From an uncultured Planctomycetia bacterium (GTDB taxonomy: Bacteria > Planctomycetota > Phycisphaerae > FEN-1346 > JAACEH01), in NCBI GenBank assembly GCA_903929765.1, contig CAIYVX010000021.1:1-39109 (forward strand): a stretch of 39,109 nucleotides of DNA, in the 5' to 3' direction. Below, piece by piece: positions 1 to 39,109 of this stretch. The notes beneath the pieces are model-generated. The model searched no databases and had not been told where the DNA came from. It was given only the letters and a program-made list of their open reading frames with translations. Made by a program: the position numbers and the translations under genes. How positions within the stretch are numbered: the first letter of the stretch is position 1; each line of letters starts with the position of its first letter.

Positions 1-35
1 CCTCTCCCCTCAAGGGAGAGTGGTGAAACAACAAC
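1..35. repeat. Intergenic hairpin repeat, family A (edge copy)
   Basis: A CTCTCCC / GGGAGAG stem (2-8 with 14-20) is followed by a GTGAAACAACAAC linker. The same unit recurs at seven other places in the window. The left part of this copy may lie outside the window. Confidence 0.7.
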
Positions 36-44
36 CCCGGATTT

Positions 45-626
45 TCAGACCAGATCGCACGCTTCCGGCGGCATCCAATGCTCTTCCTGGTTGAGCCATT
101 TCACGTTGCAGCCGATGGGGTTGGTGAGCGGGACGGCAGGCTGGCGACCGGCGAGCAGGGCGTCGAGGGCGTCGGCGAGTTCGTGCGTGGTAGCCTTGTC
201 CGCTTCGCGCGGATTGTCGTCCATGCGGCCGGTGTAGCGGAGCTTCCGCTCGGCGTCGAAGACGTAGAAGTGCGGCGTGCGGAGGACACCGTAAGCGCGG
301 GCGGTCGTCTGCGAATCGTCGCGGAGGTAAGCCCAGGGAAGTTTGTCGTCGCGGGCACGCCGCTTCATGTCCTCGAAGGAATCGGTCGGGTGATTCACGG
401 TCTCGTTGGCGTTGATGGCCACCCAGGCCACGCCGCGCGGCTGATAATTTTTGTAGAGCGCCTTGAGGCGAGCTTCGGAGCCGGTCACGAACGGACAATG
501 GTTACAGGAAAAAACCACGACGAGCAACTTGGCGTCTTTGAAGTCGGCCAGGGAGTGGGTCTTCCCGTCCACGCCGGGCAACTTGAAGTCCGGGGCTTTT
601 GAGCCGAGGGCGAGAGTAAAAGCCAT
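45..626 (-). CDS. Thioredoxin-fold (AhpC/TSA-like) redox protein
   Basis: The product is 193 aa, the normal size for a one-domain peroxiredoxin or thioredoxin-like protein. It starts MAFTLALGSKAPDF, and the APDF motif is typical of the AhpC/TSA family. The active-site motif is CNHCPF, with Cys41 and Cys44 forming a CxxC at the start of the first thioredoxin helix. A later RTPHFYVFD segment supplies the cis-proline expected of the fold. No signal peptide is visible, so it is probably cytoplasmic and acts as a thiol-disulfide reductase or peroxide reductase. AGGAG lies 8 nt before the ATG. It sits 79 nt downstream of serS on the same strand, with two family F hairpins in the gap. The fold is secure; the substrate is unknown. 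Confidence 0.85.
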   Translation of the reverse strand: MAFTLALGSKAPDFKLPGVDGKTHSLADFKDAKLLVVVFSCNHCPFVTGSEARLKALYKNYQPRGVAWVAINANETVNHPTDSFEDMKRRARDDKLPWAYLRDDSQTTARAYGVLRTPHFYVFDAERKLRYTGRMDDNPREADKATTHELADALDALLAGRQPAVPLTNPIGCNVKWLNQEEHWMPPEACDLV

Positions 627-646
627 AAGCGGTTCTCCTGAAAAAT

Positions 647-710
647 GTCGGGTCTGTTGACCCGACCTACATTCATTTTAACAACATGTCGGGCCAGGGC
701 CGGACCTACT
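647..710. repeat. Two adjacent family F hairpins
   Basis: The first stem is GTCGGGTC (647-654) with GACCCGAC (659-666), followed by CTAC. A related copy starting GTCGGGCC at 688 follows at once. Both lie between the serS stop and the start of the thioredoxin-like gene. Other copies are at 25342-25365 and 26603-26655. Confidence 0.75.
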
Positions 711-1983
711 TTTTCCCGATGAACTCCTTGCCGCCCATGTACGGCCGCAGGACTTCCGGAATGCGGACGGTCCCGTCGGCCTGCTGATTGTTTTCCAATA
801 TCGCAATGAAGACGCGCGGGACGGCCAGCCCGCTCCCGTTAAGCGTGTGCACCAGGCGGACCTTGCCGTCTTTGGTGCGATAACGGATGTTGGCGCGGCG
901 GGCCTGGTAGTCGGTGAAGTTCGAGCAGCTGGAAACCTCGAGCCACCGTTTCACCCCGGCGGCATAGACTTCGAGGTCGTAGCACTTGGCCGCGAACATC
1001 GACATGTCGCCAGCGCAGAGGAGCAGGCGGCGGTACGGCAGGCCGAGGCGTTCGAGCAGACCTTCGGCGTTACGGGTCAGTTTTTCGTGCTCCTCGCCGC
1101 TTGTTTCCGGCGTGGTGAACTTGACCATTTCGACCTTGTCGAACTGGTGGACGCGAATCATGCCGCGCGTCTCGCGGCCGGCGGCCCCGGCCTCGCGGCG
1201 GAAACAGGGCGTGTAGGCGGTGAGGAGCCGGGGCAGATCGGCCTCGTCGAGAATTTCGTCCTGGTAGATGTTCGTCACCGGCACCTCGGCGGTGGGAATC
1301 AGGTAGAGCGGATCGTCGCGCAGCTTGTACAACTCCTCCTCGAACTTCGGCAACTGGCCGGTCCCGGTCATCGTCTTGGCGTTGACCAGGGCCGGCGGAA
1401 AAACCTCGGTGTACCCGTTCTCGAAGGTCTGCACGTCGAGGAACCAATTGATGAGCGACCGCACGAGCCGCGACCCGTCGCCGACGAAAAGCGAGAAGCC
1501 GGAGCCGGAGAGCTTGGCGGCACGGGCCAGGTCGAGAATGCCAAGCTTCTCGCCCAGATCCCAGTGGGCCTGCGGCTCGAAGCCGGTCAGTTGCGGCAGG
1601 TCGCCCCAGGTCCGGACCGTTTTATTATCGTCCGCCCCCGTGCCGTCCGGCACGTCGTCGGCGGGCATGTTCGGCAGGAGAAGGAGCGCGGTGGTCAACT
1701 GCTCGTCGAGCGCCGCAATTTCCGTCTCCATCTCTTTAATCTGATCGCCCAGGGCCTTGCTCTCGGCCATCGGCCCGGCGGCATCGCCACCCTGCGACTT
1801 GATCTTCCCCACCTCTTTCGACACCGCGTTCCGCCGATTCCGCATGTCGTCGCGTTCGGTCACGACCGCGCGCCGCCGCTCGTCCAACTCCCGCACGGCG
1901 GCGATGTCGGCCTTGGCGCCCTTGCGGGCCAGAGCCTTAGCCACCTTGTCCGCGTCGGTACGAATCAGGTTAATGTCGAACAT
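706..1983 (-). CDS. serS: Seryl-tRNA synthetase
   Basis: The enzyme charges tRNA-Ser with serine in the cytoplasm. From the ATG at 1983 the product is 425 aa, the usual length, and it begins MFDINLIRTD as SerRS proteins do. The open frame runs further upstream to 2136, but that part is repeat sequence. AAAGGA lies 9 nt before the chosen ATG. Residues of roughly 25-105 form the heptad-rich N-terminal arm that grips the long variable arm of tRNA-Ser. Class II motif 2 is seen in FRREAGAAGRETRGMIR, and motif 3 near the C-terminus in LNGSGLAVPR followed by the ATP-binding arginine region. This is an ordinary housekeeping gene with no visible defect. Confidence 0.97.
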   Translation of the reverse strand: MFDINLIRTDADKVAKALARKGAKADIAAVRELDERRRAVVTERDDMRNRRNAVSKEVGKIKSQGGDAAGPMAESKALGDQIKEMETEIAALDEQLTTALLLLPNMPADDVPDGTGADDNKTVRTWGDLPQLTGFEPQAHWDLGEKLGILDLARAAKLSGSGFSLFVGDGSRLVRSLINWFLDVQTFENGYTEVFPPALVNAKTMTGTGQLPKFEEELYKLRDDPLYLIPTAEVPVTNIYQDEILDEADLPRLLTAYTPCFRREAGAAGRETRGMIRVHQFDKVEMVKFTTPETSGEEHEKLTRNAEGLLERLGLPYRRLLLCAGDMSMFAAKCYDLEVYAAGVKRWLEVSSCSNFTDYQARRANIRYRTKDGKVRLVHTLNGSGLAVPRVFIAILENNQQADGTVRIPEVLRPYMGGKEFIGKK

Positions 1984-2085
1984 ATTCTTTTTTCCTTTTG
2001 CCTTTGCCGTCCGTAGGGGCGACATATATGTCGCCCGTGCTGTTTCTTTTGCCGTTTCTGTTGTTTCTTTTGCCTTTGCTTTTGA

Positions 2086-2185
2086 AGCCCCCAGCATTGC
2101 TGGGGGACGCTGTTTCTTCTTCTTTTGCCTCTTCACCCCTCTCCCTTGGGAGAGGGTGGCCCTTCAGGGCCGGGTGAGGGGTTTC
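2086..2185. repeat. Family E hairpin followed by inverted family A element
   Basis: CCCCCAGCA (2088-2096) pairs with TGCTGGGGG (2098-2106). It is followed by a family A unit in the opposite orientation to the other seven: CCCTCTCCC (2137-2145) pairs with GGGAGAGGG (2148-2156), and GGCCCTTCAGGGCC (2158-2171) forms a second palindrome. The repeat block lies between the start of serS and the upstream minus-strand gene. Confidence 0.75.
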
Positions 2186-2195
2186 GCTGATACCT

Positions 2196-2780
2196 TCACG
2201 CCCGCTCCACAATAGACCGGGGCGGACGCAGTTTCGCCATGTTCATCCCGTACAGCGCACTCGCATAATCCTCGGGCTTCCACACCACGTCGCCGTTGTA
2301 GGTCCAGCACACATGAATATTCGGAAAATAACAGAACGTCCCCTCGCCTTCATCCGGTAACTCCCGCGCCACAGCATGGGGCACACAAACGACGTCACCG
2401 TCTACGAAAAAAAGGTGTGTCCAGTTATTATAATTATCGGGGCCGGGGCCTTTCTGAAACCTGCCCTGAGCACGTCGCAAGATCCCGCCATCATAGTCAT
2501 ACTGTAGTCGGCGCAAAGCCGGCTTTGTCCCCAGCCAAGCCCCTGCGATCAACTGCAAGATGAAAGGCGGAAACGAAACTGACACCACAACTTTCACCCA
2601 AAGACTGCTAAACGCCGCCGGCGGTTGCCAGAACAGAAAGTACGTCCACCAGGCAACCACCTGTGCCACAACTACGGCTATCCAAATCCGCTGCGCAAGG
2701 CGAGACCTTCGCTTGTGCTTTTCCAGCGCCGCTCCGATGAATGCCTTGGCCTCGGCGTCCATTGCCACTTCGCTCACCAT
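2196..2780 (-). CDS. Hypothetical two-helix membrane protein
   Basis: The product is 194 aa and I do not recognise a family. The N-terminus is charged (residues 1-30). Two hydrophobic stretches follow, IWIAVVVAQVVAWWTYFLF (about 32-50) and a second near 60-85, and they look like a helical hairpin. The remaining ~110 residues are soluble and rich in aromatic residues, with paired motifs such as NYNNWTHLFFVDGD and CWTYNGDVVWKPEDY. A GGGGGCAGG stretch precedes the ATG at 2780; an internal ATG 18 nt later (MDAEAKAF) is also possible. Base composition is lower in GC than the neighbours, which may point to a different origin. It is not obviously linked in function to serS. Confidence 0.65.
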   Translation of the reverse strand: MVSEVAMDAEAKAFIGAALEKHKRRSRLAQRIWIAVVVAQVVAWWTYFLFWQPPAAFSSLWVKVVVSVSFPPFILQLIAGAWLGTKPALRRLQYDYDGGILRRAQGRFQKGPGPDNYNNWTHLFFVDGDVVCVPHAVARELPDEGEGTFCYFPNIHVCWTYNGDVVWKPEDYASALYGMNMAKLRPPRSIVERA

Positions 2781-3114
2781 TGCCTGCCCCCGTCACGGAT
2801 GTTGCCGTTGCTGCTTTAAAATGTTTCACTGCACTCGACCGCAAAACCTCCGCCGATAGTCTACAGCGAAACACATCTTTTGTCACGGTCCAGAATTTCG
2901 GCGGTCGGCAACAACGGCAACATCAAAAGAAACAGTATCCCTCAGCAAGGCTGGGGGCTTCAAAAGAAAAAGAAACGGCAACAGAGGGGTGAAGAAACAA
3001 CGGCATGCCATCCAACGTTCGCCTTTTTCTCAAGCTTCGCCCCGCCCCCCGCCGATGTTGCCGTTGTACGCCGGCGCGCAACCTTTGCGCGCGGGCCGGG
3101 CAGGAAGTGACCCT
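2781..3114. other. Gene-free divergent spacer, 334 nt
   Basis: The spacer separates a minus-strand gene from a plus-strand gene, so both promoters should lie here, but I see no convincing -35/-10 pair. It holds a degenerate family E hairpin (about 2937-2962), runs of AACGGCAAC-type linker, and a perfect 8-bp stem GCGCGCAA / TTGCGCGC at 3074-3092 just upstream of the plus-strand ribosome-binding site. No small ORF with a good start signal was found. Confidence 0.6.
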
Positions 3115-4122
3115 ATGGACGTTTCTCGCCGCGATTTTCTTAAGACCGGACTGGCCGGACTCGGCGGCCTGTGCGCTGCCGCCTGGGCCGCCAAAATTTT
3201 TGCCGCAGAAACTTCGGCCGCCGCAGCCCGTTCCGCAAGTGCGGCCGCGCCGGCCCTGCTAGCTCCGAAACCGAAGGTCTTTGTCATCACCGAACCGAAG
3301 CTCCTCGACCGCTATGGCAACTTTAACCAGCAAAGTCCCTATCCCGGCGGCGTGCTCAAGCGACTGCTGCAGGAGATGACCGGACAGCGCGAAGTGAAAG
3401 ACGCCTGGCGGGTGTTTTTCAAAGACACGGACGTGATCGGCATCAAGTTCGATCCGCAGTCGGCGGCGGAACTGCGGACGGCGGCGCCGCTGGCCGACCT
3501 GCTGGCGAGCAGCCTGGTCGAAGACGCCGATTTCGACGTCAAGAAAATCATGCTCCTCGACCCCCCGCCGTTTATCGCAACCGTGAACACGCGCAAACCG
3601 CCGCGCGGCTACGTGGAAACTTTCGTTAAAATCAAGGACCGCCAGACGCAGTTCCTGCGGGCCTTCGATCAGTGCACGGCCATCCTGAACGTGCCGTTCA
3701 TCAAGGATCATCGACAATTCGGCCTGGCGGCGGGGATGGCCGGGCTCGCGCTGGGCGTCATCTCGAATCCCGGCGTGTTCGCAGCAAATGGCGGCGATCC
3801 CGGCGTCGCCGAACTGGCTGCCTGCGGCGAAATCCGCTCGCGGCACCGGCTGACCATCGTCAACGCCGTTCGCGGCATTTACGACGGCGGCCCGCGGCCG
3901 GAAGAGGCCAAGATGTGGAACCAGACTTCGCTGCTGGCGGGGACGGACCCGGTGGCCGTGGACACGGTGGCCCTGGACCTGCTGGATGCGGCGCGGTACA
4001 CGCACGGGCTGAAGAGCCTGAAGGAAACGGGGCGGACTTCGGCGTATTTGAAGACGGCGGCGGGGATGGGGTTGGGGCAGTGCGAGATGAATCGGATTGA
4101 CCTGCGGCGACTGAATCCGTAA
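3115..4122 (+). CDS. Tat-exported DUF362 domain protein
   Basis: The product is 335 aa from the ATG at 3115, which has AGGAAG about 7 nt upstream. Longer upstream starts read through spacer repeats. The N-terminus MDVSRRDFLKTGLAGLGGL carries a twin-arginine motif (SRRDFLK, residues 4-10) and a hydrophobic segment, so it is probably exported folded. The rest matches the DUF362 type, including a C-terminal LAGTDPVAVDTVALDLL block similar to the AGSDPVAVDQATIDLL block of the second DUF362 protein at 25380-26450. This copy has no ferredoxin cysteine clusters. The reaction is unknown. It is the only plus-strand gene in the left 28 kb. Both the family and the Tat signal are well supported. Confidence 0.85.
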   Translation: MDVSRRDFLKTGLAGLGGLCAAAWAAKIFAAETSAAAARSASAAAPALLAPKPKVFVITEPKLLDRYGNFNQQSPYPGGVLKRLLQEMTGQREVKDAWRVFFKDTDVIGIKFDPQSAAELRTAAPLADLLASSLVEDADFDVKKIMLLDPPPFIATVNTRKPPRGYVETFVKIKDRQTQFLRAFDQCTAILNVPFIKDHRQFGLAAGMAGLALGVISNPGVFAANGGDPGVAELAACGEIRSRHRLTIVNAVRGIYDGGPRPEEAKMWNQTSLLAGTDPVAVDTVALDLLDAARYTHGLKSLKETGRTSAYLKTAAGMGLGQCEMNRIDLRRLNP

Positions 4123-4128
4123 AAACAA

Positions 4129-4330
4129 ACAGCGAATATCGAATATCCAATACTCGATATCGAATCATGAAGTAACAACAGCTACACCCTCACCCTACCC
4201 TCTCCCCTCAAGGGAGAGGGGTGAAGAAAAAGAAGAAATAACAACGGATTCCGGTCTGGCGGTTTATTCTTCATGGCCACGCGAAGCGTGGCCATGCCAC
4301 CCGGCAGTTGGGGTGGGCCTAGAAGTAACA
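4129..4330. repeat. Repeat mosaic C + A + B
   Basis: The order is an ATATCC/ATCGAATC-type family C unit (4129-4176), a family A hairpin (CCCTCTCCC 4198-4206 with GGGAGAGGG 4212-4220), an A-rich linker, then a family B unit. The family B unit has a perfect 11-bp stem CATGGCCACGC (4272-4282) / GCGTGGCCATG (4286-4296) and a CCACCC / GGGTGG stem (4297-4316). The block lies between two converging genes, so the hairpins may also end transcription, although no T-run follows them. Confidence 0.8.
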
Positions 4331-4333
4331 GCA

Positions 4334-5752
4334 TCATTTCCGTTTCGGCGGGCGGGCCATGACGTAATCATGGATGGCGCGGGAAGCGCGGCGGCCGGCG
4401 CCCATGGCTTCGATGACGGTGGCGGCGCCGGTGACGACGTCGCCGCCGGCGAAGACGCCTTCGCGGCTGGTCTGGCCGGTGACCGAGTCGGCTTCGATGT
4501 TGCCCCACTTGCCGACCTTGAGGCCCTCGGTGGTGCGCGGGACGAGGGGGTTCGGGTTGTTGCCCAGGGCGGGAATCACGGTGTCGCATTCGATCTCAAA
4601 TTCAGAGCCTTTGACCGGGACAGGTTTGCGGCGGCCGGAGGCATCGGGTTCGGCGAGTTCCATGCGGAGGCAGCGGACGGCGCGGACGCGGCCGCGCTCG
4701 TCGCCGAGAACTTCGATGGGGTCGGTGAGCATCATGAATTCGATGCCCTCTTCCTGGGCGTGATGAATCTCGGCCTTGCGGGCGGGCATTTCGTCGCCGC
4801 TGCGGCGATAGGCCAGGATGACGCGCTGGGCGCCGAGGCGCAACGCCGTGCGGGCGGAGTCCATGGCGACGTTGCCGCCGCCGATGACGACGACGGTTTT
4901 GGACTTCACCGGCGGCGTGCCGCTCTCGGGCCACTGATAGGAACGCATCAGGTTGGCGCGGGTCAGATATTCGTTGGCTGAATAGACGCCGACGAGGTTT
5001 TCGCCGGGGATGTCCTTAAACTTCGGCAGCCCGGCGCCGGTGCCGACGAAGACGGCGTCGTACTCGGCGAGGAGTTCGTCAATGGTGTCGAGCTTGCCGA
5101 CAACGGAGTTGACCTCAACGGTCACGCCCATTTTTTTGAGGTTGTCGATTTCGACGCGGACGATTTTCTTGGGCAGGCGGAATTCGGGAATGCCGTAGAC
5201 GAGGACGCCGCCGGGTTCGTGAAGGGCTTCGAAAATGGCGACTTCGTGGCCGCGGCGGGCGAGTTCGCCGGCGCAGGTGAGGCCGGCCGGACCGCTGCCG
5301 ACGACGGCGATGCGGCGGCCCGTGGGGGCGGCGACTTCGGGCATGCGGGCCTCGCCCTGTTCGCGTTCCCAATCGGCGGCGAAGCGTTCGAGGTTGCCGA
5401 TGGCCACGGGCGTACCTTTTTTGCCGAGGACGCAGCGGATTTCGCACTGCTCTTCCTGCGGGCAGACGCGGCCGCAAACCGCCGGAAGGGTGTTGGTGCC
5501 CTTCAAGATCTCGACGGCCTTGCGGAGGTCGCGGGCGGCGATGGCTCCGACGAAGCCGGGAATGTCGACCTCGACCGGGCAGCCGGTGACGCAGAGCGGC
5601 TTCTTGCACTGGAGGCAGCGCGAGGCCTCGGCCACGGCTTCTTCCAGATTGTAGCCGTAGGGCACTTCGGTGAAATTTTTCTTGCGCTCGGCGGCGGGCT
5701 GTTCGCGCATCGGCGTGCGGCCGGGGCGGGGAGCTTTTCTGTTTTCGGTCAC
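4334..5752 (-). CDS. nfnB: NfnB/GltA-type NADPH oxidoreductase, large subunit
   Basis: The product is 472 aa, the usual size for homotetrameric GltA or NfnB. The chosen start is the GTG at 5752, with AAAGGA about 9 nt upstream; a later ATG at 5710 has no ribosome-binding site. Two Cys-rich segments bind 4Fe-4S clusters: CLQCKKPLCVTGCP (about 47-59) and CGRVCPQEEQCEIRC (about 93-107). A first Rossmann motif VVGSGPAGL (about 150) binds FAD, and a second, GGGNVAMD (about 291), binds NADP(H). Known NfnAB couples NADH + NADPH to two reduced ferredoxins through flavin bifurcation. Pairing with the NfnA/SudB-like gene 26 nt upstream favours NfnB (also called SudA or NfnL) over a stand-alone glutamate synthase small subunit. 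It is the last gene of the HdrA operon. Confidence 0.85.
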   Translation of the reverse strand: MTENRKAPRPGRTPMREQPAAERKKNFTEVPYGYNLEEAVAEASRCLQCKKPLCVTGCPVEVDIPGFVGAIAARDLRKAVEILKGTNTLPAVCGRVCPQEEQCEIRCVLGKKGTPVAIGNLERFAADWEREQGEARMPEVAAPTGRRIAVVGSGPAGLTCAGELARRGHEVAIFEALHEPGGVLVYGIPEFRLPKKIVRVEIDNLKKMGVTVEVNSVVGKLDTIDELLAEYDAVFVGTGAGLPKFKDIPGENLVGVYSANEYLTRANLMRSYQWPESGTPPVKSKTVVVIGGGNVAMDSARTALRLGAQRVILAYRRSGDEMPARKAEIHHAQEEGIEFMMLTDPIEVLGDERGRVRAVRCLRMELAEPDASGRRKPVPVKGSEFEIECDTVIPALGNNPNPLVPRTTEGLKVGKWGNIEADSVTGQTSREGVFAGGDVVTGAATVIEAMGAGRRASRAIHDYVMARPPKRK

Positions 5753-5778
5753 GGGAAAAAATCCTTTCGGGCACACAA

Positions 5779-6612
5779 CTATTTCAAGCGGCACTTCTCG
5801 TCCAACTGTTTGTGGGCTTCCTGTTCCTGGTCGCGGAAGGCGCCGAGGCGCGACCGCAGGCCGACGAAATCGACCTGGTGGCCGTCGAACTCCGGCCCGT
5901 CGACGCAGGCGAACTTGGTCTGGCCGCCGACGGTGACGCGGCATCCGCCGCACATGCCCGTGCCGTCGATCATCAGGGGGTTGAGGCTGACAACGGTGGG
6001 AATGGCCGGAGGGCGCGTGACGTTGCAGACGGCTTCCATCATGGGCACGGGTCCGATGGCGACGGCGAGGTCGAATTGTTCGGAGGCGAGGAGTTCGGTC
6101 AGGGCGTCGGTGACGAAACCCTTGCGGCCGTAGGAACCGTCGTCGGTGCAGATGATGAGGCGGTCGGCGATCTGCCGCAACTCATATTCGAGAATGACAA
6201 ACTCGCGGCTGCGGCCACCGATGATGGCGACGACTTCGTTGCCGGCGGCCTTAAGGGCCTGGGCAATGGGCATGGCGACGGCGGTGCCGATGCCGCCGCC
6301 GACGACGACGACGCGGCCGAATTTTTCGATGTGGGTGGGATGGCCGAGCGGTCCGGCCACGTCGCGAATGCCCTCGCCGGGCCGCAGGGCGACCAATTGC
6401 TTCGTGGCCTGGCCGACGGCCTGGATGACCAGGGAGATGGTGCCGGCTTCGGGGTCGCTGTCGGCGATGGTGAGGGGCACGCGCTCGGCGTTTTCGGCGG
6501 CGCGAACGATGACGAACTGGCCGGGCCGGCGTTTGCGGGCGATCTTGGCGGCGCGGACGCGGAGGCGGTAGATCTGGGGGCCGATGAGTTCGTTGCTGAC
6601 TATTTCAAACAT
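5779..6612 (-). CDS. nfnA: NfnA/SudB-type FAD and 2Fe-2S subunit
   Basis: The product is 277 aa, similar to ferredoxin-NADP reductase-like subunits such as NfnA (NfnS) and sulfide dehydrogenase subunit beta. The order is an FAD-binding beta barrel (about 1-95), an NAD-binding fold starting VVVVGGGIGTAVAM (about 101-114), and a 2Fe-2S site near the end: Asp216, Cys221, Cys224 and Cys236 in DGTGMCGGC and FACVDGPEFDG. One Asp plus three Cys is the unusual ligand set known for NfnA. In the known complex this subunit binds NADH. AGGA lies 9 nt before the ATG. It lies 20 nt after the upstream flavin reductase gene and 26 nt before nfnB, so the two subunits are almost certainly co-produced. Confidence 0.87.
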   Translation of the reverse strand: MFEIVSNELIGPQIYRLRVRAAKIARKRRPGQFVIVRAAENAERVPLTIADSDPEAGTISLVIQAVGQATKQLVALRPGEGIRDVAGPLGHPTHIEKFGRVVVVGGGIGTAVAMPIAQALKAAGNEVVAIIGGRSREFVILEYELRQIADRLIICTDDGSYGRKGFVTDALTELLASEQFDLAVAIGPVPMMEAVCNVTRPPAIPTVVSLNPLMIDGTGMCGGCRVTVGGQTKFACVDGPEFDGHQVDFVGLRSRLGAFRDQEQEAHKQLDEKCRLK

Positions 6613-6632
6613 GTTATTGCGTCCTATCTGGT

Positions 6633-7487
6633 TCAGAAATCATTCGGCAGGCCGCGCAACTGGACGGCGGTGAAGACGGGGCCGTCTTTACAGACGTATT
6701 CCCGACCGACGTTGCAGCGGCCACACTTGCCGACGCCGCATTTCATGCGGTTTTCGAGGGTAGTGTAGACGTTTTCGGCCGGGAACTCAAGCTCGGAGAG
6801 GACGGGCAGAGTGAACTTGATCATGACCGGCGGGCCGCAGACCACGGCGACGGCGCCGGCGGCGGGGGGCGCGAGTTCCTTGAGAATGGCCGGGGCCAGG
6901 CCGACGCGACCGGACCACTCGGGCGTCTGGCCGCCGGGATCGACGGCCAGGATCAGCCGCACATCTTTTCGGGCCGCCAATTCGGCCGACTCGGCGGCAA
7001 AGGGCAAGTCGGCGACGGTGCGAGCGGCGTTAAGAATCGTGATCTCGCCGAACTCGGCGCGGCGGTCGAGACATTCCAGGTAGACCGTGCGGACGGGGGC
7101 GATGCCGATGCCGCCGCCGATGAAGACGAGGTGGCGACCACGGAACTTTTCTTGAATCGGGAACGGGCGTCCGTAGGGGCCGCGAAAGCCCATCTGGTCG
7201 CCGACGTCGAGGTCGCGCAAGGCCCGGGTGACGCGGCCGGCGAGCTTGAAGGTGAACTCGATCGCGCCGGGCCGGGTCGGCGGATTGGCGATACAGAACG
7301 GACACTCGCCTTCGCCGAAGACGCCGAAAATGCCGAACTGGCCGGATTGCCAGGAGAAGGATTTGCCAACGGCTTCGTCGCAGAAGCGCAGGCGGATGGT
7401 GCGAATGTCGGGCGTTTCGTCGCGGATGGCGTCGACGATCATCAGGTGTGGGAGATAGAGATTGTCGGCGGGGCGCGGAGCGGTCAT
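6633..7487 (-). CDS. FlxA/AsrB-like FAD/NAD(P) reductase with 2Fe-2S centre
   Basis: The product is 284 aa from the ATG at 7487, whose ATGA overlaps the stop of the preceding gene. The open frame extends much further upstream, but only as an antisense-like run over that gene. It has an FAD-binding barrel (about 10-115) with PFCIAN where related enzymes have PFSIAS, an NAD(P)-binding fold starting VFIGGGIGIAPV (about 121), and a C-terminal 2Fe-2S cluster formed by Cys250, Cys255, Cys258 and Cys266 (CGVGKCGRCNVG). Relatives are the gamma subunits of soluble hydrogenases, anaerobic sulfite reductase AsrB and FlxA of the Flx-Hdr complex. It is probably where NAD(P)H meets the HdrA complex. Its exact nucleotide partner cannot be told. 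Confidence 0.83.
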   Translation of the reverse strand: MTAPRPADNLYLPHLMIVDAIRDETPDIRTIRLRFCDEAVGKSFSWQSGQFGIFGVFGEGECPFCIANPPTRPGAIEFTFKLAGRVTRALRDLDVGDQMGFRGPYGRPFPIQEKFRGRHLVFIGGGIGIAPVRTVYLECLDRRAEFGEITILNAARTVADLPFAAESAELAARKDVRLILAVDPGGQTPEWSGRVGLAPAILKELAPPAAGAVAVVCGPPVMIKFTLPVLSELEFPAENVYTTLENRMKCGVGKCGRCNVGREYVCKDGPVFTAVQLRGLPNDF

Positions 7488-8524
7488 TTTTTTACCTCGC
7501 CGGCGCTGGTCGGAAGCGCGTTGGCCCGGCCCGCCGCGAGGTCGCTCACGACCTGGAGCAGGCTGAGGTTGACCGGGCAGGCCCGGACGCAGCGGCCGCA
7601 GCCGGTGCAAAGCGTGCGGCCCAGGCGGCTCGGATAATATAGAAATTTGTGCATGATCCGCTGGCGATAGCGGTGTTCCTGCCAGGGCCGGGGATTGTGG
7701 CCGGAGGCGTGGAGCGTGAAATTTTTCATCTGGCAGGCGTCCCAGTTGCGGCGGCGCTCGCTGTGGTAGGCGGGGCCCTCGTCGACCAGGTCGAAACAAT
7801 GGCAGGTGGGGCAGACGAAGGTACAACAGCCGCACCCGACACAGCGCAGGGCGGTCTGCCGCCAGAACGGGCTCTCGAAATTCTTTTCGAGAGCGGTGAC
7901 GGCGGCGGAGAGGTCGAAACGTTGCGGCACGGCGGCGACGCGGCGGTCGGCGGCGGGCGCGTCGCGGAGGCCGGGGAACTTGGCGAGGAGTTCGGCCCCG
8001 CGTTCGCCGAGGGCCTGGACTTCGTAATCCCCGGCGGCGGTTTCGGTGAGGAGGACGTCGCTGCCTTCGGGCGAATCGGGGGCGCCGCCAACCGAGGTGC
8101 AGAAACAGGATTCGTCGCAGTTGGCGCAGGCGATGGTGACGAGGCGGACGGCTTCGCGGCGGCTGAACCAGAAACGGTCGGTGGAATCCCAGGCGAAGAC
8201 GAGATCGTCAATCGGCAGGGCCGCGGCATCGCAGGGGCGGCAGCCGAGAATGACGGTCGGTTGCGGCGCGGCGGTGGCGTCGAGAACGGAAACTTTTCCG
8301 GCGGCGTCGCGGTTGAAGCGGGCGACGACTTCGGTGCGCGGGAGGACGAATTTTTTGATGCTGTCGCGGGTGATGATCACATCAAGAGCCAGGTCGGCGG
8401 CGGAGGAGATTTCGTCGTAGGTGACGAGCGAGCCGCGGCGCACCGGGCCGACGACGCGGTAGCCCGCGCTGCGGAGGGCGGCAACGACGCCTTCGAGATT
8501 GGCCCGCGGCAGGAGGCGGCTCAC
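7484..8524 (-). CDS. FlxB/AsrA-like 4Fe-4S dicluster electron carrier
   Basis: The product is 346 aa from a GTG at 8524 that overlaps the previous stop as GTGA and has GAGGAG 8 nt upstream. Residues of roughly 90-160 carry the conserved block of hydrogenase/sulfite-reductase beta-type subunits: GCRPCDAAAL, then CANCDESCFCTSVGG. Two ferredoxin-type clusters follow: Cys228, Cys231, Cys234, Cys238 (CVGCGCCTFVCP), then Cys306, Cys309, Cys312, Cys316 (CTGCGRCVRACP). Relatives include AsrA and soluble NiFe hydrogenase beta subunits. It should relay electrons between the flavin reductase encoded just downstream and the HdrA/MvhD pair encoded upstream. No catalytic sulfite reductase or hydrogenase subunit is present in this window, which favours the Flx role. 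Confidence 0.82.
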   Translation of the reverse strand: MSRLLPRANLEGVVAALRSAGYRVVGPVRRGSLVTYDEISSAADLALDVIITRDSIKKFVLPRTEVVARFNRDAAGKVSVLDATAAPQPTVILGCRPCDAAALPIDDLVFAWDSTDRFWFSRREAVRLVTIACANCDESCFCTSVGGAPDSPEGSDVLLTETAAGDYEVQALGERGAELLAKFPGLRDAPAADRRVAAVPQRFDLSAAVTALEKNFESPFWRQTALRCVGCGCCTFVCPTCHCFDLVDEGPAYHSERRRNWDACQMKNFTLHASGHNPRPWQEHRYRQRIMHKFLYYPSRLGRTLCTGCGRCVRACPVNLSLLQVVSDLAAGRANALPTSAGEVKK

Positions 8525-9384
8525 TTGATAAACTCCTCGGGATCGTCTTTCTTGAAGGTCACCAGCGGCAGGTCGGCCTTGGGATCGTAGCCGGCGACGT
8601 AGCCGAACCGCTCGGCGACAACCTTTTTCATTTTGCGGTTGAGTTCCATGAGCGGCAGGTCCATCGGGCAGGCCCGCTCGCAGGCGCCGCAATCGATGCA
8701 ACGGCCGGCCAGGTGGAAGGCCCGGACGATGTTCCAGGCGAAGTTGCCGCGCTGGGTGGAACTGGTATCGATCCATTGCGGCTGATTTTTGTCGGCGATG
8801 CAGCGCTCGCAATAGCAGAGCGGGCAGACGTTGCGACAGGCGTAGCACTTAATGCACTTGTCGAACTCGCGGGCGAAATGGTCCCAGCGGTCATGGCTCG
8901 ATTTGGATTCGACCTGGGCCACGGCGGCGAAACGCTCGGGCGTGAGTTCCTGGTCGTGGAGGTGTGCGGCCGTCGGGAGAAATTCGTCGAGAGTTTGCAG
9001 CCCGTCGGCCACCGTCCAGGCCACGTCCTGCTGCAAACCGTCCAAGTCCGGGCAGTGAATCGCGATCAGGCGGACCCGCGTCGGATCGACCTGCGATTCC
9101 TGCACGAGGCCGACCACAGCCTTGGCCACGGCGTGGCGGGCCACGAGGGCGACGGTCTGGTGGGCGCGGACTTCGGGCCGGGTCAGGTAGTTGGCCAGAT
9201 TGAGGGTGCAGTAACCGTCGAAGATGAGGCGGTCGGCATCGGCCGGCGCGGTGCAGAAGAGCGGGGCGGCGCGGCCGGGAACGGTGCCTTCGGCGAAGCC
9301 GATGACCAGGCTGACCGCGCCGGATTCCAGGGCGTGGCGAGCGAGGTGGCGAAGTTTTTCGAGCTGGCGGCCTTCAGCGGGCAT
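8521..9384 (-). CDS. FlxC-like 4Fe-4S protein
   Basis: The product is 287 aa. The ATG at 9384 overlaps the end of the mvhD-type gene by 11 nt, and GGAG lies 7 nt upstream. Residues of roughly 1-150 form an alpha/beta domain without clear motifs (one Cys in IHCPDLDG near 111). A Cys-dense stretch follows, CIKCYACRNVCPLCYCERC (about 177-195), and then a normal ferredoxin motif CIDCGACERACP (about 229-240). The Cys-dense stretch resembles those of F420- and formate-dehydrogenase beta-type subunits. In position and content it corresponds to FlxC in FlxABCD-HdrABC loci. It probably joins the electron wire between HdrA and the NAD(P)H subunit. The specific role is inferred from its neighbours. Confidence 0.75.
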   Translation of the reverse strand: MPAEGRQLEKLRHLARHALESGAVSLVIGFAEGTVPGRAAPLFCTAPADADRLIFDGYCTLNLANYLTRPEVRAHQTVALVARHAVAKAVVGLVQESQVDPTRVRLIAIHCPDLDGLQQDVAWTVADGLQTLDEFLPTAAHLHDQELTPERFAAVAQVESKSSHDRWDHFAREFDKCIKCYACRNVCPLCYCERCIADKNQPQWIDTSSTQRGNFAWNIVRAFHLAGRCIDCGACERACPMDLPLMELNRKMKKVVAERFGYVAGYDPKADLPLVTFKKDDPEEFIK

Positions 9385-9823
9385 TGCTCTGCTCCCCGGC
9401 CGCAGCCGACATTTTGCGGTAGCTGTCGAATGGTCCGAGCGCCCGGACCTTTGCCGTGACTTCGGTGATGAGGTCGGCGAACTTGCGGCCCTCGGCGGCG
9501 GAAATCCAACTGAAGGTCACGCGGCCGGAGTCGATGCCGACGAAATCAAGGAGTTCGCTGAAGACGGTCCAGCGGCGGCGGGCGTGGAGGTTGCCGCTGG
9601 TGTAGTGGCAGTCGCCGGGATGGCAGCCGGAGACAAGCACGGCGTCGGCCCCGTTCTCGAAGGCCTTGAGGATGAACAGGGCGTCGATGCGGCCGGTGCA
9701 GGGCACGCGGATCAGGCGGACGTTGGCCGGATATTTCATGCGGCTGGTGCCGGCGAGGTCGGCCCCGGCGTAGGTGCACCAGGTGCAGACGAAGGCGGTG
9801 ATGTTCGGCTCGAAATCAGCCAT
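9374..9823 (-). CDS. mvhD: MvhD/FlxD-type hydrogenase iron-sulfur subunit
   Basis: The product is 149 aa, close to the usual MvhD length. The start is the ATG at 9823 (MADFEPNITAFVC), with GAGGGAG just upstream. It overlaps the hdrA stop by 8 nt. The frame is open to 9871, but only over the hdrA tail. The conserved cysteines of the family are all visible: FVCTWCTYAGAD, VPCTGRID and GCHPGDCHY, which together hold a 2Fe-2S cluster. In methanogens and in Flx-Hdr complexes this protein passes electrons from the hydrogenase or NADH module to HdrA. Here no hydrogenase large subunit is encoded nearby, so the electron donor is most likely the NAD(P)H-flavin module encoded downstream. Confidence 0.9.
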   Translation of the reverse strand: MADFEPNITAFVCTWCTYAGADLAGTSRMKYPANVRLIRVPCTGRIDALFILKAFENGADAVLVSGCHPGDCHYTSGNLHARRRWTVFSELLDFVGIDSGRVTFSWISAAEGRKFADLITEVTAKVRALGPFDSYRKMSAAAGEQSNAR

Positions 9824-11969
9824 GTTTCTCCCTCTCCATGCCCGCATCTGTGGGGTGGGAATCGAGGCCACCGCTCTTCACACTTTGCCCGGCGATACAG
9901 CCCGCCGGGCCAAAGTGTGGCACCCCGTCACATTCTCTTCCTTCAATATCATTGAAATCGCCCAAGGCCCGGACTTCGGCGAAAAGCTGGGCGTCGGTGA
10001 ACCCGGCCAGGTCGATGGCCTTGGGGCGGCAGGCCGCCACGCACGTGCCGCAACCGATGCACAGGCCCGCGTTGACCTCGGCTACGCGGCGCAGCAGGAC
10101 GCCCTGGCGATTTTTTAGTTCTTTCGTGCCGATGGCCTTGACCGGGCAGGTTTTGATGCAGGCGGTGCAATAATCGCAGACGCGTTCGTCGACGCGGGCG
10201 ATGATCGGTTCACGGTCGAGGGTGTCGCGGCTGAGGAGGCCGATGACCTTCGAGGCGGCGCCGCCGGCTTGGGCGACGGTCTCGGGAATGTCGCGCGGGC
10301 CCTGGCAGGTTCCGGCGAGAAAAACTCCGGCCGCAGCGGTCTCGACGGGCCGCAATTTCGGATGGGCTTCGGTCAGCCAACCCGACTGGTCATAGGCCAC
10401 GCCGAGCTTCTGGGCCAGGGCCTGAACGCCCGGCTGCGGGACCATGGCCGAGGCCAGGACGACCATGTCCACTTCCAATTCCACCTTCTCGCCGACCAGC
10501 GTGTCGGACCCGAAGAGAACGAGCTTGCCGCCCCGCTCGAAGATGCGGCTGACGCGGCCGCGCAGGTAATCGACGCCGTCTTCCTCGATGGCGCGGCGGA
10601 CGAATTCGTCGTAGTCCTTGCCGCCGGCGCGGATGTCCATGTAGAAAACGTGGGCCGCGCCGTGATGGTTCTTGTGGCGGAAGAGCATGGCGTGTTTGGC
10701 GATGTACATGCAACATATTTTAGAGCAATAGGCGCAACCTTTGGCCGGGTCGCGCGAGCCGACGCAGGCGATGACGGCCAGGCGCTCGACGGGCCGGCCG
10801 TCGCTGGGGCGGCGGATTTCGCCGGAGGTCGGGCCGGAGGCGCTGGCCAGTCGCTCGAACTGGAGGCCGGTGACCACGTCCTTGAAGCGGCCGGCGCCGT
10901 ACTCGGGGATGGCTGCGGCGGGCAGGGTCTGGAAGCCGGTGGCGACGACGATGGCTCCGACCTGAACAGTTTCCAACTCGTCGGCGTCGGCGAAATTGAT
11001 GGCTTTGCCGGGAATCGGGCAGGCAGCCTCGCACTTGCCGCAGACTTTCGATTCGGTGACGGGGATGCCCTTGCGGCGGGCGTCTTTGTGGCGGAGGCAA
11101 TTCTCGGTGTCGATCATCGGCTTGTTGGGCACGGCCTGGGGGAACGGGACGTAAACGGCTGTGCGCAGGCCGAGGCCCTCGTCGAATTCGCTGGGAATTT
11201 TTTTGACCGGGCATTCGTTCCAGCAGGCCCCGCAGCCGGTGCAGCGGTCGAGGCGGACGTAGCGGGCCTTGCGGCGGACGGTGACCTCGAAGTTGCCGAC
11301 GTAGCCGCTCACGGCCTCGACTTCCGCGCAGGTGAGCAGGCGGATGCGCGGGTGCTGGGCGACTTCGACCATCTTGGGGGTGAGGATGCACTGGCTGCAA
11401 TCGAGGGTGGGGAAAGTTTCGGAAAGCTGGCTCATGTGGCCGCCGATGGACGGCGCACGTTCGACCAGGATCACGTCGTGGCCGGCGTCGGCGATGTCGA
11501 GGGCGGCCTGAATTCCGGCGATGCCGCCGCCGATTACGAGGGCACGGTCGGTGATGGGGACGCTGACGGCCTTGAGGGCCTCGTTGTGGCGAACCTTTTC
11601 GACCATGACGCGGAGGAGTTCGATGGCCTTGGCGGTGGCGACGGCGCGGTCTTCGTGGACCCACGAGCAATGCTCGCGGATGTTGGCCATTTCGCAGAGA
11701 TAGGGGTTGAGGCCGGCCCGAGCAGCGGCCTTGCGGAAGGTCGGCTCGTGCATGCGCGGACTGCAGGAAGCCACGACGAGGCCGGTGAGGCGATGTTCGG
11801 CAATGGCCTGGATGATCATCTGCTGGCCGGGGTCGCTGCACATGTATTTGTAATCGACGGCGTGGGCAACGCCGGGCATCCGCCGCGCGGCTTCGGCCAC
11901 GGCGGGGCAATCGACGGTGCGGCCGATATTCTCGCCGCACCAACAGACAAAGACGCCGATTCGAGACAT
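9816..11969 (-). CDS. hdrA: Heterodisulfide reductase subunit A-like flavoprotein
   Basis: The product is 717 aa. HdrA is the flavin-bifurcating core of Hdr complexes. The N-terminal domain carries VCWCGENIG (Cys9, Cys11) and further cysteines (Cys44, Cys69). The FAD fold starts VIGGGIAGIQAAL (about 145). Cysteine clusters follow at CSQC (191-194), CTGCGACWNECP (243-254), CGKCEAACP (310-318) and CAYCSKICC (412-420). Two more ferredoxin motifs lie near the end, CDYCTACIKTCP (598-609) and CIGCGTCVAACRP (637-649). The normal family end is near residue 671. The last ~46 residues are odd: they are encoded by a palindromic repeat (9879-9919) and have no Hdr-like features. The first gene of a seven-gene operon; HdrB and HdrC are absent. 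The start has GGAGG about 12 nt upstream. Confidence 0.92.
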   Translation of the reverse strand: MSRIGVFVCWCGENIGRTVDCPAVAEAARRMPGVAHAVDYKYMCSDPGQQMIIQAIAEHRLTGLVVASCSPRMHEPTFRKAAARAGLNPYLCEMANIREHCSWVHEDRAVATAKAIELLRVMVEKVRHNEALKAVSVPITDRALVIGGGIAGIQAALDIADAGHDVILVERAPSIGGHMSQLSETFPTLDCSQCILTPKMVEVAQHPRIRLLTCAEVEAVSGYVGNFEVTVRRKARYVRLDRCTGCGACWNECPVKKIPSEFDEGLGLRTAVYVPFPQAVPNKPMIDTENCLRHKDARRKGIPVTESKVCGKCEAACPIPGKAINFADADELETVQVGAIVVATGFQTLPAAAIPEYGAGRFKDVVTGLQFERLASASGPTSGEIRRPSDGRPVERLAVIACVGSRDPAKGCAYCSKICCMYIAKHAMLFRHKNHHGAAHVFYMDIRAGGKDYDEFVRRAIEEDGVDYLRGRVSRIFERGGKLVLFGSDTLVGEKVELEVDMVVLASAMVPQPGVQALAQKLGVAYDQSGWLTEAHPKLRPVETAAAGVFLAGTCQGPRDIPETVAQAGGAASKVIGLLSRDTLDREPIIARVDERVCDYCTACIKTCPVKAIGTKELKNRQGVLLRRVAEVNAGLCIGCGTCVAACRPKAIDLAGFTDAQLFAEVRALGDFNDIEGRECDGVPHFGPAGCIAGQSVKSGGLDSHPTDAGMEREKHG
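9879..9919. repeat. Family G hairpin inside the hdrA reading frame
   Basis: CACACTTTG (9879-9887) pairs with CAAAGTGTG (9911-9919), and inside it CCCGGCG (9888-9894) pairs with CGCCGGG (9903-9909). The same layout is found between genes at 24139-24177, in the opposite orientation, including the GTGCC flank outside the stem. Here it is translated as part of the HdrA C-terminal tail. Confidence 0.85.
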
Positions 11970-12061
11970 AGGCGGAAGCGTCCTCCGGTTGCATCACCCC
12001 CAGTTGATTATAGGCCGCCCGGCAAGGGAGGAAAGTAACGGCGGTCACAAAGGAGAGGCTA

Positions 12062-12087
12062 AAGGCTTAAGACTTAAGGCTTAAGGA
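12062..12087. repeat. Family D CTTAAG repeat upstream of hdrA
   Basis: A short tandem of GGCTTAA-like heptamers followed by an AAGCAACAACAGCAAC linker. It lies in the 228-nt gap between the pdhC stop and the hdrA start, which also holds a GCTGCAAGCAGCC-type small palindrome near 12149-12160. I could not pick a convincing promoter for the hdrA operon in this gap. Confidence 0.65.
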
Positions 12088-12197
12088 AAAGCAACAACAG
12101 CAACAAAACGGCAACACCAAGCGGAAAACGGCATTTATTACCGCGTGGCTGCAAGCAGCCACCCTACATGGCGGCCAAGGCACCCCATTGGAGTTCT

Positions 12198-13577
12198 CTA
12201 TTTTTCGAGTTCGGCCGGCTGCTCCAGGAGGTCGCGGAGGCGTTCGAGGAACTTGGCCCCGACGGCGCCGTCGAGCAGGCGGTGATCGGCGGCCAGGGTC
12301 AGCGTGGTCATTTTGCGGAGGTGGATGCCGCCCTGGCGGACGACGACGCGGTCCTCAATGATGCCGACGCCGAGAATGCAGCTTTCGCCGGGATTGACGA
12401 TCGGCACGAAATGCTTCACGCCGAACATGCCGAGGTTGGAGACGGTCATGCAGCCGCCGTCGTACTCGTCAGGGAGGAGTTTCTTGCCGCGCGCTTTTTC
12501 GGTGAGCTGGCGCGACTCGACGGCGACTTGGCGCAAGGTTTTGCGCTCGATGTTCTTCACGACCGGGACGATCAGGCCGGGATCGAGGGCGATGGCGAAA
12601 CCGACGTTGGCCTCGCCGCGATAAATGATGCCGTCGCCGTCCCACTTCGAGTTGGCGTCGGGGAACTCGGCCAAGGCCCGGCCGCAGGCGACCATGATGT
12701 AATCGTTGATCGAAACCTTCTCGCTGGTCTTGGCGTTGAGACGCTTGCGGGCCTCCATCAGTTCCGAGAGGTCGGCGTCCATGTGGAGATAATAGCAGGG
12801 AATTTCGCGCTTCGACTGGGCCATGCGTTCGGCGATGATGCGGCGCATGGGCGTGAGCTTGACGCGGCCGGCCTTCAGGACGCGGGCCGGCGCGGCGGGC
12901 GAAACGGTGATCGGCTTGGCGGCGAGAACGTCGTCCTTGGTGACTTTCTTGCCTTCGGCAATTAGAGCGAGAACGTCCACATTTCGTTCGCAGGCGAGCT
13001 TGCGCGCCAGCGGCGTGACCTGGGCCGCCTCGACCTTGGACAGGTAGCCGGACACGTCGGCCTCGACGATGCGACCGTTGGGGCCGGAGCCGCGCAGGGC
13101 CAGGAGCGGGACGTGAGAGTCGGCGGCGAGTTTGCGGGCGCGCGGGGAGACGAAAATCTTGCCGGCGGGCGCAACGATGATCTCTTCGGCCACGGGCGTC
13201 GGTTTGGGCGCTGGGGCCGGTGCGGTCGGCGGAGCAACGGCGGCTGGTTTCGGCGCGGGAGCTTGGGCCACAGGTTGCGGCGCAGGAGCCGCTGTCGCGG
13301 CCTTGGCCTCCGCCAGGACTTCCGGCGGAACCCGTTCGCCGGGGTCGCCGAGGACGGCGATCAGCGAATCAATGGGCAACTCGACACCGGCCGGGGCCAC
13401 GATCTTCAGCAGCGTGCCGCGCTGGTAGGATTCAAATTCGATGGTGGCTTTGTCGGTGGTGATGTCGCAGAGGACATCGCCCTTTTCGACCTTCTCGCCT
13501 TCTTTTTTACGCCAGGCTTCGATAGTGGCCGTCTCGACCGTCTGGCCGAGCTTGGGCAGGAGAACTTTTTGGATCAT
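12198..13577 (-). CDS. pdhC: Dihydrolipoamide acyltransferase, E2 of a 2-oxoacid dehydrogenase
   Basis: The product is 459 aa. The order is one lipoyl domain (about 1-78, lipoylated Lys43 in TDKATIEF), an Ala/Pro-rich linker (about 90-135), a peripheral-subunit-binding domain (about 143-180, VSPRARKLAADSHVPL with GSGPNGRI), a second, degenerate one (about 187-221, VTPLARKLACERNVDV but without the GTGxxGRI turn), and the catalytic acyltransferase domain from about 238, ending with the active-site DHRLLDG (His432). It transfers the acetyl group from lipoyl to CoA. AAGGA lies 7 nt before the ATG. It follows E1-alpha and E1-beta on the same strand. No E3 (lipoamide dehydrogenase) is in the window. 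An acetoin dehydrogenase is the main alternative. Confidence 0.9.
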   Translation of the reverse strand: MIQKVLLPKLGQTVETATIEAWRKKEGEKVEKGDVLCDITTDKATIEFESYQRGTLLKIVAPAGVELPIDSLIAVLGDPGERVPPEVLAEAKAATAAPAPQPVAQAPAPKPAAVAPPTAPAPAPKPTPVAEEIIVAPAGKIFVSPRARKLAADSHVPLLALRGSGPNGRIVEADVSGYLSKVEAAQVTPLARKLACERNVDVLALIAEGKKVTKDDVLAAKPITVSPAAPARVLKAGRVKLTPMRRIIAERMAQSKREIPCYYLHMDADLSELMEARKRLNAKTSEKVSINDYIMVACGRALAEFPDANSKWDGDGIIYRGEANVGFAIALDPGLIVPVVKNIERKTLRQVAVESRQLTEKARGKKLLPDEYDGGCMTVSNLGMFGVKHFVPIVNPGESCILGVGIIEDRVVVRQGGIHLRKMTTLTLAADHRLLDGAVGAKFLERLRDLLEQPAELEK

Positions 13578-13594
13578 TTTTACGTCCTTGAAAA

Positions 13595-13670
13595 AGGCTT
13601 AAGACTTAAGACCTAAGGCTTAAGGAACGGCAACAACAAAAACAGCGTCCCCCAGCAGTGCTGGGGGCTT
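13595..13670. repeat. Repeat mosaic D + E between E1-beta and E2
   Basis: A GGCTTAAGACTTAAG tandem (13595-13626) is joined through a GGAACGGCAACAAC linker to a hairpin CCCCCAGCA (13649-13657) / TGCTGGGGG (13659-13667). It fills most of the gap between two genes whose products belong to one enzyme complex. Confidence 0.75.
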
Positions 13671-13686
13671 AATAAGAAAAAACAAC

Positions 13687-14667
13687 TTACGCTTTACCCA
13701 GGACGACCTTGGCGGCGGCGATGATCTTTGCGGTGGTCGGGATGCACTCGTCTTCGAGCGTCGGGCTCATGGGCACCGGCGTGTCGGCGGCGCAGACCCG
13801 GACGACCGGGGCGTCGAGATAATCGAAAGCGTGTTCGGTGATCCGCTGGGCGATCTCGCAGACGAAGTTGGCGTTTTGCGGCGCTTCGCTGGTGAGGACG
13901 ACGCGGCCGGTCTTCTTGACACTCTCCAGAATGCACTTGGTGTCAAGCGGCTGGAGACAGCGCAGGTCGATGACCTCGGCGTCGATGCCCTGCTCGGCCA
14001 GCTTCTTGGCGGCCTCTTCGCAGCGGAGGGCCATGCGGCTATAGCCGATGATGGTCACGTCCTTGCCGGTGCGGCGCACGGCGGCCTGGCCGAGCGGGAT
14101 GGTGTATTCCTCGTCGGGGACTTCGCCCTTTTCGCCGTAGAGCATTTTGTGCTCGACGAAGAGGACGGGATTGTCGTCGCGGATACAGGTCTTGAGGAGG
14201 CCCTTGGCATCGTAGGGCGTCGAGGGCATGACGACGAAGACGCCGGGGGCGTGGCAGAACCAGGCTTCGAGGCTCTGGGAGTGCTGGGCGGCGATGCAGC
14301 GACCGGCCCCGCCCTCGGTGCGGAGGACCATGGGCACAGTGGTCTTGCCGCCGAACATGTAGCGGTTCTTGCCGCCCTGGTTGACGAACTGGTCCATGGC
14401 AATGGTCATGAAATCGAAATACATGATTTCGGCGACGGGCCGCATGCCGGCCATGGCGGCGCCGACGGCGGCGCCAGCGATGGCGGCTTCGCTGATCGCG
14501 GTGTCGCGGATACGTTCCTCGCCGAACTCCTCCAGGAGGCCCTTGGTGGCGCTGTAGGCGCCGCCGTAAACGGCCACGTCCTCGCCCATGACGAAGACCC
14601 TCGGATCGCGGCGCATCTCTTCGGCAATCGCATCGCGGATAGCTTCACGGTAAAACTTCACGGACAT
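13687..14667 (-). CDS. pdhB: 2-oxoacid dehydrogenase E1 beta subunit
   Basis: The product is 326 aa, the standard length for E1-beta (transketolase-type pyrimidine-binding plus C-terminal domain). It starts MSVKFYREAIRDAIAEEMRRDPRVFVMGEDV, and the MGEDV motif is typical. The subunit helps bind the thiamine diphosphate ring together with E1-alpha and forms an alpha2-beta2 heterotetramer. The block RVVLTSEAPQNANFVCEIAQRI and the end near SPTLED fit both pyruvate and acetoin dehydrogenases. GGAG lies 8 nt before the ATG. A 120-nt gap with a family A hairpin separates it from E1-alpha. There is no sign of damage. Confidence 0.92.
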   Translation of the reverse strand: MSVKFYREAIRDAIAEEMRRDPRVFVMGEDVAVYGGAYSATKGLLEEFGEERIRDTAISEAAIAGAAVGAAMAGMRPVAEIMYFDFMTIAMDQFVNQGGKNRYMFGGKTTVPMVLRTEGGAGRCIAAQHSQSLEAWFCHAPGVFVVMPSTPYDAKGLLKTCIRDDNPVLFVEHKMLYGEKGEVPDEEYTIPLGQAAVRRTGKDVTIIGYSRMALRCEEAAKKLAEQGIDAEVIDLRCLQPLDTKCILESVKKTGRVVLTSEAPQNANFVCEIAQRITEHAFDYLDAPVVRVCAADTPVPMSPTLEDECIPTTAKIIAAAKVVLGKA

Positions 14668-14721
14668 TTTGGTATCTCCAATTTACAAAAACTTTATCTT
14701 TTGACGGAAGGGCGATAGCCT

Positions 14722-14782
14722 CAACCCCTCACCCGGCCGCTTCGCGGCCACCCTCTCCCAAGGGAGAGGGGTGAAACAGAAA
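14722..14782. repeat. Family A element between E1-alpha and E1-beta
   Basis: GGCCGCTTCGCGGCC (14735-14749) is followed by CCCTCTCCC (14751-14759) / GGGAGAGGG (14762-14770) and a GTGAAACAGAAAC linker. It has the longer, two-stem form of family A also seen at 17174. Confidence 0.78.
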
Positions 14783-14787
14783 CCCGA

Positions 14788-15816
14788 TTACGCCAGTTTT
14801 TCCAGCCCGTACTTGCCCTGCCGCCAGCCGGCGTAGACATCGTCGAAAAGGGCCTCCGGGGCCGGATAGGGGCTTTCGTTGAGGGCGAAGTTTTCGGCCG
14901 CAACCATCTCGGCGTCCACCTCGGCCTGGACGGCGTCGAGTTCCTTCTCGGTCATCACTTTCTTTTCGGCCAGGAGTTGGCGGAAGATTTTGATCGGATC
15001 GCGTTCCTGCCAGTACTTCTCCTCCTCTTTGGTGCGATAGACGCGGGGATCGCTGGAAGAGTGGCCGCGATAACGGTAGGTCTTGGCTTCGACCAGCGTC
15101 GGGCCTTTGCCGGCGCGGGCCTTCTCGACCGCCTCGGCCACCGTGGCCTGAACGTCGAGGACGTGCTGGCCATCGACGATCACGCCGTCCATGTCATAGG
15201 CCGAGGCGCGGTCGGCGATGTTCTCGACCGTGCAGCAGCGTTTGACGGCGACGCTCATGCCGTAGAGGTTGTTTTCGCAGATGTAAACGATGGGCAGCTT
15301 CCAGACGCCGGCCATGTTGAGCGACTCGTGGAAGGTGCCGTTGTTGGAGGCCCCGTCGCCGAAGAAACAGAGGACGACCTGGCCCTCTTTCTTCATCTTG
15401 CAGGCCAGGGCGGCGCCGGTGCCGACGGGAATGTTCCCGGCGACGATGCCGGTGGCCCCGAGGTTGCCGGCGTGGACGTCGGCGATGTGCATCGATCCGC
15501 CGCGCCCGCGGCAATAACCCGTTTCCTTGCCGCAGAGTTCGGCGAGCATGAGCTTCAACACGCCGCCGCGGGCGACGCAGTGGCCGTGACCGCGATGGGT
15601 GCTGGTGATCAGATCCTTTTTGCCGATGGCGGCCATGGCCCCGACGGCCACGGCTTCCTCGCCGGCGTAAACGTGACTGGCGCCTTTCAGGACCGCGCGG
15701 GCCAACAACTCGAACACCTTGTCCTCGAAAGCCCGGATGCTCATCATCTGCTTGAGGAGGAGGGCCATTTCCTCCTTGGGGCCGGTTTTTCCGACCGCCG
15801 CCTTCAACATAGCCAT
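14788..15816 (-). CDS. pdhA: Pyruvate/acetoin dehydrogenase E1 alpha subunit
   Basis: The product is 342 aa. It decarboxylates the 2-oxoacid with thiamine diphosphate and passes the acyl group to the E2 lipoyl arm. The cofactor motif is GDGASNNGTFHESLN (about 153-167), which binds Mg2+ and the diphosphate. The conserved THRGHGHC (about 73-80) and GRGGSMHIAD (about 104-113) blocks are present. The latter, and the HVYAGEEAVAVG block, are also strong in acetoin dehydrogenase AcoA, so pyruvate or acetoin cannot be told apart by eye. The phosphorylation-loop region YRYRGHSSSDP is intact. AAGGAG lies 9 nt before the ATG at 15816. It heads the E1-alpha, E1-beta, E2 gene set and follows nnrD closely. 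Confidence 0.9.
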   Translation of the reverse strand: MAMLKAAVGKTGPKEEMALLLKQMMSIRAFEDKVFELLARAVLKGASHVYAGEEAVAVGAMAAIGKKDLITSTHRGHGHCVARGGVLKLMLAELCGKETGYCRGRGGSMHIADVHAGNLGATGIVAGNIPVGTGAALACKMKKEGQVVLCFFGDGASNNGTFHESLNMAGVWKLPIVYICENNLYGMSVAVKRCCTVENIADRASAYDMDGVIVDGQHVLDVQATVAEAVEKARAGKGPTLVEAKTYRYRGHSSSDPRVYRTKEEEKYWQERDPIKIFRQLLAEKKVMTEKELDAVQAEVDAEMVAAENFALNESPYPAPEALFDDVYAGWRQGKYGLEKLA

Positions 15817-15859
15817 GTGCGACGACTCCTTCCATCCCGAAGCCGGGAAAAATAAACCG

Positions 15860-16717
15860 CTATCGTACTGAAATTGCCCCCGGCAGACAACTTAAAATAT
15901 TCTCCGCCGTCAGCGACACCTGGCCCAACTCCCGCGCCGCCGCGTCGCCGGCAGCGCCATGAACGTGGGCGCCAAGCACGGCCGCATCGAAACCGGAAAG
16001 CCCCTGAGCGATCAGAGCGGCGATGAGGCCGGTGAGAACGTCGCCGGCGCCGCCGGTGGCCATGCCGGGATTGCCGGTCTGGTTGACGTAAATCCGCCGG
16101 CCTTCGGTGACGAGGGTGCCCTGCCCTTTGAGGAGAGCCACGCACCCGCCGGCAGCCAACTGCTCCGCGGCGCGTTCGCGGTCGGATTGAATTTCAGCGA
16201 CTGAGGTGCGTAACAAACGGGCGGCTTCGCCGGGGTGCGGGGTAATGACGAGCGTCGCCGGACGGTGGATAAGGGCGGACAGGCCGCCGATTTTCGCCAG
16301 ACAGTTGAGGGCGTCGGCGTCAACCACGGTCGGGGTATCGAGATTTTCCAAAAGTGAGCGGACAAAGAGTACCGTGTCGGAGTCGCAACCGAGGCCGGGG
16401 CCGAGGGCGAGAACAGTGGCCTCGCGAGCGGCTCGCAGGACTTCGACGGCGGCGCGAGGATGAAGGCGGCCGGCGGGCGTGTCGCTCAGGGGCAAGGTGG
16501 TGCAGTCCGGGGCGAGGGTGGCAACGGTGTCGAGAATCCGGTCGGGGACGGCGAGGCGAACAAGCCCGGCGCCACCGGCGAGGGCGGCGCGGCCGGCGAG
16601 AGCGACAGCGCCGGCCATGCCGCGCGAACCGCCGACGACGAGGACAGTGCCGAAGGTGCCTTTGTTGGCGGAGGCGGGACGGAGAGGAAGATGGGGGATG
16701 GCGGTGAGTCGTTCCAT
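15860..16717 (-). CDS. nnrD: ADP-dependent NAD(P)H-hydrate dehydratase
   Basis: The product is 285 aa. It repairs hydrated NADH and NADPH (the S form) using ADP. The ribokinase-like fold shows GTVLVVGGSRGMAGA (about 22-36), GPGLG (about 105), VDADALN (about 131), TPHPGE (about 158), and the signature NPGMATGGAGDVLTG (about 217-231), whose Asp is the catalytic residue of the family. Many bacteria fuse this domain to the NnrE epimerase; here only the dehydratase domain is present, so the epimerase must be encoded elsewhere or be missing. Purine-rich AAAGAAAG rather than a clear GGAG precedes the ATG. It lies 43 nt upstream of the E1-alpha gene and could be read with it. Confidence 0.92.
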   Translation of the reverse strand: MERLTAIPHLPLRPASANKGTFGTVLVVGGSRGMAGAVALAGRAALAGGAGLVRLAVPDRILDTVATLAPDCTTLPLSDTPAGRLHPRAAVEVLRAAREATVLALGPGLGCDSDTVLFVRSLLENLDTPTVVDADALNCLAKIGGLSALIHRPATLVITPHPGEAARLLRTSVAEIQSDRERAAEQLAAGGCVALLKGQGTLVTEGRRIYVNQTGNPGMATGGAGDVLTGLIAALIAQGLSGFDAAVLGAHVHGAAGDAAARELGQVSLTAENILSCLPGAISVR

Positions 16718-16756
16718 ATTTTTCTTTCTTTAATCTCTTGCCGCAATGGTACCCCG

Positions 16757-17134
16757 CTACTCGTTTTCGCGACGTCTAAGAGAAAGGAGTTTCACGAGCA
16801 GTTTTTCGATGTCCTCCCTTCCTGCTGCCCCGAAGTTAATGCGGTATTCCGTGATGCTGTACTCTTTGTCGCCTTTGCCACACTGTTTAATTACGGATTC
16901 GACTACTCTGGCGAGCAGATCAACATCGTCTGGTGAGAGTATTATTTCAATTTGTCCCTGCACCTCATTTGACTCGGGGAAGGCGGCTTCGACCTTTGCA
17001 TCTACCTCATCAAAATGGCCAACTCGTTCTGGCGAGAGGTCCGGCTTGTCCCAGCCCAGGTGCGGCACATAGCGATACATGATAGTACACAACCCAAGCA
17101 ACTGCAATTCGTTGGCCAGAAGTTGAAGTTTCAT
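16757..17134 (-). CDS. Hypothetical protein, 125 aa
   Basis: I do not recognise this gene. From the ATG at 17134 the product is 125 aa; a GTG two codons upstream, closer to AAGG, is also possible. The sequence starts MKLQLLANELQLLGLC and is predicted soluble, with acidic and basic stretches and a C-terminus ending LLSLRRRENE. There are no membrane segments or cysteine motifs. The segment QGQIEIILSPDDVDLLARVVESVI looks like a beta strand followed by a helix. Its GC content is clearly lower than that of the flanking genes, so it may have been acquired. It starts just after repeat block 17174-17370 and ends 40 nt before nnrD. Coding potential rests on length, start signal and amino-acid balance. 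Confidence 0.6.
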   Translation of the reverse strand: MKLQLLANELQLLGLCTIMYRYVPHLGWDKPDLSPERVGHFDEVDAKVEAAFPESNEVQGQIEIILSPDDVDLLARVVESVIKQCGKGDKEYSITEYRINFGAAGREDIEKLLVKLLSLRRRENE

Positions 17135-17173
17135 CTTCACTCAACCTTCAGCAATAATTTTTCCTCGGCCACA

Positions 17174-17370
17174 ACCCCTCACCTGGCCCTGAAGGGCCAC
17201 CCTCTCCCAAGGGAGAGGGGTGAAGAAACAACAACGACTGCCGGTCGAACGGTCGCTCTTCATGGCCCGTCTTCGCCGGACCATGCCACCCGGCGTTAGG
17301 GGTGGGCGGAGAAGAAACAACAGTACCCTCACCCTACCCTCCCCCAAGGGGGAGGGGTGAAGAAGCAGCA
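17174..17370. repeat. Repeat mosaic A + B + A
   Basis: Family A (GGCCCTGAAGGGCC 17185-17198, then CCCTCTCCC / GGGAGAGGG 17200-17219), the GAAGAAACAACAAC linker, family B (CATGG 17261-17265 to CCATG 17281-17285, then CCACCC / GGGTGG), linker, and a second, C-rich family A hairpin (CCCTCCCCC 17337-17345 / GGGGGAGGG 17348-17356). The whole ~200 nt between two minus-strand genes is made of these units. Confidence 0.82.
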
Positions 17371-17376
17371 GCCGGA

Positions 17377-18150
17377 TTATTTTTCGCGGTCGATCCGGCC
17401 GGCGGCGCGGCAAATCTGGGCGGCGGCGTAGGCGGCGCCGAAGCCGTTGTCGATGTTTACCACGGTGATGCCGCTGGCGCAACTGTTGAGCATGGCGAGT
17501 AGCGGGGTGAAGCCGCCGAGGTTCGCGCCGTAGCCGACCGACGTTGGGACGGCAATGACCGGGGCTTCGACCAGCCCGCCGACGACGCTCGGCAAGGCCC
17601 CTTCCATCCCGGCGATGACGATGACGACGGTGGCGGCGCGGAGTTCCTGGCCGTGGGCGAGGAGGCGATGAATCCCGGCCACGCCGACGTCGGAAAAAGA
17701 TTTCGTGGTGCAGCCGAGAACTTCGGCCGTTTCGCGGGCTTCTTCGGAGACGGCCAGGTCGCTGGTGCCGGCGCAGACAATGGCGACCAGGCCGGGCAAT
17801 TTCTCAATCGGATTTTTTCCGGGTACGACCACGGTGCGGCCGACGGGGTTGTAGCGGGCGGAGGGGAATTCGCGAGACATGGCGGCAGCAACGTTCTGAT
17901 CGGCCCGCGAAGCGAGGATCGTCTCGCCCTGGGCGGCAATGGCCCGGGCGATTTCGACCACCTGGTCGGGCGTCTTGCTCGGGCAGAAAATCACCTCCGG
18001 ATAGCCGCAACGAAGGCGGCGGTGATGATCGACCTTGGCGAAGCCGAGATCCTCGAAGGGAAAGTGAGCCAGGTGCTTGAGGGCGGCGGGGACGGAGAGG
18101 TCGCCGGCGGCGACGCGGTCGAGAAGAGATTTGAGGTCGTCGGAAGGCAC
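17377..18150 (-). CDS. larB: LarB: pyridinium-3,5-biscarboxylic acid mononucleotide synthase
   Basis: The product is 257 aa from the GTG at 18150, which has GGAG about 8 nt upstream; the longer frame reads through a family A repeat. LarB carboxylates and hydrolyses nicotinic acid adenine dinucleotide, the first step in making the nickel-pincer cofactor of lactate racemase-type enzymes. The fold resembles PurE: see VAIVCAGTSDLAVSEEARETA and the downstream GMEGALPSVVGGLVEAPVIAVPTSVGYG block. The C-terminal NIDNGFGAAYAA motif is typical of LarB. No LarC, LarE or LarA is present in the window, so the other genes of the pathway must be elsewhere if it works. Many genomes carry larB separately from its partners. 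Confidence 0.9.
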   Translation of the reverse strand: MPSDDLKSLLDRVAAGDLSVPAALKHLAHFPFEDLGFAKVDHHRRLRCGYPEVIFCPSKTPDQVVEIARAIAAQGETILASRADQNVAAAMSREFPSARYNPVGRTVVVPGKNPIEKLPGLVAIVCAGTSDLAVSEEARETAEVLGCTTKSFSDVGVAGIHRLLAHGQELRAATVVIVIAGMEGALPSVVGGLVEAPVIAVPTSVGYGANLGGFTPLLAMLNSCASGITVVNIDNGFGAAYAAAQICRAAGRIDREK

Positions 18151-18182
18151 GAGAAGCTCCAAAGGAAGAAGAAACGGCAACA

Positions 18183-18322
18183 ACACCCTCACCCTACCCT
18201 CCCCCAAGGGGGAGGGGTGAAGAAGAAACAACAACATCCAATTGAACGGTCACTCTTCATGGCCCGTCTTCGCCGGACCATGCCACCCACCGTCAGGGGT
18301 GGGCCTAGAAGAACAACAACGA
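18183..18322. repeat. Repeat mosaic A + B between tsaD and larB
   Basis: C-rich family A hairpin (CCCTCCCCC 18197-18205 / GGGGGAGGG 18208-18216), GAAGAAACAACAAC linker, then family B (CATGG from 18258, CCATG to 18282, CCACCC / GGGTGG). The same order and spacing are seen at 17174 and 4185. Confidence 0.82.
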
Positions 18323-18346
18323 CACGAAGAGTCTATTCTAGCGATT

Positions 18347-19351
18347 TCAGGGCAAAGCTTCAACATCGAGGTCGGCGGTGCGGCCGGCCTGGAGGAGGTG
18401 GTAGCCGAGGCCGGCGACCATGGCGGCGTTGTCGGTGCAATATTTCATGGGCGGGATGTGGCAGGCCAGGCCGCGCTTGGCACACTCCTCAGCCATCCGC
18501 ACGCGGAGACGCGAATTTGCGGCGACGCCGCCGCCGATCACGACCGTGTCCACGCCGCGATCCAGGGCGGCGCGGAGGGTGTTGGCGACGAGCATGTCGA
18601 CGACGGCTTCCTGAAAACTGGCGGCGATGTCGGCCCGGTCGGTCGCGTCGAGTTCGGCCAGGGTGTGCGAAAAATCGGTGCCGCGCACACGGTAGAGGAC
18701 GGAGGTTTTGATGCCGCTGAAGGAGAAGTCGAGGCCCTCCTTGCCGACGGCGGTGCGTTTGAAGCGGATGGCGTGGCAGGCACCCTCGCGGGAGAGTTTG
18801 TCGATGCTCGGCCCGCCGGGATAGGGCAATTCGAGGATGGCGGCGACCTTGTCGAAGGCTTCGCCGGCGGCATCGTCGAGGGTGCGGCCGATGCGCTCGT
18901 GTTCGAGCGGGCCGCGGCTATGGAAGATGGTGGTGTGCCCGCCGGAGACGACGAGACTGATGCAGGGCCAAGGCTCCAGGTCGGTATCGAGGCAGGCGGC
19001 ATAGGCGTGGGCTTCGACGTGGTTGACCGGGACGAGGGGTTTGTTGTTGAGCCAGGCCAAGGTCTTGGCGGCGGTCAGGCCGATGAGGAGCGAACCGATC
19101 AGGCCGGGCGTGTTGACGACGGCGATGGCGTCGACGTCGGCCGGCGAACATTTGGCCTGGGTCAGGACTTCGGTCATCACCGGCAAGAGGCATTCGATAT
19201 GAGCGCGGGCGGCGAGTTCGGGGACCACGCCGCCGTACTTGCGGTGGAGGTCGACCTGGCTAGCCACGAGCGAGGCGGCGACGCGGCGACCGTCGTCGAC
19301 GACGGCGACGCTGGTTTCGTCGCAAGAGGATTCGAGGCCGAGAATTCTCAT
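18347..19351 (-). CDS. tsaD: tRNA N6-threonylcarbamoyladenosine transferase TsaD
   Basis: The product is 334 aa, the normal length. It transfers the threonylcarbamoyl group to A37 of tRNAs reading ANN codons, working with TsaB and TsaE. The start is the ATG at 19351 (MRILGLESSCDETSVAV). The upstream part of the open frame reads a family C repeat as MDIECWILDIRRF and is not protein. The ASKHA fold motifs are all in place: the metal-binding histidines His111 and His115 in NHVEAH, SGGHT (136-140), GRTLDDAAGEAFDK, the GGGVAANSRLR nucleotide loop, and DNAAM near the end, whose Asp is the third metal ligand. This is an essential housekeeping gene. Confidence 0.97.
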   Translation of the reverse strand: MRILGLESSCDETSVAVVDDGRRVAASLVASQVDLHRKYGGVVPELAARAHIECLLPVMTEVLTQAKCSPADVDAIAVVNTPGLIGSLLIGLTAAKTLAWLNNKPLVPVNHVEAHAYAACLDTDLEPWPCISLVVSGGHTTIFHSRGPLEHERIGRTLDDAAGEAFDKVAAILELPYPGGPSIDKLSREGACHAIRFKRTAVGKEGLDFSFSGIKTSVLYRVRGTDFSHTLAELDATDRADIAASFQEAVVDMLVANTLRAALDRGVDTVVIGGGVAANSRLRVRMAEECAKRGLACHIPPMKYCTDNAAMVAGLGYHLLQAGRTADLDVEALP

Positions 19352-19396
19352 TATCTCAACTGGAGATTCGACATTTTTTTTTCGCATCGAACCTGA

Positions 19397-19502
19397 AAAA
19401 CGGCGAATATCCAATATCCAACACTCAATATCCAATCATGAAGTAACAACAACACCCTCACCCTACCCTCTCCCCTCAAGGGAGAGGGGTGAAGAAGCAA
19501 CA
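19397..19502. repeat. Repeat mosaic C + A
   Basis: A family C unit of ATATCCAA-type words ending ATCATGAAGTAACAAC (19397-19448) joined to a family A hairpin (CCCTCTCCC 19466-19474 / GGGAGAGGG 19480-19488) and a GAAGAAGCAACAGC linker. It lies between the S41 peptidase terminator and tsaD. Confidence 0.8.
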
Positions 19503-19514
19503 GCAAAAGAAAAA

Positions 19515-19539
19515 GGGACCGGCCGCCCGGCCCCTTTTT
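19515..19539 (-). terminator. Rho-independent terminator, possibly two-way
   Basis: GGGACCGG and CCGGCCCC form a stem with one mismatch around a CCGC loop. On the minus strand it lies about 20 nt after the S41 peptidase stop and is followed by CCCTTTTTC; on the plus strand it is followed by TTTTTA. Confidence 0.7.
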
Positions 19540-19559
19540 AATTCAACTCGCTGCTGGGA

Positions 19560-21056
19560 TTATCTGCTTTCGACCGGCGCTTTTTCGACCGGGACTTTTT
19601 CGGTCACGGCCGGCACGGCGGCGGCATCCTCGAACCGCTTGACCAGCGGCATCATCCGCAAGACGTCGATGGCCCGGCTCATCTGGCGGTCCTCGACCGG
19701 CTTCTTGGCCTCCGATTTCTTCTCGGCGGCCAGGGCGATTGACGCAGGGATGCCCGTGCCGGCGCCGCCGGCCTTCTCGCTGGACTTGGGGGCGGAGTCG
19801 CTCCCTGGCGCCGGCGGAGTGGCGGCGGCGCTGTCCTTAGTCTTACCGTTGGTGTGCAGGACTTCGGCGTTACGCCAGCCGACGAAGACATCGGCATATT
19901 CCTGCGGCGTCATTTTGACGACGATCAGGGGATCGACGCCCCAGACCTTGGAATCGTCCTCGCGATGGAGGCAGCGGCCGCTGGGCAGATAATAGTGGGC
20001 CACGGTCAGGCGGACGGCGGCCTTGCCTTCATCGACGGGGAAGATGCGCTGGACGCTGCCTTTGCCATAGGTCCGCTCGCCAACGACGACGGCGCGGTTG
20101 CGGTCCTGAAGGGCCCCGGCCACGATCTCGCTGGCGCTGGCGCTGCGGTCGTTGACGAGGACGACCATGGGGAAATAGGGGAAGGCGTCGTGGCCGGCCT
20201 CGAAAACTTCCTCGGGATCGCTGCGGCCCTTGGTCGAGACGACCCGTCCGCCGTCGAGGAAGAGCGAACTGATCCCGACGGCGCCCTTGAGGATGCCGCC
20301 GCCGTCGAACCGGAGGTCGAAGATCAGGCTCTTCATGCCCTGGGCCTTGGCTTCCCCAATGGCGTGCCTGGTGTCCTCGACCGAATCTTCGGTGAAGGAG
20401 GTCAGGCGGACGTAGGCGATGCCGTTTTCCTTGTCGACGATGTAATTCCATTTTCCTTCGGCGTCGCGTTCGAAGCCCTTGACGGTCTTGACGTGGATGA
20501 TTTCGCGGGTGACGGTGATGGCCTCCTTGCTCAGATCGAGGAGATGGACGACCGTGAAAGTGACTTTGGTGCCGGGCGTGCCGGTCAGTTTCTTGACGGC
20601 CTCGTCCATGGCCAGGCCTTCGGTGGTCTTGCCCTCGATCTCGATGATGCGGTCGCCGGCCATGACGCCGGCTTTGTAGGCCGGTCCGTCCTCGACCGGG
20701 CTGACCACGGCCAGCCACCCGCCTTCCTCGCCGATGACGATGCCGACGCCGCCGAAAGAGCCGCGAACCTGTTTGTTGAACTCGCTCAAATCGCTTGACG
20801 GAACGAAGGCGGAAAAGCGGTCCTGGCCCTGGAGCATGCCGCCGATGGCGTGTTCGTAGAGCTTCTTGTTGTCAACGTCGGTGACGTAATACTTGCGGAC
20901 CAGGTCGGTCACGTCGACGAGCAACTTCTGCCCGCTATAGATTTCGTCGTTCGAGTTGGCCGCCCAGACCTCCAGGCCGCACCGCAGCCACAGCGCCGCA
21001 GCCAGAACCAATAACACCCCCGCCAGCGCCATCAGACATTTTTTCCGCACGGCCAC
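19560..21056 (-). CDS. S41 family carboxyl-terminal processing peptidase
   Basis: The product is 498 aa. The N-terminus has a basic start and a hydrophobic segment (about 6-28, MALAGVLLVLAAALWL), so the enzyme is exported or anchored and works outside the cytoplasmic membrane. A PDZ domain spans about 100-170 (FGGVGIVIG, GDRIIEIEGKTT). The peptidase core follows: LIFDLRFDGGG (about 244-254), the serine motif SASASEIVAGAL (about 305-316) and the catalytic lysine Lys332 in TYGKGSVQ. A ~100-residue C-terminal tail is rich in Ala, Pro, Lys and Ser and probably disordered. Such proteases trim or degrade periplasmic proteins by recognising their C-termini. ctpA is a possible name but the subgroup is unclear. 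Confidence 0.93.
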   Translation of the reverse strand: MAVRKKCLMALAGVLLVLAAALWLRCGLEVWAANSNDEIYSGQKLLVDVTDLVRKYYVTDVDNKKLYEHAIGGMLQGQDRFSAFVPSSDLSEFNKQVRGSFGGVGIVIGEEGGWLAVVSPVEDGPAYKAGVMAGDRIIEIEGKTTEGLAMDEAVKKLTGTPGTKVTFTVVHLLDLSKEAITVTREIIHVKTVKGFERDAEGKWNYIVDKENGIAYVRLTSFTEDSVEDTRHAIGEAKAQGMKSLIFDLRFDGGGILKGAVGISSLFLDGGRVVSTKGRSDPEEVFEAGHDAFPYFPMVVLVNDRSASASEIVAGALQDRNRAVVVGERTYGKGSVQRIFPVDEGKAAVRLTVAHYYLPSGRCLHREDDSKVWGVDPLIVVKMTPQEYADVFVGWRNAEVLHTNGKTKDSAAATPPAPGSDSAPKSSEKAGGAGTGIPASIALAAEKKSEAKKPVEDRQMSRAIDVLRMMPLVKRFEDAAAVPAVTEKVPVEKAPVESR

Positions 21057-21187
21057 ATCCTCCCTAGAAAGCGACGGCCAGAATCGAACAAGTGATTCTA
21101 GCGGTCGGGGAGCGGTAATTCAAGTTACATTCGGAAAACAGTTGGTCCGTGGGCAGTGGACGGCAAAAGCAGAAACAAAAAAGACCT

Positions 21188-21270
21188 CCAGACGAATGGT
21201 CCCTCTTCATGGCCCGTCTTCGCCGGACCATGCCACCCAACGGCAAGGGTTGGCTGAGAAGAAACAACGG
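21188..21270. repeat. Family B element after the rhamnosidase gene
   Basis: CATGG (from 21208) to CCATG (to 21232) hairpin, then CCACCC with GGGTTGG, ending AGAAGAAACAACGG. The stem sequence is identical to the copies at 17261 and 18258. Confidence 0.75.
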
Positions 21271-24102
21271 CTAAACACGGACAAGGAGGTCGTTCGGCCC
21301 GAGGTATGTCCGCCGCAACTCGACCGCCATGTTCCGAGGCGCGGTCACGGTAATCGTGCGGCCCTTGCGGTCGGAGACCATCTGCAACAGCACGGGGCCG
21401 TGCCGCGTGGGCAACGAGGCGGCGAGCGACTTCAGGTCGCCCGGCTGCGGCTCGACCCCCAGGCGGTCAAAGCCCGGAGCCGCCGGACGCAGGCCGCAAA
21501 TCCAGCGGAAATAATAGAGCAGCGGCGCGGTGCTCCAGCCGTGGCACAGGCTGTTCATCACGGGCTTTTGCGGCGACAGATCGTGCTGGAACAGTTCGAA
21601 GAGCGTCCAGGCTTCGGGGCGGCGCAGCATCGCGCCGTAATAATCGCGCAGCACCGAGAAGGCCTGGCGCCAGAGGCCGCGGGCGAAGAGGGCTTCGAGG
21701 ACGAAATACTTGAAATAGGGGGTTTCGCGGCTCGGCCAGAGCTTGCCGGCCTCGCGCGTCGGCGCGGGCCAGAGGCGGCGCAGAATCCGCTCTTCCTGCT
21801 CCGGCGTGGCCTGGCCGGCGAACAGGGCCAGGTAGTTCGTGGTGGCGGTGAACTTGCCGTCGAGCCGGCCGCCGGTGAAACTTTCGGCGAACAATCCTTC
21901 CTTTTCATCAAACAGCAAATGGCGCGCGGCATCGCGATTTTTTGCGGCCAAAGCTCGCCAACGCTTCGCCTTGGTCTTCTGGCCGAGTACGTCGGCCACC
22001 TGGGCGGCGCTTTCCAGGGCCACAAGGTAAAAGGCCTGGTAGCCGGAGATGATTTCCATTTCCCGGTGGGCATCGACGACCGTGTGATCGAGCAGGACGA
22101 AGTTTTTCGGGCTTGGATCGTTGTCGAGCAGCCCATCCTTGTTGACAAAGGTTTCGGCAAAGGCCAGCCCGCGGACGACGGCCGGAAAACAATCGTCGAG
22201 GATTTTCGCGTCGCCCCAGGTCTGGTAATGGCGCTGGAGGAGGTGTGGATACAGCAGGGCGTAATCGCTCAAGGTGTCGCCGTAGCCGCTGGGGACAATG
22301 GGCCGCATCCAGCGGTCGGCCGGCTGGTCGGCGGCATACTGGCGCAGGGCCTTGGCCGTCAGGGCCTCGTCGCCCCAGACCGCGGCGGCCACCAGTCCTT
22401 CGACCACCACGTCGCCGAACCACTGGCCCATTTCACGAATCGGGCAATCCTCGAAATTTTCACTGGTGCAGGCGTCGAGCGTGGCCAGGCCGACGCTCCA
22501 GAGCTTGTTGAAAATTTTGTCCGAGCTGACGAACAGGGCCGGGGCCGGCGGCGGATAGTGCTGGGCGTCGAGGCGGAGCAGGCGAACCTCGACCGGCCCG
22601 GTGGCGTTGCGGACGGCCAGTTCGATGTAGCGCATGGCCCGGCGGTCGAAACTCCGCCATTTGGTCCACCCGCCATTGAGGATCACGCGGTCGGTCAGCC
22701 AAACGCCGTCGCGGAGCGGATTGAGGTAGCCGGTTGGATTGAGGGCTTCGCCGGCGGTAATATCGAGCGCCGCCCCCGGCTGGCCGCGCACCTCCAGTTC
22801 GATGCAGCCGACCAGTTCGGCGGGCATGACGAACGTGGCCACGGCGTTGGGCGGGAGGAGGCACGAGCCGCGCTCGCCCGCGCAGAGCGTCCGAAGATTT
22901 TTCAGCGTCGCCGGGCGGCGCGGTTCCCAGGCCGCCAGGTGGGCCGGCGACGGGAAAGTTCCGGCGTTGAGTTCCGGCGTATCGAGCAACATGCCGTCGC
23001 AGCCGTCGAGGAGGTGCGAGTCGGAAAGGACCTGCCAGGAGGGCAGATCGTTCATCTTGCGGTTCGGCGAAAAGCGCAGCGGCAAGGTCCGCCCGGTGGC
23101 CAGATCGGAGAAGCGGCAGACGAAACCCCAGGTGTCGTGCGGCGAGCCGAGGACGACGCCGACCGAGTTCCAGCCCTTTTCGAGAATCACCTCGGCCCCG
23201 GGAATGCGAAGGCCGTGGCCGTAGTACAGTCCGGTGTAGGAGTCGGTCTCGTAATAAAGATGGTTGAAAAACTGGTCGTTCTGGCCCTGGCAGATCATCC
23301 GCTTGTTGTTGATGAAGACGGCGGCGCGGTTGTCGGCGGCGAAGTCGAGGCGAACGTGTTGCTTCCTGGGACTGTAGACGAACGTCGCCCCGTAAAATTC
23401 GTCGTCCTCGGCCCCGAACACGGCGAACTCGAAGGGCAAGCCGGTGATGCCGGCGAGCTTGCCGGCGGAGCCGCACCGGCCGACGGAAGCGGGGCGGACC
23501 AGTTCGTGAGTGAGCGGCGGAAGGGGACAGGGGAGGACTTTGGTGTACGGCGCGGCCGGCTGCTTGGCGACCACGTCGGCCTGCGGCCAGGAGCGGTCGT
23601 CGAAATCGGCCTCGGTCCAGCCGTGCGGCTCAAGCCGCGAATCGTAGATTTCCGTAAAGCCGACGGTGAACATGCGCCGCGGGGCGACTTTCTTGTATTG
23701 CGGCGCGACGATCATCCGCCATTCACCGTTGCTCTCGACCGTCACGGTTTTCTTGCCGCACTTGGCCGAGAGTTGCACCAGCAGCCCGCCCGGCGCCGGC
23801 GGCTGGCCGTGCTGGGCGAGGTTGATGTTGTAGGCGACGACGGCGATGACGTTCCGCCCGCGCCGGAGCGGCAGGTCTTCTGACGCGTAGGAGTCGAGAT
23901 AAATTTCCGGCCATTCGCTGCGCGGCGGCCCGTCGCCGACGCGCCGGCCGTTTACGAACAGGCGATAGTGGCTACAGGCGGTAATCTGAAGCGTCGCCCC
24001 GGACGGGGCGGCCGGCAGGCTGAACACCCGCCGGGCCAGCAGATGACAATCCACGCTCTCGCGCTCTCGTGCCGCCCAAATCCATTTTGCCGATCGGTTC
24101 AT
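21271..24102 (-). CDS. GH78-like alpha-L-rhamnosidase
   Basis: The product is 943 aa from the ATG at 24102 (MNRSAKWIWAARE), with GGAG 7 nt upstream; the frame upstream of it reads a repeat. The first ~450 residues are beta-rich and resemble the N-terminal sandwich modules of the family, including a galactose-binding-like part (ITACSHYRLFVNGRRVGDGP). The catalytic (alpha/alpha)6 barrel follows, with the general-acid region ENFEDCPIREMGQWFGD near 550 matching the DCPxRE pattern of GH78, and SLCHGWSTAPLLYYF near the C-terminus. It would cut terminal alpha-L-rhamnose from glycans. No signal peptide is visible, so it may act in the cytoplasm on imported oligosaccharides. No transporter or other glycosidase lies next to it. 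Confidence 0.87.
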   Translation of the reverse strand: MNRSAKWIWAARERESVDCHLLARRVFSLPAAPSGATLQITACSHYRLFVNGRRVGDGPPRSEWPEIYLDSYASEDLPLRRGRNVIAVVAYNINLAQHGQPPAPGGLLVQLSAKCGKKTVTVESNGEWRMIVAPQYKKVAPRRMFTVGFTEIYDSRLEPHGWTEADFDDRSWPQADVVAKQPAAPYTKVLPCPLPPLTHELVRPASVGRCGSAGKLAGITGLPFEFAVFGAEDDEFYGATFVYSPRKQHVRLDFAADNRAAVFINNKRMICQGQNDQFFNHLYYETDSYTGLYYGHGLRIPGAEVILEKGWNSVGVVLGSPHDTWGFVCRFSDLATGRTLPLRFSPNRKMNDLPSWQVLSDSHLLDGCDGMLLDTPELNAGTFPSPAHLAAWEPRRPATLKNLRTLCAGERGSCLLPPNAVATFVMPAELVGCIELEVRGQPGAALDITAGEALNPTGYLNPLRDGVWLTDRVILNGGWTKWRSFDRRAMRYIELAVRNATGPVEVRLLRLDAQHYPPPAPALFVSSDKIFNKLWSVGLATLDACTSENFEDCPIREMGQWFGDVVVEGLVAAAVWGDEALTAKALRQYAADQPADRWMRPIVPSGYGDTLSDYALLYPHLLQRHYQTWGDAKILDDCFPAVVRGLAFAETFVNKDGLLDNDPSPKNFVLLDHTVVDAHREMEIISGYQAFYLVALESAAQVADVLGQKTKAKRWRALAAKNRDAARHLLFDEKEGLFAESFTGGRLDGKFTATTNYLALFAGQATPEQEERILRRLWPAPTREAGKLWPSRETPYFKYFVLEALFARGLWRQAFSVLRDYYGAMLRRPEAWTLFELFQHDLSPQKPVMNSLCHGWSTAPLLYYFRWICGLRPAAPGFDRLGVEPQPGDLKSLAASLPTRHGPVLLQMVSDRKGRTITVTAPRNMAVELRRTYLGPNDLLVRV

Positions 24103-24138
24103 GCGGTTCTCCGGGTGAAGATACTCGAATTCGGGTGC

Positions 24139-24177
24139 CACACTTTGAAGCCCCGGCTTTGCCGGGGCCAAAGTGTG
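24139..24177. repeat. Family G hairpin upstream of the rhamnosidase
   Basis: CACACTTTG (24139-24147) pairs with CAAAGTGTG (24169-24177), and CCCCGGC (24151-24157) with GCCGGGG (24161-24167). It is the intergenic counterpart of the copy inside hdrA. A TATAAT on the minus strand at 24255-24260 would put it in the 5' leader, but no -35 was found. Confidence 0.8.
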
Positions 24178-24296
24178 TTCTTTGTCCGGCTCACCTCGCC
24201 CCAAAAAAACAGGGCGGCAAGGGCGGAAACTTACCCGTTTAATAGCCGAGATTCATTATAGCCGTACGACCGGCCAGGGTTCGCCATTTAGGCGCT

Positions 24297-25301
24297 TCAA
24301 GCCTGCGGACGGAAGTATTTCTTCACATACAGGAGGTAGCCTAAAACCGGCAACATGCAGAGCACGATAAACAGCATCATGCTGTGGCCCTGGAAAAAGC
24401 TGAACTGCTGGAGTTGCCGGATTTGCTGCTCCGACTTGCCCATCTGCCGATACATTTCGATCATGTCCACACGTGAGAAAGTCAACAGTCCGGACGCCAT
24501 CATGGCGACCACGCCGATCAGGGTGATCCACCAACCGGCCAGCTTGAGCCGGTACATGGCCCAGGCGCCATAGCCCAAAAAGGCGCTGACCACGAGACCG
24601 AACAAAATGGCCGCCGCGCCGCTTAACAAACAGCCGAAAAACGGCACCACGGTGTGTGAGACCGGCAGTACCATCAGAAGCCAGGAAGCTGCGGAGAAAG
24701 CTTGAAAGAGACTTATGGCCAGCACGGGCAAGGGACAGGCATCGGTCCAGCGGGGCGTCGGATCACGCGCTTCGCAGGTCGCTTTCACATCTCGGCGTCC
24801 GTAGAAGATGACCAGGAGCAGCGGAACCAGTAATAAAAATAAACTCATGCACCCCAGGGCGAAGAACATGCCGAAAGCCCGTGCGCCCGCCGGCAGCGGC
24901 TGGCCTCCGGCGGCCTGGGTGGCGGCCAGAATGTTCGGCATAATCACGGCCATCACGCCGATGCCGACTACGCCAACCAACAACCAGGACCAGGCCAGAA
25001 TCAGGACCAGAGCCCGAGCCCAGCGCCGGGCCATAATCGAGCCGACGCCGAGGCAGACAAAGATCGCGGCCAGGGCACCGTACATGGCCATACACATAAA
25101 CATCGTCCCGTAGTCGGTCGCTACGCCGGCCTGCTTCGCCGCCGCGACCTGCCCCACCAGCATCAACGGCACGCTCAACGCGCAGAAGCCGCCGGCGATA
25201 ATGAGCAAAATGCCGAAGGCGATCAGGCCGCCGCGACGGTCCTTGAAGGTGGGGACGGGTGAGAATTCGGGGACGGGCGAAACGGTCGGAAGTTCGGTCA
25301 T
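24297..25301 (-). CDS. Hypothetical eight-helix membrane protein
   Basis: The product is 334 aa from the ATG at 25301, with GAGG about 9 nt upstream; a GTG 15 nt earlier overlaps that signal and is less likely. After a ~25-residue Pro-rich cytoplasmic-looking start (TVSPVPEFSPVPTF) there are about eight hydrophobic segments, for example GILLIIAGGFCALSVPLML, ALVLILAWSWLLVGVVGIG, FFALGCMSLFLLLVPLLLV and MLFIVLCMLPVLGYLLYV. Only short loops connect them, apart from one with CEARDPTPRW. I recognise no family and no active-site residues. It lies 195 nt upstream of the rhamnosidase gene on the same strand, but the repeat in between makes co-transcription uncertain. Confidence 0.75.
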   Translation of the reverse strand: MTELPTVSPVPEFSPVPTFKDRRGGLIAFGILLIIAGGFCALSVPLMLVGQVAAAKQAGVATDYGTMFMCMAMYGALAAIFVCLGVGSIMARRWARALVLILAWSWLLVGVVGIGVMAVIMPNILAATQAAGGQPLPAGARAFGMFFALGCMSLFLLLVPLLLVIFYGRRDVKATCEARDPTPRWTDACPLPVLAISLFQAFSAASWLLMVLPVSHTVVPFFGCLLSGAAAILFGLVVSAFLGYGAWAMYRLKLAGWWITLIGVVAMMASGLLTFSRVDMIEMYRQMGKSEQQIRQLQQFSFFQGHSMMLFIVLCMLPVLGYLLYVKKYFRPQA

Positions 25302-25341
25302 AGCGGCGTTCCTCACGGGCTGGTTTGAAACTCTATCGGAT

Positions 25342-25365
25342 GTCGGGTCTGTTGACCCGACCTAC
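25342..25365. repeat. Family F hairpin
   Basis: GTCGGGTC (25342-25349) pairs with GACCCGAC (25354-25361), followed by CTAC. It is identical in stem and loop to the copy at 647-670 and lies between two minus-strand genes. Confidence 0.75.
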
Positions 25366-25379
25366 CCTATTATCCGGTC

Positions 25380-26450
25380 TCACTTCACCGTCACCAGCTT
25401 ATATTTCCGCGTCCCCAGGCCGATGTCTTCGCCGTGGCGGAGCTGGATTTCGTGGTCGATTTCGGGGCGGAGGTCGTGGAAGAGGTCGGTGCTGCGACGC
25501 TCGCGGAGAAGATCGATGGTGGCTTGGTCGACGGCCACGGGGTCTGAGCCGGCGATGATGCCGAGGTCGGGGCATTCGGCCTTTTGTTTGATGCCGAAAC
25601 AGTCGCATTCGGAGCTGATGTGCGTGGCGAAATTGAAGTAACAGATTTTGTCGCGGTGAATCTGGTGGACGCCGAGGCAATGCTCAGCCATTTTTTCCTG
25701 GAGCCGCTCGGCGACTTCGCCCCACGCGCCGCCGACGGCGTCGAAGCGGCAGACCGCCAGGCACTCGCCGCAGCCGATGCACTTGGTCTGGTCGAGCTTG
25801 GCCACCTTCTTGACCGTGATGGCCTCGGCCGGGCACCAGCGGGCACAGGTGCCGCAGGCGGTGCATTTTTCCGCGTCGATGATCGGGAAGTTGCCGTGGT
25901 GCTGGCTCATTTTTCCGGCGCGGCTCACGAGGCCCATGGCCACGTTCTTGATGGCCGCGGCATAGCCGGAGACGCAGTGGCCGGTGACGTGGCTGACGAT
26001 GACCAGGGCGTCGGCGTGATAGGCGGCCGAGGAAATCGGCACTTGCTGGTAGTGCTTGCCCATGATCTTGACCATGACCTGGCTGTTGCCGCGCAGACCG
26101 TCGGCGATGATGACCGGGCAGCCCAGGGCTTCGGCGGTGAAGCCGTGGGCCTGGCAAAGGTTGAGGTAATCGACGGCGGTGGAGCGTTGGCCGCGATAGA
26201 GCGTGGTGGAATCGGTGACGAAGGGTTTGCCGCCGGCCTTGGAGACGGCGCGGGCAAAGGCGGTGGCAATCGGGGGCCGCAGGTAGCCGTCGCCGCCCTT
26301 TTCGCCAAGATGTTGTTTCAAGGCGACGAGGTCGTCCTTGACGATCTGCTGGGCGAACCCGGCCTTATCGTAAATTTTCATGGCCCGGCGGGCGTGCTGC
26401 TCGGGCGTTTCGGCGGGCTTGACGGGGGAGAAGAAGACGAGGGATTCCAT
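25380..26450 (-). CDS. DUF362 protein with two 4Fe-4S clusters
   Basis: The product is 356 aa from the ATG at 26450, with AAGGA 6 nt upstream. A DUF362 domain (about 40-195) includes the conserved VTDSTTLYRGQR and VSHVTGHCVSGYAAAIKNVAMG blocks. An inserted ferredoxin pair follows: CTACGTCARWCP (196-207) and CIGCGECLAVCRF (224-236). The DUF362 fold then resumes with AGSDPVAVDQATIDLL near 300. The function of this family is unknown; the clusters suggest an electron-transfer or radical-type role in the cytoplasm, as no signal peptide is seen. A second, exported DUF362 protein without clusters is encoded at 3115-4122. Confidence 0.88.
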   Translation of the reverse strand: MESLVFFSPVKPAETPEQHARRAMKIYDKAGFAQQIVKDDLVALKQHLGEKGGDGYLRPPIATAFARAVSKAGGKPFVTDSTTLYRGQRSTAVDYLNLCQAHGFTAEALGCPVIIADGLRGNSQVMVKIMGKHYQQVPISSAAYHADALVIVSHVTGHCVSGYAAAIKNVAMGLVSRAGKMSQHHGNFPIIDAEKCTACGTCARWCPAEAITVKKVAKLDQTKCIGCGECLAVCRFDAVGGAWGEVAERLQEKMAEHCLGVHQIHRDKICYFNFATHISSECDCFGIKQKAECPDLGIIAGSDPVAVDQATIDLLRERRSTDLFHDLRPEIDHEIQLRHGEDIGLGTRKYKLVTVK

Positions 26451-26482
26451 AGTAATCCTTTCTGGCATAATTGAAGCCTAAG

Positions 26483-26655
26483 AAACGGAGAATATCCAAT
26501 ATCCAATACTCAATATCCAATCATGAAGTAAAAGAAACGGCTCCGCGGCGGAATCTGACTTCAGGATTGGATATTCGCCTTTTCCGTTTAATCTCAAAGT
26601 CGGATCCTGGCCCGACACCGCACAAATCGGAAGTCGGGCCAGGGCCCGACCTACC
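26483..26655. repeat. Family C inverted repeat plus family F hairpin
   Basis: Left arm 26483-26529 (AAACGGAGAATATCC... ATGAAGT) faces a shorter right arm 26558-26589 around a loop with AAAAGAAACGG. It is followed by two GTCGGG..CCCGAC stems (26600-26655). The block separates the acyltransferase and DUF362 genes. Confidence 0.78.
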
Positions 26656-26664
26656 ACGACCATT

Positions 26665-27678
26665 CTAACAAACAAGTCGCCGGCCTGCACGCGACCGCGA
26701 AATTAACAGACAGATGGCGGCAGAGAGAACGAAGACGGCGACGGCCATGATCGGGATGGCGAAGACCGGCAGCGTCCCGCTAACGAAGTAGACCACGACC
26801 CCCAGCAGTTCGATGACGAGCGGATGGAGGAGATAAATCCCAAGCGTTACCGCAGCCAGACGTTGAACGGCGGCGCCGGAAAAGACCTTCGTCAGGCGGG
26901 AGTGGAACAGGGAGAACACCGCCAGCGCGGAGAGGATGACCAGAGGATTAAGGTTGTCGTACATTGTGCTGCACGCCCGGTCGTGCAGGCGCGGCTGAAG
27001 GAGACCGGCCAACAGGGCGATCAGCAGAACGGAGCCGACGAAGATGGCCACGGCAGCGCGGCGGGAGAAAAGCGGGGGTCTGCTCAGCAGGAGGGAACCG
27101 AGGAGAAAATAGGGCACATAGGACAACCAGAGGGTGAACACGCCTCCCGGAACACCGGAATGCCCGACGACCAGGGTCTGGCAGGAGAAGATGGCGAAGC
27201 CGAGTATCACGGCGGCGCGGACCAGGGAACGGCCGGCGACGGAGAGAAAGGCGGCCAGGAACGGAGCCACGGCATAAAGGCCCAAAAGCATGTAGAGAAA
27301 CCAGAGATGCGTCGCCGGCATGCCGGAGAGCATCCGTTCGCCGGCGTCCGGGAAGTCGATGTGCCCGATCTTTATCCAGTTCCAGGAAAGATAGATCAAG
27401 GACCAGAAGGCGACGGGAATTCCCAGGCGCAAAAACTTTTGCTTGTAGAAGGCGGCCAAGCCCGTCGTCCGGACCTTTGGGAGTATCAGCCCCCCGCTGA
27501 TCAGGACAAAGACCGGCACGCACCAGCGGACCGCCGAGTCCGCCAGGTTGGCCGTCCACCAGGAAACGGAATTGACGACGGTATCGTTGACGACCGCATT
27601 GGCGCTCAAATGAAGCACGATGACGGCAAAGGCGGCGGCCACGCGGAGACCGTCAATCCAAGGAAGGCGTTCGGGCAT
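26665..27678 (-). CDS. Acyltransferase-3 family membrane protein
   Basis: The product is 337 aa and starts MPERLPWIDGLRVAAAFAVIVLHL. The WIDGLRxxAAxxVIxxH pattern at the N-terminus, with His23 as the conserved catalytic histidine, is the signature of acyltransferase-3 (OafA/WecH-type) proteins. About ten hydrophobic helices follow, including WCVPVFVLISGGLIL, THLWFLYMLLGLYAVAPFL and LGIYLLHPLVIELLGV, which are characteristic family positions. Members move acetyl or other acyl groups from the cytoplasm to sugars of lipopolysaccharide, exopolysaccharide or other surface glycans. The substrate cannot be told. No sugar-biosynthesis genes flank it. No clear ribosome-binding site other than a weak purine stretch was seen. 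Confidence 0.88.
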   Translation of the reverse strand: MPERLPWIDGLRVAAAFAVIVLHLSANAVVNDTVVNSVSWWTANLADSAVRWCVPVFVLISGGLILPKVRTTGLAAFYKQKFLRLGIPVAFWSLIYLSWNWIKIGHIDFPDAGERMLSGMPATHLWFLYMLLGLYAVAPFLAAFLSVAGRSLVRAAVILGFAIFSCQTLVVGHSGVPGGVFTLWLSYVPYFLLGSLLLSRPPLFSRRAAVAIFVGSVLLIALLAGLLQPRLHDRACSTMYDNLNPLVILSALAVFSLFHSRLTKVFSGAAVQRLAAVTLGIYLLHPLVIELLGVVVYFVSGTLPVFAIPIMAVAVFVLSAAICLLISRSRAGRRLVC

Positions 27679-27756
27679 GTTTCAGATCTCGTGGGCTAGC
27701 GGAGACAGACGCACGGTACGTGCGAGCAAAGACCCCACATTAACTTGCCTCTTAAG

Positions 27757-27878
27757 AAACGGCGAATATCCAATATCCAACACTCAATATCCAATCATGA
27801 AGTAAAAGAAACTGCTCCGCCGCTGAATCTGACTTCATGATTGGATATTGGTTATTCGGTGTTGGATATTCGCCGTTT
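27757..27878. repeat. Long family C inverted repeat
   Basis: Two 47-nt arms, 27757-27803 and 27832-27878, are inverted copies of each other, with mismatches only in the middle. Both outer ends are AAACGGCGAATATCC and both inner ends CCAATCATGAAGT when read towards the loop. The 28-nt loop is AAAAGAAACTGC-like. The arms contain tandem ATATCCAA words. Confidence 0.85.
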
Positions 27879-27888
27879 CCGTTTATTA

Positions 27889-28215
27889 TCAACCGCGTGG
27901 CTCTCTCCCCGGCGGATCCTCGTCGGGGTCGGCGGGTTCGTCGTCGTCCTCGTTCCAGTCGACCTTCCACTTGTCGGCCTCGCTGACATCGTCGATTTCG
28001 TGCTCCATGTATTTCATCATCTTTTCCTGGAGCGGGGCCAGGCGGCGATACTGGGCGAGGGTCGCCCCGTAGGCCTGGAGCAGGGCCTCTAGTTTCATCA
28101 GTTGCCACTTGTTCAGGCACTCGGGTTCCTTGATGTCGAGGAACGGGTTGCAGCGCAGGCGGACCTCGCCCTGCGGCCCGACGTCGGCCAGTTCGCAATC
28201 CTTGCATTGCAGCAT
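27889..28215 (-). CDS. Small acidic-tailed hypothetical protein with Cys pairs
   Basis: The product is 108 aa from the ATG at 28215 (MLQCKDCELADVG), which has GGAGGG about 8 nt upstream. Two in-frame starts further up overlap this signal. The N-terminal third has four cysteines, in CKDC (4-7) and as single Cys in RLRCNPF and EPECLNKW, and could form a small zinc or iron site. A helical middle (WQLMKLEALLQAYGATLAQYRRLAPLQEKMMKYM) follows. The last ~25 residues are strongly acidic with Pro (NEDDDEPADPDEDPP). I do not recognise the family and no partner gene is evident. The ribosome-binding site and the balanced composition make it likely to be real. Confidence 0.7.
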   Translation of the reverse strand: MLQCKDCELADVGPQGEVRLRCNPFLDIKEPECLNKWQLMKLEALLQAYGATLAQYRRLAPLQEKMMKYMEHEIDDVSEADKWKVDWNEDDDEPADPDEDPPGREPRG

Positions 28216-28308
28216 GGTCATTCCCTCCGAACTCCACAGCAAGTATACGCAGCAACTCCACTTCTACCGAGTATATTCTGGTAAATCAAGTGCAGAGTTG
28301 GAACGGCA

Positions 28309-28346
28309 GGCTTAAGGCTTAAGGCTTAAGGCTTAAGGCTTAAGGA
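28309..28346. repeat. Family D tandem heptamer, five units
   Basis: Five tandem GGCTTAA heptamers, then GGAACGGCAAAAAC. Each heptamer junction creates a CTTAAG palindrome. The longest copy of family D in the window; shorter ones are at 12062, 13595 and, inverted and degenerate, 28810-28830. Confidence 0.8.
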
Positions 28347-28384
28347 ACGGCAAAAACAAAAAAACAGCAGACCAAGGTCGAGAG

Positions 28385-28413
28385 CGTGACGATGGACGCC
28401 CTTTGCGGTATGA
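28385..28413 (+). promoter_or_regulatory. Possible sigma-70 promoter for the pterin dehydratase gene
   Basis: GTGACG (28385-28390), a 17-nt spacer, and TATGAT (28408-28413). The -10 box matches five of six consensus bases and the -35 box four of six. It lies 38 nt before the ATG at 28452. Confidence 0.45.
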
Positions 28414-28451
28414 TTTAGAGAGCGGCGCTGGAGCACAAAAGGAGATTGACC

Positions 28452-28790
28452 ATGGAATGCTCTCTGGCGGACAAGAAGTGCGTGGCCTGCGCCGGCGGCG
28501 TGCCGCCGTTGGCGGGCGAAGAGTTGGTGCGGTTGCAGAAGGACCTGGGCGGCGACTGGCAGGTCGTCAATGGCCATCATTTGGAGAAGAGCTACCGGTT
28601 CAAGAACTTCATCGACGCCCTGGCCTTTGTCAATCGCGTTGGAAAAGTCGCCGAGGAACAGGGCCACCATCCGGACATTTTCCTGGCCTGGGGCAAGGTC
28701 AAGCTGACCGTCTGGACGCACAAGATCGACGGCCTGACGGAAAGCGATTTTGTGTTTGCGGCCAAGGCGGAGCGTTGCGTGGAGGCGTAG
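28452..28790 (+). CDS. 4a-hydroxytetrahydrobiopterin dehydratase (PCD/DCoH)
   Basis: The product is 112 aa, the usual size. The ATG at 28452 has AAGGAG 7 nt upstream. The enzyme dehydrates 4a-hydroxytetrahydrobiopterin to regenerate the pterin cofactor of aromatic amino-acid hydroxylases. The active-site histidines are in place: GHHPDI (His72, His73) and TH (His90), within the family pattern RFKNFIDALAFVNRVGKVAEEQGHHPDI split over residues 49-76. Two Cys pairs near the start (CSLADKKCVAC) are an addition seen in some bacterial copies. No phenylalanine hydroxylase is encoded in this window, so its real substrate, or a cofactor-repair role, remains open. phhB would be the usual name if a hydroxylase partner exists. 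Confidence 0.9.
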   Translation: MECSLADKKCVACAGGVPPLAGEELVRLQKDLGGDWQVVNGHHLEKSYRFKNFIDALAFVNRVGKVAEEQGHHPDIFLAWGKVKLTVWTHKIDGLTESDFVFAAKAERCVEA

Positions 28791-28836
28791 GAACCGTTCC
28801 CAATGCCTGAGGCCTAAAGCCTTAAGCCTGCCGTTC

Positions 28837-28865
28837 TTGCAGCGGCGGGGCAAATCTGCCATAAT
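28837..28865 (+). promoter_or_regulatory. Possible promoter giving a near-leaderless kinase mRNA
   Basis: TTGCAG (28837-28842), 17-nt spacer, CATAAT (28860-28865). The -10 box ends 10 nt before the ATG at 28876, so transcription would start within a few bases of the start codon. No Shine-Dalgarno sequence precedes that ATG, which fits leaderless translation. The -35 match is weak. Confidence 0.35.
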
Positions 28866-28875
28866 AGCGGCCGCC

Positions 28876-30615
28876 ATGGCTCAGGCTGCGTCACACAATA
28901 TACTCGAACGGAAAATCAGGCTGATCTTCGGCCTGCTGATTCTGCTGATCATCGTGGCCACGCTTTTTTTCCCCTGGTACCAGACCGAGGCCCTGGTCAA
29001 CGAACAGGATTTCGTGAAGGCGCGGCAAATGGCCCGCGACGCCTGGCTGAGCCTCCACGCCCGGCAGTTTTCCGCCGACTTCACCCAGGAATACGACAAG
29101 GTTGAGGCCCTGGCCCCGGCCCCGATCAAGAAAGACGCCCAGCCCGCGCGCTTCATCACCCTCGGCTCCGGCGCCACCCAGCCCGGCCGCAAGCCGCGCG
29201 ACCCGGTCGAAAAACAGTGGCTCGAAGACTTCGCCTCGAAGCCCAACCTCGACTCCAGGGACGACCGGCCGCTGCTGCAGGATGCCCACCTTTATTTCCG
29301 CTATGCTTACGCCCTGCGCGCCCGCCAGGCCTGCGTGGAGTGCCACAAGGCCACCGAGCCGAACATTCGCGCCGGCGATCTGATGGGGGCCATCGTCGTC
29401 GCCTTTCCCACCGAGGAAACCCGCAACAAGCTGATCATCAACCGCGTCATCCTGGTCGGGGCGGCCTTCGTCACCGCCCTCTTGAGCATGTTGGCCTTCC
29501 ACGCCGTCCTGCGGCTGGTGATCGTCCAGCCGGTGCAACACCTGAAGAAGGTGGCCGACCGCGTGACCGAGGGCGACCTGCGGGTCCGGGCCGACATCCA
29601 GACCGGGGACGAATTCGAGGGCCTGTCGCGTTCCTTCAACCGCATGTTGCAGCGTCTGGAAGCCTCGCGCGAGGAACTCCGCCGGGCCAACATGTCGCTC
29701 GACCAGAAGCTGGAGGAACTGGCCCGGGCCAACGTCTCCCTGTTTGAGATGAACCAGGTCAAGAGCAAGTTCCTGACGACGATGAGCCACGAATTGAGGA
29801 CGCCGCTGAACGCCATTCTCGGATTCGCCGACGTGCTGGAGGACGCCCCGGCCCTGCGCGACGACGCCAAGCTGGCCCGCTACCTCCGCAACATCCGCGA
29901 TTCGGGCCACATCCTCCTCGACCTGATCAACGACATTCTCGACCTGGCCAAGATCGAGGCGGGCAAGATGGAGGTCAAGCTGGGGAAGGTCTCGCCGCTG
30001 GACCTGTGCGAGATGACCATGAACATGGTGCGCGGCATGGTCGGGACGAAGGACTTGCGTCTGGAACTGGAGGTGGCCCCCGACGCGCCGATCATGACCA
30101 CCGACGCCAGCAAGCTCCAGCAGATCCTCTTCAACCTGCTCTCCAACGCGGTGAAGTTCACGCCATCGGGTTTCGTCCGCCTGACCGTGCGGCCCATCGA
30201 CGCCCGGACCATGCTCTTTCAGGTCAGCGACTCCGGCCCCGGCCTGACGGCGGAGCAGCAGACCATCATTTTCGACCGGTTCAGCCAAGTCGATTCCGGC
30301 CACACCCGGCAGTTCGGCGGCAGCGGACTGGGCCTCTCGATCGTCAAGGAATTGGTCGACCTGTTGGGCGGCGACGTGGCCGTCCAGAGCGAACCGGGCC
30401 ACGGGGCAATTTTCAACGTCACTCTGCCGGTGGTCGTGCTGGTCCGTGACGAGCCCGGCGATGCGGTGGTCACGCGCGTCGACCCGCGCCCCCAACCGAA
30501 GGAGCCAGCCGAACCGACCGCTCCGGCGCCGGTTACGGCCGAGGACACCGTCATCGCCGCCGAGGTTGATGCCGACCAGCTCAAACCCGGCTCCCAGGGC
30601 AAATCCGAAGCGTAA
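28876..30615 (+). CDS. Membrane histidine kinase with haem-type (CxxCH) sensor domain
   Basis: The product is 579 aa. Helix 1 spans about 15-33. The extracytoplasmic sensor (about 34-186) resembles the DUF3365/Tll0287-like type and contains CVECH (153-157), a motif for covalent c-type haem attachment. Helix 2 (about 190-215) leads to a HAMP domain (to about 265), a short coiled coil, then the kinase core: H-box SHELRTPLN with the phosphorylated His305, N-box LFNLLSNAVKFTPSG, DSGPG and GGSGLGLSIV. A Pro/Ala-rich tail of ~50 residues ends the protein. It probably senses redox state or a gas such as O2 or NO and signals to a response regulator that is not encoded in this window. It lies between the pterin dehydratase and the giant secreted proteins. 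Confidence 0.9.
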   Translation: MAQAASHNILERKIRLIFGLLILLIIVATLFFPWYQTEALVNEQDFVKARQMARDAWLSLHARQFSADFTQEYDKVEALAPAPIKKDAQPARFITLGSGATQPGRKPRDPVEKQWLEDFASKPNLDSRDDRPLLQDAHLYFRYAYALRARQACVECHKATEPNIRAGDLMGAIVVAFPTEETRNKLIINRVILVGAAFVTALLSMLAFHAVLRLVIVQPVQHLKKVADRVTEGDLRVRADIQTGDEFEGLSRSFNRMLQRLEASREELRRANMSLDQKLEELARANVSLFEMNQVKSKFLTTMSHELRTPLNAILGFADVLEDAPALRDDAKLARYLRNIRDSGHILLDLINDILDLAKIEAGKMEVKLGKVSPLDLCEMTMNMVRGMVGTKDLRLELEVAPDAPIMTTDASKLQQILFNLLSNAVKFTPSGFVRLTVRPIDARTMLFQVSDSGPGLTAEQQTIIFDRFSQVDSGHTRQFGGSGLGLSIVKELVDLLGGDVAVQSEPGHGAIFNVTLPVVVLVRDEPGDAVVTRVDPRPQPKEPAEPTAPAPVTAEDTVIAAEVDADQLKPGSQGKSEA

Positions 30616-30649
30616 CAGCGGCAAATTACCACTATTCCACGCAGCTTTT

Positions 30650-30678
30650 TTGACTTCATGCTAATCATGTGTTATAAT
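30650..30678 (+). promoter_or_regulatory. Strong sigma-70 type promoter for the giant-protein genes
   Basis: TTGACT (30650-30655), exactly 17 nt, then TATAAT (30673-30678). It is the best promoter match seen in the window and faces the giant gene. Transcription would start near 30685, leaving a leader of about 95 nt with a GAGGCG / CGCCTC stem but no riboswitch that I recognise. Confidence 0.8.
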
Positions 30679-30778
30679 TCGACCGTAGGCGGAGATACTC
30701 TGCGCACAAGCTCGCTGGCCGAGGCGTCCCGCCGGGCGTTGGCCCATGCGCCTCTTTGCCCTCTGGAGATAGGCTCTC

Positions 30779-33700
30779 GTGAAACGTAACCTGATTGTGG
30801 TTGTGGCCGCAGTAGTTCTGGCCCTGGGCGCCGCCGCGCCTCTGGCCCAGGCGGCGACGCTGACGGTCTACCAGTCATCCGGCGGCCCAGTAGCCGTGAC
30901 GCCGAGCCAGACGACGTATTCTCCCGGCTCGGTCGTGACGCTCAGCGACACGGCGAATTCGGGCTGCACGTTTGTCGGTTGGGTGGCCACCGGCAGCGCA
31001 ACGCTGTCGAACTCGGCAGTGGTGTCGGCAACCATGACCATCAACGGCAATTGCACCCTGACGGCGCTCTACTCCCTGCTTGTGCCGCTCCAGATTTCCG
31101 GCGGGTTCAACATGGACTGCATCATCGGCCCGCGGGAAGGCACGCAAGCCTTTGTGGCCAACAAGGGCATCAATGCCTGGCAAGGCTATGAGGCGGCCGG
31201 AGTTATGAGCAACAATCAGAATAATAACCTGGGTTCCTTCTTCTGCGACACTTCGTCCAACGACGTGTCCGTCACCCCCTCTCAGTACACGATTTATTAT
31301 CAATATACCAATTCGGTCACGATTAGCTTCTCCGGCAATCAGGCCCTGCCCGAGAACGGCCTCCTCTCTTCCACGGTCGACTCGCGGACCTACTGCATCG
31401 CCTCGGTGAGCGGCAACTACCTCCTGTCCGGCGACTGGACGGAAGTCGCCGCGCCGGCCTCGACCGCCAGCAACTCCAAACCCAACGCCATCGCCGTGGG
31501 CGGTGGAATGATGGACTCGTGGCTGTGCGTGTCCCGGACGACCACTGTGAATCCGGGCTACTACGCGGACCTCAATTTCGTTTATAGCTGGTTGGGGTAT
31601 CGGCATACCCAGGGCGTGGAGCTCTGGGCCGTTTACGCCAACGTCGTCAACGGCAGCAACTCGGTCAGGCTCATCGCCGGCACTAATTTTTCCGGCGGGC
31701 CGACCGGCCTGTTCCCGAACTCGACCGTTCTTGCTACGTACGGTGCAGGAATGGACTACGGCACGTGTGAACGGTATTTTCCTGCGAGCGGTTGGGCGAA
31801 CCCCCTCTATGAGTTGGCGGCGCCGCTGACCCTGGACAGCACCCGGATGCTGACGAGCCTCACGATGTCCTTGAATACCGCCAACTGGGCCGGCAGCATG
31901 ACCGAGGTTGAACTCTACGCCGTCACGGCGCGGGGGTGGATTGATGGGGGCGCCGCGACCCTGACCACGTCGGTCAGTCCGGCCGGCGGCGGCGCGGTGG
32001 CCTACGGGCCGCTTCTGCCGACGTACACGCCGAGTTCGGTGGTGACGATCCAGGCGACGGCCAGTCCGAGTTACGCCTTCATCAACTGGTCGGTCACCGG
32101 CGGCGGCGTACTCTCAAACTCGACGGCCCAGACGACCTCGCTGACCATCAATGCCAGTTGCTCGCTGACGGCTAATTTCGTCCCGACCTACACCGGCTAT
32201 CCTTCTTACAATAGCACCTACGGAAATGTCACGCTGTCCAGCACCGGCCCATACCTCCCCGGCCAGGTGATTACCGCCACGGCGACGCCCACCAACAGCA
32301 ACTACGTTTTTGCGGGTTGGAGTGTGACGGGGGCCAGCTCGCTGTGGAATTCGGTCGTGGCGACGACCACCTTGACCGTCAACGGCAATTTCACTTTGAC
32401 GGCGAACTTCAACCTCGCGGGGGCGGCGCCGCTGGCCCTTTCCGGCTTCAACATGGACGCCTGGGTCAGCCCAAGCATGGACGCATTTTGTTACTATACC
32501 CTGAGTCCCACATTTGGAAATGTCGGTTGCCCGAAGTCCTGGTTCGGCACCGAAACCCTCGGCTATGCGTTTTCCATGATGGACACATATGGTGCCTATC
32601 AACCGGTCGTCGACGGGACTTACCCGTCCGGCGGCACCTTGTCCGGCGGCCAGGGCTTTCCGGCCGACGGCCGCCTGGCCGACCCCACCGGCCGCTCCTA
32701 CTACATCGCCTCGCTCCTCGGCAACCCGTTGTATCCCGGCGACCAGATTGAATGGGATGACGTGAACGTGGGGGTCGTCTGCACAGTGGCGGGCATTCCC
32801 TCGGTCTCGCTGTCCCTGACCCCGGCGGGCTATTACACGAACCTCAACCTGGTCCTGGCCGCGGGGATGGGCTGCGGCACTACGCAGGGCGCCACCTTCA
32901 TGCAGATCTGGGCCGTTTACTCCACCGGCCCGTCGGGTCTGCTCTTCGACTTTGGCCAGCCCAAAGTACTTGACTCCGGCGGCGCTCTCGTGGTCGGCGA
33001 CAGCCGAACCATCACCGGACCATTCATGTGCTATGCGGATTTTATTTCTTCCGGTTCGGCCGCCAACACGTCGCCGCTCTTCACCACGATCTATACGGCC
33101 TCTGATATTTTTGACGTTACGACCAACCAAAGCTTCGGCGGAACGGCCACGGCGTCCAGAAGCGTCGCCTGCCTCTACGATTTCACGACGCCGCTGACGT
33201 TGGATTCCACCAGAGTTCTGACCGCTATCGTCGTGCTGGACAACGCCATGCTGTCCTACACCGGAAGCCGCAATCCCAAGACTTCCCGCGAACTGGCCAT
33301 CTTCGGGGCCACGGCCCTGGCGGCGCCACCGGTGGGCACCGTGACCCTGACCACGTCGGTCAGTCCGCCCGGCGCCGGCGCGGTGACGGTGACGACGACC
33401 GGAGGATTGGTCAGCGGCAAAGCGGTGGTGCCGATCATGGCCTCGCCCAACGGCGGCTACGAATTTGACCACTGGACGGTCAGCGATCCCAACGCCTTCG
33501 TCGTCGTCCCCGGGCAAGCCTCGACCACGCTGACGACCAGTCTGAATAATCTCACCCTGACGGCCTGCTTCCGCAGCAGCACCGGCTACACGGCCTCGGA
33601 AACTTATACCGGCGGAACGGTCAACTTGACCCCCGGCGGCCCGTACAGTTACACCCAGACCGTGGGCCTCACGGCCACGGCCGGCAACGGCTGGGTGTTC

Positions 33701-36700
33701 GCGAGTTGGAGTTGGGATCCGACCAACTTGTACGTCTGGAACTCGACGGCGTCGTCGACCTCCATGACGGTCTATGATACCTTCAACCTGACGGCAAACT
33801 TCGTCTTGATCCCCTACACGGTGACGACGCGGCCGACGGTCCACGGGGAGATTGGTTTTGCGCCGGCCCAGAATTTCAACTATTACGGCAACGTGCTGAC
33901 GATCTGGACCTTGCCGGCTCCCGGCTACAACCTGGTGAGTTGGGCGATAACCGGGGCGACCTACGATCCGGCAGATCTGACCGTAGCCTCGACCACGATC
34001 GCGGTGACCAACAACGTGTTCCTGTCGGCCTCGTTCACGCCGGCGACGTACACGGTGACGGTCAACCAGCCGCCGTCGGGCGGCACGATCACGATGAATC
34101 CGAGCTTTGGGACATGTTCCTACGGCAAAACAACGACGGTGACGGCCACGGTCACCAATTCGAACTACCTGTTCTCCAACTGGATCGTGACCGGCGGGAC
34201 GATTAGTTCGGTCTCCTCGTCGGTGGCCACGCTGACGGTGCAGGGGAATGTGACGCTCTCGGCGAACTTCGACGCGGCCGGCACGCTATCCGTCAGCATG
34301 CCTTCCGGGTCGTACACGGTGACGCCGGCCGGACCCTACTCCGCCGGCCAGACGGTGACCGTCGCCACCTCGTACGTTGTCCCCGGCAAGGTGCTCTCTT
34401 ACTGGCAAGTGACCAGCGGGGCGAGCACTTTCTTGACCAGCAACAGCGCTGTGACCACGCAGTTGGCCATCAACGGCAACACCACCCTGACGGCCGTCTA
34501 CACCACGGGTTCCTATGTGAACAACCTCAACCCGGCGGCCTCGGATACGAACAATGGTTCGTTTACCGCGCCGTTCAAGACCATCGGCGGGGCCCTGGCC
34601 AAGACGAAGTCAGGTCATGGCACCACCATCGTCGTACTCCAGGGCGTCTACCGCGAGGCGGATCAGATGGCGGCCACCGGCACACCCGGAAATGTCATGA
34701 CGCTCATGGGCAACCCGGGCGACCGCGTCGTCGTCACCGGGGCCGATCCGATCCTCTCCTGGAGCGCCTGCACCATTTCGACTTCGCTCCTCTACGGCAA
34801 TCCCAACTACGCCCATCTCTACTATGCCGACATCCCCGGCAGTTGGCTGCCGCAGTCCCTGACCGAGGACGACAACTACCTGACGGTCGCCCAGTCGCCG
34901 GCCGGATCCTGGTGGGCCGTAGACCCCAGCACGCAAACCAATCAGACCACCTCGTTGAACAGCACGATCATCGACACGGTCCACCTGACCGGGCCGGACA
35001 ACTACTGGGTCGGCGCGGATATCGCCTACTGGTACGTGCCGGACTCGACCGAGGGCTTCCTCATGCCGATCAAGGCCTATTCGGCCGCAACGCACACCCT
35101 GACGGTCAGCGGCGTGCTGACCAATGCTTTCGCGACCTCCCCGACCGACCGGTACTATCTGATGAACCGGACGGACATGATCTGCGGTCCGGGGCAATGG
35201 GTCGTGGTTTCCAACGGCGCCAGCAACCGCGTCTTCGTCTGGCCCTCCGCCGGCGGACGTCCGGACGGCCACTTGTATGAGGCCAACCGCCGGGCGGCCA
35301 CGATCATTTACCTGTGCAATACGCCGAGTATCGGCTACTGGACGATCCAGGGCCTGGAACTCCGGGACTCTCTGGGCTGGGGCAATTTGGGCGTCTATAG
35401 CTGCGGGGGCCAAAACAACACGATTCAAAACTGCGTGATTCATCACAACGGTTACGCGGGCATCTCGACCAGGGACAGCCCCAACGATCTGTTCCAGCAC
35501 AACATCATCGCGGACAACGGGGCGGGCTGCGCCAACTATCCCAATCAGAACGCCTATTGCGGAACGGGCCTCTTCACGGGCTACGACACGGCCACCGTTT
35601 CGACCTGGGTGTACGTCAAGGAAAACGAGATTTACGACAACTTCGATGACGCCATCACCCCCGGTAGCACGTCCATTACGATCCTCGGCAACTACATCCA
35701 CGACCACTGGCATTGGGAACACGCCGACAGCATTCAGTTCACCTCGGCCTGGGGCCGCGACAACAACAACCAGGTTTATTACGCCCTGGTCCAAAACAAC
35801 CTGATTATGAAGGGCGGCGACTTCACCCAGGCCAACAGCGCCATCGGTGTGACCTTGTCGAACAACACCTGCTTGTTCTCCTCGGGCTGGTCCCAACAGG
35901 GAGAGTACATCAACCTGGCTGATGAACATAACACCATTTATGGCGCGAATAATGTAGCCAACACGCTTTACGGCAGTTACTCGGCCCATAACAACCTTTT
36001 CTATTTGGGCCTCCAAGGCCCCTGTTGGAGCATCCCGATCTCGATACCCCTGTCCAATTATTACAGCGACTACAACCTGTTCTTCGAACTTCCAGGGGTA
36101 ACGGGCAGCTACGTCGTGGCCTGGCACGGCTTTGGCAGTGACACGCTGAACGAATACGTCGCCAGAACCGCTCTGGAGGGCACGCCCGAGGATGCCCACA
36201 GCCTCTACGCCGATCCGCAAATGGCGACCGAGCCGCACATTTATCTGCCACTGGCCAAATTCCAGAACAACGATATCCAGGGCGGCCGGGTCTACCTCCT
36301 GAATGCCAACGAACAGTCTTTTCTGACGGTCGGCGACTACATCGAAGTCGGACTGGACAACGTCACGCGGACCATCACCAACATCGGCACCAGCCAGGGC
36401 TCGACCTACATCGACTTCTCCCCGTCCGACGCCAAGTTCCTCTACAATTTCTTCGATGCGGCCATCGATTGGAAGAACAGCACCATGACCAGCAATAGTT
36501 TCGATCCGACGCTCTTGCCCACCAGCCCGGCCCTCGGCGCCGCCAGCGACGGACTTAACCTCGGTTCCAACGGCATCAACATCGCCGCCTACAAGGCCGG
36601 GCTGCTCAACGGCGCCACCACCCGCGTCCTGCCCAACTGGCCGCCGATCCCGGCCAACGTCCTGCGCTGGGCGGTTGTGGCCACCCACAGTGGAGGTGTC

Positions 36701-37204
36701 GGCGACCTCGCCGTGACCACTTCCGAAGGCCAGGTTGAGCCGCGCAGCAAAGCCGTCAAGTTCCAGATCGCCTTCGACTCGCCAATCTTCGCCCCGACCA
36801 TCAGCCTCTCCGGCATAAACGCCCTGACGATCACCGGCACCAACGGAACCAACTTCTCCAGCTACATCTCCTCGACCTCGCTCGACGTAACAGGACAGAT
36901 CCTCAATGTGACTTTGTCCGCCCCCCTGCCCGATCAGAAGTGGTACACCTTCGCCCTGAACCCGCTCCTGACCGCCGCCAACGGCGGGCCGGTGCTGGGC
37001 GTCAAGTCGGTCAAAATTGGCCTGCTGGCGGGGAACGTGACCGGCTCGGGCCGGGTCTCCACCGCCGACGTCGCCGCGGAGCGCAGCTACATCGGCCTCC
37101 CGGTCACACCGGCCACCGCCAGGTTCGACATTGACAGCAACGGCGTAATCACGGCGGCCGACCAGCGGCTGATCCAATCGCTCGTCGGCCACAGTCTGCC
37201 TTAA
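30779..37204 (+). CDS. Giant secreted repeat protein with beta-helix and dockerin-like end
   Basis: The product is 2141 aa from the GTG at 30779 (GGAG about 10 nt upstream). A signal peptide (1-25, cleaved after AQA) directs export. Module order: one InlB-type beta repeat (about 27-100); an unknown ~280-residue domain beginning LQISGGFNMD (about 103-385); two beta repeats (about 395-546); a second copy of the unknown domain beginning LALSGFNMDAW (about 555-848); five beta repeats (about 851-1243); a right-handed beta-helix region (about 1244-1955) opening SDTNNGSFTAPFKTIGGAL and rich in N-x-I turns; an Ig-like stretch; and a dockerin-like end (about 2085-2141) with DIDSNGVITAAD as a calcium loop. 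It may be a surface adhesin or a glycan-binding or glycan-cutting protein. No catalytic residues can be named. Confidence 0.88.
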   Translation: MKRNLIVVVAAVVLALGAAAPLAQAATLTVYQSSGGPVAVTPSQTTYSPGSVVTLSDTANSGCTFVGWVATGSATLSNSAVVSATMTINGNCTLTALYSLLVPLQISGGFNMDCIIGPREGTQAFVANKGINAWQGYEAAGVMSNNQNNNLGSFFCDTSSNDVSVTPSQYTIYYQYTNSVTISFSGNQALPENGLLSSTVDSRTYCIASVSGNYLLSGDWTEVAAPASTASNSKPNAIAVGGGMMDSWLCVSRTTTVNPGYYADLNFVYSWLGYRHTQGVELWAVYANVVNGSNSVRLIAGTNFSGGPTGLFPNSTVLATYGAGMDYGTCERYFPASGWANPLYELAAPLTLDSTRMLTSLTMSLNTANWAGSMTEVELYAVTARGWIDGGAATLTTSVSPAGGGAVAYGPLLPTYTPSSVVTIQATASPSYAFINWSVTGGGVLSNSTAQTTSLTINASCSLTANFVPTYTGYPSYNSTYGNVTLSSTGPYLPGQVITATATPTNSNYVFAGWSVTGASSLWNSVVATTTLTVNGNFTLTANFNLAGAAPLALSGFNMDAWVSPSMDAFCYYTLSPTFGNVGCPKSWFGTETLGYAFSMMDTYGAYQPVVDGTYPSGGTLSGGQGFPADGRLADPTGRSYYIASLLGNPLYPGDQIEWDDVNVGVVCTVAGIPSVSLSLTPAGYYTNLNLVLAAGMGCGTTQGATFMQIWAVYSTGPSGLLFDFGQPKVLDSGGALVVGDSRTITGPFMCYADFISSGSAANTSPLFTTIYTASDIFDVTTNQSFGGTATASRSVACLYDFTTPLTLDSTRVLTAIVVLDNAMLSYTGSRNPKTSRELAIFGATALAAPPVGTVTLTTSVSPPGAGAVTVTTTGGLVSGKAVVPIMASPNGGYEFDHWTVSDPNAFVVVPGQASTTLTTSLNNLTLTACFRSSTGYTASETYTGGTVNLTPGGPYSYTQTVGLTATAGNGWVFASWSWDPTNLYVWNSTASSTSMTVYDTFNLTANFVLIPYTVTTRPTVHGEIGFAPAQNFNYYGNVLTIWTLPAPGYNLVSWAITGATYDPADLTVASTTIAVTNNVFLSASFTPATYTVTVNQPPSGGTITMNPSFGTCSYGKTTTVTATVTNSNYLFSNWIVTGGTISSVSSSVATLTVQGNVTLSANFDAAGTLSVSMPSGSYTVTPAGPYSAGQTVTVATSYVVPGKVLSYWQVTSGASTFLTSNSAVTTQLAINGNTTLTAVYTTGSYVNNLNPAASDTNNGSFTAPFKTIGGALAKTKSGHGTTIVVLQGVYREADQMAATGTPGNVMTLMGNPGDRVVVTGADPILSWSACTISTSLLYGNPNYAHLYYADIPGSWLPQSLTEDDNYLTVAQSPAGSWWAVDPSTQTNQTTSLNSTIIDTVHLTGPDNYWVGADIAYWYVPDSTEGFLMPIKAYSAATHTLTVSGVLTNAFATSPTDRYYLMNRTDMICGPGQWVVVSNGASNRVFVWPSAGGRPDGHLYEANRRAATIIYLCNTPSIGYWTIQGLELRDSLGWGNLGVYSCGGQNNTIQNCVIHHNGYAGISTRDSPNDLFQHNIIADNGAGCANYPNQNAYCGTGLFTGYDTATVSTWVYVKENEIYDNFDDAITPGSTSITILGNYIHDHWHWEHADSIQFTSAWGRDNNNQVYYALVQNNLIMKGGDFTQANSAIGVTLSNNTCLFSSGWSQQGEYINLADEHNTIYGANNVANTLYGSYSAHNNLFYLGLQGPCWSIPISIPLSNYYSDYNLFFELPGVTGSYVVAWHGFGSDTLNEYVARTALEGTPEDAHSLYADPQMATEPHIYLPLAKFQNNDIQGGRVYLLNANEQSFLTVGDYIEVGLDNVTRTITNIGTSQGSTYIDFSPSDAKFLYNFFDAAIDWKNSTMTSNSFDPTLLPTSPALGAASDGLNLGSNGINIAAYKAGLLNGATTRVLPNWPPIPANVLRWAVVATHSGGVGDLAVTTSEGQVEPRSKAVKFQIAFDSPIFAPTISLSGINALTITGTNGTNFSSYISSTSLDVTGQILNVTLSAPLPDQKWYTFALNPLLTAANGGPVLGVKSVKIGLLAGNVTGSGRVSTADVAAERSYIGLPVTPATARFDIDSNGVITAADQRLIQSLVGHSLP

Positions 37205-37228
37205 ACCCGTACCGAAAGGAAGGCTCCT

Positions 37229-39109
37229 GTGATTGGTAAACTTCTTGTGGTTTTGGCCGTAGCGGTTCTGGCTCTGGGTGCCGCCGCGCCTTTGGTCCCA
37301 GCGGCAACGCTGACGGTCTACCAGTCATCCGGCGGCCCAGTGGCCGTGACTCCGAGCCAGACGACGTATTCCCCCGGCTCGGTCGTGACGCTAAGCGATA
37401 CGGCCAATACCGGATTCACCTTCGTCGGCTGGATAGTCACAGGCAGTGCCGTGCTGTCGAACTCCTCGGTGGTGTCGGCGACGATGACCATCAACGGCAA
37501 TTGTGCGCTGACGGCGCTCTATTCCGGGTTGGCACCGCTCCAGATTTCCAGCGGGTTCAACATGAACGCCTGGTGCAGCCCGGCCATGTTCAACAACTGC
37601 GTGGCGCAAAACAAGAGCCTGTACGCCGTGTACGTCGGGGAGCCGAACGGCTACTCGCTGGGCCTGGGCAGCGGAGGCCACAACGTAGCTAGTCTGTGCG
37701 CCGTCACGACGGTCTCCGACAGCGCCGGAACCATCTCGTACAACGGCACCTATTTGACCGGCAGCCAAGGCACGCCGAGGAACGGCATGCTGACCGGCTC
37801 CGGCGGCCGGACCTACTGCGTCGCCTCGGTCAGTGGCAACGCCGTGATGCCCTACGACTCGATCGACCTGAAGAACGCCGCGGTCATCGGCCAGGTTTAC
37901 AACACGGCCTACTGGGACGTCGCGCAGGTGACGCTGCCGGTGCCCGTGACCTACTACTCGGACATCAACTTCGTCCTGGCGGCCGCGAACTCCAATTCCT
38001 GCCAGATCTGGGCCGTCTACTCCGACACCACCTCGACCAAGCTCTACGACTTCGGGGCGTCCACCGGTCCGGGCATTGAATCGTCCACGCCCTCCGCCTA
38101 CTCGGGCTTCAACGCCATCTTTATCAGCAGCGAGGATCTTTATGACGGCGCCAGCCCGCCGTATTTTCGGACCGACGGCTTCGGGCCCAGCCTCTACGAA
38201 TTCTCCACGCCCTTCACACTGGATTCCTCCAGGCCGCTCCAGAGCATCGTGCTGATCAATACTCTCGCCTCGAGCAACTATAACCTCAACTACCCCGAAC
38301 TGGCCATCTTTGCCGCCACGGCGCGGGGGGTGTTTGATGCGGGCAACCTGACCTTGACCACGTCGATCAGCCCGGCCGGCGCCGGCGCGGTAACCTGGTT
38401 GCCGCGCCTGCTGACTTACACGCCCAGCTCGGTGGTGACGGTTCAGGCGTCCGCCATTTCGGGCTACGGCTTCTCCTACTGGTCGGTCACCGGCGGCGGG
38501 GCGATCTCGAACTCCACGGCCGCGACCGCCTCGCTGACCATCTATTCGAGTTGCTCGCTGACGGCGGTGTTCGTTCCGGCCTACACCAGTACGGAAAGCG
38601 CCACCGGCGGAACGATCCAGTTGACGTCCAACGGCCCGTACACCTACAACCAGGTCGTGGGCATTACGGCTTCGCCCAACGCCGGCTGGCAGTTCGTCAA
38701 ATGGACGGCCACCAACGCGACGATCTCGAACTCGACGGCGGCGACGACCTCGCTGACGGTGCTGGGCAGCTTCGACCTGACGGCCCTGTTCAGCCTGGTG
38801 CCCTACTCGGTGACGACGACGGTCTTGCCGTCGGCCGCGAACGGGATAGTGACTTACCAGCCGGTCATCGGGCCGTACTACTATGGCAACGTGCTGCAGA
38901 TCCAGGCCTATCCGGCCACGGGCTACCAGTTCGTGGGTTGGACGGTGACCGGGGCCAATCTGGGGGCCAACGTGGCCTCGACCACGGCCACGGTGACCAA
39001 CAACGTGAGCCTGACGGCCTCGTTCACGCCGGCGCAGTACACGGTGACGTTGAACCAGACGGCCGGCGGCAATGCGTCGGTCTCGCCGAGCCAGGCCACG
39101 TATTACTAC
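37229..39109 (+). CDS. Second giant repeat protein, tandem paralogue, cut by window end
   Basis: The frame is open from the GTG at 37229 to the last base (627 codons, no stop), so the gene is incomplete here. AAAGGAAGG lies just before the start, and only 24 nt separate it from the first giant gene, so the two are probably read as one mRNA. It has a signal peptide (MIGKLLVVLAVAVLALGAAAP), then an InlB-type repeat that is nearly identical in DNA to the first module of its neighbour. A third copy of the unknown domain follows (LQISSGFNMNAW, about residues 106-370), then at least three full beta repeats ending in TAxF-type strands and the start of a fourth. The C-terminal architecture cannot be seen. 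It is clearly a duplicate that has since diverged outside the N-terminal module. Confidence 0.88.
   Translation, partial: MIGKLLVVLAVAVLALGAAAPLVPAATLTVYQSSGGPVAVTPSQTTYSPGSVVTLSDTANTGFTFVGWIVTGSAVLSNSSVVSATMTINGNCALTALYSGLAPLQISSGFNMNAWCSPAMFNNCVAQNKSLYAVYVGEPNGYSLGLGSGGHNVASLCAVTTVSDSAGTISYNGTYLTGSQGTPRNGMLTGSGGRTYCVASVSGNAVMPYDSIDLKNAAVIGQVYNTAYWDVAQVTLPVPVTYYSDINFVLAAANSNSCQIWAVYSDTTSTKLYDFGASTGPGIESSTPSAYSGFNAIFISSEDLYDGASPPYFRTDGFGPSLYEFSTPFTLDSSRPLQSIVLINTLASSNYNLNYPELAIFAATARGVFDAGNLTLTTSISPAGAGAVTWLPRLLTYTPSSVVTVQASAISGYGFSYWSVTGGGAISNSTAATASLTIYSSCSLTAVFVPAYTSTESATGGTIQLTSNGPYTYNQVVGITASPNAGWQFVKWTATNATISNSTAATTSLTVLGSFDLTALFSLVPYSVTTTVLPSAANGIVTYQPVIGPYYYGNVLQIQAYPATGYQFVGWTVTGANLGANVASTTATVTNNVSLTASFTPAQYTVTLNQTAGGNASVSPSQATYYY

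Follow-up and report, generated by a model that had tools for sequence, protein, structure and literature searches.

The window, a stretch of 39,109 nucleotides, is the whole of contig C21 from an assembly (G000; 3.83 Mb, 116 contigs, 96% complete) of an uncultured Planctomycetia bacterium. A tandem pair of genes, P1 and P2, lies on its forward strand downstream of a gene for a histidine kinase with a Tll0287-like sensor domain. The products are exported modular proteins with export-like N-termini. The features of the pair are given below, FNM denoting the repeated domain that is the subject of this study.

30779..37204, + strand: P1, exported modular protein, 2141 aa, GTG start (ORF reading, Pfam)
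30779..30856, + strand: P1 signal-peptide-like N-terminus (VKRNLIVVVAAVVLALGAAAPLAQAA), read from the sequence alone
30872..31072, + strand: P1 InlB-type (Flg_new_2) repeat
31076..31936, + strand: P1 FNM domain copy 1, closest paralogue the copy on contig C79
31979..32410, + strand: P1 InlB-type repeats, two
32417..33322, + strand: P1 FNM domain copy 2, the most divergent of the three in the window
33365..34501, + strand: P1 InlB-type repeats, five
34613..36658 (approximate limits), + strand: P1 right-handed beta-helix region, with homologues in C19, C44, G001 and G437 proteins
37034..37174, + strand: P1 dockerin-like C-terminus, Pfam score below cut-off
37229..39109, + strand: P2, second exported modular protein, at least 627 aa, open at the contig end
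37322..37522, + strand: P2 InlB-type repeat
37526..38329, + strand: P2 FNM domain copy 3, type A, 88% DNA identity to copy 3 of C98
38372..39109, + strand: P2 InlB-type repeats, near-identical to those of C19

P1 accordingly reads as a signal-like start, an InlB repeat, FNM, two InlB repeats, FNM, five InlB repeats, the right-handed beta-helix and a dockerin-like end. P2 begins in the same manner, with a signal-like start, an InlB repeat and FNM, and continues with InlB repeats to the contig end.

The first-pass annotation had described a recurring domain in three copies here, and all three were recovered with limits that agreed to about 25 bases. The starts at 31076, 32417 and 37526 lie about 11-23 bases upstream of those first given because a conserved leading strand ([VA]PL.IS) belongs to the domain; without this strand, the copies span 31100-31936 and 32441-33322 in P1 and 37550-38329 in P2. 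The shared motifs listed at that time hold approximately, as [GS]R[TS]Y[CY][IV]AS[VL][SL]GN, YY[AST][DN][LI]N[FL]V, [LI]WAVY and [AT]P[LF]TLDS[TS]R. When copy 1 was used as the query against the genome, copy 3 was found at E=7e-14 with 30% identity, so that the likeness is not due to chance; copy 2 was missed in this search with copy 1 alone. A family profile, whose rows included the three window copies, scored copies 1, 2 and 3 at 6e-80, 1e-68 and 1e-112, respectively.

Subsequently, the domain was compared with known families. The copies were compared with Pfam and NCBIfam, and the family profiles with PDB sequences and genomes, and no known family matched. The clear hit to an existing family that the first-pass annotation had named as counter-evidence thus did not turn up. 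Among 33 FNM copies, none had a credible family in Pfam or NCBIfam, none passed a curated cut-off and none was matched by a Pfam CBM model. Five representatives, three of them window copies, gave no match in PHROGs, and the FNM profiles found no credible match among PDB sequences. The InlB B-repeat (PF18998, Flg_new_2) neighbours FNM in the same proteins but is a separate family of 65-75 residues; FNM as a variant of this repeat was ruled out, the FNM segments having no PF18998 match. A viral origin was also rejected, since a viral contig scan contained no relative and viral models yielded no useful hit in a fold search; so was a plasmid location, for which tblastn showed no match. As judged from sequence comparison, FNM is a real unnamed family that belongs to none of the families tested here, in line with the initial statement that it could not be assigned.

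The domain is about 270-310 residues long, and FN-D, G-P--G, Y--AS--GN, Y--N and A-Y are conserved across the family. An iterated profile search yielded 22 full copies in this genome and pieces at contig ends, distributed over at least ten genes with up to four copies per protein, and no stop codon was found within any full copy. The same-family genome JAAYDY (G001) has 11 full copies, and the Planctomycetota assembly JAAYZK (G437) has five copies and three divergent relatives; core residues are invariant across the three genomes. The family profile found no credible member in 59 further relatives or in 391 genomes of the phylum. Further genome samples likewise held no credible member, apart from the weak link to L116 that is described below and a single weak, broken match (L127). 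When 84,980 species genomes were scanned by pattern, nine loci were obtained, all in JAAYDY and JAAYZK; the patterns were exact and of 9-10 residues, so that distant members may escape. The window's own records may also be absent from that set. FNM thus looks restricted to a few Planctomycetota lineages. In this genome, FNM genes stand at contig ends on C21, C22, C28, C41, C60, C79 and C98; the repeats probably broke the assembly there, and the copy count is accordingly a lower bound.

Two small pieces were also observed. On C114 (33575-33760), a 54-residue piece of the FNM core (YNGG..GLPENGALTPTDGRDYQIASVGGNATLYGDGTE), with the rest of the domain absent, sits in a 1284-aa protein with TPR matches. 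On C24 (34234-34398), an N-terminal piece of about 58 residues lies in a 135-aa ORF, and inspection of the other two frames by eye showed no continuation.

More distant relatives were recognised by profile comparison. In L090 and L091 of JAAYZK, an FN-[YF]-D-A domain is joined to a PEP-CTERM tail; the domain of L132, from the same assembly, is 75% identical to that of L091 but has a dockerin-like tail in place of PEP-CTERM, an apparent anchor swap. An independent profile of these three aligned with FNM at an hhalign score of 63.4, whereas 40 column shuffles gave no more than 18.9 and the reversed profile 12.3. A second group, the FN-A-D-V domain of L116, L118 and L119 from other genomes of the class, scored 54.0 against at most 21.4 when shuffled (probability 93.6). 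This domain is itself unnamed and, at 223 aa, shorter than FNM, lacking the Y--AS--GN--GDW insert. Both comparisons place FNM as a branch within a broader group that is likewise unnamed. The comparison of profiles A9 and A7 was insignificant (probability 4), and the two outlying groups are therefore linked solely via FNM. A broader relationship to an actinobacterial C-terminal sandwich domain is suspected.

The DNA of the copies was then compared. P1 copy 1 and the C79 copy share mostly 70-93% identity per 60-base step from 31079 to about 31919, with a few steps lower, and just outside the domain on both sides the identity is about 40-60%. The same pattern was seen between the P2 copy and the C98 copy, whose similarity ends at the domain edges. 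Since similarity stops at these edges, FNM moves as a cassette. P2 and the C19 protein have nearly identical repeats (pS 0.06), whereas the divergence between their FNM domains is greater (pS 0.17). In the tree, the copies of this genome cluster (89/87) apart from the others (94/84), save for an outlying C41 copy; these values, which are below a strict support threshold, suggest separate expansions. Pooled dN/dS, obtained by a simple counting method and open to shifts from codon bias and from misaligned loops, was 0.89 for type A (12 copies), 0.74 for type B and about 1.1 for type C (one pair) in this genome, and 0.34 in G001. For comparison, it was 0.12 for the N-terminal InlB repeat between P1 and P2 (72 codons) and 0.58 for the repeats between P2 and C19. 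Strands are more constrained than loops and coil (pN/pS 0.74 vs 0.98). Values near 1 could stem from a relaxation of constraint and not from selection towards new specificities.

Structure prediction and a fold search, both suggested at the outset, were also carried out. With 16 sequences, AlphaFold2 models were obtained for window copy 3 (pLDDT 64.9, pTM 0.71), in which residues 29-80 are unreliable, and for a G001 copy (pLDDT 75.5, pTM 0.81). The C-terminal half, rich in beta strands, is predicted to be a beta-sandwich. Among solved structures, both models ranked AziU3/U2 (PDB 7wuw, 8gs1) first, as a weak match: the Foldseek probability for 7wuw_A was 1.00 with both models (E 1.7e-5 and 2e-3), TM-scores were 0.44-0.49 and 0.56 by target and 0.34-0.42 by query, rmsd was 5-7, and identity was 15-19% in most structural alignments to 7wuw and 8gs1. 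None of the profiles A1, A5, A7 and A8 found a PDB chain of AziU3/U2. Because the TM-scores lie on both sides of 0.5 and its sequence is matched by none of the profiles, we treat AziU3/U2 as a lead. The CBM32, CBM62, MAM and F5/8C folds followed weakly (E 0.05-0.2). The galactose-binding-like modules (CBM32, CBM62, F5/8 type C) have a jelly-roll-type sandwich and occur in modular extracellular proteins, but they comprise about 140-160 aa, whereas FNM has a long N-terminal half of about 130 residues that is partly of low model confidence. Hence, of the first-pass proposal of a carbohydrate-binding-like sandwich, the sandwich stands as a prediction; the carbohydrate-binding folds came only as secondary weak matches after AziU3/U2.

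The modules that accompany FNM differ between genomes. In this genome they are InlB repeats, a beta-helix and dockerin; in the relatives, PKD domains serve as spacers in place of InlB, again with a beta-helix and dockerin. The alternation with InlB repeats that had been taken as a modular system is now seen in at least ten genes, but the pairing with InlB is particular to this genome. As a whole, the earlier reading is partly supported. For the P1 beta-helix, no credible PDB relative was found by sequence and no lyase or hydrolase family was assigned. L072 consists of a single FNM domain and a PEP-CTERM tail, which L090 and L091 share and in whose place P1 has its dockerin-like end. PEP-CTERM, the mark of exosortase targets among exported proteins, is a sorting signal and no homologue of FNM; two exosortases occur in this genome. 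The genome has 28 dockerin matches, of which 25 are over the cut-off and that of P1 is below. A cohesin partner, as in a cellulosome-type system, was sought, and no PF00963 match was found in this genome (96% complete); with 25 dockerins over the cut-off and type I cohesin undetected, some partner not yet recognised may bind the dockerins. For other Planctomycetes, a 'planctosome' of cohesin and dockerin has been put forward (PMC6461901).

A conserved region of about 580 aa, common to L088 (2119-6153) and L027 (1275-4370), accompanies FNM in two genomes. It had no Pfam match in either protein and, in L088, no NCBIfam or credible PDB-sequence match; it is possibly an unnamed enzyme. At L027 (G000, C41, 1275-6370), a 1032-aa ORF with He_PIG and fn3 overlaps, in another frame, a 785-aa ORF with InlB, FNM and dockerin. 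The N-terminal ~555 residues of the longer ORF are 30% identical to the C-terminal region of L088, which bears FNM. The overlapping ORFs are probably one original protein whose frame was changed, by error or in reality.

Taken together, FNM is probably an accessory module of extracellular proteins, a putative glycan or surface binder. In full, the explanation that we favour, to which we give an even chance, is an exported, non-catalytic, cassette-shuffled and rapidly diverging beta-sandwich module that most likely binds a ligand, a glycan or surface polymer, and holds the attached modules. A polymer-binding role is suggested by export, by repetition, by the predicted fold and by the company of beta-helix and dockerin; the ligand is putative, and the lack of catalysis and the carbohydrate role of the partners are presumed. 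Duplication and cassette-wise shuffling would have spread the domain through large extracellular proteins in a few lineages of Planctomycetota. By binding an extracellular polymer, it would hold the beta-helix or the ~580-aa region against its substrate, or tether the cell; spacing would be provided by the InlB-type or PKD repeats, and the protein would be positioned by its dockerin or PEP-CTERM tail.

A less probable explanation, although one with real standing, is that FNM is a structural or adhesive surface module, forming long surface filaments with InlB or PKD repeats for attachment, with no enzyme-specific glycan substrate. Long InlB arrays do alternate with FNM where a recognised catalytic domain is absent, as in C97 (2740 aa), C28 and C22, and the single-domain PEP-CTERM form, the two exosortases and the faster divergence of loops would fit such filaments. 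However, several copies adjoin a beta-helix and dockerin, which typically accompany enzymes directed at polysaccharides, and the unnamed ~580-aa region is a common partner in two relatives. Catalysis by FNM is conceivable, as its nearest match among solved folds is an enzyme. AziU3/U2, which acts in azinomycin aziridine formation, has been described as an aziridine synthase in function (PMC12559475), and its fold has been called novel (PMC11168924). A catalytic or small-molecule-binding domain related to this enzyme of aziridine-forming sulfate elimination is nevertheless improbable: both models rank AziU3/U2 first among solved structures, but no profile has a PDB sequence match, and a TM near 0.5 with such an rmsd fits just a shared sandwich topology. 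Moreover, AziU3/U2 is a natural-product biosynthesis enzyme of about 200 aa, whereas FNM is a repeated exported module of 270-300 aa, and an enzyme would not usually recur as many as four times in one protein. We consider just as doubtful a decaying or selfish expansion, spread by recombination of repetitive DNA under little constraint. The dN/dS near 1 between copies in this genome, the fragments on C114 and C24, the frame change on C41 and the many copies at contig ends are what it would leave; the complete lack of internal stop codons in the 22 full copies, the invariant core residues in three genomes and the greater conservation of strands than of loops speak against it.

A bolder form of the favoured binding module is a long shot, barely ahead of these last two: FNM would be a new exported superfamily sharing the AziU3/U2 fold, which by shuffling and rapid loop evolution has diversified into more than 20 surface-binding specificities in one bacterium. 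If the likeness to AziU3/U2 is true, that fold would be placed in a widely different setting. The FNM family, which current libraries miss, is now named and bounded, and it shows precise cassette transfer between spacer types and anchors. A single domain of the L072 type provides a small soluble unit for probing binding by the giant proteins of uncultured Planctomycetota.
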